From Methylophilus sp. 42 (GTDB lineage Bacteria; Pseudomonadota; Gammaproteobacteria; Burkholderiales; Methylophilaceae), in NCBI RefSeq assembly GCF_000384155.1, contig NZ_KB913031.1, positions 1,674,001 to 1,738,000 on the forward strand: a DNA stretch of 64,000 nucleotides, written 5' to 3'. Shown here one piece after another: positions 1 through 64,000 of this stretch. The position numbers were made by a program, and so were the translations under genes. Under the pieces are notes generated by a model that was not told the DNA's origin, ran no database searches, and saw nothing but the letters and a program-made list of their open reading frames with translations. How positions within the stretch are numbered: the first letter of the stretch is position 1; each line of letters begins with the position of its first letter.

Positions 1-1
1 G

Positions 2-445
2 ATGATCCCATTTGTACGTACGTTGGAAGAAGCACGTGCCGTGACTGAAATCATGGCAGAGAACGGCCTCAAACGCGGTGAAAACGGCCTGCGCCTGATC
101 ATGATGTGTGAAATCCCGGCCAATGCCTTGCTGGCAGAACAGTTCCTGGAATACTTCGATGGTTTCTCCATCGGCTCTAACGACCTGACCCAGCTGACAT
201 TAGGCATGGACCGTGACTCCGGCATTTTGGCAGACGGGTTTGACGAGCGTAACGATGCGGTGAAAGTATTGCTGAAAATGGCGATCAACACCTGTAACCG
301 CTTAGGCAAATACGTCGGCATTTGTGGTCAGGGCCCTTCTGACCATGAAGACTTTGCCGAATGGCTGGTGGCTGAGGGCATCCAGTCTGTGTCACTCAAC
401 CCTGACACAGTGGTTGCCACTTGGCAGCGTTTGACCAAGAAGTAA
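2..445 (+). CDS. ppsA: Phosphoenolpyruvate synthase, C-terminal part (partial at left edge)
   Basis: Last ~147 residues of PEP synthase, which makes PEP, AMP and Pi from pyruvate and ATP in gluconeogenesis. Only the C-terminal PEP/pyruvate-binding TIM barrel is inside the window. It shows the family blocks [16 protein letters not shown] and CGQGPSDH; the Cys of the latter is the catalytic proton donor in characterised relatives. The start lies to the left of base 1; the stop is TAA at 443-445. The gene lies 41 nt before ppsR, the dedicated regulator of this enzyme, which supports the call and suggests co-transcription. Confidence 0.95.
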
Positions 446-486
446 ACCTAGGTAGTAAACTTTAGCAATCAACTCAAGGCGTTACC

Positions 487-1290
487 ATGAATCACCGTTC
501 TGTTTTTATTATTTCTGATGGCACGGGGATTACAGCTGGCGCCTTGAGCAAACTGCTGGAACACTTTCCGAATACCAAGTTCACCACTACTCGCCTGCCC
601 TTCACGGACAATGACGAGAAAGTGCAAGCCGCTTTTGAGCATATCCAGAAGGTGGCTGCCCAGGATGGTATTCGCCCGATTGTGATTATGTCTGTCGGCA
701 ATGGCGAACACCGCAATCACCTCAAGCAGGCCAATGCCTACTTTATTGATTTATTCCACCGTTTTATTTACCCGCTAGGCTCGGAGCTTAATCAGGAGCC
801 ACTGACGGGTGCCAGCATTGCGTATAGCGCCATGGGCAACAGCTACTCTGAGCGCATGGAAGCCATTAATTTCACGCTCAATCATGATGACGGCATGACC
901 AATACCGGTCTGGATGAAGCTGAAGTGATTCTGATTGGTGTGTCCCGCTGCGGTAAAACACCGACCAGCATTTACCTGGCCATGCAGTTTGGCATTAAAG
1001 CGGCCAACTACCCATTGATTCCAGAAGACTTTGAACGTGGCGCCTTACCTGCGGCTTTGCAAAAAAATATCGACAAGATTTTTGGCCTGACCATCAAGCC
1101 CGAGCGTTTGCACTCTGTGCGTAACGAACGCCGCCCTGATAGTTTTTATGCCTCACTGGATAACTGCCGCAAGGAAATTGAAATTGCTGAAGGCATGATG
1201 CGCAGTGCAGGCATTCCCTGGGCAGACTCCACCAGTCGTTCAATTGAAGAACTCTCTGCGCTGATCCTGCAAAAAATTCGCCAGCGCTAA
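487..1290 (+). CDS. ppsR: PEP synthase regulatory kinase/pyrophosphorylase
   Basis: 267-residue member of the DUF299 family. In E. coli the homologue inactivates PEP synthase by ADP-dependent phosphorylation of a Thr and reactivates it by Pi-dependent dephosphorylation. The N-terminus (SVFIISDGTGITAG) and the P-loop-like GVSRCGKTPTS near residue 154 are diagnostic. It directly follows ppsA on the same strand, the usual arrangement. The stop codon lies inside the 5' arm and loop of a terminator hairpin, so ppsR is the last gene of the unit. Full family length, no lesions seen. Confidence 0.95.
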   Translation: MNHRSVFIISDGTGITAGALSKLLEHFPNTKFTTTRLPFTDNDEKVQAAFEHIQKVAAQDGIRPIVIMSVGNGEHRNHLKQANAYFIDLFHRFIYPLGSELNQEPLTGASIAYSAMGNSYSERMEAINFTLNHDDGMTNTGLDEAEVILIGVSRCGKTPTSIYLAMQFGIKAANYPLIPEDFERGALPAALQKNIDKIFGLTIKPERLHSVRNERRPDSFYASLDNCRKEIEIAEGMMRSAGIPWADSTSRSIEELSALILQKIRQR

Positions 1291-1331
1291 GGCTGGCGTT
1301 TTTTAAACCCTGACGGCGGCTTCTCGCCGCC
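1271..1331. terminator. Convergent terminator region after ppsR
   Basis: A 7-bp GC-rich stem (1279-1285 with 1292-1298) is followed by six T on + (1299-1304) and preceded by six A (1271-1276), so it could act on both strands. A second stem (1315-1320 with 1326-1331) lies next to it, toward the end of the leftward gene at 1350. The first hairpin overlaps the ppsR stop codon. Confidence 0.8.
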
Positions 1332-1349
1332 TGACTTATCATGCAAACA

Positions 1350-2036
1350 TTACGCTGCCATCGCCATTTCACGCATTGGCGCTGCTTGCACTCTTGCAGT
1401 TTGTGGTTTCAACATATCCCCACGCCAAAAGTAATAAAACTCACGACAAACACTGAGGAAAGTGTGCTGTGAACCCAGCGCATTAAACAATGGCAGGTTT
1501 CTGTCCACCATCTGGCGGTAACTATGGGATTGTTTGTGCGAAATATGGCGTAGCGACAGCAGCAGGCATTTTGCCATGCGCATGCGTTCTTTAAATACCG
1601 CGGGTTCAAAACCGCGAACCAGCGTGACTTGTTCAAAAGCATCCATGACTTGTGTTTCGTGGCGAGTCATCGCCGTCTTATCCAAATCATACCAATGCTT
1701 GAATAATTCATCCTGCGTGACCATGGCGACAGGCGTGCTGCCATTAAATACTTTGGCCTGGCTCATGGCCGCAATGGCTTTGATATCGCGTACCCAGAAT
1801 GAGAAAAATTCGCGAATCACCGGCAAAATACTTGGAATTTCAGCAGGATCAATGCTGGCAATAAAACGGTCGACCGCATGTCGATAATGGCTGCCATCAC
1901 AAGGAATATCTTTCAGGAAAGCACTGACACGAATAATGATGAACTCGCGCTGTACCAGCACACGCTCACTCACACCCTGCCCGGTCAGCAACTTGACGTA
2001 AGCTTTTTGAGCTTCTTCTTCTCTGGTCATTTCCAT
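1350..2036 (-). CDS. Unrecognised cytoplasmic protein with an internal duplication
   Basis: 228 residues; I do not recognise a family. There is no signal peptide or membrane segment; the protein is rich in Arg, Met and aromatic residues and is probably all-helical. Two parts resemble each other: residues ~51-87 (YRHAVDRF ... REFFSFWVRDI) and ~173-208 (YRQMVDR ... REFYYFWRGDM), suggesting a two-repeat fold. The ATG has a good AGGGAG Shine-Dalgarno, and codon use looks like the neighbours, so the gene is probably real. It stands alone: convergent with ppsR, with the MFS gene upstream on the same strand about 130 nt away. Function not inferable. Confidence 0.75.
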   Translation of the reverse strand: MEMTREEEAQKAYVKLLTGQGVSERVLVQREFIIIRVSAFLKDIPCDGSHYRHAVDRFIASIDPAEIPSILPVIREFFSFWVRDIKAIAAMSQAKVFNGSTPVAMVTQDELFKHWYDLDKTAMTRHETQVMDAFEQVTLVRGFEPAVFKERMRMAKCLLLSLRHISHKQSHSYRQMVDRNLPLFNALGSQHTFLSVCREFYYFWRGDMLKPQTARVQAAPMREMAMAA

Positions 2037-2168
2037 GATTGACTCCCTTGTCGATTCTGAATAATGTCCTGCAAGCTCGCAGGCATTGACAGCTTTATAT
2101 TAAAACAGGCAGTCCTTGTTCAAACATGTAATGAAATCGGTAAATGCCCCATATTTCAGGGCTTGCGC

Positions 2169-3383
2169 TTAACTGGCGGTCGCTGCGACAGGCGGCTTGG
2201 GTTTGCGTGCCAACAGCAGTAACAGGCTGCTAAGCACCGTCATCCCCAGCATGGCGGCCGCCAAGGTGAAGGTCGAGTGCCACACCAAGGGGACAATCAA
2301 TGCCGAACTCACGGTAGAGCACAGCATTTGCATAAATGCCTGCGCCGAGGCGGCAGTACCGCGCAGGGTCGGATAGCAATCGAGGGCGGCGATGGATAAC
2401 ACAGGCATGGCTGCAGCCATACCCACGTTAAACAAGGCAATCGGTAAAATGGCCAGCCACCAGTCGCTGTGCGTGGTGGTGCTCGCCCACCATTGCACAC
2501 CCACGTTACAACTGGCAATGAATACCATCCAGGCAAATGCCCAGTACAGAATGCGCGCTGGCGCCACTTTACCCGCTGTATGGCGTGAGATCCATGAGCC
2601 TAGCATCATGCCAGTCACCGTAGGAATAAACAGGTAGCCGAATTGCTGGCTGTTTAAATGCAAATGCTTGACCAGGAAAACCGGGCTGGCTAGCACATAA
2701 ATAAAAAATGCAGAGAAGTTCAAGCCCAGGCAAGCGATGAGGCCAAGAAATACCTTATGCCTCAGCATCTTGCCATAGGTGGCAATAATCCCTTTGACCG
2801 AGAATACGATGCGTTTCTCCGGTGTCATCGTCTCCGGCAGATAGCGCACCGCCATCCATAGCGCAATCGCGGCATAGACGGATAGGAAAATGAAAATCGC
2901 TTGCCAGTGTATGCCCAGCAAGACGCCGCCTAAAATGGGGGCAACCGCCGGGGCGATGCCGAATAATAACTGTACAGTTGCCATCACCCGTTGCGCTTGT
3001 GCACCAGAAAACAGGTCGCGCACCATGGCGCGTGCCACCGTATTGCCCGCCCCGCCACTCACGCCTTGCAAGGCGCGGAACAGCCACAAGGTCTGCACGT
3101 TGGGGGCAAATGCACAGCCCAGGCTCGCCAGCGCGAAAATGGCCAGTCCCCATTTAATAGTGGTGATGCGCCCGATAGCATCTGAAATGGCGCCGTGACA
3201 CAGCGTCATCACGGCATAGGGTAGCAAATACAAGGTCAGGCTCTGCTGGATCGCCAGTTCATCCGTACCAAACTCAGCGGCCATGACATGAAACGCAGGC
3301 AGATAGGTGTCTATTGCAAATGGCGCTAACGCAGCCAACCCAGCCAAGACAAGCACCAGGGTAGAAGAACGGGATTTCAACAT
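2169..3383 (-). CDS. Bcr/CflA-family multidrug efflux MFS transporter
   Basis: 404-residue, 12-TM major facilitator of the drug:H+ antiporter DHA1 group. The N-terminal block LAPFAIDTYLPAF and the loop-2/3 region SDAIGRITTIKWG are typical of Bcr/CflA proteins (bicyclomycin, chloramphenicol, sulfonamide export). An upstream TTG at 3389 is possible, but the ATG at 3383 has AAGG six bases before it, so I chose that. The gene lies directly downstream of pqqE on the same strand, separated by a terminator hairpin whose T-run is part of its 5' leader. Substrate unknown; a link to PQQ export would be speculation. Confidence 0.9.
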   Translation of the reverse strand: MLKSRSSTLVLVLAGLAALAPFAIDTYLPAFHVMAAEFGTDELAIQQSLTLYLLPYAVMTLCHGAISDAIGRITTIKWGLAIFALASLGCAFAPNVQTLWLFRALQGVSGGAGNTVARAMVRDLFSGAQAQRVMATVQLLFGIAPAVAPILGGVLLGIHWQAIFIFLSVYAAIALWMAVRYLPETMTPEKRIVFSVKGIIATYGKMLRHKVFLGLIACLGLNFSAFFIYVLASPVFLVKHLHLNSQQFGYLFIPTVTGMMLGSWISRHTAGKVAPARILYWAFAWMVFIASCNVGVQWWASTTTHSDWWLAILPIALFNVGMAAAMPVLSIAALDCYPTLRGTAASAQAFMQMLCSTVSSALIVPLVWHSTFTLAAAMLGMTVLSSLLLLLARKPKPPVAATAS

Positions 3384-3395
3384 GAACAACCTTGT

Positions 3396-3425
3396 AAAAA
3401 AGCAAAGGTGCCCTCAGGCACCTTT
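3396..3425 (-). terminator. Intrinsic terminator of the pqq operon
   Basis: Perfect 9-bp stem (3404-3412 with 3417-3425) with a four-base loop. On the minus strand it is followed by GC and then a run of six T. It lies 36 nt past the pqqE stop and ahead of the MFS start. Confidence 0.85.
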
Positions 3426-3460
3426 AAGATTATAAGCCACAATGTCTGCCATGCGCAGCC

Positions 3461-4642
3461 TTAAGGCAAGGCGTGAAACTGCTCGATTCTTTCCTTGTCA
3501 CCTTCGACATATTTTTTGGAGTTTTTGTCCGTTCTGAAAATGATGGGCTGCTCACGTACCAACGGATTTTGTGAGTTGATCAACGCTTCATCAATCAAAT
3601 GGCGATTAGGCGATTTAGTGCATACCGGATCCGCCATTTCAGCATCACCACTTAGCAAGTAGGACTGGCAACGGCAACCACCCAGATCATTTTCTTTTTC
3701 GTCACAACTGCGGCAAGGCTCTTTCATCCACTCCATGCCGCGGTATTTGGTAAATGCTGGTGACTCTTTCCAGGCCCATTCCAGGCCATTTTCGCGCACA
3801 TTCGGGAACGTCATACCGGGTAAGACACGTGCCGAATGGCATGGCAAGACATCGCCATTGGCGGTCACAATCATGAATACCTCACCCCAGCCATTCATAC
3901 ATTTCTTGGGCCGGTCAGCAAAGTAGTCGGGGACGACAAAGAACACCTTCATTTTATTGCCCACACGCTCCCTGAACGCATTGGTAGCCGCTTCCGCGCG
4001 ATCTAGCTGTTCACGGGTAGGCATCAGTTGGTCACGGTTAACCAGGCTCCAGCCGTAGTACTGCGTATTGGCCAGTTCAACATAATCAGCGCCCAATGCC
4101 TCTGCCATTTCGAGAATCTTGCCGACCTGGTCAATGTTATAACGGTGTATGACCACATTTAACACCATCGGATAGCCATGCGATTTAATCATGGCTGCGA
4201 CCTTTTTCTTCAGCTCGAAAGTACGCGTATTGGTAATAAAGTTGCTGATGTCTTCAGTGACATCGTGCATGGAGAGCTGGATATGGTCCAGGCCGCCTTC
4301 TTTAAACGCCTGGATGCGCTTTTCCGTCAGGCCGACACCTGAGGTGATCAGGTTGCTGTAATAGCCTAATTTATGCGCCTCAGCGACAATCTCTTCAATA
4401 TCATCACGCAACAAAGGTTCGCCGCCAGAAATCCCCAACTGGATGGCACCCATTTTACGCGCATCACGCAAGGCGCTGATCCATTGCTCAGTCGTTAATT
4501 CATTTTTGGTGTGCTTGTCATAATCGGTCGGGTTATAACAAAACGCGCAATGTAGCGGACAGCGATAAGTGACCTCAGCCAACAACCATAAAGGCTGTTT
4601 CTGTGTGACGCTTGCTGCAACACCATTATTTAACTGTGCCAT
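3461..4642 (-). CDS. pqqE: PqqA peptide cyclase (radical SAM)
   Basis: 393 residues. PqqE joins the Glu and Tyr side chains of the precursor peptide PqqA, the first step of PQQ synthesis, acting with PqqD as chaperone. The radical-SAM motif CxxxCxxC is at Cys28/32/35 (CPLHCAFC), followed by GGEPLL. The C-terminal SPASM Cys cluster is visible around CRSCDEKENDLGGCRCQS and DPVCTKS, for auxiliary Fe-S clusters. Last gene of the pqqB-C-D-E operon, 17 nt after pqqD. Cytoplasmic, oxygen-sensitive enzyme by family. Confidence 0.97.
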   Translation of the reverse strand: MAQLNNGVAASVTQKQPLWLLAEVTYRCPLHCAFCYNPTDYDKHTKNELTTEQWISALRDARKMGAIQLGISGGEPLLRDDIEEIVAEAHKLGYYSNLITSGVGLTEKRIQAFKEGGLDHIQLSMHDVTEDISNFITNTRTFELKKKVAAMIKSHGYPMVLNVVIHRYNIDQVGKILEMAEALGADYVELANTQYYGWSLVNRDQLMPTREQLDRAEAATNAFRERVGNKMKVFFVVPDYFADRPKKCMNGWGEVFMIVTANGDVLPCHSARVLPGMTFPNVRENGLEWAWKESPAFTKYRGMEWMKEPCRSCDEKENDLGGCRCQSYLLSGDAEMADPVCTKSPNRHLIDEALINSQNPLVREQPIIFRTDKNSKKYVEGDKERIEQFHALP

Positions 4643-4659
4643 GATGCCCTCGTTTCGGA

Positions 4660-4944
4660 TTAATTCAGCTTGCGCAACCAGGCTTTACCAACGGCCAGGT
4701 CAAACATGCCTAAAATATCATTCTCAATGTCTTCGGCATCGGGAAAGGTCGTTTTCAAATCAACAACAATCTCTCCGACCGTGGTTTTACCATCCACACG
4801 CTTCAGTATTTCACCGGCGCCCCCATGCAGTTTGACCATGCCCTCAGGAAACAGGATGACGTAACTTTGCTGCGCCTCTTCCCATTGAAAGCGATGGTGC
4901 AAGGCGATGGCGTAGATATCTGAATGTTGAATGTTATTTTCCAT
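4660..4944 (-). CDS. pqqD: PqqA-binding chaperone PqqD
   Basis: 94-residue PqqD, the RiPP recognition element that binds PqqA and presents it to PqqE. The PqqD-fold blocks are visible: an N-terminal strand with YAIALHHRFQWEEAQQSYVI, then LFPEGMVKLHGGAGEILKRVDG and a C-terminal helix. It is a separate gene and not fused to pqqC or pqqE as in some methylotrophs. It lies 17 nt from both neighbours, consistent with one transcript. Confidence 0.96.
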   Translation of the reverse strand: MENNIQHSDIYAIALHHRFQWEEAQQSYVILFPEGMVKLHGGAGEILKRVDGKTTVGEIVVDLKTTFPDAEDIENDILGMFDLAVGKAWLRKLN

Positions 4945-4961
4945 AGAATTACTTTCGTCGC

Positions 4962-5723
4962 TTATCTAAACTTGATCACTGGTTGACGTGTGTAGTCGCG
5001 GTCTTCCACCTTGATCTGCGTGCAGGCCAGCATAATGGCATCGGCCACTACCCATAACACATCCAGCTTGAATTGCAGAATATCCAGCGCACGCAGCTGC
5101 ATATCGCGGCTCACACTGAAGTAATCCAGGGTAATGTCCAGGCCTTGCTCTACGTCGCGTCTGGCTTCTGTCAGGCGTTTTTTAAAGTAAATAAACCCTT
5201 CCTCTTTGACCCAGGGATACATAGTTGGCCAGGAACTGATGCGTTGCTGGTGAATGTGCGGTGCAAACAGCTCGGTCAGGCTGGAGCAAACACTTTCCTG
5301 CCAGGGGCGCTGGCGGGCAAAGTTGACATAAGCATCTACCGCAAAACGCACGCCTGGCGAAACCAGCTCCAGTGAGGTAATCTGCTCGCGTGTTAAACCA
5401 ACGGCCTCACCCAGCTTAACCCAGGCCTCGATGCCCCCTTCAGAGCCTTCGTAACCATCATGGTCGGTAATCCGGTGTATCCAGCCTTTACGCACTTCTT
5501 TGTCCGGGCAATTAGACATGACTGCCGCGTCCTTTTGCGGGATCATGATCTGGTAGTAATAGCGATTCGCCACCCAGCACTGCAACTGCTCTTTGCTTAA
5601 CTTGCCTTCATACATCAGCACATGAATCGGGTGGTAGATGTGGTAACCCTTCCCTTTTTCGCGGAGCTTGGCTTCAAACTCTTCACGGGACCATGGCAAG
5701 TTGTCGTTGCTGACTGCGTTCAT
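4962..5723 (-). CDS. pqqC: Pyrroloquinoline-quinone synthase
   Basis: 253 residues, full length. PqqC is a cofactor-free oxidase that carries out the last step, the ring closure and eight-electron oxidation giving PQQ. Conserved blocks of the heme-oxygenase-like helical fold include [32 protein letters not shown] and [20 protein letters not shown], which carry the His, Tyr and Arg residues lining the active site. Start ATG has an AGGAGAG-like site upstream. Lies 9 nt after pqqB. Confidence 0.97.
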
Positions 5724-5732
5724 ATTGCTCTC

Positions 5733-6674
5733 CTATAGAATGATGTCCATGCCGTCATACGCTACCTCAATCTTGTGTTGATCAAGTGTCGCACGTTCGG
5801 CGGAATCTTCCCTTAAAATCGGGTTGGTATTGTTGATATGAATCAGCACTTTGCGTACCGGTTTATCTGTACCAAACTTGTCCAGCTCTTCTATCATGCC
5901 GCCCGGACCGGATTGCGGATTGTGGCCAATACTGCGTGCCGTTTTGGTCATCAGGCCCATGTCCAGCATCTCAGTGTTGGTCCAGAACGTGCCATCGACC
6001 ATAATGCAATCGGCCTGGTTCATCAAAGGCGGTAAATGTGGCTCAATCTCAGCCAGGCCAGGTGAGTACCAGCATTTTTTGCCGGTAGAAATTTCTTCAA
6101 TCAACACGCCGATGGTGTCGCCAGGATGTGGGTCGTTACGGTGTGGTGAATATGGCGGGGCCGCACTCTTCAAGGCCACCGCAGTAAAGCGCAAGTTAGG
6201 CACGCCGGGAATTTCAAAACTGTGCGCGTTACTGACATCATTGGCATCAATGGCAATCTCATGATGGTTAACGCCGCAGTAATGGCCAAGAATATTCAAA
6301 ATCTGGTTACCGGTGGTCAGGTCTTCGTAGACCATTTTAGTGCAATAAATTTCACGTTTGACCTGACCTTCACGTAGCATGAACAGTCCGGTGGTATGGT
6401 CGATTTGCGCATCAATCAACACAATGCCCTGAATGCCGGAATCACGGATGCCACGGCCAGGTTGCAACGGGGAAAATTCCTGGATTTGTTGCAATACGTC
6501 AGGCGAAGCATTAAACAACACCCAGTCCACGCCATTACTGGAGACACAAATCGATGATTGGGTGCGGCGTTTAGCCTTAATCGTGCCTTTGCGTAAACCA
6601 TCACAGTTTTGACAGTTACAGTTCCACTGCGGAAAGCCACCGCCAGCACCCGCCCCTAATACGTGTATATGCAT
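5733..6674 (-). CDS. pqqB: PQQ biosynthesis protein PqqB (MBL fold)
   Basis: 313-residue metallo-beta-lactamase-fold protein, by family the hydroxylase acting on the diTyr intermediate derived from PqqA. It begins MHIHVLGAGAGGGFPQWNC. The Cys-rich CNCQNC zinc site follows, and DAQIDHTTG replaces the classical HxHxDH metal motif, as in all PqqB. First gene of the operon as visible. Translation start is supported only by a weak CGAG site. No ExxxY precursor gene pqqA is found in the ~290 bp upstream (see findings). Confidence 0.96.
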   Translation of the reverse strand: MHIHVLGAGAGGGFPQWNCNCQNCDGLRKGTIKAKRRTQSSICVSSNGVDWVLFNASPDVLQQIQEFSPLQPGRGIRDSGIQGIVLIDAQIDHTTGLFMLREGQVKREIYCTKMVYEDLTTGNQILNILGHYCGVNHHEIAIDANDVSNAHSFEIPGVPNLRFTAVALKSAAPPYSPHRNDPHPGDTIGVLIEEISTGKKCWYSPGLAEIEPHLPPLMNQADCIMVDGTFWTNTEMLDMGLMTKTARSIGHNPQSGPGGMIEELDKFGTDKPVRKVLIHINNTNPILREDSAERATLDQHKIEVAYDGMDIIL

Positions 6675-6865
6675 AATCGCTCGTTATTCAATTCTATTCG
6701 TTCATGAAAGTTGCAAGACAGTTTCAAACTTCATCATACAACAATTGTTTGTGACTACTATGGGTTCATTGCAAGTCCTGTACAAGCTGCGTTTGCAATG
6801 TCTGTTAAGTAAGACTGGCATCATACGCATGCGTTGCATGAACAGCCTGCAACAGACAATGATTC

Positions 6866-6890
6866 CCTGCTCATGATTTTCATGAGCAGG
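6866..6890. repeat. Perfect 11-bp inverted repeat upstream of pqqB
   Basis: Arms 6866-6876 and 6880-6890 are perfectly complementary with a 3-base loop; pairing can extend outward to an extra TTCCC/GGGAA with a bulge. No T-run follows on either strand, so it is not an ordinary terminator. It sits ~190 nt upstream of pqqB and could be an operator or part of a leader. Confidence 0.6.
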
Positions 6891-6915
6891 TGGGAAATGG
6901 GATCATCGCAGGCAT

Positions 6916-6942
6916 AAAAAAGCCGCGCTCACTGGCGCGGCC
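6916..6942 (-). terminator. Intrinsic terminator after aroG
   Basis: 7-bp all-GC stem (6922-6928 with 6935-6941), followed on the minus strand by six T (the A-run 6916-6921). Starts 22 nt past the aroG stop and ends the gyrA-serC-pheA-hisC-aroG run. Confidence 0.85.
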
Positions 6943-6963
6943 GGTGTTTTGCCTGCTGATCGC

Positions 6964-8046
6964 TTACTCTTCCGCTGCCCGTTTTTCGCGACGCGCTTTG
7001 ACAGATGCTGCCAGGGTTTCCAATACAGTCACCGAGTCATCCCAGCCCAAGCAGGCATCGGTAATCGATTGCCCATAATTCAAGCTGCAACCTGGCGAAT
7101 GATCCTGGCGGCCTTCGTTCAAATGTGATTCCAGCATCACGCCAATAATGCGCGCATCACCCGCAGAGACTTGGCTGGCAACATCATCTACCACCGCGAT
7201 CTGGTTTTTATATTGTTTTTGGCTGTTGCCATGACTGCAATCTACCATCAGCACAGGCGCCAGACCAGCGTCCGCCAACTGGTCGCACACCGCCGCCACA
7301 CTTTGTGCATCATAATTAGGCGCTTTGCCGCCACGCAAAATCACATGGCAGTCTTCGTTACCCCTGGTGGCAAAAATGGCTGACTCGCCTTCTTTGGTCA
7401 TGGATAAAAAGTGATGCGGGCTGGCAGCAGTTTTAATCGCGTCAATGGCGACTTTGGCGCCACCATCGGTGCCATTTTTAAAGCCTACCGGGCAGGATAA
7501 GCCAGAAGCCAGTTCACGGTGGATTTGCGATTCTGTGGTTCGTGCACCAATCGCGCCCCAGCTCACCAGGTCGGCAGTATATTGTGGCGACACCACATCC
7601 AGGAACTCAGTCGCCGCCGGCATGCCAATCTCGTTCACATCCAGCAAGAAGCGACGTGCTTTTTCCAGGCCCAAATTAATGTCGTAAGTGCCATCCAGGT
7701 GTGGATCGTTGATCAGGCCTTTCCAGCCCACGGTGGTGCGCGGCTTCTCGAAATAAACGCGCATGACGATCAACAACTCACCTGCCAGGCGTGTACGCAC
7801 GTCCAGCAGACGCTTGGCGTATTCCATGCCGGCTTCGGTGTCATGAATGGAGCATGGGCCCACAATGACCAGCAGGCGGTCATCGCCCTGGTGCAAGATA
7901 TGATGAATCGCAGTGCGTGTCTTCAGGATATTTTGCGTGCTGACCGTGCTTTCCTGCAGGCGTGACAATAGTTCTGCCGGTTTTACTAGCGGCTTGATCT
8001 CCAGCACCCGTACATCATCGGTAGCTAATTTCTCGTATACAGTCAT
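6964..8046 (-). CDS. aroG: 3-deoxy-7-phosphoheptulonate (DAHP) synthase, class I
   Basis: 360 residues. Condenses PEP and erythrose-4-phosphate to DAHP, the entry to the shikimate pathway; a metal-dependent TIM barrel. Visible family blocks are VIVGPCSIHD, MRVYFEKPRTTVGWKGLINDPH, GARTTESQIHRELASGLS and MVDCSHGNSQK, which carry substrate and metal ligands. Its ATG overlaps the hisC stop by 4 nt (ATGA), so the two are translationally coupled. The feedback specificity (Phe, Tyr or Trp) cannot be read with confidence. aroG is used as a generic name for the type I enzyme. Confidence 0.93.
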   Translation of the reverse strand: MTVYEKLATDDVRVLEIKPLVKPAELLSRLQESTVSTQNILKTRTAIHHILHQGDDRLLVIVGPCSIHDTEAGMEYAKRLLDVRTRLAGELLIVMRVYFEKPRTTVGWKGLINDPHLDGTYDINLGLEKARRFLLDVNEIGMPAATEFLDVVSPQYTADLVSWGAIGARTTESQIHRELASGLSCPVGFKNGTDGGAKVAIDAIKTAASPHHFLSMTKEGESAIFATRGNEDCHVILRGGKAPNYDAQSVAAVCDQLADAGLAPVLMVDCSHGNSQKQYKNQIAVVDDVASQVSAGDARIIGVMLESHLNEGRQDHSPGCSLNYGQSITDACLGWDDSVTVLETLAASVKARREKRAAEE

Positions 8047-9143
8047 GACTTTAAAATCTTTTCCAGCACGTCTAAAAAGCGGGCATTTTCGCTAAACAAA
8101 CCGATACTGACGCGCAAATAATCAGGCATTTCATAATTAGCCACCGGGCGTACAATCACACCCTGTTTGAGCAATGCCTGGTTCACCGCATTGGCATTGG
8201 TCACTTTAAAGCTGACAAAGTTGCCGTAGGATGGGATATAGCTCAGGCCCAGTTGCTCCAGCCCTTGTGTGATCTGTGTCATGCCCGCCTGGTTGGCAGC
8301 ATAACTGCGTGCCACAAAGTCTTCATCCTGCAAGGAGACGGTGGCAGCCACCTGCGCCAGGCTATTGACGTTAAATGGCTGCCGCACGCGGTTCATTAAG
8401 TCAGCCAGTGTGGCATGCATCAGGCCAAAACCCACGCGCAAGCCAGCCAGGCCATAGGCCTTGGAAAAGGTACGCGAAATAATCAGGTTTTCAAATTCTG
8501 CCAGCCAGCCAATCGCCTCAGATTTGTCTACAGAAGACAAGTACTCGTCGTAGGCTTCATCCAGCACCACCAGGATATGCTTGGGCACTTGTTGCAAAAA
8601 GGCTTTTAAATCTGTTTTGCTGATTAGTGTGCCTGTTGGGTTATTTGGGTTGGCCACAAAAATCAGCTTGGTTTTAGGCGTGATCGCCTTTAAAAAACCT
8701 TTCAGGTCATGACCAAACTCAACCGCAGGCACTACCACGCCAGTGGCGCCAACGGCTTGCGTCACCAACGGATACACCGCAAAAGCATGCTGTGAATAAA
8801 TCGTTTCATCGCCTGCGCTCAGAAAAGCACGTGCCGCCAGTTCCAGAATATCGTTTGAACCGTTACCGAATACAATTTGTGCCGGTTGCACGCCGTATTT
8901 ATGGCTCACGGCATCGCGCAAGGCAAAGCTGTTGCCATCCGGATAACGGGCAATCTCATAAATGGCTTCTTCTAATGCCATTTGTGCCTTTGGACTCATG
9001 CCCAAGGGATTCTCGTTAGAGGCTAACTTGACGATATCGGCTTCATTGAGCCCCATTTCGCGGGCTAATTCACTGATAGGTTTGCCACCTTGATATGGCG
9101 CAATGGCACGAATATTGGCAGGCGCTAATTCTGATAAAGACAT
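8043..9143 (-). CDS. hisC: Histidinol-phosphate/aromatic aminotransferase
   Basis: 366-residue fold-type I PLP aminotransferase of the HisC family. SRTFSKAYGLAGLRVG carries the PLP lysine, ANPNNPTGT and DEAYDEY are also family blocks, and the N-terminus ELAREMGLNEADIVKLASNENPLG is HisC-like in split form. It lies between pheA and aroG and away from other his genes. By context it may mainly transaminate phenylpyruvate or prephenate, as has been proposed for hisC2 copies; this is inference. Overlaps aroG by 4 nt and lies 8 nt after pheA. Confidence 0.92.
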   Translation of the reverse strand: MSLSELAPANIRAIAPYQGGKPISELAREMGLNEADIVKLASNENPLGMSPKAQMALEEAIYEIARYPDGNSFALRDAVSHKYGVQPAQIVFGNGSNDILELAARAFLSAGDETIYSQHAFAVYPLVTQAVGATGVVVPAVEFGHDLKGFLKAITPKTKLIFVANPNNPTGTLISKTDLKAFLQQVPKHILVVLDEAYDEYLSSVDKSEAIGWLAEFENLIISRTFSKAYGLAGLRVGFGLMHATLADLMNRVRQPFNVNSLAQVAATVSLQDEDFVARSYAANQAGMTQITQGLEQLGLSYIPSYGNFVSFKVTNANAVNQALLKQGVIVRPVANYEMPDYLRVSIGLFSENARFLDVLEKILKS

Positions 9144-9151
9144 AGATTGAA

Positions 9152-10234
9152 TTAAATAATAGCGGTTGGGTAAGAGCCCAACACTTTGAGTAATGTGGCG
9201 CGTTCAGCCAGATCTTTGAGCGCTGCCTGTACGGATGGTTGCTGCTGGTGCCCTTCAATATCGACGAAAAACACGTAATTCCATAGATTTTGACGGGACG
9301 GACGGGACTCCAGCTTGGTCATGCTCACGCCATGGCGTGAAAATGGCTCCAGTAACTGTAATACCGCGCCAGGTTTGTTTTGTGCACTCATGACCAGCGA
9401 GGTTTTGTCCTGGCCGGAAGGTGCCACGGCATGATTACCCACCACCAGGAAGCGTGTGGTATTTTTCGGATCATCTTCGATATTTTCAGCCAGGATATGC
9501 AAATCGAATAAATCGGCCGCACGTTTGCTGGCAATCGCCGCCGCAAACGTGCCTTCACTTGCCACCAGCTCGTGGATCATTTGTGCTGCGCGTGCATTGC
9601 TGGTTACCGCTTCACGCGCAGCATTTGGCAAGTGTTTATTTAGCCACTCATGGCATTGCGACAATGATTGTGCGTGAGAGAATACATGGCTGATCTGGCG
9701 GATATCCTGCTGTGCAGACAACAAGCAGTGATGCACAGGCAAGGTGATCTCACCAATGACCTGTAACGGACTAGACAACAATAAATCCAGTGTAATGCCA
9801 ACCGCACCTTCCGTAGAGTTTTCTACCGGCACCACGCCGTAATCGGCCTGACCCGCTTCTACGGTACGAAACACTTCATCAATGCTCGCGCACACCACAG
9901 CCTGGCGGCCTTCACCAAACTGCTTGAGTGCCGCCTCTTCGCTGTAAGTGCCCAAGGGGCCCAGAAAAGCAATCGACAGCTCTTTTTCTAGTGCGCGACA
10001 ATTGGACATCACGGCACGGAAAATATGACTCACCGCCTCAGGCGCCAATGGGCCCTGATTCTCTGACTGCAGGCGTCGAATCACTTGTGCTTCACGCTCA
10101 GGGCGATAAATCACCCCGTCATCTTTCAAGTGCCCGATTTCGCGTGCAAGCGCTGCGCGCTCATTGACCAGCGCCAGCATCTGCGTATCAATCGCATCAA
10201 TTTTGTCTCTAAATTGTTTTAATAAATCAGACAT
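9152..10234 (-). CDS. pheA: Bifunctional chorismate mutase/prephenate dehydratase (P-protein)
   Basis: 360 residues. Converts chorismate to prephenate and then phenylpyruvate for phenylalanine. An AroQ-type mutase domain covers residues 1-~90 (FRDKIDAIDTQMLALVNERA), the dehydratase domain ~90-270 (FLGPLGTYSEEAA; VPVENSTEGAVG; TTRFLVVG), and a C-terminal ACT domain ~275-355 carries KPGAVLQLLEPF and KLESRPSR, the phenylalanine-sensing motifs. Feedback inhibition by Phe is therefore expected. Located between serC (23 nt) and hisC (8 nt) in one operon. Confidence 0.97.
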   Translation of the reverse strand: MSDLLKQFRDKIDAIDTQMLALVNERAALAREIGHLKDDGVIYRPEREAQVIRRLQSENQGPLAPEAVSHIFRAVMSNCRALEKELSIAFLGPLGTYSEEAALKQFGEGRQAVVCASIDEVFRTVEAGQADYGVVPVENSTEGAVGITLDLLLSSPLQVIGEITLPVHHCLLSAQQDIRQISHVFSHAQSLSQCHEWLNKHLPNAAREAVTSNARAAQMIHELVASEGTFAAAIASKRAADLFDLHILAENIEDDPKNTTRFLVVGNHAVAPSGQDKTSLVMSAQNKPGAVLQLLEPFSRHGVSMTKLESRPSRQNLWNYVFFVDIEGHQQQPSVQAALKDLAERATLLKVLGSYPTAII

Positions 10235-10257
10235 TTGAAATTAATATTTAATGTATT

Positions 10258-11337
10258 TTATGAATGACTTTTTTCGAACTCTTGCATGAATTCGACCAAG
10301 GCTTTCACACCTTCAATCGGCATGGCATTGTAAATGCTCGCACGCATGCCGCCTACTGAGCGATGGCCTTTTAATTGCAGCAAGCCACGTGCATCTGCTG
10401 CCTTCAAAAAGGCGTCATTGAGGCTCTCGTCACGCAAACGGAATGGAATATTCATGCGTGAGCGGTAAGCATGCTCGATGTTATTGTCATAAAACTCGGT
10501 TTGATCCAGGTAGTTGTATAACAAATCAGCCTTGGCAATATTGATTTTCTCAATCGCCTCTACGCCACCCTGCGCCAGCAACCACTCAAAGACCAGACCA
10601 GCAATATAAATGCTGTAGGTTGGCGGTGTGTTAATCATGCTCTGGTTATCCGCCTGCGTTTTCCAGTGGAATACCGCTGGTGTTAACGCAGAGGCTTGCG
10701 CCAGCAAATCTTCACGCACAATTACCAGGCATAAACCTGCCGGGCCGATATTTTTTTGCGCACCACCATAAATCACGCCATATTTGGAAACATCAATCGG
10801 GCGTGACAGGATATGTGAGGACATGTCTGCCACAATCGGCACGCCATGCGTGTCAGGGACATCCAGAAACTCGACACCGTTAATCGTTTCATTGGTGCAG
10901 TAATGCACATAGGCCGCGTCTTTATTAAGCGTCCAGTCAGCAAAAGCGGGCACCGTCGTAAAGCCACCGACTTCAGCACTGGCGGCGATATTAATCTGAC
11001 CGTAGGCTTTGGCATCCTCTACGCTGCGCTTGCTCCAGGAGCCTGTCACCACGTAATCCGCAGACTTACCATTAAGCAAGTTCATCGGAATGATGGCATT
11101 TTCTCCAATTGCGCCGCCCTGCAAAAACAAGACTTTGTAATTGGCCGGGATGGACAGCAATTGGCGCAAATCGGCTTCGGTTTTTTCCAGGATACTGGTG
11201 AATTCTTTGCCGCGATGCGACATTTCCATCACGCTCATGCCAGAGCCATGCCAGTCAAGCATTTCGGCTTGCGCGCGCTCCAGCACTGGTTTAGGAAGCA
11301 CGGCCGGACCGGCTGAAAAATTAAAGATCTGTTTCAT
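10258..11337 (-). CDS. serC: Phosphoserine aminotransferase
   Basis: 359 residues. PLP enzyme of the serine (and pyridoxine) pathway: 3-phosphohydroxypyruvate plus Glu to phosphoserine. The N-terminus [12 protein letters not shown] and the PLP-lysine block [15 protein letters not shown] are diagnostic, and RMNIPFRL near the C-terminus is also typical. It sits 8 nt after gyrA and ahead of pheA, the standard betaproteobacterial order gyrA-serC-pheA. In methylotrophs using the RuMP cycle it serves biosynthesis only. Confidence 0.97.
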
Positions 11338-11345
11338 GCGTGTGT

Positions 11346-13925
11346 TTATTCTTCGTTCTCGTCGCTCTCGACACCATCATCGTCAGTTTCTACAATTTTC
11401 TCCAGACCTGACAATTTCTCACCTTCACCCAGGTTGATCAGGGTGACACCTTGTGCAGCACGACCCATATCGCGGATTTCCTTGACGCGGGTACGGATTA
11501 ATACGCCACCGGTGGTAATCAGCATGATTTCATCTTCTGCCGTCACAAGTCTGGCCGCAACAGCCAAACCATTGCGTTCACTGATGGCAATGGCTTTCAC
11601 GCCTTGTGTGCCGCGACCAGAATGGCGGAACTCGGACAACACAGTACGCTTACCGTAACCATTTTCTGTTGCCACCAACACAGACTGTTGGTCATTCTCA
11701 GCAATCAGCAAGGACAATACTTGCTGTTTGACCGCCAGTTTCATGCCGCGTACACCACGTGTTGCGCGGCCCATTGGACGGACGTCATCCTCAGTGAACC
11801 AGACGGCTTTACCACCATTGGAAACCAGCACAATGTCGTTCTGGCCATTGGTCACTTCGGCACCGATCAGGTAATCACCTTCATCCAGGTTAATAGCAAT
11901 AATGCCGGACTTACGTGGGTTAGCGAATTCCGTCAGCGCCGTTTTCTTCACAGTGCCCTTGGCTGTCGCCATAAATACGTAGTGATTCTCGTCGAACTCT
12001 TTCACCGGCAGGATGGCATTGATTTTCTCGCCCTCTTCCAACGGGAACAAGTTCACAATCGGTTTGCCGCGGCTGACACGACTGCCTTGCGGCACTTCAT
12101 AAACTTTTAGCCAGTAAACACGGCCACGGCTGCTAAAACACAGGATGTAGTCATGCGTATTCGCGACAAACATCTTGTCGATAAAGTCGTCTTCTTTAGT
12201 CGCAGCTGCCTGTTTGCCACGGCCGCCACGACGCTGTGCGCGGTATTCATCCAGCGGCTGTGATTTGACATAGCCGGTGTGTGATAACGTCACCACCACA
12301 TCTTGTGGCGTAATCAGGTCTTCGAGTGACAAATCTTGCGTGTTCTGCTCAATCTCGGAACGACGTTTATCACCAAACTGTTTCTGGATTTCGTTCAGTT
12401 CTTCGACAATAATCGCAGTCACGCGCTCTGGCTTGGCCAGGATATCCAGCAAGTCGGCGATGACATCCATCACTTCTTTGTATTCGTTGACAATCTTGTC
12501 TTGTTCCAGACCTGTCAGGCGTTGCAAGCGCATTTGCAGAATTTCCTGCGCTTGTACATCAGACAATCTATAGCCTTTTGGCGTCATGCCAAAGTCGACA
12601 GACAAGCCCTCTGGACGCGAAGCCTCCATGGCTGCACGTTTGAGCATTTCCTCAACTACCGGAGAGTTCCAGCTGCGCGCCATCAACTCTTTTTTCGCTT
12701 CTGGCGGTGTTGGCGCGGCTTTGATGATGGCAATCATCTCGTCCACGTTGGCCAGTGCCACCGCCAAGCCTTCCAGCACATGGCCGCGATCACGCGCCTT
12801 GCGCAGTTCGAACACGGTGCGACGTGTCACCACTTCACGGCGATGACGCAAGAATGCTTCCAGCATCTGCTTCAGGTTGAGCAAGCGTGGCTGGCCGTCC
12901 ATCAGCGCCACCATGTTCATACCGAATGTATCTTGAAGCTGCGTTTGTTTGTAGAGGTTGTTTAGAATCACCTCAGGCACTTCGCCACGCTTAAGCTCAA
13001 TGACGACGCGCATACCTGACTTGTCAGATTCGTCACGTAGGTCAGAGATACCTTCAATTTTTTTCTCGTTAACCAGTTCGGCGATTTTTTCAATCAGCGT
13101 TTTCTTGTTAACCTGGTAGGGCAATTCATCAATAATGATGGATTGGCGCCCGCCTTTTTCCAAATCTTCAAAGTGGGTGCGGCCACGCATCACCACTCGG
13201 CCACGGCCAGTGCGGTAACCTTCTTTCACCCCTACCGTGCCATAAATAATACCCGCAGTCGGGAAGTCAGGCGCCGGAATCAACTCGATCAACTCATCAA
13301 TAGTGATTTCAGGATTTTTCAACAACGCGAAACAGGCATTCAGCACTTCATTCAGGTTGTGAGGCGGAATATTGGTCGCCATACCCACCGCAATACCCGA
13401 GCTGCCGTTAATCAGCAGATTGGGAATACGCGCCGGCATAATCAGAGGCTCATGCTCGCTACCATCGTAGTTAGGGCCAAAGTCGACGGTTTCCTTGTCG
13501 ATATCTGCCAGTAACTCGTGGGCAATTTTGGACATACGGATTTCGGTATACCGCATCGCCGCCGCATTGTCGCCATCAACCGAACCGAAGTTACCCTGGC
13601 CATCAACCAGCATGTAACGCAAGGAGAAATCCTGCGCCATACGTACGATGGTGTCATACACCGCAGTGTCACCATGCGGGTGGTACTTACCGATCACATC
13701 ACCAACAATACGGGCAGATTTTTTGTAAGGCTTATTGTAGTCATTGGACAGCTCGTGCATGGCAAACAGCACGCGTCTGTGCACAGGTTTTAAACCATCA
13801 CGCACATCGGGAAGCGCACGGCCCACAATCACGCTCATGGCGTAATCGAGATAGCTACGACGCATCTCGTCTTCTAAGCTGATAGGCAGGGTTTCTTTAG
13901 CAAATTGATCTGGAGACTGACTCAT
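11346..13925 (-). CDS. gyrA: DNA gyrase subunit A
   Basis: 859 residues, normal length. The breakage-reunion domain has the catalytic Tyr126 ([11 protein letters not shown]. coli Tyr122). The quinolone-resistance region reads GDTAVYD with Thr87 and Asp91 in place of E. coli Ser83 and Asp87; Thr at this position is also the natural residue in other proteobacteria. The C-terminal wrapping domain has the GyrA box as QRRGGRGK and six-bladed pinwheel repeats, then an acidic tail. First gene of the leftward run to aroG. Upstream ~238 bp separate it from metZ and should hold its promoter. Confidence 0.98.
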
Positions 13926-14036
13926 TCTTGACCCAATTTATAGTTAAAAGTTATCACGCGATTTTAGCATATTTAGCGCAATCCGGCGCGCCTAATCGCG
14001 GCTGACAGGCCAATCGGGCAAAACTGAAAGGGAGTG

Positions 14037-14105
14037 ATGATGCAAACCAGAGACGCGGACAACATTGAGGATGCACCGACGAACTATTTCTGTCAGCACC
14101 AGTGA
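14037..14105 (+). CDS. Possible 22-residue small ORF
   Basis: Tandem ATG codons at 14037 and 14040 follow a strong AAAGGGAG Shine-Dalgarno. The frame encodes 22 residues with one Cys and ends in TGA. It lies in the 238-bp gap between gyrA and metZ, on the strand opposite both. The only support is the ribosome-binding site. It has a Glu and a Tyr but spaced by five residues, not three, so it does not fit PqqA. No recognised function. Confidence 0.2.
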   Translation: MMQTRDADNIEDAPTNYFCQHQ

Positions 14106-14132
14106 ATGATGTTAAAAAAGGAATTTTGGAAA

Positions 14133-14154
14133 GCCGCGCAAATGAATGCGCGGC
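14133..14154 (-). terminator. Terminator-like hairpin after metZ
   Basis: Seven-bp GC stem (14133-14139 with 14148-14154) located 9 nt past the metZ stop on the minus strand, followed by an interrupted T-rich stretch (two short T runs). Confidence 0.55.
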
Positions 14155-14163
14155 ACGATGAAT

Positions 14164-15351
14164 CTAAAACTGGGTCAGCAGTTGCAAATCAGCTTTTAAA
14201 TCTTCAACATGCTCCAGGCCCACGGCAATCCGGACCAGGTTATCCTTGATGCCAGCTTCGACCCGCGCTTCGGCACTGACGCGACTATGCGTGGTGGTAG
14301 CAGGATGCGTAATCGTCGATTTGGCATCGCCCAAATTGGCGGTGATGGAAATCAGGCGTGTCGCATCAATGAGAGCCCATGCGGCTTCTTGTGCTGTTTG
14401 GCCAGCACGTGGCTTCACTTCAAAGGTCACAATACCGCCACCCAGGCGCTGCTGTTTTTGCGCGAGTGCGTATTGCGGATGCGATGGCAAGCCGGGGTAA
14501 TAGACGCGCGCTACCCCAGGCTGCTGTTCCAGCCATTGCGCCAAAGCCAGGGCACGTGCGGCATGTGCTTCCATGCGCACTTGCAAGGTTTCCAGCCCTT
14601 TGACAAACACCCAGGCATTAAAGGCACTCATGGTCACGCCTGCCGTGCGCAAAAAGGCATACACCGGCTCAATCAGCGCCTTGCTACCAAGCACCGCGCC
14701 TCCCAATACCCTGCCCTGACCATCGATATACTTGGTGGCAGAATGGATGACAATATCAGCCCCCAGCTTGAGTGGTCGTTGCAATGCAGGCGTACAAAAG
14801 CAATTATCAACCGCCAGATAGGCACCAGCCGCATGCGCAAGCTCCGCCAGCTTGGCAATATCACCGACTTCAGTCAGCGGGTTTGAAGGCGTTTCAGCAA
14901 AAAACAGCTTGGTATTTGGCTTGGCAGCCGCTTGCCAGGCATCCACATCCGTTAGGGAAACCAGCGTCACTTCCAGACCCCAGCGTTTCAAGATATTGGT
15001 GAATAATTGCACCGTGGTCCCAAAAATACTTCGCGATGCCACAATATGATCACCCGCACTGCAAATGCCCATGATGCAAGCGAGAATCGCAGACATACCA
15101 CTCGAGGTTGCCACACACTGCTCTGCGCCTTCCAATGCGGCCAGTTTGTCCTGAAACATGGTGACTGTCGGATTGGTAAAGCGTGAGTAAATATTGCCAG
15201 GCTCGGTGCCGCCAAATCGCGCTGCCGCTTGCGCTGCATTTTTAAAGCGGAAGCTGGAATTTAAAAACAGGGCCTCTGAGTTTTCGCCAAACTCGGTGGT
15301 CAAAGTGCCAGCACGCACAGCCAGCGTTTCCAAATGGTATTGATCGTTCAT
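14164..15351 (-). CDS. metZ: O-succinylhomoserine sulfhydrylase
   Basis: 395 residues. Makes homocysteine from O-succinylhomoserine and sulfide in methionine synthesis. It is a Cys/Met-metabolism PLP enzyme: VIHSATKYIDGQGRVLGG carries the PLP lysine, LFFAETPSNPLTEV is a family block, and the C-terminus LVRIAVGLEHVEDLKADL is typical of this family. It follows purF, as in Pseudomonas (cvpA-purF-metZ), but a terminator separates them, so metZ probably has its own promoter or depends on readthrough. A close alternative is O-acetylhomoserine sulfhydrylase; gene context favours metZ. Confidence 0.92.
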   Translation of the reverse strand: MNDQYHLETLAVRAGTLTTEFGENSEALFLNSSFRFKNAAQAAARFGGTEPGNIYSRFTNPTVTMFQDKLAALEGAEQCVATSSGMSAILACIMGICSAGDHIVASRSIFGTTVQLFTNILKRWGLEVTLVSLTDVDAWQAAAKPNTKLFFAETPSNPLTEVGDIAKLAELAHAAGAYLAVDNCFCTPALQRPLKLGADIVIHSATKYIDGQGRVLGGAVLGSKALIEPVYAFLRTAGVTMSAFNAWVFVKGLETLQVRMEAHAARALALAQWLEQQPGVARVYYPGLPSHPQYALAQKQQRLGGGIVTFEVKPRAGQTAQEAAWALIDATRLISITANLGDAKSTITHPATTTHSRVSAEARVEAGIKDNLVRIAVGLEHVEDLKADLQLLTQF

Positions 15352-15417
15352 GATTCCTCAAACTTCTGTCCGGTGCGGACATTCCTGCACAAGCATCCTG
15401 ACTTGCGCTCTGGACAA

Positions 15418-15452
15418 TAAAAAACCCGTTTCAGCATTGCGCTAAAACGGGT
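15418..15452 (-). terminator. Terminator between purF and metZ
   Basis: Stem 15424-15431 with 15445-15452 (8 bp), 13-base loop, followed on the minus strand by six T. It lies ~125 nt past purF and ~70 nt before metZ, so it either ends the purF transcript or acts as an attenuator in the metZ leader. Confidence 0.75.
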
Positions 15453-15576
15453 CTTTGGGGCTCTCGCTTTAGCGGTATTTATAATGCGCTCGCAAGCTGA
15501 GTTTGGCTTCGTTTAAAGTTCGCCACTCAAATCAGCGCAATTTCATTAAACGCCTTTTGCTGGCGCCTGTCAACTT

Positions 15577-17112
15577 TTACTCGGCACCGACCAAGTCTGT
15601 AGATAACAGATTCAAATCCAGCTGCGTGGTCGAGTTAGGCGGCAATTGCTTTTTATTCATATCACTGCGCGCAGACTCAATACGGTTTAAGTAAGCCGCA
15701 TCAATATCGCCAGTGACATACTTGCCATCAAAACAACTACAGTCAAACTCCGTCATGTGCGGATTGGACTTGGCAATGCTTTCACGCAAGGCATCCAGGT
15801 CCTGATAAATCAGCGCATCAGCACCGATTTCGGCACAAATCTCTTCATCGGTACGATTAGTCGCCAACAACTCATGACGGCTAGGCATATCAATGCCATA
15901 TACGTTTGGATAACGCACTGGCGGCGCTGCTGAAGCAAAGTAAACCTTGTTAGCACCTGCATCACGTGCCATTTGCACGATTTGCTGCGAAGTCGTGCCA
16001 CGCACAATAGAGTCATCTACCAGCAATACGTTTTTGCCCTTGAACTCAATGCCGATCGGGTTCAGTTTCTGGCGCACGGATTTTTTACGCAAGGCTTGGC
16101 CCGGCATAATAAATGTGCGGCCGATATAACGGTTTTTGATAAAGCCTTCACGGTAATCCAGACCCAAGGCAATCCCTAATTGCAATGCACTCGGGCGGCT
16201 GGTATCCGGGATAGGAATCACCACATCAATTTTTTTATCCGCCCATTCGCGTTTAATCTTTTCGGCCAGCAAGGTACCCATGTCCAGGCGGGTCTGGTAA
16301 ACAGAGACGCCATCGATCACTGAGTCAGGGCGTGCCAGGTAAACGTATTCAAAAATACATGAGGTCAGTTTTGGATTCGTTGCGCATTGACGACTGAATA
16401 AATTGCCGTCCATATCGATAAATACCGCCTCACCTGGCTCAACATCACGCACCATGGTGAAACCCAGTACATCCAGTGCGACGCTTTCAGAGGCGATAAT
16501 ATATTCAGTCCCCTTGTCGGTCACTTGTTTGCCAATCACCAGAGGGCGAATACCATGTGGGTCACGGAAGGCCAGCAAACCAAAGTTGGCGATCATCGCC
16601 ACTACGGCATACGCCCCCTTACAACGTCTGTGCACGCCAGCAACGGCATCAAACACCATATCGCTATTGAGCAAAGCATTTTTGGATGTGCTCTCAATTT
16701 CATGTGCCAGCACGTTTAACAACACTTCTGAGTCAGAGTTGGTGTTGATGTGACGCAAGTCTTGCCTGAACATTTCAGACTTGAGTTGCTCGGAGTTGGT
16801 CAGGTTACCGTTATGGCCCAAGACGATACCGAACGGTGAGTTGACATAGAACGGCTGGGCCTCAGCAGCACTAGACGAGCCTGCTGTCGGATAACGCACA
16901 TGGGCGATACCCACATTACCGACCAGATTGCGCATATGGCGTGTGTGAAATACATCTTTCACCAGACCATTGTTTTTATGCATGTGGAAAGTGTTGCCAT
17001 CACAAGTGACGATACCAGCGGCATCCTGACCACGGTGCTGTAATACCAGCAATCCGTCATACAACAACTGATTCACCGGGTTCTTGCCTACAATACCGAT
17101 AATTCCACACAT
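15577..17112 (-). CDS. purF: Amidophosphoribosyltransferase
   Basis: 511 residues. First committed step of purine synthesis: PRPP plus Gln to phosphoribosylamine. Starts MCGIIGIVG, with Cys2 (exposed after Met removal) as the N-terminal nucleophile of the glutaminase domain. The C-terminal PRTase domain has the PRPP loop [40 protein letters not shown] and an [14 protein letters not shown] tail are also family features. Follows cvpA by 31 nt, the conserved cvpA-purF pairing. Confidence 0.98.
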
Positions 17113-17143
17113 AGCGACATCCTATCAAACACTTGATTACAAA

Positions 17144-17662
17144 TTAAATGGCAGATTCATCTACCCGCTGATGATCCAAATGTACGTGCCTAGCAATACT
17201 AGATGGCATCCATGGCAGTAATTTCAAGACCAACGCTTCTACTGGCGCACTGAATGTTGCATTTGTCCAGCGCGGATCCTTGGGCAAATCCGTCATGGCA
17301 GCCAGCATCACCAGGATACAGACCACCAACACGCCTTTAACAATACCAGCCAAACCGCCGAGTACTCTGTTCAGCCCGCCCAAACCGACCGCCTTGATCA
17401 AGGTAGTCAGCAACAAGGCGAGCAAGGCACTGACAAACAGCACCAGTAAAAACACCACTAAAAAAGCCGCCATGGCTTTTACCGCCTCGCCAGGAATCTG
17501 CTCTGGCATATAGGTGATGACCTCACCGTTAAAACGATTCGCCAGGTAAAAAGCCAGCACCCACCCCACTACAGAAAACAGCTCACGGATGGCGCCGCGC
17601 ATCAGCCCGACCAAAATGGAGAAGCCGATAATGCCTAATACCAGATAATCAAAAACAGTCAT
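17144..17662 (-). CDS. cvpA: CvpA family inner-membrane protein
   Basis: 172 residues, four hydrophobic segments typical of CvpA (colicin V production protein). The N-terminus MTVFDYLVLGIIGFSILVGL leads into RGAIRELFSVVGWVLAFY, the family hallmark, and GGLNRVLGGLAGIVKG lies in the second half. Its role is envelope or stress related and not fully defined in the family. Located between the SPOR gene (8 nt) and purF. Confidence 0.95.
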   Translation of the reverse strand: MTVFDYLVLGIIGFSILVGLMRGAIRELFSVVGWVLAFYLANRFNGEVITYMPEQIPGEAVKAMAAFLVVFLLVLFVSALLALLLTTLIKAVGLGGLNRVLGGLAGIVKGVLVVCILVMLAAMTDLPKDPRWTNATFSAPVEALVLKLLPWMPSSIARHVHLDHQRVDESAI

Positions 17663-17670
17663 GGCCTATA

Positions 17671-18468
17671 TCAGGATTTGCTGGCCACAATACCGCTAAA
17701 CCCAGCCGCTTCCAGTTTTTTCAAGGCAGCTGCCGCATCATTACGGGTAGCATAGGTACGCGTACGCAAGCGTAGTTTCTGACCAGCTGCATCCACTTTT
17801 TCGGTGGCTGACTCGAATCCTGCCTGCTTCAGCTTGCCTTGCAGGGTTTCCAGGTTTTTCGGGTCAGAGAACACGCCAAACTGCACAAAGAACTTACCAG
17901 TTTTTTTATCGGATGCAACAGGCTCTTCTTTAGTTTCAGGCTTGATTGCCGCAACTTTGGGTTCAACTTTGGGTTCAACTTTGGGTTCAACTTTGGGTTC
18001 AACTTTGGGTTCAACTTTGGGTTCAACTTTGGGTTCAACTTTGGGTTCAACTTTGGGTTCAACGGTTGGTACGGGTTTAACTGGTGCAGGCGCGACAACA
18101 GGCTTGGCAGGCTCTGTTTTTACCTGTTTTTGTGGCGTTGCTACTACTGCGGGCGCAGAAACTGGCGCTTCTTCAATATTAGCCTCAGCCACTTCGGAAG
18201 CATTGTTTTCTGATGTATTGGCCGCTGGTGCAGCTTCGTTATCCAATACAACTTCATCATCAGGTAACTCAAGGATAGGCTCACGGTTGGCCTGGCGATT
18301 CACCACCGTAATTTCAACGTTATCATGGCTGGATTCGATCACCCGGTCTTTAAGCACAAAGGGCAATACAATCAGCATCAAAACCACCAGGGTGATCGCA
18401 CCTACCAACCGCCTGCGGGCAGTTTTCTTGAGCAACAGTTCGTTATCTGTCAAAGCATCTCTCGCCAT
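17671..18468 (-). CDS. SPOR-domain cell-division-type protein with EPKV repeats
   Basis: 265 residues from the ATG at 18468. An upstream TTG at 18522 would overlap the end of folC and add 18 residues unlike the family. The layout is a short cytoplasmic part (MARDALTDNELLLKKTARRR), one TM segment (~residues 20-40, LVGAITLVVLMLIVLPFVL), a long Pro/Glu/Lys/Ala-rich linker, and a C-terminal SPOR domain (~last 75 residues, GKFFVQFGVFSDPKNLETL) that binds denuded septal peptidoglycan. The linker holds nine identical EPKV units. Position folC-SPOR-cvpA matches the dedD locus of gammaproteobacteria. Confidence 0.9.
   Translation of the reverse strand: MARDALTDNELLLKKTARRRLVGAITLVVLMLIVLPFVLKDRVIESSHDNVEITVVNRQANREPILELPDDEVVLDNEAAPAANTSENNASEVAEANIEEAPVSAPAVVATPQKQVKTEPAKPVVAPAPVKPVPTVEPKVEPKVEPKVEPKVEPKVEPKVEPKVEPKVEPKVAAIKPETKEEPVASDKKTGKFFVQFGVFSDPKNLETLQGKLKQAGFESATEKVDAAGQKLRLRTRTYATRNDAAAALKKLEAAGFSGIVASKS
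17953..18060. repeat. Nine identical 12-nt tandem repeats inside the SPOR gene
   Basis: The 12-base unit AACTTTGGGTTC (+ strand) is repeated nine times without a single mismatch, encoding nine EPKV units on the minus strand. The unit is a multiple of three, so slippage would change linker length without breaking the frame. Exact identity suggests recent expansion. Confidence 0.95.
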
Positions 18469-18514
18469 ACTGTTTTGAGGTTCACATTCAGTTCTATGTA
18501 TACACGTGGCGTTT

Positions 18515-19810
18515 TTACGCAACCCACTGATCAGGCGTTAATTCGAGTATTGCAGCTACAGTGAAGAATGAGCCGAACACAATAATTTTATCATTTTTTG
18601 CCGCATTTTTATAAGCCGTTCGCAATGCGGCGGGTAAATCAGCATGCAGGTGAATATGGGTCAGCGACACTTTCTGACTTAAGCAAGCTTGCAAGTAGTC
18701 AAGCGCCGCTGCGCGCGGATGCTGGATGGAGGCAATATGCCACGTATCAATCACCGGATGCAGGATGTCCACTACGCTGGCAATATCCTTATCAGACAAC
18801 ATGGAGAATACGGCAATCACCTGGCCGCCATCGGCACTCAGGCGCTGCAAGTTGTCACATAATGCACGCGCAGCATGTGGATTATGTGCTACATCCAGAA
18901 TCACATCCGGCGCATGTTGCAAGTATTGAAAGCGGCCAGTGACCTCTGTGCCGGTTAACGCCTGCAACAGTTGACCTTCCGTGACTGGCAATGTTGCTTG
19001 CAAAGCACGCACGGCAAATATTACGCTCGCGGCATTATTCCACTGGTAATGCCCAAACAAGCGCAAGTTGCCTATATCGAGCTGCCCTTGTGCATCCCGA
19101 TAGTGTGCGTATTGTGTATCCGAGATATCAATCTGGTAATCCACGCCAAAACGGTTTAACTTTACTGCCAGCGTCTCGGCATGCGCCAATAATGACGCTG
19201 GTGGCGCCACATCGCCGCAAATAACAATCTGCTGCTGGCGATAAATGCCCGCCTTTTCGTGCCCGATTAATTCGCGGGTATCACCCAGAAACTCCATGTG
19301 ATCGAGATCGACATTGGTGACAATGGCGCAATCGGCATCGACAATATTCACCGCGTCCAGGCGCCCGCCCAGACCAACCTCAAGGATAACGACATCCAAT
19401 GGCTGTTGCTCAAAGGCCCATAATGCCGCCAACGTACCCATTTCAAAATAGGTCAGTGTGATATCCCCACGTGCCTGCTCTACGGCGGCAAAGGCGTCAC
19501 ACAGCAGCGCATCGGCAATGACATTGGTATTGAAACGAACACGTTCCTGATAATGCACCAGATGTGGTGAGGTATAACAGCCTACCTGGTAACCGGCAGC
19601 GCTATAAATACGTTCCAGCATGGCGCAGGTAGAGCCTTTGCCATTGGTACCACCAACGGTGATCACGGTAAACGGAAATTCTAGCTGCAGGCGTGCAGCG
19701 ACTGTTTGCACCCTGCCCAAGCCCATCTCGATGGATTTGGGGTGCAGGGATTCGATGTAGCCGAGCCAATCCTCAACTGTTTGGGGAAGCTCGGGTATCA
19801 CAGGTGGCAT
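18515..19810 (-). CDS. folC: Bifunctional folylpolyglutamate/dihydrofolate synthase
   Basis: 431 residues. Adds Glu to dihydropteroate and later to tetrahydrofolates. Mur-ligase-like: the ATP loop TVGGTNGKGSTCAML, the Mg/folate block SPHLVHYQERVRFN, and ILEVGLGGRLDAVNIVDAD are plain. The C-terminal domain has ILDVAHNPHAARAL. Its ATG overlaps the accD stop by 1 nt (TGATG), so the two are translationally coupled. accD-folC order is conserved among proteobacteria. Confidence 0.97.
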   Translation of the reverse strand: MPPVIPELPQTVEDWLGYIESLHPKSIEMGLGRVQTVAARLQLEFPFTVITVGGTNGKGSTCAMLERIYSAAGYQVGCYTSPHLVHYQERVRFNTNVIADALLCDAFAAVEQARGDITLTYFEMGTLAALWAFEQQPLDVVILEVGLGGRLDAVNIVDADCAIVTNVDLDHMEFLGDTRELIGHEKAGIYRQQQIVICGDVAPPASLLAHAETLAVKLNRFGVDYQIDISDTQYAHYRDAQGQLDIGNLRLFGHYQWNNAASVIFAVRALQATLPVTEGQLLQALTGTEVTGRFQYLQHAPDVILDVAHNPHAARALCDNLQRLSADGGQVIAVFSMLSDKDIASVVDILHPVIDTWHIASIQHPRAAALDYLQACLSQKVSLTHIHLHADLPAALRTAYKNAAKNDKIIVFGSFFTVAAILELTPDQWVA

Positions 19811-20676
19811 CAGGCAGCTTTGGTAATATTCAAGAAACTGGACAATACCTGGCTCAGTTTGGTACGCATTTCACGGCGATCGACAATCATATCGATGGCG
19901 CCATGCGTCAGCAGGAACTCTGCGCGCTGGAAGCCTTCAGGCAAGGTCTCCCGTACAGTTTGCTCAATCACGCGCGGGCCGGCAAAACCAATCAGCGCAT
20001 TCGGTTCGGCCACAATCACATCCCCCAGCATGGCAAAACTGGCCGACACACCGCCCATGGTAGGGTCCGTCAACACGGAGACATATGGCAATCCGGCTTC
20101 AGACAGTTTGGTCAACGCGGCACTGGTTTTAGCCATTTGCATCAACGACAACAGGCCTTCTTGCATACGTGCACCGCCGCTGGCAGAAATACAGATAAAT
20201 GCAGACTTGTGCTGAATGGCATCTTGTACACCGCGTACGAAGCGCTCGCCAACCACAGAGCCCATGGAGCCGCCCATAAACTTGAATTCAAATACGGCAG
20301 CCACCACCGGCACGCCTTCAACCGTGCCACGCATCACAATCAGCGCATCTTTTTCTTTCACATCACGCTGGGCAGTTTTCATGCGCTCGGCGTAAGTTTT
20401 ACTGTCTTTAAACTTTAAGGCATCCACCGGCGTGACGTCAGCTCCAATTTCAACACGGCCTTCTGCATCCAGCAATACATCCAGGCGAGCACGTGCGCCG
20501 AGACGGTGGTGATGGCCGCACTGCGGACATACTTCCAGGTTGGCATCCAGGTCAGTACGGTAAAGTACTGTTTGGCAGGCATCACACTTATGCCATAAGC
20601 CTTCTGGCACATTACGTTTTTGTACCGAGCCAACAGCACGTTTAATTTTTTGTGGAATCTTGTCTAACCAACTCAT
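19810..20676 (-). CDS. accD: Acetyl-CoA carboxylase carboxyltransferase subunit beta
   Basis: 288 residues. With AccA transfers carboxyl from biotin to acetyl-CoA, giving malonyl-CoA. An N-terminal four-Cys zinc ribbon ([10 protein letters not shown] ... VCPQCGHH, residues ~31-53) precedes the crotonase-like carboxyltransferase domain with [11 protein letters not shown] and [15 protein letters not shown]. Located between trpA and folC on one strand, as in many proteobacteria. Confidence 0.98.
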
Positions 20677-20727
20677 AGCTTCTCCTGCTTTTATATTGCG
20701 ATATGCTGAAAACCTGAATACACCGGT

Positions 20728-21528
20728 CTATACAGAATCAATCGCCGTACGCAATTCTTTCGTTAATGTCTGCACATTGGCAATCAGGTTATCGGCATTA
20801 GCGCTTTCAATCGCCAATACCATCCGACTACCCACCACCACCGCATCGGCAATCGCGGCCACTTCACGTGCAGTCGCCGCGTCTTTCACACCAAAGCCAA
20901 CACCAATCGGCAAGCTGGTCTGCTGACGAATTTCAGCCACGCGCTTTTTCACCTCGACAATATCCAGGTTAGCCGCCCCCGTCACACCCTTGAGCGAGAC
21001 ATAATACAAAAAGCCTGTCGCCTGCTTCACGATCAACTCGGTACGTGATGGCTCGGTGGTCGGTGACAGCAGGAAAATACTATCAATATCCGCGCCTGCC
21101 AGTTCTTGGTTAAAGACTTCACACTCTTCAGGCGGATAATCGACCGTGAGCACGCCATCTACACCAGCCTCTTTCGCCAAGGCAACGAACTGGGTACTGC
21201 CCATCGCTTCAATCGGGTTGGCGTATCCCATCAGTACGATAGGCGTTGTTTGGTTGGTTGCGCGAAACGCTTTCACCATGGCCAATACTTTACGCAAGCC
21301 CATCTTGTGTACCAATGCACGCTCACTGGCGCGCTGGATCACCGGACCATCCGCCATTGGATCAGAAAACGGCACGCCCAGCTCAATCATATCGGCACCC
21401 GCTTCTACCAGCGCGTGCAACAAAGGCACGGTTTGATCAGGGTGCGGATCGCCCGCTGTAATGTAGGGAATCAGTGCCTTTTTACCTTGTGCCTTGAGGG
21501 TGGCAAATACAGATTGAATGCGGGACAT
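20728..21528 (-). CDS. trpA: Tryptophan synthase alpha chain
   Basis: 266-residue TIM barrel. Cleaves indole-3-glycerol phosphate to indole, which is tunnelled to TrpB. The catalytic Glu is in [18 protein letters not shown], and the catalytic Asp block is [24 protein letters not shown] is also a signature. Lies 96 nt after trpB, and that gap shows no terminator. trpC/D/E are not in this window. Confidence 0.98.
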
Positions 21529-21624
21529 AAGAATGCTTTTTTAATTAATTCAAATAATGACAGTGGATCTGCAATACATGGCTGCGCGGATGCGTTTAAC
21601 AAGCGCAGTCATGCAGGCAAAAGG

Positions 21625-22827
21625 TCACAGGGTAATATTAGCCAAACGTGCCACGGTGTTAATGTCTTTGTCACCACGGCCAGAAAGATTTACCAGCACC
21701 ACCTGATCCGGAGACATGGTTCTGGCCAGTTTCTCAGCATGCGCCAAGGCGTGGCTGGATTCCATCGCGGGGATAATGCCTTCTGTACGGCACAGGTTAT
21801 GGAAAGCCGTCATGGCTTCTTCATCGGTAATCGCCACGTATTCAGCGCGCTTGATATCTTTTAACCAGGCATGCTCAGGGCCAACGCCAGGATAATCCAG
21901 GCCGGCAGAAATAGAATGTGTTTCAATAATATTGCCATCTTCATCTTGCATCAGGTAAGTACGGTTACCGTGCAACACACCGATCGGGCTATTCGCCGTT
22001 AATGGCGCGGCATGCTGGCCAGTGCTCAAACCATGTCCGCCCGCTTCAACGCCAATCAGACGTACGCCTTCGACGTCAATATACGGGTAGAAAATACCCA
22101 TGGCATTGGAGCCGCCGCCGACACAGGCGACGATAGCATCTGGCTGACGCCCTATCATTTCCTGCATCTGATCTTTCGCTTCGATACCAATGACTGCCTG
22201 GAAATCGCGCACCATCATCGGGTAAGGATGTGGACCTGCCACAGTACCGATAATGTAGAAAGTATTGGAGATATTGGTCACCCAGTCACGCATGGCTTCG
22301 TTCAATGCGTCTTTCAGGGTTTTTGAGCCACTTTCGACGGGCACCACAGTGGCACCCAGCAACTTCATACGGAACACATTTGGCGCCTGGCGTTTGACAT
22401 CCTCGGCTCCCATATAGACCACGCACTCCAGGCCCAGGCGAGCAGCAATCGTCGCAGTCGCCACGCCATGTTGCCCAGCACCGGTTTCCGCAATCACACG
22501 CGGCTTACCCATGCGTTTGGCCAGCAATGCCTGGCCGATAGTATTGTTGATTTTGTGCGCGCCGGTATGGTTTAAATCTTCACGCTTAAGATAGATTTGT
22601 GCTCCGCCCACTTTTTCAGACAGGCGTTTAGCATGGTAAATCGGGCTGGGACGGCCAACGAAGTGCTTGAGATCATAAGCAAATTCAGCCAGAAACTCAG
22701 GATCGTGTCGGTATTTTTCATACATTACCCGCAGTTCTTCCAAGGCTTCCACCAGGGTTTCTGCGACAAAAACGCCACCAAAAGGGCCAAAATGACCGCG
22801 CTCATCTGGCATGTCATAGACTTGCAT
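21625..22827 (-). CDS. trpB: Tryptophan synthase beta chain
   Basis: 400 residues. PLP enzyme joining indole and serine. The PLP lysine is in the block [20 protein letters not shown] and the phosphate loop in [21 protein letters not shown] and NLSGRGDKD are also diagnostic. Lies 22 nt after trpF. Standard TrpB1 type, full length. Confidence 0.98.
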
Positions 22828-22849
22828 GCGTTACTCCGTATCTCGTTTT

Positions 22850-23497
22850 CTACTCAAACCGCCCATTACGTGCAGCATCACACTGCACCACCTGCTGCAT
22901 GAATGCAGCTATTTTTTGCGGGGATTTTATCCCCTTTTGTGCTTCTACCCCGCCACTCACATCCAATGCATAAGGCTGCACCTGACGCGTGGCTTGCATA
23001 ACATTCTCCGGATTCAAACCACCGGCCAATATTACTGGCTTTTGCAAACTCGCAGGGATCAGCGACCAGTCAAATGCCTCACCTGTACCGCCAACCGCTT
23101 TTTCAGAATAAGTATCCAGCAGCAAGGCTGAAGCTGACGCAAAATCAAGCTCGCATTGTACCAAATTTACCCCTGGTTTGACGCGGATTGCTTTGTAATA
23201 TGGTAGATTAAATTGTGCACAATAGTCTGCCGACTCATCGCCATGAAACTGTAAACAATCCAGGCCTGTGCTTGTCATCACCTGCTGCACCTCTTCAGGC
23301 GATGCATTCACAAACAAGCCGACTTTGCTTACAAAGGGCGGCAGTGCCGCCATGATTGCCTGGGCTTGTGCCGCCGTGACCGCGCGTGGGCTAGGCGCAT
23401 AAAATACAAACCCCAACGCATCTGCACCTGCGGCAATCGCCGCCAATGCATCTTCCAGGCGGGTAATCCCGCAAATCTTTACCCTGGTTCTTGTCAT
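22850..23497 (-). CDS. trpF: Phosphoribosylanthranilate isomerase
   Basis: 215-residue TIM barrel for the third step of tryptophan synthesis. N-terminus [17 protein letters not shown] has the catalytic Cys; VGLFVNAS and LQFHGDES are family blocks and the catalytic Asp is in [20 protein letters not shown]. It is a separate gene, not fused to trpC. Between truA (18 nt) and trpB, an order shared with Pseudomonas. Confidence 0.97.
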
Positions 23498-23515
23498 ATT
23501 GTTTATTTACTTTCT

Positions 23516-24289
23516 TTAGTCCCAGTGCGCTTCACACACGGGCAATTGCCAGTGGCCATCATATTCTACGCCGGTAAAATACAAACCATCGGGCATAAAC
23601 GTAGGAGGTGAAAGACGCCTGTCTTTATGTTGCAGCAAATCGGCAAATGCGTCCGGGCTCAACTTGCCCTGCCCGACATAGACTAACGCGCCCACCATAT
23701 TACGAATCTGGTGCTGTAAAAAGGCATTCGCCTTAAAACTGAAAATGATGTATCGCCCATGTTGTGTAATATCGGCACGATGCATCGTGCGTATTGGCGT
23801 GCTGGCCTGGCACTCACTGGCACGAAAAGCGCTGAAATCATGCTCGCCCACTAAGCCAGGCACTGCCTGTTGCATCAATGCAATATCCAGCGGCCTGTGG
23901 TACCAGCCCACACGCCCGTGCTGGCTGGCTGGCGCCACAGCATGATTATGCAACACATACTGGTAGCTGCGCGCACGTGCACTAAACCTGGCATGAAAAT
24001 CCTCAGCCACCTCAACCGCCCACAATATACGTACCCAGGCTGGCAAGTGCGCATTGGTGCCACGCACCCAGGCACTCAATGGTCTGACAACTGAAGTTTC
24101 AAAATGTGCCACTTGCATCAAGGCATGCACGCCTGAATCGGTACGTCCAGCCGCATGCAAACGTACTTTTTCACCGCCAACCTGTTCAATGGCTCGCTCG
24201 ATGGCATCTTGCACGCCTGCGGCATTTGGCTGACTTTGCCATCCTTGAAAATAGGCGCCGTGATATTCAATGCCAATCGCAATTTTCAT
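23516..24289 (-). CDS. truA: tRNA pseudouridine(38-40) synthase
   Basis: 257 residues. Isomerises uridines 38-40 in the anticodon arm of tRNAs. The catalytic Asp lies in AAGRTDSGVHALMQVAHFET. YHGAYFQGWQ near the N-terminus and FLQHQIRNMVGALVYVGQGK in the second half are family blocks. Downstream of fimV and just upstream of trpF, the conserved fimV-truA-trpF order. Confidence 0.97.
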   Translation of the reverse strand: MKIAIGIEYHGAYFQGWQSQPNAAGVQDAIERAIEQVGGEKVRLHAAGRTDSGVHALMQVAHFETSVVRPLSAWVRGTNAHLPAWVRILWAVEVAEDFHARFSARARSYQYVLHNHAVAPASQHGRVGWYHRPLDIALMQQAVPGLVGEHDFSAFRASECQASTPIRTMHRADITQHGRYIIFSFKANAFLQHQIRNMVGALVYVGQGKLSPDAFADLLQHKDRRLSPPTFMPDGLYFTGVEYDGHWQLPVCEAHWD

Positions 24290-24363
24290 GGCGCCTAGTA
24301 TAAGGGCTGTCTGTCATTACGCCAAATCAGGCCACATCGCCGGTGAGTGACAGTGAAAATGAA

Positions 24364-24385
24364 CAAGGCCGGGAACCCGGCCTTG
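24364..24385 (-). terminator. Hairpin directly after fimV
   Basis: Perfect 10-bp GC-rich stem (24364-24373 with 24376-24385), two bases past the fimV stop. The T-run that follows on the minus strand is interrupted, so termination may be partial, letting fimV transcripts run into truA. Confidence 0.65.
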
Positions 24386-24387
24386 AT

Positions 24388-27309
24388 TTACGCTAATTTT
24401 GCCAGTAATTCGCTGGCTCGTTGCCGCTGGCGCTCGCCACCTTCTGCGATCACCTCATCGATCAGTTCCTTGGCGCCCACCACATCTTCCATGTCAATAT
24501 AGGCTTGGATCAAATCAAGTTTGGTGTTCACTTCTTCCGGTTCATCGGCGATCTCCTCAGCACTTGCCGTACTGCTCTCGGCGACATCCAGGGATATCTC
24601 AGGGAAGGCAATACTGTCGGCCGTGGCCTCTACGGCAGGTGTTTCATTTAATGCAGCATCCGCAGAGCCCAGGCTAATTTCCTCAATTTCCAGAGCATCG
24701 TCACTCACACGCTCGCCAACCGCATCATTCGGGCCGCCCAGCTCCAGTGACAACTCAGGCAATGAGTCAAACACGGCATCCTCACTAGACAGCGTTTGCT
24801 CACCGGTGGTTGCTGACAATGGCTTGCTGCTTGCAGCCTCTGCACTTTGCGGAACATCATCCAGGTTTAGCGAAGGCAAATCCAGGGCTTTAGGTGTCAG
24901 TGCGAGGTCATCATCAACATTTAAAGTATTGCTGACATCATCACTGGCTGGCTCTACACTTGCCACTGAAGCTGGTTCAACCTCAAAGCGTAGCGTATCC
25001 GCAGTGCTGATAGCATCCTCCGAGAACGCAAGCGTTGTGTCATCTGCACGCTGAGGGGCTGATTCGCTCGTAAACGTATCAAGCGCCAACGCATCGTTAT
25101 CGCTTGTGGCAGATAATGCATCAGCACCGGATTCAATCGTCACCTCTTCTGCCGCAGCAGGGCGTACAGGGCTTTCAGCGGGAGTCACTGGCTCAGCACT
25201 GGCAGCCGCCACCGCCTCTGAAGCCCCATCAAACTCCAAGGCAGGCGCTTCAAAGTTAAAGTGATATGCATCTTCTTCATTTTGTGTTTCTGCGACTGGC
25301 AGCACGGTTGCATTAGCTAAAGGTGCAACATCATTGACTGCTGCTGGCGTGGCCTGATATAGCGTGTTCTCAGGATCCAGTTTCTGCCCCATGGCACTGA
25401 CTTTGGACCAGGCAGCATCTGCCGGACCAGCTTTGGCATAGACATCACTGGCCAGGGACTCAAACGCAGCTTTATTACCCGTTGTCTGATAAATTTCCAG
25501 CAACTTCAACTTGAGCTCCTGACGCTCGGGATCTTTCTGAATCGCGTCTTTCAAAATCTCTTCGGCTTGTGCATCACGACCATAGGCCATGTACACTTCT
25601 GCTTCGGCAATCGGATCCACATCGTGCGAATCTATCATGCCGCCCACACCGCTTTGCGAGAAATCCGTCAGGAAAGAAGTGTCGCCAGAAGCGGCAGCTT
25701 GCGTATCCCCGAACACCGTATTGTTCTGCATTTCCGTAGCTGGTGACGTGACAATCACATCTTCAAAATTATCGATTTGTTTTTTACGGCGAATACGGAT
25801 CAATGCCCAAACACACAACAATACCGGCAAGGCGATCAATGCCAATGGCAACACCGGGCTGATGTTTTTCAGGCGTTCCAGCAATACATGCATAAACGAA
25901 GGCTGCTGCATGGTCTCTGCTGCGGGTTCCTCTACAGGCAACTCAGGCTTGGCTGGCTCGGCAGTTGGTGTCGGTTTTTCCGGCACAACCGCGGCTGGTG
26001 GCACTTTGGTTTGCTCTGCAGGCGCTTTGGCAGCTTGCTCCGTCGGTTTTGGCTCTACTTTTGCGTCAGGCTTTACTTCTGCTTTTGGCTCAGTTGCTGC
26101 CTGCGCAGCATTTTTCTCAGCCTGCGCCATGGCGCTATTCTTCATTTCCATCAGCTTTTTCATGTCTGCGACTTGTTTTTCAAGCGCAGCAGCACGAGAC
26201 TGTTCCTCTTTGATGGCATTCGCTTTAGCGGTCGCATCCTCTGCCGCCGCCGAGGCTTTAGCTGCGGCCTTGTCAGCTTGCGTGGTTGACTTAGCATCAC
26301 CGGCAGACAGCTTCAATACATCTTTGCCTGGTTTGGCTTGAGGCGCTGGTTTCTCACCTGCTGCACCAATCTTGCCTGCAGATTGCTGTGTATTACCACC
26401 AGTTTGGCTAGCTTCGCTTTCCTTGACCACTTTTGCCAGTGAATTTTTATAGGCCTGCCAGTTGGTCGCATGCTCGGCAATCAGGCTTTTTGCCTGCGGG
26501 CGACTAACACTATCCAGCGTAGCCTGATCTGGCATGCGAATAATCTTGCCCACCTTAAGGCGATTCATGTTTTTACCGTCAAACGCCTGCTGGTTAGACT
26601 GGTAAAGTGCCGCCAGCATTTGCTCCACGCTGACGTTATCAGGCTTCATTTGCCTGGCAATGGCATAAAGCGTATCACCGCGCTCAGTAGTCAACGCTTG
26701 CTCGGTGTTCGCAGCCTCATCCGCTGCCACCTGTTTCGGTGCGGGCACCGCTGCAGGCTTAGATTGGCGAGGTTTACTGGGTTCGGATCTGGGCTCTGGG
26801 GCGGGCTGCTGACTTGTCTCTGGCACTCGCGCCGTATTATTGGTAGTGGCTAGTGGCACTGACTGGCCTGCTACAGGTAATCCGGCCGACTCAGAAACAT
26901 AATTAGAGTTAAAACCAGGCGGATCCAGTAACAAGGTGTATTCCTTGACCAGGCGTCCGGTCGGCCAGTCTACCTGAATCAACATATCCAGGAAGGCTTC
27001 GGTAATCGGCTGCGAGCTTGTCAGCTTAAGGATAGGCTGACCTTTGGTGTTGTTACCCACTTCAATTTTAATAAACGGATAAGAAGCTGGCTTTTCCAGC
27101 ATCTGGTCCTGATAGACCTGCTCGCTGGCCAGTGTCGCCTGAATGCTGTTGAGCTCGGCTGGTGTCACCGCCAACAGCTCAATTTCCGCATTGAGCGGCT
27201 CACCAAGTTTTGAGCTGGAAATCATGCTACCCAAACCGGCAGCATGCGCCGAGAGGGCCGTACTCAAACTCAAGGCAAAGGCTATTTTTTTTAATTGAAA
27301 TTTACTCAC
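24388..27309 (-). CDS. fimV: FimV/HubP-type peptidoglycan-binding polar protein
   Basis: 973 residues. In Pseudomonas and Vibrio this protein marks the cell pole and is needed for type IV pilus assembly and twitching. Signal peptide 1-23 (ends LSAHAA), then the conserved start GLGSMISSSKLGEPLNAEIELL. A LysM domain lies at ~206-260 (TTERGDTLYAIARQ), a coiled Ala/Lys/Glu region at ~300-400, and a single TM at ~483-507 (LPLALIALPVLLCVWALI) followed by RIRRKK. A long acidic cytoplasmic part ends in the FimV C-terminal domain (~926-972, NTKLDLIQAYIDMED). The PilZ protein at 61.7 kb would fit the same pilus system. Confidence 0.93.
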   Translation of the reverse strand: MSKFQLKKIAFALSLSTALSAHAAGLGSMISSSKLGEPLNAEIELLAVTPAELNSIQATLASEQVYQDQMLEKPASYPFIKIEVGNNTKGQPILKLTSSQPITEAFLDMLIQVDWPTGRLVKEYTLLLDPPGFNSNYVSESAGLPVAGQSVPLATTNNTARVPETSQQPAPEPRSEPSKPRQSKPAAVPAPKQVAADEAANTEQALTTERGDTLYAIARQMKPDNVSVEQMLAALYQSNQQAFDGKNMNRLKVGKIIRMPDQATLDSVSRPQAKSLIAEHATNWQAYKNSLAKVVKESEASQTGGNTQQSAGKIGAAGEKPAPQAKPGKDVLKLSAGDAKSTTQADKAAAKASAAAEDATAKANAIKEEQSRAAALEKQVADMKKLMEMKNSAMAQAEKNAAQAATEPKAEVKPDAKVEPKPTEQAAKAPAEQTKVPPAAVVPEKPTPTAEPAKPELPVEEPAAETMQQPSFMHVLLERLKNISPVLPLALIALPVLLCVWALIRIRRKKQIDNFEDVIVTSPATEMQNNTVFGDTQAAASGDTSFLTDFSQSGVGGMIDSHDVDPIAEAEVYMAYGRDAQAEEILKDAIQKDPERQELKLKLLEIYQTTGNKAAFESLASDVYAKAGPADAAWSKVSAMGQKLDPENTLYQATPAAVNDVAPLANATVLPVAETQNEEDAYHFNFEAPALEFDGASEAVAAASAEPVTPAESPVRPAAAEEVTIESGADALSATSDNDALALDTFTSESAPQRADDTTLAFSEDAISTADTLRFEVEPASVASVEPASDDVSNTLNVDDDLALTPKALDLPSLNLDDVPQSAEAASSKPLSATTGEQTLSSEDAVFDSLPELSLELGGPNDAVGERVSDDALEIEEISLGSADAALNETPAVEATADSIAFPEISLDVAESSTASAEEIADEPEEVNTKLDLIQAYIDMEDVVGAKELIDEVIAEGGERQRQRASELLAKLA

Positions 27310-27435
27310 CGATTAACCCTTATTCATTCATGGCGCTTGTCAAAATAGCATCATTCACACAGCCACGCAAGCACGCCCAGGCGGCTTGGGAGCAATAAAT
27401 ACACCGATTTGAGGCTATAGTCCCCATTAAACCGC

Positions 27436-27441
27436 ATTATA
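27436..27441 (-). promoter_or_regulatory. Possible -10 box for fimV
   Basis: TATAAT on the minus strand just past the asd terminator, ~127 nt upstream of the fimV ATG. No good -35 box seen, so the call is tentative. Confidence 0.3.
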
Positions 27442-27442
27442 T

Positions 27443-27499
27443 AAAAAGCAAAAGCCCGAAAAGACCATGATTTCATTAATAAATCATGGCTTTACGGGC
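27443..27499 (+). other. Reverse-complement stem strand of the asd terminator (see next entry)
   Basis: The inverted repeat 27454-27458/27495-27499 with inner arms 27465-27473/27481-27489 is symmetrical as DNA. Only the minus-strand reading has the T-rich tail, so the functional call is made on the minus strand. This entry records only that no plus-strand gene ends here. Confidence 0.3.
27443..27499 (-). terminator. Intrinsic terminator of asd
   Basis: Long stem with outer arms 27454-27458/27495-27499 and a perfect inner 9-bp arm 27465-27473/27481-27489, followed on the minus strand by a T-rich tail (TTTTGCTTTTT). Placed 19 nt past the asd stop. Confidence 0.8.
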
Positions 27500-27517
27500 C
27501 GCTATTTAATCAATTAC

Positions 27518-28630
27518 TTAAGCTTCTACCAGAATTCTCAACATTCTGCGCAAAGGCTCTGCTGCCCCCCACAATAACTGGTCGCCCACCGTGAAAGCGG
27601 ACAGGTATTCGCCACCCATCGCCAGTTTACGCAAACGGCCTACCGGTGTTGTCAGTGTGCCGGTAATCGCCGCTGGCGTCAGCTCGCGCATACTGATCTC
27701 ACGCTCATTAGGAATCACCTTGGCCCATTCGTTGGCTTCGGCCAGCATCTGGTTAATTTCATCCAGTGGCACATCTTTGCGCAACTTGAGTGTCAACGCC
27801 TGCGAGTGGCAGCGCATGGCGCCAATGCGTACACATAAACCATCAATCACAATCGGGTTGGCTTCACGGCCTAAAATCTTGTTGGTTTCAACGCCGCCCT
27901 TCCACTCTTCTTTGCTTTGGCCATTACCCAGATCTTTATCAATCCATGGGATCAGGCTGCCAGCCAGGGGAACACCAAAATTAGCGGTTGGCAGCGCTTC
28001 ACTACGAATCGTCTCCGCCACGGTTTTGTCGATTTGCAGGATCGCAGAGGCAGGATCTGCCAGCAAGCCAGCCACAGAGGCATTCACCACGCCCATCTGG
28101 CTAATCAGCTCACGCATATTCTGAGCACCGGCACCTGAAGCCGCCTGGTAAGTCATGGATGTCGCCCACTCCACCAGATCAGCCTTAAACAGGCCGTTTA
28201 ATGCCATCAGCATCAAAGACACGGTACAGTTACCGCCAACCCAGTTATTGCCGCCATTGGCTAATGCATCTTTAATCACATGCATATTAACCGGGTCTAA
28301 AATGATCACGGCGTCTTGCTCCATGCGCAAGGTTGAAGCCGCATCAATCCAGTGACCACGCCAGCCAGTCGCGCGTAATTGCGAGAACACCTCACTGGTG
28401 TAATCGCCCCCCTGGCAAGTCACAACCACGTCCATCTGACGCAAAGCGTTGATATCCCTGGCATCTTTTAATGCAGGAGAATCTTTACCCACGTTAGGTG
28501 CAGCACCACCTGTTTGCGAGGTCGTGAAAAATTGCGGCTCGATATCCGCAAAATCATTTTCCTGCATCATGCGCTGCATCAGCACGGACCCAACCATGCC
28601 GCGCCAGCCTACAAACCCTACTTTTAACAT
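27518..28630 (-). CDS. asd: Aspartate-semialdehyde dehydrogenase
   Basis: 370 residues from ATG 28630, chosen because [21 protein letters not shown] is the family N-terminus; an upstream in-frame start at 28657 would add nine unconserved residues. NADPH-dependent reduction of aspartyl phosphate, branch point to Lys/DAP, Thr and Met. The nucleophilic Cys is in [11 protein letters not shown]; the glycine-rich N-terminal loop GWRGMVG binds NADP. Gene order asd-fimV-truA is conserved in gammaproteobacteria and betaproteobacteria. Confidence 0.97.
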
Positions 28631-28674
28631 AGTGACTCGATATTTCAGCCGGATCATCCGGCATTAACAATAAA

Positions 28675-28794
28675 TTATTTGGACGATTTCTGAACAGCTT
28701 CACCTGCTTGTTCAATATCTTTACCCATGCCATTAATGGTGTTGCAGCCTGCTAACACCAACACCGTCAATACTAATGTCATCCATTTCGCCAT
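28675..28794 (-). CDS. Entericidin A/B-type small lipoprotein
   Basis: 39 residues, too short for most gene callers. ATG at 28794 has a strong GGGAG site eight bases upstream. The product has an N-terminal hydrophobic segment and a lipobox LAGC with Cys17, then NTINGMGKDIEQAGEAVQKS, the EcnA/EcnB pattern. Entericidins are small membrane lipoproteins, in enteric bacteria an antidote/toxin pair; single copies are common in proteobacteria with unclear roles. It lies between yajQ (17 nt) and asd (45 nt) on the same strand. Confidence 0.85.
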   Translation of the reverse strand: MAKWMTLVLTVLVLAGCNTINGMGKDIEQAGEAVQKSSK

Positions 28795-28810
28795 ATTATT
28801 CTCCCAATGA

Positions 28811-29305
28811 CTAATCCCTGAAGTTACCGTATTTCAATGGGAAATCGGTAATACTTTTTTTCACGAATGCGATCGCCTCTTGCAGCACATCGCGCTTGGC
28901 GCCATTGACACGTACCGTATCGCCCTGGATGCTCGCCTGTACCTTCATGCCGCTATCTTTAATCAGCTTGGTGATTTTCTTGGCCAGGTCACTATCAATG
29001 CCATCACGCACATGCAGCTCTTGCTTCACCTTGTTGCCTGACACTTTTTGCACATCTTTGTGCTCCAGGCGTTTGGATGACTCAGGCTCTTTTTTTTCCA
29101 TGGCTGGCAACAAGATGTCTTTCACCTGGTCCAGCTGAAAGTCATTGTCACCAAACAAGGTAATCACTTTGTCTTTTTCGTTAAAATCGACTTTGGCCGA
29201 CGTGCCCTTGAAATCATAACGATTGGTGATCTGCTTGACAGAAGCATCAATCGAATTTTTCAAATTGACCATATCGACTTCAGACGTAATATCAAAACTT
29301 GGCAT
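28811..29305 (-). CDS. yajQ: YajQ family nucleotide-binding protein
   Basis: 164 residues of UPF0234/DUF520. Members bind cyclic di-GMP in some species (for example Xanthomonas) and nucleic acids in others. The N-terminus MPSFDITSEVDMVNLKNSID and NRYDFKGT are diagnostic, as is VRVNGAKRDVLQEAIAFVK near the C-terminus. Upstream, a REP-like inverted repeat fills the gap to ppnP. Confidence 0.95.
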   Translation of the reverse strand: MPSFDITSEVDMVNLKNSIDASVKQITNRYDFKGTSAKVDFNEKDKVITLFGDNDFQLDQVKDILLPAMEKKEPESSKRLEHKDVQKVSGNKVKQELHVRDGIDSDLAKKITKLIKDSGMKVQASIQGDTVRVNGAKRDVLQEAIAFVKKSITDFPLKYGNFRD

Positions 29306-29323
29306 ATTTTAAAACCTCACAAG

Positions 29324-29400
29324 CGAGGGCAGGACAAGGCGCAAGCGCTCAGACAGTACATTCAGTACGGCAAGCGCTTGCAACGCGGCCCTGCCGAGCA
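29324..29400. repeat. REP-like imperfect palindrome between ppnP and yajQ
   Basis: Perfect 9-bp arms 29341-29349/29373-29381 with outer arms 29328-29333/29390-29395 and a small inner GTAC/GTAC pair, folding into one long hairpin. It fills nearly the whole 102-bp gap. Length, palindromy and GC-rich arms are those of intergenic REP/BIME elements; only one copy is seen in this window. Confidence 0.55.
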
Positions 29401-29407
29401 ATCACAA

Positions 29408-29719
29408 TTACTCGAAGTGGCAGACGTAGTCTACTGTCTCCAACACTTCAATATCGAAACTGGAGTTACCCGGCACTGTGAATTTCTCACCGCCCTTATA
29501 GATTGTCCAGTTATCTTCGTCTTTTTGACGGACTTTGCACACGCCATCATTAATTTCCATCAACTCTGGTGAGCCAGTGTTAAAGGTCAATGTGCTAGGG
29601 AAAATCACGCCCACGGTACAGCGTGTACCATTTGGAAACAACACCGTGTGGCTCACACATTTACCATCGAAATAAACGTTGGCTTTCTTTTTTACGCTGA
29701 CATTATCAAATTGTGCCAT
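29408..29719 (-). CDS. ppnP: Pyrimidine/purine nucleoside phosphorylase (UPF0345, cupin)
   Basis: 103 residues from ATG 29719 (AGGA eight bases upstream); a TTG at 29737 would add six unconserved residues. Small cupin family; the E. coli member phosphorolyses several nucleosides. [27 protein letters not shown] and [11 protein letters not shown] are the family blocks. Between leuB and yajQ on the same strand; no metabolic link to leucine synthesis apparent. Confidence 0.9.
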
Positions 29720-29803
29720 TTTTAAATTCCTAATCAATACTAGTTACGACTATATCTTAAAACTGAACGGACGGCATGAACAGCGCCGCCCGCAGAGCCT
29801 GCT

Positions 29804-30874
29804 TTACATGGCAGCGACGATCTGGTCACCCATTTCAGAGCAAGAAACCTTCTTGGTTCCCTCTTCGTAGATATCACCCGTGCGGTAGCCTGCTGCCAAT
29901 ACTTTTTTCACTGCATTTTCAATGCGGGTCGCCGCCGCTTCATTATCAAAGCTGTAACGCAACATCATCGCCACTGACAGAATCGTCGCAATCGGGTTGG
30001 CCAGGTTCTTGCCAGCAATATCCGGCGCAGAGCCATGTGAAGGCTCATACAAGCCTTTTTTGCTTTCATTCAAGGAAGCAGACGCCAGCATGCCGATAGA
30101 GCCGGTCAGCATCGAAGCTTCATCAGATAAGATGTCACCAAAAATGTTGCCGGTAACCATGACGTCAAACTGCTTAGGATTACGAATCAGCTGCATGGCG
30201 GCATTGTCGACGTACATATGGCTCAACTCCACTTCCGGATACTCTTTAGCCACATCAATGACGATCTCTTTCCAGAACTCAGTGGTTTCCAGCACGTTGG
30301 CCTTGTCCACAGAACACAACTTCTTGCCACGCTTCATGGCGATGTCAAAAGCCACATGCGCAATGCGACGCACTTCAGGCTCGCTGTAAATCATCGTGTT
30401 GAAACCTTCACGCACGCCCTGCTCGTTAGTGCGCATACCGCGTGGCTGGCCGAAATAAACGTCACCAGTCAGTTCACGCACGATCATGATATCCAGGCCT
30501 GCCACTACTTCTGGTTTCAAGGTAGAGGCATTCGCCAGCTCAGGAAACAGTACGGCAGGACGCAGGTTAGCGAACAAACCCAAGTCCTTGCGGATAGCTA
30601 GCAAGCCGCGCTCAGGACGCAATGGGCGGTCCAGGTTGTCGTACTGCGGACCACCGACGGCGCCCAGCAAGACGGCGTCAGCTTTACGACAGACCTCTTG
30701 CGTAAACTCAGGGTATGGATGACCGAACTGGTCATAAGCCTGGCCGCCCAAAGGCGCTTCCGTAAAGGTCATGTCCAGGCCGTCTTTTTTCAATACTTCC
30801 AGTATGCGCAACGCTTGCGCAATAATTTCCGGGCCAATGCCATCACCTGGCAATACAGCAATATTTAATGCCAT
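29804..30874 (-). CDS. leuB: 3-isopropylmalate dehydrogenase
   Basis: 356 residues. NAD-dependent oxidative decarboxylation in leucine synthesis. It may also act on beta-methylmalate from the citramalate route. N-terminus [25 protein letters not shown]; the Mg/substrate block [26 protein letters not shown]; and [15 protein letters not shown] for NAD binding. Third gene of leuC-leuD-leuB; 56 nt after leuD. Confidence 0.97.
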
Positions 30875-30930
30875 TTAAAAATTCCTTTTATTTTTTGATG
30901 CATTCTCTTTGCGAGAGAAGACACGTTCCA

Positions 30931-31569
30931 TTAAGCAAATAACCAGGGCTGACTTTGTTTGTGCTTTTCTTCAAAAGCACGGATCTCATCCGTATGCTGT
31001 AAAGTCAGGCCGATTTCATCCAGGCCGTTCAGCAGGTTGTGCTTACGGGTAGGCGTAATCTCAAAACTGAATGACTGGCCTGAAGGCGTAGTCACCGTTT
31101 GTGCGGCCAAATCGACATTTAGTGTATAGCCTTCATTGGCCAGGCATTCTTTGAACAGGCTATCGACTTGCTCAGCTGAGGCCACAATCGGCAAAATGCC
31201 ATTCTTATAGCAGTTATTAAAGAAAATGTCGGCAAAGCTAGGCGCAATAATTACGCGAAAGCCTTGGTCCTCAATCGCCCATGGCGCGTGTTCGCGCGAA
31301 GAGCCACAACCAAAGTTATCGCGCGCCAGCAGCACTTGTGCGCCCTGGTAACGTGGCTGGTTCAAGACAAACTCGGTGTTGAGCGGGCGTGTGCTGCAAT
31401 CCATGCCGGGTTCGCCATAGTTGGTATAACGCCACTCATCAAACAAGTAAGGGCCAAAGCCAGAACGCTTAATTGATTTCAAAAACTGTTTCGGGATAAT
31501 GGCATCCGTATCAACGTTGGCACGATCCAGCGGACAGGCCAGCCCATTTAAAGTAGTAAATGCTTTCAT
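30931..31569 (-). CDS. leuD: 3-isopropylmalate dehydratase small subunit
   Basis: 212 residues. Swivelling domain of isopropylmalate isomerase, partner of LeuC. Blocks: [20 protein letters not shown] and [14 protein letters not shown]. Follows leuC by 12 nt. Since cimA is close by, LeuCD may also isomerise citramalate. Confidence 0.97.
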
Positions 31570-31581
31570 GATGTTCTCCTC

Positions 31582-32988
31582 TTATGCGCTGCGCACGTCC
31601 ACAAAGTGACCGGCAATCGCGGCAGCGGCGGCCATTTCCGGGCTCACCAGGTGCGTACGACCACCCGGGCCCTGGCGGCCTTCAAAGTTACGGTTAGAGG
31701 TAGAGGCGCAGCGCTCACCCGGGCTCAAACGGTCTGCGTTCATGGCCAGGCACATGGAGCAACCTGGCTCACGCCATTCAAAACCAGCCTCAATAAAAAT
31801 CTTGTCCAGGCCTTCAGCCTCTGCCTGGCGCTTCACTTGGCCAGAACCCGGCACGACCATCGCTAGTTTGATATTGCTGGCCACTTTTTTACCCTTGGCG
31901 ACACCAGCTGCAGCGCGCAAATCCTCAATGCGGGAATTTGTGCATGAACCAATAAAAATCTTATCCAGCTGAATTTGATCAATCGGCGTATTCGCTGACA
32001 AGCCCATGTATTTCAAGGCGTTTTCGATACTGGTGCGCTTGGTCGCATCCACTTCTTTCGCCGGATCCGGTACCGTAGAGCCAATTGGCAGTACTTGCTC
32101 GGGTGAGGTGCCCCAGGTCACTTGCGGCGCAATTTCAGCACCATTTAAGGTCACCACGGTATCAAATTCTGCGTCAGCTTCAGAGTTCAGTGTAGTCCAG
32201 TAAGCCACCGCTTTGCTCCAGTGGTCACCTTTAGGCGCATGCAAACGACCTTCGAGGTAGGCCGCTGTTTTCTCGTCTGGCGCGACCAGGCCGGCGCGTG
32301 CGCCTGCTTCAATCGCCATATTACACAGCGTCATACGGCCTTCCATGGACAAGCTACGAATCACTTCGCCACCGAATTCAATCGCATAGCCAGTACCGCC
32401 AGCAGTCCCGATTTTGCCAATAATAGCCAATGCCACATCTTTCGCGGTCACACCTTTGCCAAGCTGGCCGTCAACACGCACCAGCATGCTTTTGGATTTT
32501 TTGGCCACCAGTGTTTGTGTCGCCAACACGTGTTCTACTTCTGAGGTACCAATACCATGCGCCAAGGCACCGAAAGCGCCATGGGTAGAGGTATGGCTAT
32601 CGCCACAGACCACGGTCATGCCTGGCAAGGTTGTACCATTTTCAGGCCCGATGACGTGGATAATGCCCTGGTCTTTGTTTTTAAACGGGAAATATACCAA
32701 AGCGCCAAACTCTTTGATGTTGTTGTCCAGGGTTTCTACCTGCAGACGCGAGATCGGGTCTTCAATACCTTTGTCCCAATCTTTGGTCGGTGTATTGTGG
32801 TCAGGGTTCGCCACAATACTGGAGTTACGCCATGGCTTTCGGCCAGCCATACGCAAGCCTTCAAACGCCTGCGGGCTGGTGACTTCGTGTACCAGATGAC
32901 GGTCGATATAAATCAAACAGGTGCCATCAGATTCCTCATGCACCACATGCGATTCCCACAATTTGTCGTACAGCGTTTTGCCTGCCAT
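31582..32988 (-). CDS. leuC: 3-isopropylmalate dehydratase large subunit
   Basis: 468 residues from ATG 32988, which has AAAGGAA upstream and gives the family start [16 protein letters not shown]; an upstream start would add eight residues. Aconitase-type [4Fe-4S] enzyme: [16 protein letters not shown] and [10 protein letters not shown] carry the three cluster cysteines. First gene of the leu operon; the divergent regulator at 33108 shares its upstream region. Confidence 0.97.
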
Positions 32989-33070
32989 GACTGTTCCTTT
33001 CTTACCACGCAAATATTGATAAAACTCGCGCAGAATACCTAAGTTTTAATACCCTTACAAGAAGATAGTT

Positions 33071-33081
33071 TATACTAGTAT
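33071..33081 (+). promoter_or_regulatory. Putative -10 box and operator between leuC and the MmyB-type regulator
   Basis: TATACT (33071-33076) fits a -10 box ~30 nt before the regulator start. It overlaps a perfect 10-bp palindrome, ATACTAGTAT (33072-33081). A related ACTAATA follows. Overlap of a palindrome with the -10 suggests autorepression; no convincing -35 seen. Confidence 0.35.
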
Positions 33082-33107
33082 TAAGACTAATAGGATAAAC
33101 AAATCAA

Positions 33108-33908
33108 ATGGATACGAGAAGGCAGGAACTGGCAGAATTTCTGCAAGCCATGCGTCAGCGTGGTACCCCGGAAGAATTCGGATTCCCTTCTGGTTCACGC
33201 CGCCGCACACAAGGTTTACGCCGCGAAGAAGTCGCACAACTGGCCAGCATCAGCGCGACCTGGTATACCTGGATAGAGCAGGCACGCGAAGTCAATGTTT
33301 CGGCCGAAGCGTTGGACAGGCTGGCAACAGCCTTGAAACTCAGTAAGTCTGAACGCAGTTATTTGTTTGATATGGCCGACAGACGTGATCCACAAGCACA
33401 TCAAAACGAAGTCGATACCGCCCCGGAAACACTGGTCGCCATGCTGGAGCAGATGCAGATTCCCGCCTATGTGATGGGCCGCACCTGGGATATCCTGGCC
33501 TGGAACCAGCCAGCAGAGACATTATTTACCGGACTGCTGGACGTCGCCTGGCCGAAGACCCAGCGCCCAAACCTGCTGCGCTTTGTCTTTGCAAATCCAC
33601 AAGCCCGGCAGTTTGTCGTTAATTGGGAGATGCGTGCACGCCGCCTGGTGGCTGAATTTCGCGCAGACTGCCGCTCGAGATTAGAGGAACCTGAAGTTAA
33701 GCAACTGGTCAGTGAGTTAAGTACCGCCAGTGTAGAATTTACCCAATTCTGGAAACAACACGATGTACTGGAACGACAAGGCGGACAACGTGAATTTCAA
33801 CATCCAGTGCATGGATTGATTCACTTTCAACAAGTCACGCTGAAGCCTGTAGAGCAGGAGCAACTGAAACTGGTGCTTTTGCAACCAACCAGCACAGCAA
33901 ATTCATGA
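33108..33908 (+). CDS. XRE-family transcriptional regulator with MmyB-like ligand-binding domain
   Basis: 266 residues. The N-terminal helix-turn-helix (~residues 30-90: RRTQGLRREEVAQLASISATWYTWIEQ) has the LRREEVA signature of the MmyB/MltR-type group. The C-terminal MmyB-like domain (~100-260) contains NLLRFVFANPQARQFVVNWE and REFQHPVHGLI; in the family this is a PAS-like sensor pocket. It is divergent from leuC and followed by pagP, but its target genes are unknown. Ligand may be a fatty acid by analogy with one structural study in the family; this is not shown here. Confidence 0.9.
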   Translation: MDTRRQELAEFLQAMRQRGTPEEFGFPSGSRRRTQGLRREEVAQLASISATWYTWIEQAREVNVSAEALDRLATALKLSKSERSYLFDMADRRDPQAHQNEVDTAPETLVAMLEQMQIPAYVMGRTWDILAWNQPAETLFTGLLDVAWPKTQRPNLLRFVFANPQARQFVVNWEMRARRLVAEFRADCRSRLEEPEVKQLVSELSTASVEFTQFWKQHDVLERQGGQREFQHPVHGLIHFQQVTLKPVEQEQLKLVLLQPTSTANS

Positions 33909-33945
33909 GAAAATGTTAACCAAAAATCAGACCGCTTAAAATGTT

Positions 33946-34530
33946 ATGAAAATATATGCACTCCTCTTCATCAGCACACTCAGCCTGCACGCAAACGCTG
34001 AACCAGTTAGTGTAGAAACAGCAAGCCCAGAATCTGCCAATGCTGCAACGCAAGACAGCTGGCTGGGGCAGCTTAAAAACCACCTGACGGATGTATGGCA
34101 AAAATCCGATCAAACCGATTTATATGTACCGCTGGTGACTTATCACAACAGAAGCATGTACTCGAAAGAGAAAGTTGATTCGTTTAACGAGCGTCCGTGG
34201 GGGCTGGGTATAGGCAAGTCGCACCGCGATGCTGACAGCAACTGGGATGGTTACTATGTGATGGCATTTAAAGATTCACATGACGACTGGGAACCCATTG
34301 TCGGTTATGGACATGTCAAAAATCTGGTCGGTCAAGCCAGTGGCTTAAATGCTGGCGTGGGATTAACGGCCGGGTTCACAGCCAGAAGTGATTACAACTA
34401 CAAGCCGCTACCTGTGCTGCTGCCGATTGCAGCCATGGGATACGATAAAGTGATTGTCAACGCCACCTATGTGCCTGGCACAAAGGGCAATGGTAATGTG
34501 CTGTTTATGTGGTCAACGGTGGCATTTTAA
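33946..34530 (+). CDS. pagP: Lipid A palmitoyltransferase PagP
   Basis: 194 residues. Outer-membrane beta-barrel enzyme moving a palmitate from phospholipid to lipid A, which lowers permeability to cationic peptides. Signal peptide ~1-18 (MKIYALLFISTLSLHANA). Catalytic residues of E. coli PagP match: His in VTYHNRSMYSKEK, and Asp-Ser in AFKDSHDDWEPI. YNERPWG is seen as FNERPWGLGIGKS, and the C-terminal YVPGTKGNGNVLFMW also matches. No clear Shine-Dalgarno; the start overlaps a two-codon ATG-TTA-TGA. Convergent with cimA (12 nt). Confidence 0.93.
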   Translation: MKIYALLFISTLSLHANAEPVSVETASPESANAATQDSWLGQLKNHLTDVWQKSDQTDLYVPLVTYHNRSMYSKEKVDSFNERPWGLGIGKSHRDADSNWDGYYVMAFKDSHDDWEPIVGYGHVKNLVGQASGLNAGVGLTAGFTARSDYNYKPLPVLLPIAAMGYDKVIVNATYVPGTKGNGNVLFMWSTVAF

Positions 34531-34542
34531 CTAACGCGCAGA

Positions 34543-36111
34543 TTAAACGCGGATCAGTTTATACTCAATGGCATCTTTCAGCGCCAGCCATGAGGCCTGA
34601 ATAATGTCAGAAGAAACACCCATGGTGGCACAGGTGGTTTGCTGATCGGTAGACTCAATCAACACCCTCACCTTGGCCGCAGTCGCCAGGTTAGAGTCCA
34701 GCACGCGCACTTTGTAATCCACCAGCTTAATGTCCTTGATAGCCGGATAGAATGGCTCCAGCGCCTTACGCATGGCTTTATCCAGCGCATTGACCGGGCC
34801 ATCGCCTTGCGCAGTTGCTGCCGCATCCTTGCCTTTGACGCTCAAATGGATGCTGACAGACGAGTTCAAACCATCTTCCGATGGCTCATAAATATTCACT
34901 TTGTAATGTTGCAAGCTGAAAAAAGGCTCAAACTTGCCCAGCAATTTTTGCATCAGCAAATCAAAAGAGCTTTCGGCATTTTCAAACTGGTAGCCTTCGT
35001 GCTCCAGCGCTTTGAGATGCTCCAGGATATTGACTGCAGCGTCAGACTCTTTGGTCAAAGTAGGATCTATTTGCTGTAATTTGCGCAAAATAGCGCCGCG
35101 CCCCGCCACCTCGGACACCAGGATATGGCGCTGATTGCCGACCACTCCGGGGTTAATATGCTCATAAGACTTAGGGTTTTTATTCACCGCATCAATATGC
35201 ATGCCGCCCTTGTGTGCAAAGGCATCATGCCCCACATACGGCGCTTTATCGTTAAATGCCACATTGGCCACTTCACTGACAAAACGCGCAGCCGCGGTTA
35301 ACTCAGACAATTGCGCCGGTGACACACACTCCAAGCCGAGTTTGAGTTGTACATTCGGGATAATCGACACCAGGTTGGCATTGCCACAACGCTCACCAAT
35401 CCCATTGATGGTGCCTTGCACCTGTACTGCGCCTGCCTGCACGGCCGCCACTGAGTTCGCTACGGCCATTTCGCAATCGTTATGGCAATGAATACCGATT
35501 TGAACGGACGGGAAATGCTTCACCACGGTCTCGGTGATCGCAAACACTTCGTTCGGGAAAGTGCCTCCGTTTGTATCACACAATGCCAGTACATCAGCCC
35601 CAGCATCCACTGCGGCTTGCAGGGTTTGCATGGCATATTCGCGATTGGCTTTGTAACCATCGTAGAAGTGTTCAGCGTCAAATACCACCTCTTTGCCCTG
35701 CGCTTTTAAATAGGCAATGGTGTCACCTATCATGGCCAGGTTTTCCTGCAACGTGGTGCGCAGGATATCGGTGACCTGGTAATCCCAGCTTTTGCCAAAA
35801 ATCGCGACCGCCTGCGTGTTAGCAGAAAGTAGCGATTGCAAATTCTTATCTTCGGCCGCGGCAATGCCGATGCGACGCGTACTGCCAAAAGCAATAATTT
35901 TGGCATGCTGCAATTGCAACTCACCGACGCGTGCGAAAAACTCAAGATCTTTAGGATTCGAACCAGGGTTGCCTGCCTCTATATACCCAATGCCCAGCTG
36001 GTCCAGGCGTTGCACGACCTTGAGTTTATCTTCCACTGAAAAAGACACGCCTTGCGCCTGCGCGCCATCACGCAACGTGGAGTCGTAAGCAATGACGCGT
36101 CGATTGGCCAT
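34543..36111 (-). CDS. cimA: (R)-citramalate synthase
   Basis: 522 residues. Condenses pyruvate and acetyl-CoA to citramalate, the threonine-independent route to isoleucine. HMGL-like TIM barrel with AYDSTLRDGAQAQGVSFS; HCHNDCEMAVANS is the metal-binding His block. A C-terminal LeuA-type allosteric domain spans ~380-522 (VNIYEPSEDGLNSSV ... DYKVRVL). The longer, Asp/Glu-rich type differs from leuA proper. Five nt after argG, so apparently the last gene of the arg operon; LeuBCD encoded nearby could supply the next steps. Confidence 0.9.
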   Translation of the reverse strand: MANRRVIAYDSTLRDGAQAQGVSFSVEDKLKVVQRLDQLGIGYIEAGNPGSNPKDLEFFARVGELQLQHAKIIAFGSTRRIGIAAAEDKNLQSLLSANTQAVAIFGKSWDYQVTDILRTTLQENLAMIGDTIAYLKAQGKEVVFDAEHFYDGYKANREYAMQTLQAAVDAGADVLALCDTNGGTFPNEVFAITETVVKHFPSVQIGIHCHNDCEMAVANSVAAVQAGAVQVQGTINGIGERCGNANLVSIIPNVQLKLGLECVSPAQLSELTAAARFVSEVANVAFNDKAPYVGHDAFAHKGGMHIDAVNKNPKSYEHINPGVVGNQRHILVSEVAGRGAILRKLQQIDPTLTKESDAAVNILEHLKALEHEGYQFENAESSFDLLMQKLLGKFEPFFSLQHYKVNIYEPSEDGLNSSVSIHLSVKGKDAAATAQGDGPVNALDKAMRKALEPFYPAIKDIKLVDYKVRVLDSNLATAAKVRVLIESTDQQTTCATMGVSSDIIQASWLALKDAIEYKLIRV

Positions 36112-36116
36112 AAAAA

Positions 36117-37340
36117 TTATTTTTTACGGTTGTGCAAATTAGCCGCAATACGCATACGTAAAGCATTCAGCTTGATAAAGCCACCAGCGTCTTTTTGATC
36201 GTAAGCGCCTTTGTCATCTTCAAACGTGGCAATGGTTGAATCAAACAAGGAGTCTGTCTTGCTGTCACGACCGACAACAATGACATTCCCTTTGTAAAGC
36301 TTGACGCGCACCCAGCCATTCACCGTCGCCTGTGTATGGTCGATCAGCGTTTGCAAGGCAACACGCTCAGGGCTCCACCAGTAACCGTTGTAAATCAGGC
36401 TGGCGTAACGTGGCATCAAGTCATCTTTCAAATGCGCCACTTCGCGGTCCAATGTGATGCTTTCAATCGCACGATGTGCTTTGAGGATAATGGTACCGCC
36501 AGGCGTTTCGTAGCAACCACGAGACTTCATGCCCACATAGCGGTTTTCCACCAGATCCAGACGGCCCACGCCGTGCTGACCACCAATACGGTTTAATTCG
36601 GCCAGAATCTCGTGTGCTTTCATGGCTTTGCCATTCAAGGCCACGATATCGCCATGTTTGAACTCAATATCCAGATACTCGGCAGCATCAGGTGCCTTTT
36701 CCGGTGAAACAGTCCAGCGCCACATATCTTCTTCAGCTTCAGCAGAAGGGTCTTCCAGGTGACGGCCTTCATAAGAGATATGCAACAAGTTGGCATCCAT
36801 CGAATATGGACTGCCGCCTTGTTTATGCTTCATTTCCACCGGGATACTGTGTTTTTCGGCATAAGCCAGCAATTTCTCACGGGACAACAAATCCCATTCA
36901 CGCCATGGCGCAATAATCTGGATATTCGGATTGAGCGCATAAGCACCTAACTCAAAACGCACCTGGTCGTTGCCTTTACCGGTCGCCCCATGCGAAATGG
37001 CATCGGCTTTGGTTTCATTGGCAATTTCAATCAGACGCTTGGCAATCAATGGGCGTGCAATCGAAGTACCCAGCAGGTATTCGCCTTCGTACACCGTATT
37101 GGCACGAAACATCGGGAACACAAAATCACGCACAAACTCTTCACGCAAGTCGTCGATATAAATCTCGCTCACGCCAAATTTTTTGGCTTTTTCACGCGCC
37201 GGTTCCAGCTCCTCGCCTTGACCGAGGTCAGCGGTAAACGTCACCACTTCACATTGATAGGTATCTTGTAACCACTTCAAAATCACGGAGGTGTCCAGAC
37301 CACCGGAATAAGCCAACACCGCTTTTTTAATATCGCTCAT
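36117..37340 (-). CDS. argG: Argininosuccinate synthase
   Basis: 407 residues. ATP-dependent joining of citrulline and aspartate. The P-loop of the N-type PPase fold is [17 protein letters not shown] at the N-terminus; [14 protein letters not shown] and [17 protein letters not shown] are also diagnostic. The product of ArgF is its substrate, and argF is 38 nt upstream on the same strand. Confidence 0.98.
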
Positions 37341-37378
37341 CTAAATTATCCCAAACTGAATTCATCTGGCTTGTGAAA

Positions 37379-38296
37379 TCAAGCCACTTTTCCTAACAAC
37401 AAATATTCCATCAATGCTTTTTGCGTGTGCAAGCGGTTCTCCGCCTCATCCCACACCACGCTTTGCTTGCCATCAATCACTTCGGCAGACACTTCCTCGC
37501 CGCGGTGCGCTGGCAGGCAGTGCATAAACACCGCATCGGCCTTAGCCACTTTCATCATATCTTCATCGACTTGCCAGTCAGCAAAATCTTTACGACGCTC
37601 TTCGTTTTCGGCTTCAAAACCCATCGATGTCCACACGTCAGTGGTCACTAAATCTGCATCACGTGCTGCTTCCATCGGATCAGCAAAAGACTCAAAGTGC
37701 GAGGTGCCATACAAATTGGCGCGCTCAGGCTCAACTTCATAGCCCGGCGGCGTAGAGACATGTACATTAAAGTCGAGTACTTCTGCCGCTTGCAACCAGG
37801 TATTGCAGACGTTATTACTGTCACCAATCCATGCCACGGTTTTGCCTTGAATCGACCCACGATGCTCGATAAAAGTGAAAATATCAGCCAGAATCTGGCA
37901 CGGGTGGTATTCATTGGTCAGGCCATTGACGACGGGCACGCGCGAGTTTTGCGCAAAGCGTTCAATGATGCTTTGCTCAAAAGTACGAATCATGACGATG
38001 TCACTCATGCGTGAAATGACTTGTGCCGCATCTTCTACCGGCTCACCGCGACCCAGTTGTGAGTCACGCGTATTCAGGTAAATCGCTGAGCCACCCAATT
38101 GCTGCATACCGGCCTCAAATGACAAGCGCGTACGCGTACTGGCTTTTTCAAAGATCATGACCAGCGTGCGGTCGACCAGCGGCCAGTATTGTTTGTAGTC
38201 TTTAAACTGCGATTTAATCCATTTGGCACGCGCAAAGATATGTTCAATCTCGTCGCGCGTCAGGTCATTAAATTGCAAAAAGTGTTTAATACTCAT
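37379..38296 (-). CDS. argF: Ornithine carbamoyltransferase
   Basis: 305 residues. Makes citrulline from ornithine and carbamoyl phosphate. Carbamoyl-phosphate loop EKASTRTRLSFEAGM, ornithine-binding block VWTSMGFEAENEERRKDF, and the catalytic Cys in FMHCLPAHRGEEVS. Between argD (22 nt) and argG. Confidence 0.98.
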   Translation of the reverse strand: MSIKHFLQFNDLTRDEIEHIFARAKWIKSQFKDYKQYWPLVDRTLVMIFEKASTRTRLSFEAGMQQLGGSAIYLNTRDSQLGRGEPVEDAAQVISRMSDIVMIRTFEQSIIERFAQNSRVPVVNGLTNEYHPCQILADIFTFIEHRGSIQGKTVAWIGDSNNVCNTWLQAAEVLDFNVHVSTPPGYEVEPERANLYGTSHFESFADPMEAARDADLVTTDVWTSMGFEAENEERRKDFADWQVDEDMMKVAKADAVFMHCLPAHRGEEVSAEVIDGKQSVVWDEAENRLHTQKALMEYLLLGKVA

Positions 38297-38318
38297 AATG
38301 TGTTGGGCACTTGTTCAA

Positions 38319-39509
38319 TCAAGCGCTTGCCTTTAAAAAATTCAATATCAGTGGCGTCAGCCTGCTAACCAGTTCATCCGCTTCTTGCTTGTTCATCACC
38401 AGGGATGGCAGCAAACGAATCACTTTTTCAGAAGTCACGTTAATCAGCAATTTGGCCGCCAATGCCTGCTTGACCAACTCTGCACAAGGCCTATCCAGCT
38501 CGATGCCTATCATCATGCCGGCATTGCGGATGTTGATGACGCCAGCTTCACCTTTGAGCGCGGCAGTAAATTGCTGGCGGATGTAATCACCCACCGTGTC
38601 TGCATTTTCGCGCAGTTTCTCTTCGGCAATAATATCCAGTGTGGCCAAACCAGCAGCTGTCGCTAACGGGTTGCCGCCAAAAGTAGAGCCATGCTTGCCT
38701 GGGGTGAAGGTTTCAGCCGCAATGCCACGCGCCACACAGGCGCCAATCGGCACACCTGAGCCCAGGCCCTTGGCCAGGGTCATGACATCAGGCACGATGC
38801 CAGTATGCTGGAACGCAAACCAGGTACCGGTTCTGGCAATGCCGGATTGCACTTCGTCGAGCATGAGCAACCAGCCATTGGCATCACAAATCTCGCGCAA
38901 GCCTTGCAAATAGGCTTTGAGGCTGGCCGGAATATGCACGCCACCTTCCCCTTGCACGGGCTCGACCAGGATGGCAACCACGTTGTTTTTGTGTGAAGCG
39001 ATGGTTTTTACTGCCTCAAGATCATCAAATGGCACACGCAGGAAACCACTCACCAAGGGCTCAAAACCGGCCTGCACCTTGCGATTGCCGGTGGCAGACA
39101 AGGTTGCCATGGTCCGGCCGTGAAAGCTTTGATCCATGACAATGATTTCCGGGTGGTCTATGCCTTTGTTATGGCCATACAGTCGTGCCAGTTTGATGGC
39201 CGCCTCGTTGGCTTCACAACCAGAGTTACAGAAGAACACGCGGTCCATGCCGGACAATTCAGCCAGTTTATCGGCAAGCGCAGATTGCTCGGCAATCTGG
39301 TAAATATTGGAGACATGGATCAATCTGGCAATTTGCGCATTGAGTGCAGCCACAAATTTGGGATGGGCATGGCCCAGGCCATTTACTGCCACGCCGGACA
39401 GCGCATCCAGATAGCGATCACCGGCAGTGTCTGTCAGCCAGACGCCCTCGCCTTTGACAAACGTCACAGGCTGCCTACCATAGGTGTTCATTAAGTGTTC
39501 CGAATGCAT
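38319..39509 (-). CDS. argD: Acetylornithine aminotransferase
   Basis: 396 residues from ATG 39509 (AAGGG six bases upstream); an upstream TTG-type start adds eight unconserved residues. Class-III PLP transaminase: LMLDEVQSGIARTGTWFA with the PLP Asp, and MTLAKGLGSGVPIGA with the PLP Lys. Also SFHGRTMATLSATGN. By family it may double as succinyl-DAP transaminase for lysine. First of argD-argF-argG-cimA. Confidence 0.95.
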   Translation of the reverse strand: MHSEHLMNTYGRQPVTFVKGEGVWLTDTAGDRYLDALSGVAVNGLGHAHPKFVAALNAQIARLIHVSNIYQIAEQSALADKLAELSGMDRVFFCNSGCEANEAAIKLARLYGHNKGIDHPEIIVMDQSFHGRTMATLSATGNRKVQAGFEPLVSGFLRVPFDDLEAVKTIASHKNNVVAILVEPVQGEGGVHIPASLKAYLQGLREICDANGWLLMLDEVQSGIARTGTWFAFQHTGIVPDVMTLAKGLGSGVPIGACVARGIAAETFTPGKHGSTFGGNPLATAAGLATLDIIAEEKLRENADTVGDYIRQQFTAALKGEAGVINIRNAGMMIGIELDRPCAELVKQALAAKLLINVTSEKVIRLLPSLVMNKQEADELVSRLTPLILNFLKASA

Positions 39510-39530
39510 TTCAAACCCTTTTTCAAAAAA

Positions 39531-39555
39531 CAAAAACGGCGGCTTAAGCCGCCGT
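39531..39555 (-). terminator. Terminator after the PuuD-like gene
   Basis: 20-base perfect palindrome (39536-39545 with 39546-39555; a short loop forms from its centre), followed on the minus strand by T5-G-T6. It separates the gene ending at 39572 from argD, whose start lies just beyond the T-run. Confidence 0.85.
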
Positions 39556-39571
39556 AAACGCCTTAAACCCG

Positions 39572-40063
39572 CTAAAAACCTAATACTGCGCGATGACTCA
39601 ATCCATTCGCCATAAAAAACAACATTGGCAATGAAAGCATCAAATTGGTACGCGATGCCAGCATGGCCACACGTCGCGCTTTATTTTTTGCCGCATCATC
39701 CGCGGCAACCATACCCAGAATTTTTTTCTGGTTGGGCCAAATCAGAGCCCAGACATTAAACAGCATAATCGTACCCAACCAGGCCCCTACGCCTATCAGC
39801 TCAAATCCGTTACGCAATGCAAAGGCATCAACAAAATGTGGCCCCAGCAAAGCCGCACCGGCCAGCCATGTCACGACAGCCGACCAGCGAAACCATAACA
39901 AGGCGCGTGGGGCAATATGTTTATTAATCCCGGCGGCTGTTCCATCCGCAGCGGCAGCCTTCAGGCCTGCCATTTGTACCAGGCTGAAGTAATAAAGCAG
40001 GCCGACCCAGGTAATGCCTGCCAGAAAATGTATCCACCGCGCGAGTGCCGGTACCAGTTCCAT
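39572..40063 (-). CDS. Four-TM membrane protein, urate-oxidase-N/PuuD-like
   Basis: 163 residues with four hydrophobic helices (LARWIHFLAGITWVGLLYYF; WFRWSAVVTWLAGAALL; ELIGVGAWLGTIMLFNVWALI; TNLMLSLPMLFFMANGL). The pattern, including His12 in TM1 and WPNQKKILG after TM3, resembles the N-terminal membrane domain of PuuD-type urate hydroxylases (Urate_ox_N/DUF989). There is no C-terminal cytochrome c part, so it is probably not a urate enzyme. May bind heme or quinone; function unknown. AGGGGG site upstream; 3 nt after a 34-residue membrane peptide gene. Confidence 0.7.
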   Translation of the reverse strand: MELVPALARWIHFLAGITWVGLLYYFSLVQMAGLKAAAADGTAAGINKHIAPRALLWFRWSAVVTWLAGAALLGPHFVDAFALRNGFELIGVGAWLGTIMLFNVWALIWPNQKKILGMVAADDAAKNKARRVAMLASRTNLMLSLPMLFFMANGLSHRAVLGF

Positions 40064-40066
40064 GGA

Positions 40067-40171
40067 TTAGCCCCCTGCCACAATGAAATTTTTAAGGAAA
40101 AAAACCAGAGCCAGGGTTAACAGCAACCCTGAAATGACGGACCCGACAACTGATTCCAGCGGATTTTTCAT
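40067..40171 (-). CDS. 34-residue single-TM peptide
   Basis: Small ORF, ATG 40171 preceded by GGGG, ending in TAA three bases before the start of the PuuD-like gene. MKNPLESVVGSVISG leads into a hydrophobic helix LLLTLALVFFLKNFIVAGG. The tight spacing to the next gene and a plausible ribosome site support it. Probably a small inner-membrane subunit or modulator of its neighbour, but no family is recognised. Confidence 0.6.
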   Translation of the reverse strand: MKNPLESVVGSVISGLLLTLALVFFLKNFIVAGG

Positions 40172-40201
40172 ACGCACCCCAATCATGTATTCCACAGTGA
40201 G

Positions 40202-40286
40202 CCTGACTACTTGTCCGTTTAGGGAAAACTTGCCGCATTACGACTCGATGACGCTTGCGAACTGTTTGCCCTAACTTCAAGTCAGG
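40202..40286. other. Nested inverted-repeat element (possible structured RNA)
   Basis: Outer 7-bp arms 40202-40208/40280-40286 enclose an inner stem 40219-40229/40264-40274 (10 pairs, one mismatch). On the minus strand it would form the 5' leader ~30 nt ahead of the 34-residue peptide gene. On + it is followed after five bases by seven T, ~220 nt before mqo. No known riboswitch class recognised. Confidence 0.45.
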
Positions 40287-40503
40287 ATTCGTTTTTTTCT
40301 AGTTTTAAACCATTTCTGGTGAATGTCAGAGATTACCGCAAAAGCCTTTTGTTGACAAGTTCGTGCAATCACGATTGCAGCGGCTTTACAGGCGATTCAA
40401 TGTCGTCTATGCAGCGTGTTTTTCGATTTATATTATAATGCGCGGCGGCATTATGATTGTGCGTTTGACATCCAGGCGCCTCAACACGGGGGAATCACAA
40501 ACC
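40287..40503 (+). promoter_or_regulatory. mqo upstream region with candidate -10 box
   Basis: The rest of the 332-bp gap before mqo holds TATAAT at 40434-40439, giving a ~58-nt leader, but no good -35 box. A TTGACA at 40352-40357 has no partner at the right spacing. No other gene seen in it. Confidence 0.35.
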
Positions 40504-41991
40504 ATGGCAACAACTGATCTCGATGTATTGTTGGTTGGTGGCGGCATTATGAGCGCTACGCTGGCAGTTCTGCTACATCGACTCGACCCAACCCTGCATA
40601 TTTGCATGGTAGAGCAACTCGATGATGTTGCCCTCGAAAGTTCAGATGCATTGAATAATGCCGGGACCGGTCACGCCGGTTATTGTGAGCTCAACTACAC
40701 CCCTAAAGATAAACATGGCGACATTCAGATTCGCCGTGCACTTGAGATTAACGCGGCATTCGAGGTCTCACTGCAATGCTGGTCTAGCCTGGTCAAAGAA
40801 GGCGTGTTAAATGCGGCTGATTTTATTCAGCGCGTGCCACATTTAAGTGCCGTTTGGGGCGAAAGTGATTCTGCATTCTTACGCAAACGCTTTGAGGCAT
40901 TACAAGCGCACCCGCTATTTGCCGAGATGCAATGGAGCGACCAGGCCAGTCAATTAAGCGACTGGATGCCGCTGATGATGGCCGGTCGCCAGCCTGCCGG
41001 AAAAATGTCTGCTACCCGTGTCGCACATGGTTCGGATGTGAACTTTGGCGCCCTGACACGTCAACTGGTTGCCTATTTAAAAACACGCCCAAACTTCACC
41101 TTGCTGACGCAATCGCGCGTCACCAAACTCAAGCAGCAACAGCAACGTGAACAAAGCAGCTGGCAACTGCATATCCAGCATTTACCTTCAGGACACACGC
41201 AAACCTATCAATCCAAATTTGTCTTTTTAGGTGCTGGCGGTGGTGCTTTACCTTTACTGCAACAATCTGGCATCCCGGAAGCACACGGTTATGGCGGCTT
41301 CCCGGTCAGCGGTCAATGGCTGATTTGCAACAACACGAAACTGATCAACGCGCACCATGCAAAAGTCTATAGCCAGGCGGCTGTTGGCGCACCACCCATG
41401 TCAGTGCCGCACCTGGACACGCGCATGATACAAGGCCAGCCAGCGTTGTTGTTTGGCCCTTATGCCGGATTCACCACGCGCTTTCTCAAACAAGGCTCGC
41501 GTTTCGACCTGGCAAAATCGGTCAAACTGAAAAATATCAAAAGCTTGCTCGGAGTTAGCCGCCACAATCTTGACTTAACCAAATACCTGATTAAAGAAGT
41601 CTTTCAGAACCACGAGCAGCGCATGGAATCCTTACGCGTGTTTTTGCCCGAAGCTAACAGCAATGACTGGCAGTTAGCGCATGCCGGACAACGCGTACAA
41701 ATTATCAAACGCTGCCATCAGCATTGGGGCAAACTCGAATTTGGCACTGAAATTGTTGCCAGCGCCGATGGCAGCTTAGCTGCCCTGCTTGGCGCCTCAC
41801 CTGGTGCCTCGGTTAGCGTGAAAGCCATGCTGGATGTGTTGCAACGCTGCTTTGCCAGCCGTATGCAAAGCAGCGAATGGCAAGACTCACTGAAAGCGCT
41901 GATTCCTTCTTTTGGTGAATCACTGATTGACGATGCCAGCTTACTCGCCCGCGTGCGCAGCGACACATTAAGCACCCTGAACTTGGGCTAG
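40504..41991 (+). CDS. mqo: Malate:quinone oxidoreductase
   Basis: 495 residues from ATG 40504. The frame is open 47 codons further upstream, but those residues are unlike the family, whose N-terminus is the FAD loop VLLVGGGIMSATLAVLL. Peripheral membrane FAD enzyme oxidising malate to oxaloacetate and reducing quinone. ESSDALNNAGTGHAGYCELNYTP is split here as the substrate/FAD block; KFVFLGAGGGALPLLQ and GGFPVSGQWL are also diagnostic. A GGGGG lies 11 nt upstream, longer spacing than usual. Monocistronic by context. Confidence 0.95.
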   Translation: MATTDLDVLLVGGGIMSATLAVLLHRLDPTLHICMVEQLDDVALESSDALNNAGTGHAGYCELNYTPKDKHGDIQIRRALEINAAFEVSLQCWSSLVKEGVLNAADFIQRVPHLSAVWGESDSAFLRKRFEALQAHPLFAEMQWSDQASQLSDWMPLMMAGRQPAGKMSATRVAHGSDVNFGALTRQLVAYLKTRPNFTLLTQSRVTKLKQQQQREQSSWQLHIQHLPSGHTQTYQSKFVFLGAGGGALPLLQQSGIPEAHGYGGFPVSGQWLICNNTKLINAHHAKVYSQAAVGAPPMSVPHLDTRMIQGQPALLFGPYAGFTTRFLKQGSRFDLAKSVKLKNIKSLLGVSRHNLDLTKYLIKEVFQNHEQRMESLRVFLPEANSNDWQLAHAGQRVQIIKRCHQHWGKLEFGTEIVASADGSLAALLGASPGASVSVKAMLDVLQRCFASRMQSSEWQDSLKALIPSFGESLIDDASLLARVRSDTLSTLNLG

Positions 41992-42113
41992 ACCATGGCA
42001 TATCATCGTATTGCCACACACACCCGGCAATGTATAGAAAATGAAAAAAATGGAATTTCATAGGCCGTGTTGTGGTCATGTATGAAATGATTTCGATTGA
42101 AAGCTCCCTGTTT

Positions 42114-43859
42114 ATGCGTTCTTTTTTGCCAGACTCTTTAACATTTAAAACGCTCGGCGCTGGATTTGCCGCCCTCTTGTTACTTGGCTGCCAGGCAACC
42201 GATGCCAAAAAGGCGCAACCGGTGACACCTGACTTTGGTGCCAATGTCATCATTCTGGATCCAGGCATGTCGCCGGACGCGATCCAAAACAAACTGGACA
42301 GTTTGTTCAAGCAGCAGGAAGCTAACCAGTTTGGCCCAGAACGCTATGCCGTCCTGTTCAAGCCTGGCGTCTACCACAACAAAGTCAAACTCGGCTTTTA
42401 TACGCAATTACTGGGCTTGGGACAGTTTCCTGATGATGTGATGCTGCAAGGTGGCATTCAGGTAGAAGCACACTGGCATGAAGAAGATGCCACACAAAAC
42501 TTCTGGCGCAGCGTAGAAAACCTTTCGGTGACCCCAGACAATGGCACCATGCAATGGGCCGTGTCACAAGCGGCCCCGTTACGCCGTATTCATGTACGCG
42601 GCAATATGTTGCTAGACGATAATGGCGGCTGGTCCAGCGGCGGTTTTATTGCTGACAGCCTGATTGACCAGCAAATCAACTCAGGCACGCAGCAACAGTG
42701 GTTGACCAGAAATTCAACCGTTGGCAGCTGGACCAATGCCAACTGGAACATGGTATTTGTGGGCGTGAAAAACGCACCCGATAGCGAGCACTGGCCTACC
42801 CCGCCTTACACGGTGGTCGAGAAAACGCCACTTGTGCGTGAAAAACCCTTTCTCACCATAGACGGCACCGGTGCTTACCAGGTATTCGTGCCTGCCTTGC
42901 ATGCCAACACGCAAGGCATCTCCTGGCAACAAGCACACATAGCAGGTGAAACTTTGCCGCTGTCGCAGTTTTATATTGCCAAAGCGGCGGTTGATACTGC
43001 AGACAGTATCAACACCGCGCTAAGCAGCGGCAAGCACCTGCTGCTAACACCAGGCATTTACACCCTGAACAAGCCTTTGCAAGTCACGCAGCCCAATACC
43101 GTCGTCCTGGGCTTGGGCATCGCCACGCTGAAACCGGTGGCGGGTAATGTTGCTCTGTCAATTGCCGATGTGGACGGCGTAAAACTGGGCGGCGTGTTAT
43201 TCGACGCCGGTGAAAAGAATTCTGACGTTTTGCTGCAAATCGGCGATCATAAGGGCACGGTCAGTCACGCCAACAACCCCACCACCTTACATGATGTATT
43301 TTTCAGGGTAGGCGGGGCGGCCGTTGGCAATGCCACGCACAGCATCATCATCAACAGCAATCATGTGATTGGTGACAATTTGTGGGTATGGCGCGGTGAT
43401 CACGGTAACGGTATCGGCTGGGCCAGCAATAAGACGAAGCACGGCATCGTCGTCAACGGTGATGATGTAACCATGTATGGCTTGTTTGTAGAACACTTTC
43501 ATGATTACCAGACAGTGTGGAACGGCGACAATGGCGCGGTCTACTTCTACCAGAGCGAAGCACCTTATGATGTGCCTGATCAGCAAAGCTGGATGAATGG
43601 TAGTGTCAATGGCTTTGCTTCTTACAAAGTGGGTGACCAGGTGACCCGTCACAAAGCGGTGGGCATGGGTGTGTATTGCTTTTTTAATGACAACCCCAGC
43701 GTGAAACTCAATAGCGCGATTGAGGCACCGGTGTCTGAACATATCCAGTTCCAGCGCATGACCGCAGTTTCCCTTGGCGGCACAGGTGAAATTACGCATG
43801 TCCTCAATCAATCAGGAGACGCGGCTAAACCTGGCAATGAGGTAGTTAGGCTGCCATAA
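42114..43859 (+). CDS. Secreted lipoprotein with predicted right-handed beta-helix
   Basis: 581 residues from ATG 42114; a GTG at 42072 would give a 40-residue pre-lipobox segment, too long. Signal ends in lipobox LLLLGC with Cys26, so it is probably an outer-membrane lipoprotein. Body: a pectate-lyase-3-like N-terminal segment (VIILDPGMSPDAIQNKLDS), then many short beta-helix rungs (IHVRGNML; THSIIINSNHVIGDNLWVW; VTMYGLFVEHFHDYQTVW). Similar proteins in actinobacteria and Burkholderia carry unhelpful names such as adenylyl cyclase or coagulation factor 5/8. Likely binds or cleaves a polysaccharide; not proven. Convergent with the ABC gene. Confidence 0.7.
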   Translation: MRSFLPDSLTFKTLGAGFAALLLLGCQATDAKKAQPVTPDFGANVIILDPGMSPDAIQNKLDSLFKQQEANQFGPERYAVLFKPGVYHNKVKLGFYTQLLGLGQFPDDVMLQGGIQVEAHWHEEDATQNFWRSVENLSVTPDNGTMQWAVSQAAPLRRIHVRGNMLLDDNGGWSSGGFIADSLIDQQINSGTQQQWLTRNSTVGSWTNANWNMVFVGVKNAPDSEHWPTPPYTVVEKTPLVREKPFLTIDGTGAYQVFVPALHANTQGISWQQAHIAGETLPLSQFYIAKAAVDTADSINTALSSGKHLLLTPGIYTLNKPLQVTQPNTVVLGLGIATLKPVAGNVALSIADVDGVKLGGVLFDAGEKNSDVLLQIGDHKGTVSHANNPTTLHDVFFRVGGAAVGNATHSIIINSNHVIGDNLWVWRGDHGNGIGWASNKTKHGIVVNGDDVTMYGLFVEHFHDYQTVWNGDNGAVYFYQSEAPYDVPDQQSWMNGSVNGFASYKVGDQVTRHKAVGMGVYCFFNDNPSVKLNSAIEAPVSEHIQFQRMTAVSLGGTGEITHVLNQSGDAAKPGNEVVRLP

Positions 43860-43873
43860 GGCGAGCGAGACAA

Positions 43874-45649
43874 TCAGGCCGTTTGCTGTCCATACAAACG
43901 TTGATAAACGCTGCCAGCCTGCTTGACCAGCGTCTCATGCTGCCCTTCTTCGATAATACGACCACCGTCAAATACCAGCACACGGTCAGCCTCTTTCACC
44001 GCCGATAAGCGATGGGCAATGATAATGGTAGTGCGTCCACGCAAAAATGTGCGCATGGCTTGATGCAGCAAAGCTTCGGTGTGTGTATCCAGCATCGAAG
44101 TCGCTTCATCCAGAATCACGATTTGTGGCTGCTTAAGCATCATGCGTGCAATCGCCAGCCGCTGACGCTGACCACCTGACAGACGTACGCCACTGCGCCC
44201 AAGTTGTGTGTCCAGTCCTTCGGGTAAGTCACGGACAAATTGTGCCAACTGCGCAACCTCCAGCGCTTGCCATAACGCATCATCCGCATAAGGCTGGTCT
44301 AGGCTCAGGTTTTGTCGCACACTATCGTTAAACAGCATGGGTTGCTGTAGCACCACCCCTAAATGCTCTCGGATTTGTGCATAGCCCAACTGCTCCATGG
44401 CTTGCCCGTTGAACAGAATCTGCCCACGGCTGGGCGCATATAAACCGAGCAGTAATTGCACTAGCGTGGATTTGCCTGCGCCTGACACACCAACCAGCGC
44501 CACCTGTTCGCCCGGCGCAATATCCAGGGTCACATCCTCCAGAATTGGGCTGCCTTCACCATAGGCAAACGTCACCTGCTGCAAACGAATCGCCGCCGGA
44601 CTTTGTGTAGCAAACCCATTGACCTGCGCAGGATAATGCGGCTCTTCGTCAGCGGCCAGTACCTGGTTAATCCTGCCTAGCGCAGCTTTGGCGGCGTAAT
44701 AAGATACTTGCACCGACAACAGCTCTTGCACTGGCCCCATCATGAACCATAAATAACCAAACACCGCGATCATCTGCCCAACAGAAAGGTTGGAAAACAC
44801 CACCATCAGCATCGCCACTGCGCGAAAAATTTCAAAGCCAAACAGGAAAATGCCAAACGATAACCGTGATAAAGCATCTGATTTCCAGCCGGAAGCGGTC
44901 GCCGCAGCCCTCACCGCTTCGGCAGCCTGCTTGGCTTTATCCAGAAAGCGTTTATCGCTGTTGCTGGCACGTAATTGCTGCATGACTTCCAGCGTTTCAG
45001 TGACAGATTGTGACAGCATTTCAAAGGCACTGTTTTCACGCTGCTTCCACACTTTGACCTTTTTACCCAGCACCATGGTCAGCCCGATCACAAACGGGTT
45101 CAACAACAGGATAATCAGTGCCAGTTGCCAGTGCATCCACAGTAAAACAACGGCCACACCGATGACACTGAGGACGGCCACCAGCACTTTAGCGATGGTT
45201 TCCCCCAGAAATTTGTCCAGTGTTTCAATATCCGTCAGCAAGCGTGCCGTGATCTGGCCTGCACCCAGGCTTTCATAGACCTGCATGCGGATACGGGAGA
45301 GCTTGTCTAACAGTGTCTGCCGCACGCCCAGCGTCACCTGCTTGGACAGGCCGACAAAAATACGCGTGGTGGCGACGCCCAGCAGCACACTGCCCAGACG
45401 CAAGCTCATGGTCAGCAGCGTCACCAGCAGAATGATGGCAATCGGCCCCAGCGAATCAGCGGGAAGCAACCAGGTCATGAGTTGCGTGAGTTTGCCTGGC
45501 TGATGAAGTAGTACTTCATCTACCAGCAAGGGCATCAGCAAGGGAATAGGCACCGCCACAACGGCACCCAGAAACGCCAACCACTGCCCCAGCCACAAAC
45601 GCCGGGATTGCAGACGCAGCTGCTGCCACAAATCACGCAAGGTCAACAT
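43874..45649 (-). CDS. ABC exporter (fused permease-ATPase, MsbA/multidrug type)
   Basis: 591 residues. Six-TM domain (~1-320) then nucleotide-binding domain: Walker A GVSGAGKST (~386-394), signature LSGGQRQR (~493), Walker B IVILDEATS (~512), H-loop IIAHRLS. Homodimeric exporter architecture. It has no N-terminal C39 peptidase domain, so it cannot cleave the double-glycine peptides 6 kb away. GTG at 45652 is an alternative start. 15 nt after rlmB on the same strand. Substrate unknown. Confidence 0.92.
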   Translation of the reverse strand: MLTLRDLWQQLRLQSRRLWLGQWLAFLGAVVAVPIPLLMPLLVDEVLLHQPGKLTQLMTWLLPADSLGPIAIILLVTLLTMSLRLGSVLLGVATTRIFVGLSKQVTLGVRQTLLDKLSRIRMQVYESLGAGQITARLLTDIETLDKFLGETIAKVLVAVLSVIGVAVVLLWMHWQLALIILLLNPFVIGLTMVLGKKVKVWKQRENSAFEMLSQSVTETLEVMQQLRASNSDKRFLDKAKQAAEAVRAAATASGWKSDALSRLSFGIFLFGFEIFRAVAMLMVVFSNLSVGQMIAVFGYLWFMMGPVQELLSVQVSYYAAKAALGRINQVLAADEEPHYPAQVNGFATQSPAAIRLQQVTFAYGEGSPILEDVTLDIAPGEQVALVGVSGAGKSTLVQLLLGLYAPSRGQILFNGQAMEQLGYAQIREHLGVVLQQPMLFNDSVRQNLSLDQPYADDALWQALEVAQLAQFVRDLPEGLDTQLGRSGVRLSGGQRQRLAIARMMLKQPQIVILDEATSMLDTHTEALLHQAMRTFLRGRTTIIIAHRLSAVKEADRVLVFDGGRIIEEGQHETLVKQAGSVYQRLYGQQTA

Positions 45650-45664
45650 CACAACGACCGGAAG

Positions 45665-46426
45665 TTAAGCTTTGCCGCCAGCCAACACTCGCTGACGACG
45701 AATCTCATATAAGGCAATACCACTGGCCACACTGACGTTCAGGCTTTGTACCGAACCGAACATCGGGATGGTGATCAGTGCATCACAAGTTTCCTGGGTC
45801 AAACGGCGCATCCCATCCCCTTCAGCGCCCATGACGAGTGCGATCGGGCCTTCCAGCTTGGTGTTATGCAAGGAGCCTGGGGCATCCATGGTGGTGCCAA
45901 TGATATACACCCCAGCCTCTTTCAATTCGCGAATGGTGCGGGCAAGATTGGTGACCGAGATAAACGGCACAGTCTCTGCCGCGCCACTGGCGACTTTACG
46001 TACGGTGCCATTGAGGCCGACAGAACGATCTTTAGGCGCAATAATCGCGTGTACGCCCATGGCATCGGCCACACGCAAGCAGGCGCCCAGGTTATGCGGG
46101 TCCTGCACGCCATCCAGAATCAGGAAAAATGGCGGCTCATCGAGGTCTGACTCCAGCACATCATGGATGTCCTTGTACGGCATAGGCGTTTCCACCACAC
46201 GGGCAATCACACCCTGATGACGGCCATGCGCGCCAATAAAGCCATCCAGACGATGACGCTCGGCCTGAATGACACGAATATTTTGCGACTTTGCCATGTC
46301 GAGTAAATCGCGCATACGCGCATCGACACGGTCTTGATCAATAATAATTTCCTGAATGCTGCTGCCATGCTGACGCATGCGACTCAACACCGCATGAAAA
46401 CCAAACAGAATGCGGGTTTCTGACAT
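45665..46426 (-). CDS. rlmB: 23S rRNA (guanosine-2'-O-)-methyltransferase RlmB
   Basis: 253 residues. SpoU-class SAM enzyme methylating G2251 in the ribosomal P loop. Trefoil-knot motifs: NLGACLRVADAMGVHAII (motif 1), IALVMGAEGDGMRRLT (motif 2), and SLNVSVASGIALYE (motif 3). N-terminal RNA-binding domain begins ILFGFHAVLSRMRQH. Downstream of rnr, the usual rnr-rlmB pair. Confidence 0.96.
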   Translation of the reverse strand: MSETRILFGFHAVLSRMRQHGSSIQEIIIDQDRVDARMRDLLDMAKSQNIRVIQAERHRLDGFIGAHGRHQGVIARVVETPMPYKDIHDVLESDLDEPPFFLILDGVQDPHNLGACLRVADAMGVHAIIAPKDRSVGLNGTVRKVASGAAETVPFISVTNLARTIRELKEAGVYIIGTTMDAPGSLHNTKLEGPIALVMGAEGDGMRRLTQETCDALITIPMFGSVQSLNVSVASGIALYEIRRQRVLAGGKA

Positions 46427-46504
46427 AGTGACTCCTAATTTTTCTTAATGACTTTTGCCAAGCTATCTGCACAAGATAACCTGTACAAAAGATAAAACAC
46501 GAAT

Positions 46505-46547
46505 CGCGCAGGCCCAGCAACATTTTAATATTGCTGCGCACTGCGCG
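46505..46547 (-). terminator. Terminator-like hairpin between rnr and rlmB
   Basis: Outer 7-bp arms 46505-46511/46541-46547 and inner arms 46515-46520/46531-46536, followed on the minus strand by a T-rich but interrupted tail. In the 150-bp rnr-rlmB gap. Confidence 0.55.
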
Positions 46548-46576
46548 AATAAATGACAAATTAACTCCAGACGCTA

Positions 46577-49057
46577 TTATCGTGCTTTTGCCTTGGGTTT
46601 GCCTTTATTTTTTTGTGCCGAGTGGCGACCTTTATCCTTGGCTGAACGTGATTTTCCTGCTGTCGCTTTGCCTGTCGTGGGCTTATCGCCCTGGCTACGC
46701 GGTAATTTTGCGCCTGCACTGGCAGGTTTGGCTTTTGTAGCCGCAGACTTGGCCCAGGCCGCTGGCGCTGCTTTAACAGGCGTATTCAATCCTGCTGTTT
46801 TAGCAGACCGGCCTCTTGTACCGGCCGGTTTCTCATCATCAGCGGATAATCCACCTTCCAGCTCTGCCGAGCCTTCTACGGCGCCAACCAGCGTAAAGTC
46901 GATACGCGAAGTCTCCAAATCAACCCGTACCACTTTCACGGTTAAACGATCGCCCAGCCGGTAACGTACACCCGTACGCTCGCCCACCATTTCGTGACGG
47001 GCTTTATCATGAATGAAATAGTCATTGCCGAGGTCAGTCACGTGCAACAAGCCTTCAACGTAGACCTCATCCAGCGCCACAAACAAACCAAAGCTGGTCA
47101 CACCAGCCACTGTGCCGCTAAATACCTCACCAACCTTATCCTGCATGTAAAAACACTTCAGCCAGTTGGTCACATCACGCGTGGCATCATCGGCACGGCG
47201 TTCGGTCATCGAGCAATGCACACCCAGTTGATGCCAGTCTTTGGCTTGATAACGTTTGCCTTCTACCACAGCCTTGATGGCACGATGCACCAGCAAGTCC
47301 GGGTAACGCCGAATCGGCGAGGTAAAGTGGGTGTAAGCCTCATAAGCCAGGCCAAAGTGGCCGACATTATCCGGGCTATACACCGCTTGCTGCATAGAGC
47401 GCAACATCACGGTTTGCAACAACTGAGCATCTGGCCGTGTCTTGATACGCTGCATGAGTTTGGCATAGTCTTTGGCACTTGGATTTTCGCCACCGCCAAC
47501 ACCAAAGCCAAACTCTCCCATAAACAAGCGTAAGGCTTCCAGTTTTTCAGGCGTCGGACCTTCGTGGATGCGGAACAAACAGGTTTGTTCATTTTTAAGC
47601 AAAAAGTCAGCCGCACAGACGTTGGCCGCCAACATACATTCTTCAATCAGCTTGTGGGCGTCATTACGCACCACGGGCACGATTTTGTCGATTTTGCCAT
47701 TGTCATTGAACACCATCATGGTTTCAGTCGACTCAAACTCGACTGCACCGCGCTTTTCACGCTGGGTCAGCATTAACCGGAACAGGCTGTTCAGGTTTTG
47801 CACATGCGGTAACAGCCAGGCGTATTCTTCTGCCAGCGCAGGATCTTCGCCCTGCAACAAGGCCGCGACCTTGGTATAGGTCATGCGCGCCTTAGACAGC
47901 ATGACAGAAGGATAGAACTGGTATTGCTTGACCACGCCCTGGCCATCGATCTGCATATCGCACACCATGCACAAGCGTTCAACATCCGGGTTCAGTGAAC
48001 ACAGGCCATTAGACAACGCCTCTGGCAGCATAGGGATCACGCGGCGAGGAAAATACACCGAGTTGCCGCGGTCGTAAGCATCTTTATCCAGTGCATCGCC
48101 AGGTTGCACATAAAAACTCACATCGGCAATCGCCACCACCAGACGCCAGCCTTTGCCTTGCGGCTCAGCAAATACGGCATCATCAAAGTCGCGCGCCGTT
48201 TCACCATCAATGGTAATCAATGCCAGGTCACGCAGGTCTTTGCGGCCTTTGTAATCCTTAGCTTGCACGGTTCTGGGAAAGTCCTCAGCCTGCTTGACCG
48301 CTGCAGGATTAAACTGATGAGGCAAATGATGTTTACGCAAGGCAATCTCGATTTCCATGCCACTGTCGGCATAGTTACCCAGGATTTCCACAATTTTACC
48401 CATGGGGCTGGAGTGAGAAGAGGGATACTCCGTCAACTCAACCGTCACGATCTGGCCGACCTGCGCATCCATATCCAGATGATAAGGAATCAGCACATCC
48501 TGGCTGATGCGCTTATCCTCTGCGGCAACAATCGTCACGCCTTGCGCACGAATCACACGCCCGACCAACGTTTTGTTAGCGCGTTCCAGCACCTCGACCA
48601 GCTTGCCTTCGGGACGCCCCTTACGGTCCACGCCCGCCAGGCGCACCATGGCACGATCACCATGCATGACCAAGGTCATCTCTTTTGGCCCCAGAAAGAT
48701 ATCTTCCGGGTTCTTGGTTTTATCATCCGGCACTAAAAAGCCATAGCCATCGGTATGACCAAACACCGTGCCAGCAATCAGGTGGATCTTATCCGGCAGG
48801 CAAAATGCCCCCTTGCGGTTACGCATTAACTGGCCATCACGCTCCATGGCGCCCAGCCTGCGGTTAAAAATATCTCGTTCATCATGGCTAATGTCGAGTA
48901 ATACATAAATCTGGTCGGCACTCAGGGGGACTCCCTGGTCCGAGAGCAATTGCAACACCAACTCGCGACTCGGCAATGGTGTTTGATATAACTCAGCTTC
49001 ACGCTGGGCCTGCGGGTCATTTGCACGCAGGGATTTTTTCGTTTTTCTGGTTGACAA
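46577..49057 (-). CDS. rnr: Ribonuclease R
   Basis: 826 residues. Processive 3'-5' exoribonuclease for structured RNA and tmRNA quality control. Order: N-terminal HTH (~20-90), cold-shock domains, RNB catalytic domain with TIDGETARDFDDAVFAE holding metal-binding Asp residues, then S1 (~650-730, GEVFSGTVAGVTSFGLFVAL) and a Lys-rich tail. The start is TTG at 49057 with AAGGAAG eight bases upstream; no nearer ATG gives the N-terminal domain. The start codon overlaps the -35 box of the divergent tRNA-Leu promoter. Confidence 0.95.
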   Translation of the reverse strand: MSTRKTKKSLRANDPQAQREAELYQTPLPSRELVLQLLSDQGVPLSADQIYVLLDISHDERDIFNRRLGAMERDGQLMRNRKGAFCLPDKIHLIAGTVFGHTDGYGFLVPDDKTKNPEDIFLGPKEMTLVMHGDRAMVRLAGVDRKGRPEGKLVEVLERANKTLVGRVIRAQGVTIVAAEDKRISQDVLIPYHLDMDAQVGQIVTVELTEYPSSHSSPMGKIVEILGNYADSGMEIEIALRKHHLPHQFNPAAVKQAEDFPRTVQAKDYKGRKDLRDLALITIDGETARDFDDAVFAEPQGKGWRLVVAIADVSFYVQPGDALDKDAYDRGNSVYFPRRVIPMLPEALSNGLCSLNPDVERLCMVCDMQIDGQGVVKQYQFYPSVMLSKARMTYTKVAALLQGEDPALAEEYAWLLPHVQNLNSLFRLMLTQREKRGAVEFESTETMMVFNDNGKIDKIVPVVRNDAHKLIEECMLAANVCAADFLLKNEQTCLFRIHEGPTPEKLEALRLFMGEFGFGVGGGENPSAKDYAKLMQRIKTRPDAQLLQTVMLRSMQQAVYSPDNVGHFGLAYEAYTHFTSPIRRYPDLLVHRAIKAVVEGKRYQAKDWHQLGVHCSMTERRADDATRDVTNWLKCFYMQDKVGEVFSGTVAGVTSFGLFVALDEVYVEGLLHVTDLGNDYFIHDKARHEMVGERTGVRYRLGDRLTVKVVRVDLETSRIDFTLVGAVEGSAELEGGLSADDEKPAGTRGRSAKTAGLNTPVKAAPAAWAKSAATKAKPASAGAKLPRSQGDKPTTGKATAGKSRSAKDKGRHSAQKNKGKPKAKAR

Positions 49058-49078
49058 TATTTATTCTTCCTTTAAAAT
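49051..49078 (+). promoter_or_regulatory. Sigma-70 promoter of tRNA-Leu
   Basis: TTGACA (49051-49056), 16-base spacer, TAAAAT (49073-49078); predicted start ~49085, eight bases before the tRNA. The -35 covers the rnr start codon, and the rnr Shine-Dalgarno lies in the spacer on the other strand. Confidence 0.75.
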
Positions 49079-49092
49079 GCACAGCTTCTTTA

Positions 49093-49177
49093 GCCCAGAT
49101 GGCGAAATTGGTAGACGCGCTAGTTTCAGGTACTAGTGTTTAACGACGTGGAGGTTCGAGTCCTCTTCTGGGCACCA
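49093..49177 (+). tRNA. tRNA-Leu (anticodon CAG)
   Basis: 85 nt including encoded CCA. Acceptor GCCCAGA pairs with TCTGGGC; D-loop has AAATTGGTAGAC typical of tRNA-Leu; anticodon loop TTCAGGT on a CTAGT/ACTAG stem gives CAG, reading CUG. A long variable arm follows (class II tRNA), then T-arm GGAGG-TTCGAGT-CCTCT. Divergent from rnr. Confidence 0.95.
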
Positions 49178-49356
49178 TCAAGCAGCTTACAAGCTGCGCC
49201 AAATACAGATTCCCAAGCACTCAATTTTTTGCGTTTTTGAATAATTGCTTTTGCTTCGTTCTGAATCACCATGGCCACAGTTTAACATCTTTCATGTTTG
49301 CGTCAGATTAAACTTTAAGGCTCTTCGGCAACAACGTTACGCCCCCTCCTTAGCTT

Positions 49357-49542
49357 TTAAATAGTACTTAGCAATGCTTGTCGTTTTGTGACAACCAATG
49401 GCTTAGCCATCCTTGTCCAACACTTGTCTGCAGCATGCTCAGCAACATTTCTTTTGTATCCCTGCTTCGCGCGTAAATCATCACACCGAGTCTCAGCGTT
49501 ACTCAACGCTGATCAAACTGATATCTCTTTGCCATGTCGTAA
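49357..49542 (-). pseudogene. Possible broken small gene
   Basis: An ATG near the right end (around 49535) with an AAGGTGA site encodes MAKRYQFDQR and then hits TGA. A neighbouring frame continues for 49 residues from 49506 to a TAA at 49357-49359 (LSNAETRCDDLRAKQGYK ...). The switch falls exactly at a perfect 8-bp hairpin (49493-49500/49505-49512). It reads like one ~60-residue gene with a frameshift; family not recognised, and it could be chance. Confidence 0.25.
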
Positions 49543-49570
49543 TCACCTTAAATGTGAATAGCGCTTAAAA

Positions 49571-49614
49571 AATTAACTTGTTTTAATTTAAGTTTATAAT
49601 TAACATTAATTAAC
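49571..49614 (+). promoter_or_regulatory. Possible promoter of the GG-leader peptide genes
   Basis: TATAAT at 49595-49600 in a very AT-rich stretch. AATTAAC occurs three times (49571, 49598, 49608), the last two 10 bp apart. The -35 is poor (TTAACT at 49573, 16-base spacer). The resulting leader is ~170 nt and contains a 7-bp stem, 49709-49715/49734-49740. Confidence 0.4.
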
Positions 49615-49778
49615 ACTTCATCCATTAAGTAACGAAGTGTAGTGCGTCAGACATCCACGCGTTTCAACTGAGCGTAAAAATGACGTTTAAAGGTAATTCT
49701 CTCAGCAATGGCAGTCAGTGAGAAACAAGCACCACTGCCAGCAGATTGAATTCATGTTAACTTTTAAAGAGATCTAAT

Positions 49779-49970
49779 ATGGCGATTAATCAACTTTCCC
49801 AATCTGAAACACAAAGCATTTCTGGCGGCTCCGAGTTTTTTCCAGGTTATGCATCCGGCCCTTATATTACGGGTAGCGTCTTTAGTTACTTCAACCAACC
49901 CGGTCTCGATTACCGCCCGATTTCCTGGTATCACCCAGGGTATACCCCCACACCAAGCCCATCACTTTAA
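49779..49970 (+). CDS. Small peptide with double-glycine leader (paralogue 1)
   Basis: 63 residues. The N-terminus MAINQLSQSETQSISGG matches the class of leaders removed by C39 peptidase transporters: Leu at -12, Glu at -8, Ile at -4 and Gly-Gly at -2/-1, as in colicin V. The 46-residue remainder begins SEFFPGY and is rich in aromatic residues, Pro and Gly (SVFSYFNQPG, ISWYHPGY), without Cys, ending in TPTPSPSL. AAAGAG lies upstream. Tandem paralogue of the next gene, sharing leader, core and upstream sequence. Could be a bacteriocin-like or signalling peptide, or a structural surface peptide; no family recognised. Confidence 0.7.
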   Translation: MAINQLSQSETQSISGGSEFFPGYASGPYITGSVFSYFNQPGLDYRPISWYHPGYTPTPSPSL

Positions 49971-50045
49971 CGTTACTGAGACTGACGTTTGAAGCATGAT
50001 TTGGCAAGCCAGATCGAATGAATATTAACTTTTGAAAGGTAGAAT

Positions 50046-50303
50046 ATGGCCATCAACCAACTTTCCCAATCTGAAACACAAACGGTTTCAGGCGGATCAC
50101 AATTTTTTCCAGGCTATGCCTATAGCCCTTTTATCATGGGCAGCGTCTTTAGTTACTTCAATCAACCCGGCCTCAATTACGGCCCTATCTCATGGTACAA
50201 CCCTGGATATCACGGTGGATGCATACCAGCACCTAGCCCATGCACACCACCGCCTCCACCGCCATGCGGCAGCTGCCAGCCAAGCAACCACGACCACGGC
50301 TAA
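50046..50303 (+). CDS. Small peptide with double-glycine leader (paralogue 2, Pro/Cys tail)
   Basis: 85 residues. Leader MAINQLSQSETQTVSGG is nearly identical to paralogue 1 (Val at -4). The core SQFFPGYAYSPFIMGSVFSYF... also aligns up to ISWYNPGY; after that it has its own tail GGCIPAPSPCTPPPPPPCGS, with four Cys in all, ending in SNHDHG. Ribosome site GAAAGG. It lies 75 nt after paralogue 1; upstream sequences are also similar, so the whole unit was duplicated. The Cys may form disulfides or be modified; the His/Asp end could bind metal. Function unknown. Confidence 0.72.
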   Translation: MAINQLSQSETQTVSGGSQFFPGYAYSPFIMGSVFSYFNQPGLNYGPISWYNPGYHGGCIPAPSPCTPPPPPPCGSCQPSNHDHG

Positions 50304-50412
50304 TCAACGATCGTGTCATTAAAAGCGCTTAGTGTCATCATTTATTAGTACAGTCATTTAAGCGTTTGAATGCTGACAGCCAACACCTGGTGCTTCACAT
50401 ATCAGGTAAAAC

Positions 50413-50442
50413 AAAAAGCCCCCTGCATTTAGGGGGCTTTTT
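50413..50442. terminator. Bidirectional terminator
   Basis: Perfect 12-bp stem (50413-50424/50431-50442) with A5 and T5 at its ends, between the rightward peptide genes and the leftward PEP-CTERM gene. It probably ends both. Confidence 0.9.
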
Positions 50443-50467
50443 ATATCACCAGGTTATATCAGGTCAA

Positions 50468-51433
50468 TTACACGCGGCGACGTGAAAGTGCCATGAGCGC
50501 CCCTAAACCGAGCATCATCATTAAAGATGAAGAAGCCTCTGGCACCGGAGTCACTGTCAGCGACGCATAGGAATGCCCAACCGTAATGCACAAATCGGTG
50601 GTGGCTGAAAGACTCGCAGTCCCTAACAGGCCTAATGAGTTGATACCGATATCATCCAGCGTAATGCTCAAGGCATTGGTTTGCACCGCGCAACTAAATG
50701 TGGCCGCACTGCAACTGCTGGCAAGCACGCCATCTGCCCAGTATTTACTCTCATTGGCCCAGATGGAAGCATGCCCCAGCGGCCCCAGGTCCAAATCAAC
50801 GCCCCCCGAGGCTGCCGCCGCCAGGTCAATCGAATGCCCCAGAATGCTCAGACTGGCACCCGTAAAAGTGCTATCCCCGTTTGCCGTGAACAAGCCAGTG
50901 CTTTCATTCACCGTGACGGTGGATATTGAACTGATTAAATCCGCTTTCAGCGCCAACGCGCTAGACACATGAAGATCCAGATTCTCTACGCTCCCAGTAC
51001 CGATGGCGCTATTTGACCCAGGCACAGGATTGTTTTCAAGATAGGCCCCAGAACCTGAGAAAGTGGCAGACCCCGCTTGTGTTGGCATCAGCAGTGCCAA
51101 AATCGGGTTCAAGCTAGATAACACACCGTTGCCAGCGCCACTCGTGCTCAGGCCTAGATTCAGGGTTGAATTTGTTTGCGTTGGGATTGGCGTGCCTGCG
51201 CTTGCGACACTGATATCTCCCAGCGCCACTGGTGTTGTAATGCCCACGGTTGCCTGGCCTACGGTAATAGAGCCGATTGGAAATAGATTGGCTTTTGCTG
51301 TCACCTGGGCGCTTAAATCCAGATACATGCCATAGCCGTCTGCGGCATCTGCGCTGACAGCGACTGGCGCAGCAGATGCAGCGTGGCTAAAAGCGAATAA
51401 AATGGCTGTGGTAATCAGGGAATGCTTCATCAT
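50468..51433 (-). CDS. PEP-CTERM sorting-domain secreted protein
   Basis: 321 residues from ATG 51433 (a second ATG follows); GGAGAG upstream decides against the longer frame. Signal peptide ~1-21 (MMKHSLITTAILFAFSHAASA). The body is Ala/Ser/Gly/Leu-rich with no Cys-rich or catalytic motif and probably beta-rich. The C-terminus TPVPEASSSLMMMLGLGALM plus ALSRRR is a PEP-CTERM signal (VPE, hydrophobic helix, Arg cluster) cut by exosortase in EPS-producing bacteria. No exosortase gene is in the window. Two Cys pairs (CSAATFSC; CITV) may form disulfides. Confidence 0.88.
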   Translation of the reverse strand: MMKHSLITTAILFAFSHAASAAPVAVSADAADGYGMYLDLSAQVTAKANLFPIGSITVGQATVGITTPVALGDISVASAGTPIPTQTNSTLNLGLSTSGAGNGVLSSLNPILALLMPTQAGSATFSGSGAYLENNPVPGSNSAIGTGSVENLDLHVSSALALKADLISSISTVTVNESTGLFTANGDSTFTGASLSILGHSIDLAAAASGGVDLDLGPLGHASIWANESKYWADGVLASSCSAATFSCAVQTNALSITLDDIGINSLGLLGTASLSATTDLCITVGHSYASLTVTPVPEASSSLMMMLGLGALMALSRRRV

Positions 51434-51536
51434 CAATACTCTCCTAAACAAAAATAAAAACAAACGTCAATACAAATATTAACATTTGTTTGTCATTATG
51501 TTTACATTTTTTATCAATTAAAGGAGATTTAATGTC

Positions 51537-52874
51537 TTATTGTGATGCATGCACCTGGTATTCAAAGATGACAATTAATCCGCTCTGGGATGGTTTATTC
51601 TCGAGGCGAACGCTAGCCTGATGCTTTAAAGCTATTTCCTTTACAATTGCCAGGCCCAGGCCAGAGCCCGTGGTCTCTGATTGTTCTACGCGATAAAAGC
51701 GATCAAATACTTTTTCCAGTGCATCCGGCTCAATGCCTGGGCCACTATCTTCTACTTCAAATCGCAATCCATCCGCTAAGGCCGTGAGTGACAGATTAAT
51801 CACGCCATGTACAGGCGTGTAGTGAATCGCATTGACGATAATATTATTGAGCAGGACTTCAATCTCATCTGGCAGCCCCATCATGGTCACCTCGTCGGCG
51901 CGCGTGAAGCCAATATCCAGTTGTTTCTTGCGATATAACGGACCTAAATCATTCAATACTTTGATCACCAAAGGGTTTAAATGCACAGATTGCATTTCTT
52001 GCTGCCTGGCATCAGGATCCACTTTCGCCAGCGTGAGCAACTGGTGTACCAGGCGCTCCATACGTGCAACCCCACCCTGCGCTTGCTGCAGGCAATGATC
52101 TAACTCAGCTTTGTCGCCATGCTGCATGGCACTGATTTGCAACTTGAGCGCAGTCACCGGCGTCCTGAGCTCATGTGCGGCATCACCGGTGAAGCGTTTC
52201 TGCATGGCAATGGCATTACTCACTCTTTGCATCCAGCCATTCAGCGCCTGAATAATCGGCTTCAGCTCATCAGGCGGCTGGGCGATGGTAAGCGGCGTCA
52301 GTTGATCCGCGCGTCTAATGTCAATTTCAGACGATAGCGCCAGCAATGGTTTAAAGGTTTTTCGTATCACCAGCAACGCACCCAAAATCAGAAACGGCAC
52401 GATCAGCAACTGCGGAATAATCAGGTGGATAGCCACTTCGCGGATGGTGCGTTGCCGCAGTTTAAAGTCCTGTGCGACCACACAGGTAGTGTCGCCACGC
52501 TTGGCAACAAATACCTGCCAACGCTTTTGATTTGCCCATTGCGTGGACAACCCTAGCCGTGCCGTATCAACATCAAACGCACGCTGGTGCGACTGGTAAA
52601 TCACCTTCCCCTGTTGCTGTAGTTGAATCAGATAATCCTGCTCGCCACGCATTTTGGATGGAATACTGTGTTTTGCTGGGTCGTAACGCGTCGCAAGGCT
52701 TGCTAGTTGGTCACTGCCTATGATGGTCTCGGCCAAATGCTGTAAATTAGCATCATAAAGCTCACCCAGTTCGTCCGCCGTTGACTGGTAAGATAAAAAG
52801 GACAGCAAACCGATAATGCACACGATGGCAATCGACAGGTAGACGGCCAGCTCGACCCTAATGGACCGCATCAT
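51537..52874 (-). CDS. Sensor histidine kinase (QseC/PmrB-like)
   Basis: 445 residues. TM1 ~10-28 (LAVYLSIAIVCIIGLLSFL), a ~120-residue periplasmic sensor, TM2 ~145-170 (LIIPQLLIVPFLILGALLVI), a HAMP-like linker, then H-box GDAAHELRTPVTALKLQI with His234, N-box LLNNIIVNAIHYTP, and G boxes DSGPGIEP and GSGLGLAIV. Starts ATGATG overlapping the response-regulator stop by 4 nt. Forms a two-component pair with it; sensed signal not known (metal or cationic compounds are possible, from the efflux context). Confidence 0.93.
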   Translation of the reverse strand: MMRSIRVELAVYLSIAIVCIIGLLSFLSYQSTADELGELYDANLQHLAETIIGSDQLASLATRYDPAKHSIPSKMRGEQDYLIQLQQQGKVIYQSHQRAFDVDTARLGLSTQWANQKRWQVFVAKRGDTTCVVAQDFKLRQRTIREVAIHLIIPQLLIVPFLILGALLVIRKTFKPLLALSSEIDIRRADQLTPLTIAQPPDELKPIIQALNGWMQRVSNAIAMQKRFTGDAAHELRTPVTALKLQISAMQHGDKAELDHCLQQAQGGVARMERLVHQLLTLAKVDPDARQQEMQSVHLNPLVIKVLNDLGPLYRKKQLDIGFTRADEVTMMGLPDEIEVLLNNIIVNAIHYTPVHGVINLSLTALADGLRFEVEDSGPGIEPDALEKVFDRFYRVEQSETTGSGLGLAIVKEIALKHQASVRLENKPSQSGLIVIFEYQVHASQ

Positions 52875-53533
52875 GGTGCTTTTTGCCCAGGGAATGCGTA
52901 GCCTATGCCACGAACGGTTTGAATAATCTCTGCGCCAAATTTTTTGCGTATGGTATGCACATGCACTTCGACGGCATTGCTGTCGACCTCTCCGCCCCAG
53001 CCATACAGTTTTTCTTCCAGTTGTGTTTTTGAAAAAATCATTCCTGGCTGTGACATGAGCGCGTGCATGATGGCAAAAGTCTTGCTAGAAAGCCGCTGAC
53101 TGATATCGCCCATGGTTAAGGTATAACTGGCAATATCCAGCACCACATCATTAACCCGTATCTGGTTGGAGTGCCGCTCCTCTTTACGCCTGAAAATCGC
53201 GCGTAACCGGGCCTCAATCTCTTCGACAGAAAAAGGCTTTAATACATAATCATCAGCCCCAGCATCCAGGCCTTGAATGCGGTGTTCAATCGCATCCCTG
53301 GCGGTAATAATGATCACGGGCAGTGCATTGCCTGCTTTTCTTAAAGCAGACAACAAGGCCATACCAGACTTTCCAGGCAGGCCAAGATCAAGCAACATGG
53401 CATCAAACGTTTCACCGGCCAATGCCGCTTCAGCCTGAAAAGCATCTGGCGCCCAGTAAATCGCATGCGCCCGCATGGCCTGCTGCAGGCTTTCTGCGAT
53501 CATGCGGTCGTCTTCTACCAGCAATAACTTCAA
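52871..53533 (-). CDS. OmpR-family response regulator (QseB/PmrA-like)
   Basis: 220 residues. Receiver domain 1-~115 with phospho-acceptor Asp49 in DAMLLDLGLPGKSG, acidic pair EDDR and Lys in YVLKPFSVEEIEAR. C-terminal winged helix ~125-218 (RLSSKTFAIMHALMSQPGMIFSKTQLEEKLYGW, shown in part; EVHVHTIRKKFG; TVRGIGYAF). Divergent from the efflux operon; four phased CTTAA boxes in between match the half-site of QseB/PmrA-type regulators, so it probably controls both units. Confidence 0.94.
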   Translation of the reverse strand: MKLLLVEDDRMIAESLQQAMRAHAIYWAPDAFQAEAALAGETFDAMLLDLGLPGKSGMALLSALRKAGNALPVIIITARDAIEHRIQGLDAGADDYVLKPFSVEEIEARLRAIFRRKEERHSNQIRVNDVVLDIASYTLTMGDISQRLSSKTFAIMHALMSQPGMIFSKTQLEEKLYGWGGEVDSNAVEVHVHTIRKKFGAEIIQTVRGIGYAFPGQKAP

Positions 53534-53576
53534 CGGCTCATCCTCTCTTTGAATACTGCCATTCTAACCAAGCTAG

Positions 53577-53616
53577 CTTAAGGGATTCTTAAAAAATGGC
53601 TTAAGTTTGCCTTAAG
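53577..53616. promoter_or_regulatory. Phased CTTAAG array, likely response-regulator binding sites
   Basis: CTTAAG 53577, CTTAAA 53588, CTTAAG 53600, CTTAAG 53611: two pairs, each with a 5-base spacer, steps of 11-12-11 bp, i.e. same helical face. CTTAAG-N5-CTTAAG is the form of PmrA/QseB-type boxes. Lies in the 131-bp divergent gap between the regulator and the efflux operon. Confidence 0.75.
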
Positions 53617-53636
53617 AAACCGCAGGCAAGATGCAA

Positions 53637-53656
53637 CCCTGTCATCATTCACAGGG
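53637..53656 (+). promoter_or_regulatory. Short hairpin over the ribosome-binding site of the efflux operon
   Basis: CCCTGT (53637-53642) pairs with ACAGGG (53651-53656). The right arm contains the AGGGA Shine-Dalgarno of the gene at 53665, so folding would hide it. Confidence 0.4.
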
Positions 53657-53664
53657 ATTTATCC

Positions 53665-54972
53665 ATGCCCAATCAGTTCAAGCAAGCAGCAAGCATGAGT
53701 ATCGCATTGCTACTGGCTGCCTGCCAAACGCCACAGACGATACGGCCAGCGCAAGTCGTCGATAGCATCGTCGCTGCAGACTCAACGCTGCAAGCCAACC
53801 GTAACAACGATCAAACAAGCAACGCAACGACCTTATCTGAGTATGATGCCGTGCTGTTGGCACTTAAACAGAATCCGGCCTTCAAGTCGCAGCTCAGTGA
53901 TCTGGAACTGTCAAATGCGGATGTACAACAAGCCAACCAGATCGCTAACCCATCACTTTTTTATGCCTTTAGCGCCGCCAACAAACCTTACCGTTACGCA
54001 ATCGAGTTTCCGATTGAAGCCTTGTTGTTGCGCCCCATGCGTCTCAAGCAAGCCCAGGCGCAGGCACAAGCCACGCAGTACCAATTGATGCAATCCGGCT
54101 TTACCCTGATTCGAGATACCCGCGTGGCCTATGCCCAGGCCGTCATTGCAGCAGAAAAACGCGAACGCTTAAAGCAGGGACTGCAACTCAACCAGACCAT
54201 CGCCAGCCTGACCAACACACGTGAACAATTAGGCGATATCAGCGCACAAGAAACCTTGCTGGCGCAAAACGAAGCCCTGCTTGCAGCCAGGGATTTGCAA
54301 CTGGCCGATATGGATGCGCAACTGGCACAGACCCAGCTCATGCATATGCTGGGCTGGATGGATGGACACAAGACATTATCCCTCAGCGAGCAATTGATAC
54401 CAGCTTGCTCGGCCGTCGATATTGCGCAGCTTAAAAGCGTGGCACTGAGTAGCCGCCCTGATATCCTCGCCGCAGAAGCAACGATGGCCGCGGCCAAAGA
54501 AAAACACACCCTGAGCAAATTCAACTGGTTAGGCCCATCAGTCATTGCAGATGCAACCAGCGGCCAAAGCAATGGCCATGTGCTTGCCCCGGCCATCCGC
54601 ATGAATTTGCCGTTATTCAACCAGAACCAGGGCCAAATCCAGCGCGCCGATGCCGAACTGACAAAGGCCCAGCAAGATGCCGAGGCGGTCAAACTCAAAG
54701 CGTCACTGGAAATCAACACAGCGCACCTGAAGTACCAGCGCGATTGCCAGGAGTGGCAGCAACTGCATACGCAACTACAACCTAATGCGCGGCAAACCAT
54801 ACAGTATGCAGAAAGTGCCTACCGCGATGGCGAGATTGCCTATTTAAATGTGCTGGAAAGCAGTAAACGCTTTATCAGCCTGCAATTGCGCGAAACACAA
54901 TTAAAGGCCGACCTGATCAGCAATTGGTCAGACTTGATGCGCAGTACCAGCCATGCCACCACACGCCCCTGA
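53665..54972 (+). CDS. TolC-family outer-membrane efflux lipoprotein
   Basis: 435 residues. Lipobox LLLAAC with Cys20, so it is lipid-anchored in the outer membrane. Two OEP repeats form the trimeric beta-barrel/alpha-tunnel (VLLALKQNPAFKSQLSDLELS; SRPDILAAEATMAAAKEK; AYRDGEIAYLNVLESSKRFI). Outer-membrane channel of the tripartite pump encoded by the next two genes. The next gene starts 23 nt after its stop. Confidence 0.9.
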   Translation: MPNQFKQAASMSIALLLAACQTPQTIRPAQVVDSIVAADSTLQANRNNDQTSNATTLSEYDAVLLALKQNPAFKSQLSDLELSNADVQQANQIANPSLFYAFSAANKPYRYAIEFPIEALLLRPMRLKQAQAQAQATQYQLMQSGFTLIRDTRVAYAQAVIAAEKRERLKQGLQLNQTIASLTNTREQLGDISAQETLLAQNEALLAARDLQLADMDAQLAQTQLMHMLGWMDGHKTLSLSEQLIPACSAVDIAQLKSVALSSRPDILAAEATMAAAKEKHTLSKFNWLGPSVIADATSGQSNGHVLAPAIRMNLPLFNQNQGQIQRADAELTKAQQDAEAVKLKASLEINTAHLKYQRDCQEWQQLHTQLQPNARQTIQYAESAYRDGEIAYLNVLESSKRFISLQLRETQLKADLISNWSDLMRSTSHATTRP

Positions 54973-54995
54973 TTCCCTATAGAAAGTCATTCTTC

Positions 54996-56222
54996 ATGCA
55001 GATTACTCAGCGCTTGCTTCACAGACACTTATTACACAGACATAAGATCCTTCCCCTGCTCATACTGACGGCGTTCCTGGATGCTGGCGCAGTCAGCCCA
55101 GTCATGGCCGCTGACACAGGCAAGCCTCAACAGACCACGATCGCTGAAAGCCAGTTAAACCAGGTCACCCTGTCGGCAGAAGCCATTAAAAAACTGGGGC
55201 TGACGACCACGCAAGCCACCGTGTCACGCCAGACCGGCACACGCAACTACCCGGCACAAGCCAGCTTGGCTCCCGAAGCCCTGGCAGCTTACAGCACCCC
55301 CATGAATGGCTATGTAACTTTTACGCCAGGCAAGCATTTACAGGTCGGCAGCCAAGTGAAAGCCGGGCAAATTTTGTTGACGATCAACCCGGTAGTGACC
55401 CCGGAAATCCGCTTAGGCCTGATGACCAGCCTGGCAGATGCAGAAGGGCAATTGCAGGCTGCAGATAAACAATTGTCGGCACATCTGTTAACCCTGGGTC
55501 GTACCCGGCAACTCTGGCAACAGCATGTCGGCAGCCAGAGGGCTGTAGATGACGCACAGGCGAATGTCGCGATGGCAGAGACCAGCCTGCGCACTGCCAC
55601 ACAAAAGCGCGACCTGTTAAAACAAGCGGTAGAGCAAGGCTCGGCGGGTACCTATCATATTAAGGCGGCCAATGATGGCATCATCAGCAACATTTACTTC
55701 AGCGCCGGCCAGCTGCTGGTTGCCGGTGCCAAACTGGTCGACATTGTGCAACCCGGACGTTTGTTGGTCACCGCCTATGTCCCCTATGCGCAAGCAGGCC
55801 AGTTAAACCTCAATGCAGAGGCGTGGCTGGCGGGTGCTGCCGGGGTCTCTGCTGACTATGCACTGAAACCGGTGGTCAGCCCGCAAGAAGCAGACCCGCT
55901 GACCGGGACCCGCAAGCTGCTATATACGCTGCAATCTCAAGGTGACATTGTGCCCATGCAGCGACTGACCGTGCAGATTCCACAACGTGGACAGGCACAA
56001 ACACGCCTCAGCGTGCCTTGCTCGTCCACCATTGTCGATATGAATGGCAACACCTGGTTATACGTGCAGCAGGATGAAACACACTTTGCCCGCCAACTGG
56101 TGTTTGTCACCCAGTCCGGCAAACAAGGCTGTTCATTGGCTGATCAACGCCTGGTCGGCAAGGCGGTCGTCACGCAGGGCGCACAGGAACTGTTTGCCGT
56201 AGAAACCGGTTATACCCACTAA
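54996..56222 (+). CDS. RND efflux periplasmic adaptor (HlyD/CusB family)
   Basis: 408 residues from ATG 54996; an earlier frame start inside the preceding gene is unlikely. Signal peptide ending PVMAA (~38). Barrel-sandwich lipoyl parts flank a helical hairpin: MNGYVTFTPGKHLQVGSQVKAG and IKAANDGIISNIYFSAGQLL, with ADAEGQLQAADKQLSAHLL between. A beta-barrel follows (GRLLVTAYVPYAQAG). No Met-rich or His-rich metal-binding N-terminus is evident, so the substrate metal, if any, is open. Links pump and outer-membrane channel. Confidence 0.9.
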   Translation: MQITQRLLHRHLLHRHKILPLLILTAFLDAGAVSPVMAADTGKPQQTTIAESQLNQVTLSAEAIKKLGLTTTQATVSRQTGTRNYPAQASLAPEALAAYSTPMNGYVTFTPGKHLQVGSQVKAGQILLTINPVVTPEIRLGLMTSLADAEGQLQAADKQLSAHLLTLGRTRQLWQQHVGSQRAVDDAQANVAMAETSLRTATQKRDLLKQAVEQGSAGTYHIKAANDGIISNIYFSAGQLLVAGAKLVDIVQPGRLLVTAYVPYAQAGQLNLNAEAWLAGAAGVSADYALKPVVSPQEADPLTGTRKLLYTLQSQGDIVPMQRLTVQIPQRGQAQTRLSVPCSSTIVDMNGNTWLYVQQDETHFARQLVFVTQSGKQGCSLADQRLVGKAVVTQGAQELFAVETGYTH

Positions 56223-56239
56223 ATACAACGGGATACACT

Positions 56240-59200
56240 ATGTTAAAAAGATTCACCATGCGCGCCATCCAGGCGCGCTACCTGGTTATTGTGCTAGCTG
56301 TGCTGCTGATGCTGGCAGGCTTTAAAACCATCCCCAATACGCCTATGGATGTGTTTCCAGAATTTGCGCCTGTCAAAGTCGAAATCCAGACCGAGGCACC
56401 GGGGCTTTCCAGTGTTGAGACTGAGCAACTGGTTTCTATCCCGATTGAGCATGCCATGAATGGCATTCCACATATGAAAACCTTGCGCTCAAAATCGGTG
56501 CTCGGCTTATCCTCCGTCGTCATGCTGTTTGAACAAGGTACTTCGCTGGCCGAAGCCAGGCAGGCGGTACAGGAAAGGCTGCTGCTGGCTGCGCAACGCT
56601 TGCCTGCCATCGTCAAACCGCCGGTCATGCTGTCCCCTTTATCCTCCATGTCACGCGTATTGAAAATTGGCTTGAGCAGTACGCAATACAACATCGCCGA
56701 ACTCAGCACCAAAGCCTTATGGACCGTGCGCCCGCGCCTGATGGCCATTCCTGGCGTTGCCAATGTGGCCATTTGGGGCTTGCGTGACCAGGAACTGCAT
56801 GTACGTTTTAATCCGGTCAAACTGGCGCAGCACCAACTCACAGCGACGCAGGTCAGCCAGCGCCTGGCCTCAGCCATCCGTCCGGACAGTGGCGGCTACC
56901 TGGATACTGCACAGCAACGGTTGGCCGTGGCATACGACAGGCCAACGCTAGATAAAGAAGATTACCTGCAAATGACCGTCGGACTGAGCAATGGCATCCC
57001 GGTCAAACTGGGCCAGGTTGCCGACGTGGACTGGGCACATGCATTACCGATTGGCGATGCCGTGATTAACCAGGGCGATGGCTTGCTGCTGATTGTAGAA
57101 AAACACCCTGATGCCAATACACTGAGCGTGACACGGCAAATAGATCAAGCGCTGGCTGAGTTAAAACCCGCACTACATGGCGTCAATATCGATGCCGCCA
57201 TCTTCAGGCCCGCCACGTTTATTGAACAGGCACTGCATCACCTGAACCAGGCATTGGTGCTTGGCATTGGCCTGGTAGCCATCATTTTATTCCTATTCTT
57301 GCGCAAACCAAGGGCCGCCATCATTAGCCTGGTGGCCATCCCCTTATCTTTAGTCACCGCTATGCTGCTGCTGACCTGGCTCAATGTCAGCATCAATACC
57401 ATGGTGCTGGCCGGGCTGGTGATTGCTCTAGGCGAGGTGGTGGATGACTCAATTATCGATCTGGAAAATATCCTGCGGGCCATGGCGCTAAATCAGCAAC
57501 AACTGCAACCCAAGCCCCTGATCAAAGTGATTGCGCAGGCGTCCTATGAAGTCCGTGGCTCGGTGATTTATGCCACACTGATTGTGATGTCAGTCTTTAT
57601 TCCGGTGTTCTTTTTACAGGGCGTCGCTGGTGCATTTTTCAAACCACTGGCCTATGGCTATTTACTGGCTATTTCTGCGTCATTACTGGTCGCACTGATC
57701 GTGACACCGGTGCTGGCCTATTGTTTTTTAAAGCAAATGCCACCACAAACAGAGCACGCATTACGCTTGCCGCACAGGGTGGAGCAGTGGCTGGCCAGTC
57801 GTTTAGCGAAACCCCAAATGGTGCTTGCCAGCACCTGCCTGTTTTTGCTTGGCATGCTGGCTACCCTGCCCTTTTTAGGCACAGAGTTTCTGCCAGCCTT
57901 TAAAGAAACCGACTTCCTGATGCACTTTGTGGCACGCCCCGGCACCTCGATTACCGAGATGAAAACCATGAGTTTACGCGCCAGCCATGAACTGATGCAG
58001 ATTGATGGCGTACGCAACCTGGGGGCGCACATTGGGCGCGCGGAAGTTGCCGATGAAGTGGTTGGCCCTAACTTTGGCGAGCTTTGGGTCAGCATCTCGC
58101 CAACGGTCAACTATGCCGACACCATGCAGAAAATTAACCAGGCGATTGCCGGTTACAGTGGCATTTTTACCGATGTACAGACTTACCTGAAAGAACGCAC
58201 CAAGGAGGTGATGTCGGGCAACAGTGCCAGCATTGTCATTCGGCTGTTTGGTGATGACCTGGATAGCCTGCGTGAAGAGGCTGAGCATATCCGGCAAACC
58301 ATCGCCGATATTAATGGACTGACCGACCTCAAGGTGGAATCCCAAGTCCTGATTCCACGCATTCATGTCCGCCTCAAAACCACCGCCGCAGATCATTATG
58401 GCGTGACTGAAGCAGATATCAAGCAAGCGCTCGCCTTGATGACGCAAGGGCAGGTACAGGGCGAAGTGACGGTTGGCCAGGCTCGCTTTAATGTACGCCT
58501 GATCGGTGATAGCCCGGCACAAGATAGCGTGCAGGCGCTCCGGCAAATAGCCATCCAGAGCCCGGCCGGTGCCGTCATCACCCTGGCCGATGTGGCAGAA
58601 GTCTATGTGCAAGCCACGCCGAATGAGATTAAACGCGAAGGGGCTTCCAGAAAAATTGACATTTCAGCCAACGTCGCAGGCAATGATATCGGTAGCGTGG
58701 CAAAAGCAGTGGAGGCCCGCATCAACCGACTCAAGCTGCCCGAGGGCAATTACGTCAAATTCATGGGGGAATATACCGAGCAAAAAACGGCCAGCCTGAC
58801 ATTGGTGATCTACACCTTGTTGGCCTTGCTAGTGGTCTTTTTGCTGATATGGATGAGCCTGAAATCCATGCGCCTCACCGCGCTATTGTTCGCCGTGTTA
58901 CCGGTCGCAGTCGCTGGCGGCTTGATCGGTATTTGGTTCATTGGCGGCGTCATGTCACTGGGCGCCATGATCGGCCTGGTCGCCGTCATGGGCATTGCCG
59001 CACGCAATGGTATTTTACTGATTTCACGTTATCAGCAACTGCGGCTGACTGACGGCATCACCACGCCGCGTTTATTACTCAACGCAGTGTCAGACCGTTT
59101 CCGTGCCATCAGCATGACCACCCTGGCAACGACCATGGCCTTATTGCCTATCATTTTAAAAGGCCCGGTGTCAGGATATGAAATTGAGCACCCTTTAGCG

Positions 59201-59299
59201 GTGGTGGTATTTTGCGGCTTGCTGGCGGCGATGGTCGTTAACCTGGTGTTACTGCCTGCACTGATTTTGATATTTCACCCGGGAGAACATCTACACTAG
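56240..59299 (+). CDS. RND efflux pump, CzcA/CusA (heavy-metal efflux) type
   Basis: 1019 residues, 12 TM in two halves (first helix ~12-30, then ~330-500 and ~850-1010) with large periplasmic loops between. TM4 carries the proton-relay block [13 protein letters not shown] (~396-410), the equivalent of the CzcA Asp/Asp/Glu site. [21 protein letters not shown] at the N-terminus is also HME-like. Likely exports metal cations or organic compounds; residues for Cu, Zn or Ni specificity are not evident. Third gene of the efflux operon (17 nt after the adaptor). Confidence 0.92.
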
Positions 59300-59357
59300 C
59301 TTCAAGCGCACTGTTTTGTGATCAGTCAACACGCATCATGGCACCAAGCACCTGAAT

Positions 59358-59398
59358 AGCCGACAGTAAAATGGCAGCGACTGCCAGGATTGTCGGCT
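59358..59398 (+). terminator. Terminator-like hairpin after the efflux operon
   Basis: Outer 8-bp stem 59358-59365/59391-59398 and inner 5-bp stem 59372-59376/59382-59386. Only a short T-run follows. Located 58 nt past the pump stop. Confidence 0.5.
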
Positions 59399-59620
59399 TT
59401 CAGCGTGTGCCCTGGCAGCCCTAGAAAAAACATGCGTACTGCGTTGACAAAATGGGAGAAACACCCATTGCGAGCCGCGTCCCTGCTCGAAGTTCAAAAA
59501 ACGTACACTTGGCTAAAAACGCATTAAATCATAAACTTATCGTTTCTACCAAGATGCAATCCACCGTGTTATCCACAGTTTTTGTGGAAACGAGAAATCA
59601 TCAAAATGAAAACAAGGCAC
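59399..59620. other. Intergenic stretch with one consensus DnaA box
   Basis: No supported gene in the rest of the 320-bp gap after the efflux operon. TTATCCACA (59569-59577) is a perfect DnaA box, followed by a similar reversed TTTGTGGAAA. No array or AT-rich unwinding element is seen, so it is not an origin. Confidence 0.4.
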
Positions 59621-59652
59621 AAAAAAAGCTGTGTATCACTACACAGCTTTTT
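59621..59652 (-). terminator. Intrinsic terminator of the small secreted protein gene
   Basis: Perfect 13-bp stem (59623-59635/59640-59652), four-base loop, T-run on the minus strand. 15 nt past the stop at 59668. Confidence 0.9.
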
Positions 59653-59667
59653 CAACACAAGACCAAA

Positions 59668-60036
59668 TTAACGGTTATTGAAAAAACCGATATTCATTAC
59701 GCGGTCATTGACAAAAGTCACTTCAGTTTCTTTATAAGTGTTTTTGTCATCATATTTCACCAGGTTTTTGTAGTACCACATTTCAACCTGCACTGGCTTG
59801 GAGTTATCTTGTTGTTTGCCCATGTTGCCTATCATATTATTGGCATTGCTTGGCTTGACTGATTGCTGCTTTTTAAACGGCTGCCCCAGCTTTTCTATGA
59901 CCAGTTTTTTTGATTTGCCGCTAAAGCCGCTGATAAATTCATTTTCATCATAGGTTTTGCCAGCAAAGGCGGCCGTGGCGGCAAACAGTAATGAGGTGGC
60001 GACCATTACCGCTGAAATTCTTGCGTATAACTTCAT
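59668..60036 (-). CDS. Small secreted protein, BamE/SmpA-like pattern, function unknown
   Basis: 122 residues. Signal peptide 1-25 (ends AAFA, then GKTYDE). The mature part has FSGKSKKLVIEKLGQPFKKQ and, near the end, VEMWYYKNLVKYDDK followed by ETEVTFVNDRVMNIGFF. This order (helix with LGxP, then W-Y and a final strand pair) resembles the SmpA/OmlA fold of BamE, but there is no lipobox, so it is not BamE itself. Own terminator and probably own promoter. Periplasmic. Confidence 0.7.
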   Translation of the reverse strand: MKLYARISAVMVATSLLFAATAAFAGKTYDENEFISGFSGKSKKLVIEKLGQPFKKQQSVKPSNANNMIGNMGKQQDNSKPVQVEMWYYKNLVKYDDKNTYKETEVTFVNDRVMNIGFFNNR

Positions 60037-60160
60037 GTTTAATTCCTGTTATCCAAAATCAAAATAGCAAATTATTTTTTGTGTAAGTATAACGCTTTAT
60101 CATCAATATCGGTTGACCGTTATCGTGCGCTGGCGGCATATCACACCATGAGCGCAGGCA

Positions 60161-60925
60161 TTAGAAATCAAGCTTCAAGCCATCATAACCCACTTGCACA
60201 TTGGCTGGCACACGCGCCTGTAAAGCCTGGTACTCCAGCTCGTGCGTCATGTGTATTAATACATTACGCCTGGCCCCTATACGCGCGATCAGTGCCAGCG
60301 ATTGCTCGACACTGACATGGGTCGGATGCGGTTTTTCGCGCAAGCAATCAATGAGCAATATGTCCACGCCCTGCAACAATGCATAAGAGCTTTCAGGAAT
60401 CTCCGACACATCGGTCATATACACCAGATTAGCAATCCGGTAGGCGTAAATGCGAATCTTGCCATGCATGACCGGGATAGGCGTAATCGTTTGTCCGGCT
60501 GCTTCAAACGGCGCGTCGACCACATGTGCGGCTAACACAGGCAAATCCCAATATTGTGGAATAGGATCACGCAAGGTGTAGCCAAATTTTTCCTGTATAT
60601 GTGCGATCGACTCCGGATAGCTATACAGCGGGATCTGGCAGCGGTTGATCTGGCAAAACGCACGCAGGTCATCAATACCATGCAGGTGGTCCGCATGTGT
60701 GTGGGTATATAACACCGCATCCACGCGGTGCATGTTTTCCCGCAACGCTTGTTGGCGTAAATCCGGTGAGGTGTCGATGAGGATAACGCGGCCATCATCC
60801 AGCGTGACCATGCTGGAGCAGCGCGTACGTTTATTGCGGGCATCTGTTGAGGTACACGTCGCACACGTACAGCCGACGGCAGGCGTCCCCGCGCTGGAGC
60901 CTACGCCTAGAATGGTTAATTGCAT
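60161..60925 (-). CDS. MBL-fold metal-dependent hydrolase (PhnP-like)
   Basis: 254 residues. Metallo-beta-lactamase fold with the motif YTHTHADHLHGIDDLR, metal-binding His in IPVMHGK, Asp in MTDVSE, and His in LIHMTHELEY. An N-terminal Cys cluster VGCTCATCTS resembles the zinc site of PhnP and PqqB. PhnP cleaves cyclic ribose phosphates in the C-P lyase path, but no phn genes lie nearby; the true substrate is unknown. Overlaps the end of tatD by 10 nt. Confidence 0.85.
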   Translation of the reverse strand: MQLTILGVGSSAGTPAVGCTCATCTSTDARNKRTRCSSMVTLDDGRVILIDTSPDLRQQALRENMHRVDAVLYTHTHADHLHGIDDLRAFCQINRCQIPLYSYPESIAHIQEKFGYTLRDPIPQYWDLPVLAAHVVDAPFEAAGQTITPIPVMHGKIRIYAYRIANLVYMTDVSEIPESSYALLQGVDILLIDCLREKPHPTHVSVEQSLALIARIGARRNVLIHMTHELEYQALQARVPANVQVGYDGLKLDF

Positions 60926-61701
60926 GGCTGCGCGTGTTTGAATAAGGTGAAAAAATTAACCGTCGTCGTATCAATGACCTGCTGTAATGGCACATCACGC
61001 AAACGGGCGACTTCCTCAGCCACATGGCGCACATACGCCGGCTGGTTGGTTTTGCCACGGAAAGGGATAGGCGCGAGGTAGGGAGAATCGGTCTCGACCA
61101 GTACTCTGTCTAAGGGCACTTTTTGCGCCACCTCTTTGAGGGCCTGCGCATTTTTAAATGTGACAATACCCGAAAACGAGATATAAAAGCCCATGGCGAT
61201 CGCCGCCTGTGCCACTTCCCAGCTTTCGGTAAAACAATGCATGACACCGCCCACCTCTGCTGCGCCCTCTTCCTGCATGATGCGCAAAGTATCTTCGGCA
61301 GCATTGCGGGTATGGATAATCAGCGGTTTACCGGTGGCTTTGGCGGCGCGGATATGGGTACGGAAACGCTCACGTTGCCACTCCAGGTCACCAGTCAGGC
61401 GGAAATAATCCAGGCCGGTTTCGCCAATGGCAACCACACGGTCATGATCAGCCAAGCGGACCAGGCCGTCTACTGTGGGCTCCTGGATATCCTCGTAATC
61501 AGGATGTACGCCGACTGAGGCGTAAATATTGGGATACTGCTCGGCAATCGCCAGCACTTCGGGAAACTTGTCCAGTGTCACTGACACACACAAGGCATGG
61601 CCAACCTGATGACTGCGCATGCTATCAAGCACCTGGTCCATATTCTGGACCAGTTCAGGGAAATTAAGATGGCAATGCGAATCAACTAACATGTTTTTCA
61701 A
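60916..61701 (-). CDS. TatD-family metal-dependent hydrolase/DNase
   Basis: 261 residues. Amidohydrolase-type TIM barrel: MLVDSHCHLNFPEL with the HxH metal site, AIGETGLDYFR with the bridging Glu, PLIIHTRNAAEDTL, GVMHCFTESWEVA, and LVETDSPYLAP. Closest to the YcfH subgroup that follows holB in many proteobacteria, which fits tmk-holB-PilZ-tatD here. Members have 3'-5' exonuclease activity on DNA/RNA in some species. Confidence 0.92.
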   Translation of the reverse strand: MKNMLVDSHCHLNFPELVQNMDQVLDSMRSHQVGHALCVSVTLDKFPEVLAIAEQYPNIYASVGVHPDYEDIQEPTVDGLVRLADHDRVVAIGETGLDYFRLTGDLEWQRERFRTHIRAAKATGKPLIIHTRNAAEDTLRIMQEEGAAEVGGVMHCFTESWEVAQAAIAMGFYISFSGIVTFKNAQALKEVAQKVPLDRVLVETDSPYLAPIPFRGKTNQPAYVRHVAEEVARLRDVPLQQVIDTTTVNFFTLFKHAQPCN

Positions 61702-61733
61702 CCAAGACTAAATTCAGCGCGATTCAATAGGCG

Positions 61734-62096
61734 CTATATCGTATTTGAAGGACGGCTGGATTTAAGCGCAGCGCCAAGAATCGTTTCTATGCGTTTCTTC
61801 GCCTCGGCACCACCATCTTTATCAGTAAACTGGATACCGATGCCCTGCGGCTTGTTATTGGCTGCCTGCGGCGTAATCCAGATCACTTTACCGACGACTT
61901 TGAGCTTATTCGGATCATTGAGCAAAGTCAGCAGCATAAAAACCTCTTCGCCCATTTTAAACGGCTTGCTGGTCGGAATAAACAAACCGCCGCCTTTGAC
62001 AAAAGGCATGTAAGCGGCGAACAAGGCTGCTTTTTCGCGAATCGCCAGCGACAAAACCCCGGGTTTTGCGGCGGCTGGTGGTAGTGTATCTGTCAT
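61734..62096 (-). CDS. pilZ: PilZ-domain protein (type IV pilus)
   Basis: 120 residues. PilZ fold with MPFVKGGGLFIPTSKPFKMGEEVFMLL, a layout of the pilus PilZ type that lacks the RxxxR and D/NxSxxG c-di-GMP residues. Needed for type IV pilus assembly in Pseudomonas and Neisseria. Located between holB and tatD, the standard proteobacterial place (holB-pilZ-tatD), and fits with FimV in the same window. Confidence 0.92.
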   Translation of the reverse strand: MTDTLPPAAAKPGVLSLAIREKAALFAAYMPFVKGGGLFIPTSKPFKMGEEVFMLLTLLNDPNKLKVVGKVIWITPQAANNKPQGIGIQFTDKDGGAEAKKRIETILGAALKSSRPSNTI

Positions 62097-62145
62097 AGCC
62101 CAGGCTCCAGAATGTTTACCTTAATCACCATCAAACAAACTGGCC

Positions 62146-63138
62146 TTAAGCAAACATTTTTTTGTATTGCAATAATAACTGCTCCAGCTGTAACTCCTGA
62201 TTGAGTGGATGCTGTGCTGTCATTTTAAAACGATTTAGCTGTTGTTGAAACGCCAGTAAGCGTGACATATTGACCGCACCCGCCAATGCCTGCAATGGCG
62301 CAGCCTCACTCGGATGATAACGCAAGGGTTGCTGGTGGCTAGAGAGCCAGACATCCAGCAGCCATTTCTGTAACACCTGGATCGCCTGCTCCATGCCCTG
62401 CTTGATCAGCACCGGCACAGCTGCGGCAATATCGATGGTCGCCCCGCCTACCAGGTGCGGGCGCAATTGCTGGTACCAGGCATGCCAGTCAAACTCATCT
62501 TGCTGTATCGTCGTTGGTGCACCACCGCTGTAATGCCAGATCCATTCAGGATTCGGCACAGACTGGGCTTGTAACCACTGCAAGCCCTGCTCGCGGCTGG
62601 GCACCGGCATTTCTACCTGCATACACCGGCTTAAAATAGTAGGCAACAAAGCCTGACGCTGATGCGAGACCAGTAAAAACTGCGTGCGCTGCGGCGGCTC
62701 TTCCAATAGTTTAAGTAAAGCGTTAGAGGCCGCTACATTCATCGCCTCCAGGGGGTGAATCAACACCACACGAATACCATCGACACGATGGGAGGTCAGC
62801 GACAAATAGTCATGCAAGGCGCGAATCTGGTCTATGAGGATTTGCTGCCGTTTGCGGGTCTTTTTCTTGCCACTATCAGCAGCATCGTCATCTTCAGGCG
62901 TGATCTCCCTGAAATCGGGATGTGCGCCTTCGGATAGCCAATGACAGGATTCGCATTCACCACAGGCAAAGCCCTGTTGTGGTCGTAAACACAGCAAAGC
63001 CGCCGCCATCGTCTGCGCAAAATGCAGTTTACCAATACCGGTTTTACCATGCAGCAATAAGGCATGGTGACGCGTCTCCCCCGCTTGCATCCAATGCGAG
63101 AACAGGGAATCTTGCCAGGGATAAAGCTTATTAATCAT
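62146..63138 (-). CDS. holB: DNA polymerase III subunit delta'
   Basis: 330 residues. Clamp-loader subunit. P-loop LHGKTGIGKLHFAQT, four-Cys zinc module (CLRPQQGFACGECESC), the sensor-type block ALLKLLEEPPQRTQFLLVSHQ, and ILSRCMQVEMP with SRC are typical. An internal acidic insert EDDDAADSGKKKTRKRQQ follows the zinc module. ATG overlaps the tmk stop by 4 nt, so it is coupled. Confidence 0.96.
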   Translation of the reverse strand: MINKLYPWQDSLFSHWMQAGETRHHALLLHGKTGIGKLHFAQTMAAALLCLRPQQGFACGECESCHWLSEGAHPDFREITPEDDDAADSGKKKTRKRQQILIDQIRALHDYLSLTSHRVDGIRVVLIHPLEAMNVAASNALLKLLEEPPQRTQFLLVSHQRQALLPTILSRCMQVEMPVPSREQGLQWLQAQSVPNPEWIWHYSGGAPTTIQQDEFDWHAWYQQLRPHLVGGATIDIAAAVPVLIKQGMEQAIQVLQKWLLDVWLSSHQQPLRYHPSEAAPLQALAGAVNMSRLLAFQQQLNRFKMTAQHPLNQELQLEQLLLQYKKMFA

Positions 63139-63740
63139 AAAGATGAAATAATTTCTTCAACTGACTTCTTCACTTCTTCAAGTGAGCGATGCGCATCTAT
63201 GACATGAAAACGCTGCGGAAATTCGGCAGCTCTGGCCAGGTATTGTGCACGCAGTTTGGCAAAAAATTCAGCGCCTTGCGCTTCAAACTTGTCTGGCGTC
63301 CGAGCCCCGGCCAGGCGCTGCAAACTCACCTCAACCGGCACATCAAACAACAGGGTGGCATCGGGCTGCAAATCACCCTGCACCCATTGTTCTAATTGCT
63401 GCATTTTTTGCAAAGGCAAACCGCGTGCACCGCACTGATAGGCATAAGACGCATCAGTGAAACGGTCTGACACGACAATCGCATCGCGCTGTAATGCTGG
63501 CAGAATGACTTGCTGCAAATGCTCGGCACGCGCAGCAAACATCAACAAAGACTCGGTTTCCACATGCATCTCTCTATGCAACAGGATTTCGCGCAATTCT
63601 TCCCCTAATAGGGTACCGCCAGGTTCACGTGTAGAAACCACTTCGCGACCGCGACTGGCCAGCATTTGTAAAATCGTCGGAATATGCGTGCTCTTACCGG
63701 CACCATCCATTCCTTCCAGCGTGATAAACAAGCCCGCCAT
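63135..63740 (-). CDS. tmk: Thymidylate kinase
   Basis: 201 residues. Phosphorylates dTMP to dTDP. P-loop LEGMDGAGKSTHI; TREPGGTLLGEELR with the DR(E/P) dTMP site; VVSDRFTDASYAYQ; LID-type region near RLAGARTPDKFE. Follows mltG, as in E. coli (mltG-tmk-holB). Confidence 0.97.
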   Translation of the reverse strand: MAGLFITLEGMDGAGKSTHIPTILQMLASRGREVVSTREPGGTLLGEELREILLHREMHVETESLLMFAARAEHLQQVILPALQRDAIVVSDRFTDASYAYQCGARGLPLQKMQQLEQWVQGDLQPDATLLFDVPVEVSLQRLAGARTPDKFEAQGAEFFAKLRAQYLARAAEFPQRFHVIDAHRSLEEVKKSVEEIISSL

Positions 63741-63779
63741 TATTCAAGATTCCCCGTATGTATATCTTGGTGCATATTG

Positions 63780-64000
63780 TTAGTGTTTCTTTAATTGGTA
63801 GGCGCGCACCGCCTGATTGTGTGCGTCCAGCGAACTGGTAAACACATGCCTGCCCTGACCGTTTGCCACAAAATACAAAGCATTGGTCTTGGCCGGATGC
63901 AAGGCCGCTTGTATCGAGGCCAGCCCTGGCAAAGCAATCGGCGTCGGCGGCAAGCCACTGCGCGTATACGTGTTGTAAGGCGTATCCGTCAGTAAGTCTT
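63780..64000 (-). CDS. mltG: Endolytic murein transglycosylase, C-terminal part (partial at right edge)
   Basis: Last ~73 residues before the TAA at 63780-63782; the rest lies to the right of the window. The C-terminal block TPYNTYTRSGLPPTPIALPG, then ALHPAKTNALYFVANGQGRHVF and HNQAVRAYQ, is the MltG signature. The membrane-anchored enzyme cuts nascent glycan strands and sets their length. 39 nt upstream of tmk in the same direction. Confidence 0.95.
   Translation of the reverse strand, partial: DLLTDTPYNTYTRSGLPPTPIALPGLASIQAALHPAKTNALYFVANGQGRHVFTSSLDAHNQAVRAYQLKKH

Follow-up and report, generated by a model that had tools for sequence, protein, structure and literature searches.

A probable new family of double-glycine-leader peptides in Methylophilus, likely to be exported in trans by a single PCAT set

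Two adjacent genes of Methylophilus sp. 42, here called A and B, probably encode a new family of small secreted peptides. They lie in the window, a term that we use for the whole stretch of 64,000 nucleotides that was analysed, and each joins a double-glycine leader to a core of aromatic, proline, and glycine residues. From the sequence comparisons described here, we consider it very likely that the members of this new secreted-peptide family are processed and exported in trans by one PCAT set, encoded at a distance on the same contig. What is new is a double-glycine peptide family for which, as for three other peptide types, a PCAT encoded elsewhere is the most likely exporter, in a methylotroph where one exporter knockout would reveal the purpose of such peptides.

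Gene A (49779..49970, plus strand, 63 aa) and gene B (50046..50303, plus strand, 85 aa) stand in tandem with 75 bases between them, downstream of a tRNA-Leu(CAG) gene, and plausible ribosome-binding sites are found in front of both open reading frames. A sequence-only reading of this DNA had described two adjacent frames with a common double-glycine leader, and both frames are present where it placed them, with leaders that align as MAINQLSQSETQ(S/T)(I/V)SGG. Both leaders follow the rule that it had named, with Leu at −12, Glu at −8, Ile or Val at −4, and the Gly-Gly pair at −2/−1. Alignment and leader profiles give a leader of 17 residues in each case (49779..49829 in A and 50046..50096 in B, plus strand), with predicted cleavage after Gly-Gly, and the predicted mature cores begin with SEFF in A and SQFF in B and are 46 and 68 residues long. 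After the leader, the alignment bears out the earlier description of a shared aromatic/Pro/Gly core that is kept while the tails diverge: A is a tail-less form ending in TPTPSPSL, and B continues into a Cys/Pro/His tail module (50220..50300, plus strand) with four Cys, a run of six Pro, CGSC, and NHDH, which has close counterparts by alignment in the genomes G073 and G074 and in the second gene of G065. The cores are rich in Tyr, Phe, Gly, and Pro and have calculated pI values of 5.3 and 6.2; an AlphaFold2 model had a pLDDT of 48 and no fold, with one six-residue helix. Searches of Pfam and NCBIfam, in which filters drop most weak matches, gave no family for either peptide at E ≤ 10, in agreement with the earlier statement that no matching bacteriocin or signaling family was recognized.

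The published consensus for PCAT leaders, L(-12)xxxE(-8)L(-7)xxxxGG, is matched by A and B except at −7, a position that the accessible part of the source (PMC6959990) counts as part of the PCAT contact and that is Thr in both peptides. Across the six genes of the family described below, L-12, E-8, a hydrophobic residue at −4, and GG are present in all, and −7 is Thr in five and Ile in one; homologues without the Gly-Gly pair, which would have spoken against the earlier reading, were looked for among these genes and none was found. The pattern M-x(2-12)-L-x3-E-x3-[VILM]-x-GG, which was picked after the finding, occurs in two of the 1462 six-frame frames of the window, namely A and B, and in 200 residue shuffles its mean count was 0.035 and its maximum 2. 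When a profile was made from 17 leaders of the other peptide types (see below) and nothing else, the two highest-ranking of the 1462 frames were the window peptides; over five weightings, B scored E 0.011–0.081 and A E 0.026–0.14, with the next best frame at E of at least 7. An earlier, over-sharp build of the same kind of profile misses the window peptides.

The homologue search in Methylophilaceae that had been proposed with the sequence-only reading located the window family in four of 187 genomes, with two genes in Methylophilus sp. 42 (G000) and, in three further Methylophilus genomes, two in G065 and one each in G073 and G074. Weak matches at E 0.008–0.1 accounted for the other 30 of the 34 matching genomes and were taken as chance; L007, L008, and L011, together with a weak match in Methylophilus sp. 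42 itself (L003), were inspected by eye, and none has this leader (3 of the 30 genomes). Searches of viral contigs, plasmids, phages, and 398 further genomes drawn from the order brought up no relatives. Codon comparisons indicate that selection marks A and B as real genes, and it is only this selection that supports their translation, the absence of which would have spoken against the earlier reading. Gene B and its counterpart in G073 differ with dN 0.09 and dS 1.7 (dN/dS 0.05; 32 synonymous and 10 non-synonymous codon differences), and the corresponding values are dN 0.10 and dS 1.0 (dN/dS 0.10) for gene B and G074 and dN 0.12 and dS 1.15 for genes A and B. dN is below dS in all 15 pairs of the family; the ratio ranges between 0.05 and 0.5 and peaks for the two genes of G065 (0.26/0.49), and most pairs are under purifying selection.

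The arrangement of core and tail differs between these four genomes. G073 and G074 have a single gene with both, and Methylophilus sp. 42 has one full gene (B) and one tail-less gene (A). In G065 (L062:12551-13316), gene 1 is tail-less, and gene 2 has the leader and the tail with the core mostly lost and a Gly/His-rich linker. The Cys/CGSC/NHDH tail is kept in four of the six genes and is missing from gene A and from G065 gene 1. Because of these differing arrangements, the core and the Cys-tail look like separable modules.

The sequence-only reading had noted that the nearest ABC exporter lacks a C39 domain, and the Peptidase_C39 matches of this genome fall in four places at E ≤ 10, all outside the window. 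One of them is strong (E 3.3e-37 against PF03412). The exporter concerned is a frame of 708 residues that aligns to PCAT1 (4RY2) over 680 residues (E 4e-97) and agrees with it at the catalytic Cys, His, and Asp, and it forms part of a HlyD / C39-ABC / TolC gene set on one strand (G000:C1:2577-7474, by profile matches), which supplies PCAT, MFP, and TolC in the same genome and lies 1.7 Mb from the window peptide genes on the contig. The NCBIfam exporter models match this protein below their cut-offs, and the exporter subfamily is therefore left unnamed. A C39-ABC exporter with the catalytic Cys, His, and Asp is found in each of the four genomes that bear the window family, so that absence of a PCAT, which would have counted against the earlier reading, is not observed in any of them. 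Taking in other genomes with this exporter type, the catalytic motif is intact in all seven exporters that were read, which are the full-length ones; the exporter of G079 is split over contigs. Other C39-like proteins of Methylophilus sp. 42 were considered as the processing enzyme, and since the 368-aa and 730-aa-like frames also occur in genomes of the genus that have no such peptides, their distribution does not favor them.

The next gene after the exporter set, on the same strand and about 200 bases on, encodes a Gly/Leu-rich peptide of 77 residues with the leader MAIQSLKKVEVEAVSGG, which has MAI, L6, E10, SGG, and a length of 17 in common with the window leaders. An unlinked HlyD / C39-ABC / TolC set accompanied by a leader peptide of the same pattern supports, at the level of sequence, the earlier proposal that the peptides are secreted and that the genes for their maturation lie at another site. 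Two further peptide types, at E 0.002 and 0.01 and at distant loci, came up when the genome was searched with a profile combining the two kinds of leader: the second type, MAMCELNVVEVDVVSGG-(FGAGIGFFGMPEET...), lies between typA-like and polyphosphate-kinase-like genes, and the third, MRELTMTEVEVVSGG-(FSIIPEYPTSLGLVGG...), lies downstream of an smpB-like gene (neighbors assigned by eye). The window core matched none of the other cores (best E 1.2). Those of the exporter-side, second, and third types are all rich in Gly and hydrophobic residues and show a weak likeness to each other, with a best between-type E of 2e-4 that is at least partly composition-driven; a division into four unrelated core families was dropped on account of this weak likeness.

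A wider leader profile matched 29 places in eight of the 187 family genomes at E ≤ 0.05, a presence that is partly by construction because the rows of the profile come from these same genomes, some having been found beside the exporter; what this survey can tell is limited to the lack of matches in other genomes and to the loci newly brought to light. In the other 179 genomes, in which a diverged leader could be missed, the profile matched nothing at this threshold, and 15 of these genomes encode different C39 domains (E ≤ 1e-8). The eight genomes are exactly those with this exporter type, which occurs as frames of 708–710 residues in G000, G063, G065, G068, G072, G073, and G074 and is split over contigs in G079, and the sister genomes G063 and G067 differ in both traits together. 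Used by itself, the leader brings peptides with unlike cores together as a single set that can be put to the test. On a tree of RNase R from 18 of the 22 genus genomes (G070, G071, G076, and G077 left out), C39 presence changes four times, and the independent pairs number two on supported branches and four on all, so that the co-occurrence of peptides and exporter cannot reach significance on the tree. A second peptide with a MAIQEL leader was observed in G063 (L104:4989-5243) and G079 (L103:5038-5292), with 42% identity over 60 aa to the exporter-side peptide; it is unlinked to the exporter in G063 and has a sub-threshold match to Pfam Bacteriocin_IIc (E 0.13).

We infer cleavage, export, and co-regulation of the peptides from these features, the export route from anatomy and co-occurrence. 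In essence, the C39 domain of one canonical PCAT set would read the 17-residue leader and cut after Gly-Gly, and the core, beginning with SEFF or SQFF, would leave the cell via the HlyD / C39-ABC / TolC tripartite channel. The exporter-side Gly/Leu-rich peptide and the two Gly/hydrophobic-rich types at separate loci would use this exporter too, and those peptide genes that have similar TTAAC/GTTAA sites upstream would probably be switched together.

These sites were seen in an AT-rich block (49569..49616, plus strand) that contains TTAAC-N14-GTTTA (49573-49596) and TTAACN5TTAAC (49600-49614) and that stands out by eye as the most strongly conserved upstream stretch of five of the six family genes, the exception being gene B. 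A promoter-pattern scan places a −35/−10 like pair, TTAACT/TATAAT, inside the block (49573-49600, plus strand), with two such pairs found in the region versus 2.7 expected from shuffles. TTAAC/GTTAA sites also stand in front of the exporter-side peptide gene. Upstream of 26 peptide genes, which include those of related, non-independent genomes, TTAAC/GTTAA half-sites number 105 versus a mean of 28.5 and a maximum of 43 in 200 shuffles; this set omits the G065 family-2 gene, the G079 exporter-side gene, and gene B, the last because its upstream sequence is gene A. At least three half-sites occur in 20 of the 26; among the rest, the exporter-side gene of G063 lacks them altogether and each of the two additional G063/G079 peptides has a single one. 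The four peptide genes of Methylophilus sp. 42 that were counted have 5, 4, 6, and 3 (at least three in all four). As a control, the upstream regions of other genes in stretches of this genome (frames of at least 150 aa) reach three half-sites in only 2 of 105 cases, and in none of the 23 that are AT-rich.

The spacing of the half-sites also recurs. Within 147,107 scanned bases of the Methylophilus sp. 42 genome, in stretches partly chosen for containing the genes, TTAAC-N14-GTTAA occurs in two places, one preceding the exporter-side peptide and the other a PEP-CTERM-like gene, and the variant TTAAC-N14-GTTTA occurs once, before gene A. The PEP-CTERM-like gene (L138:2130-2778; G000:C1 about 1453129-1453777) is preceded by TTAAC-N14-GTTAA-N5-GTTAA, as is the exporter-side peptide, and its site is conserved in G065, G073, and G074; the protein matches PEP-CTERM models below their cut-offs. 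The TTAACN5TTAAC element is not commoner genome-wide than its reversed control: counts are 4, 9, 5, and 8 in G000, G065, G073, and G074 (control 8, 8, 10, and 11), zero in G067, G061, and G060 (control 15, 9, and 8), and 11 in the peptide-less G062 (control 11). By a tally from coordinates, 9 of the 26 sites in four exporter genomes are at peptide genes, and as the element was chosen after two peptide promoters had been seen, these counts are suggestive only. Together, the shared sites suggest that the peptide genes are likely to be co-regulated. A small HTH ORF (L137:2192-2416; G000:C1:1177691-1177915) with TTAACN5TTAAC (as GTTAA-N5-GTTAA) upstream and a GerE match below cut-off (E 0.031) was rejected as the regulator, since only three of the eight exporter genomes have it; it is found in 3 of the 22 genus genomes, G000, G073, and G074, all of which belong to the four that carry the window family.

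As to what the peptides would do once exported, we tentatively favor, at a little short of an even chance, an action within the producing population, in which the cores would assemble as matrix or surface material on or between sister cells (biofilm, floc) or act on the producers themselves. Tyr/Phe/Gly/Pro-rich cores with no predicted fold would suit this, as would the arrangement TTAAC-N14-GTTAA-N5-GTTAA common to the exporter-side peptide and the PEP-CTERM-like gene, with its recurrence at the latter in three other genomes, and the neighborhoods of the second and third families and of the exporter-side gene, which are kept in the genomes compared. It fits less well with the four-Cys tail of B, which is to our knowledge atypical of matrix amyloids, and with the occurrence of a PEP-CTERM-like gene in a control stretch too. 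Possible precedents are EbfG in Synechococcus and Nap in Neisseria. For EbfG1–4 of Synechococcus elongatus, the available portion of one report (PMC4997328) states that secretion needs the peptidase domain of PteB and that EbfG promote biofilm, and that of another (PMC9981879) states that EbfG1–3 form amyloid. The likeness, which is one of description only, lies in small GG-motif proteins and a transporter with a peptidase domain (PMC4997328), whereas the ebfG genes form one operon (PMC9981879) and the Methylophilus peptide genes are dispersed. The Nap peptides of Neisseria gonorrhoeae are, in the accessible text of PMC11798529, bacteriocin-like, without detectable antimicrobial activity, and drive autolysis, thus acting on the producer's own population; unlike the window cores with their calculated pI values, they are cationic, and they are encoded in one island.

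That the peptides are Class II microcins, antibacterial bacteriocins released via the C39 system with the conserved tail serving as a target-recognition or disulfide-stapled end, is a distinct possibility that we hold with less confidence. Pore-forming bacteriocins are often rich in glycine and hydrophobic residues, and the other three peptide types, being so composed and weakly alike, resemble Gly-rich bacteriocins. Class II microcins as defined in the accessible part of a recent source (PMC9746304) agree with the present system in the double-glycine leader, the C39-ABC with Cys/His/Asp, the HlyD-type adaptor, and TolC, and the same part describes known microcins that can share an exporter, a further point in favor. 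The differences are that the window genes are unlinked to the exporter, that there are several peptide types per genome, that no conserved immunity-like neighbor was seen, and that the core is of the aromatic/Pro/Gly kind. As to the third, a Class II microcin is accompanied by its cognate immunity protein, though perhaps not in every case (PMC9746304, same part). Neither the ORFs of the window nor alignment with other genomes revealed a conserved small ORF next to A and B: upstream of them, two ORFs of 57 and 51 aa (49388-49568) fall almost wholly in a stretch that does not align with G073 or G065. Inspection of ORFs by eye at one locus each gave no immunity candidates beside families 2 and 3. 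Immunity might be unlinked or intrinsic. The lack of similarity between the window core and any other core, the purifying selection on most pairs, and the lack of a Pfam or NCBIfam match also weigh against a microcin. As the surroundings of the genes showed no conserved ORF of the immunity type, we lean towards a role shared by the community, in matrix, surface, or autolysis, rather than towards a classic microcin, and neither side of the evidence is decisive.

A signaling peptide sensed by a kin receptor, after the manner of the pneumococcal double-glycine pheromones, is unlikely, as the cores of 46 and 68 residues are longer than typical pheromones and the nearest two-component genes (51537-53533, by eye) lie beyond the PEP-CTERM gene. 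The attraction of this reading is an analogy: in pneumococcus, according to the available text of PMC7595303, one exporter handles several unlinked double-glycine peptides. The peptides of that ComAB/BlpAB system (CSP, BIP, CibAB, and BriC) resemble ours, by description, in having several functions behind one exporter and in being induced together, with competence (PMC7595303). The pneumococcus differs in having known receptors for some of its peptides and in being Gram-positive, and so without TolC. A metal- or redox-active role, in which the Cys4/His tail would bind metal outside the cell, is very improbable, for although spaced Cys, CGSC, and NHDH recur in four of six genes, with an additional Gly/His-rich linker in one copy of G065, gene A and G065 gene 1 are tail-less and an even number of Cys also fits plain disulfides. 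RaxX of Xanthomonas is a further peptide with a double-glycine leader, for which RaxB is the PCAT. It is made as a 60-residue precursor encoded in the raxX-raxSTAB cluster (PMC6637879, accessible part). It differs in being a tyrosine-sulfated mimic of a plant hormone.

Returning to a matrix or surface role, we can envisage a wider scheme, possible but speculative, of a dispersed and co-regulated secreted set in some Methylophilus species. One PCAT would serve four peptide types at separate sites, united by a common leader and by a TTAAC/GTTAA operator that would also control a PEP-CTERM surface protein and perhaps the HTH regulator gene, and the window family would be its structural (matrix/surface) component, with a separable core and Cys-tail that were split into two genes in G065. 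Searches of the literature on Methylophilus bacteriocins, on C39 secretion in Methylophilaceae, and on Gram-negative or betaproteobacterial double-glycine peptides, with most subscription journals outside their scope, brought up nothing about this system among the titles listed. By the accessible part of its account (PMC9746304), a previous survey of double-glycine peptides in Gram-negative bacteria covered the vicinity of a C39 transporter, an approach that misses scattered peptides.

Several features of the surroundings were noted as well. PEP-CTERM-like genes lie near three of the peptide or exporter loci of Methylophilus sp. 42 (window 50468-51463, L058:8968-9549, and L108:5414-6019); the L058 and L108 proteins pass the TIGR02595 cut-off, and the window protein misses it. 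Since such a gene is also found in the control stretch L059, and the L108 gene lies in a stretch that does not align with the four other genomes compared, this adjacency may mean little. The tRNA-Leu (CAG) gene beside the peptide locus (49093..49177, plus strand, by genome comparison) adjoins the gene for RNase R, and the sequence downstream of it differs between most of the genus genomes compared, which makes this a variable site; in G066 that sequence starts with an ORF resembling, by eye, a tyrosine recombinase. After gene B, a hairpin scan found an intrinsic-terminator-like hairpin with a T tail (50420..50436, plus strand) that can be read on the minus strand too. Terminator-like sites in the region number three versus 1.2 expected, and a similar hairpin follows the genes of G073 and G074.
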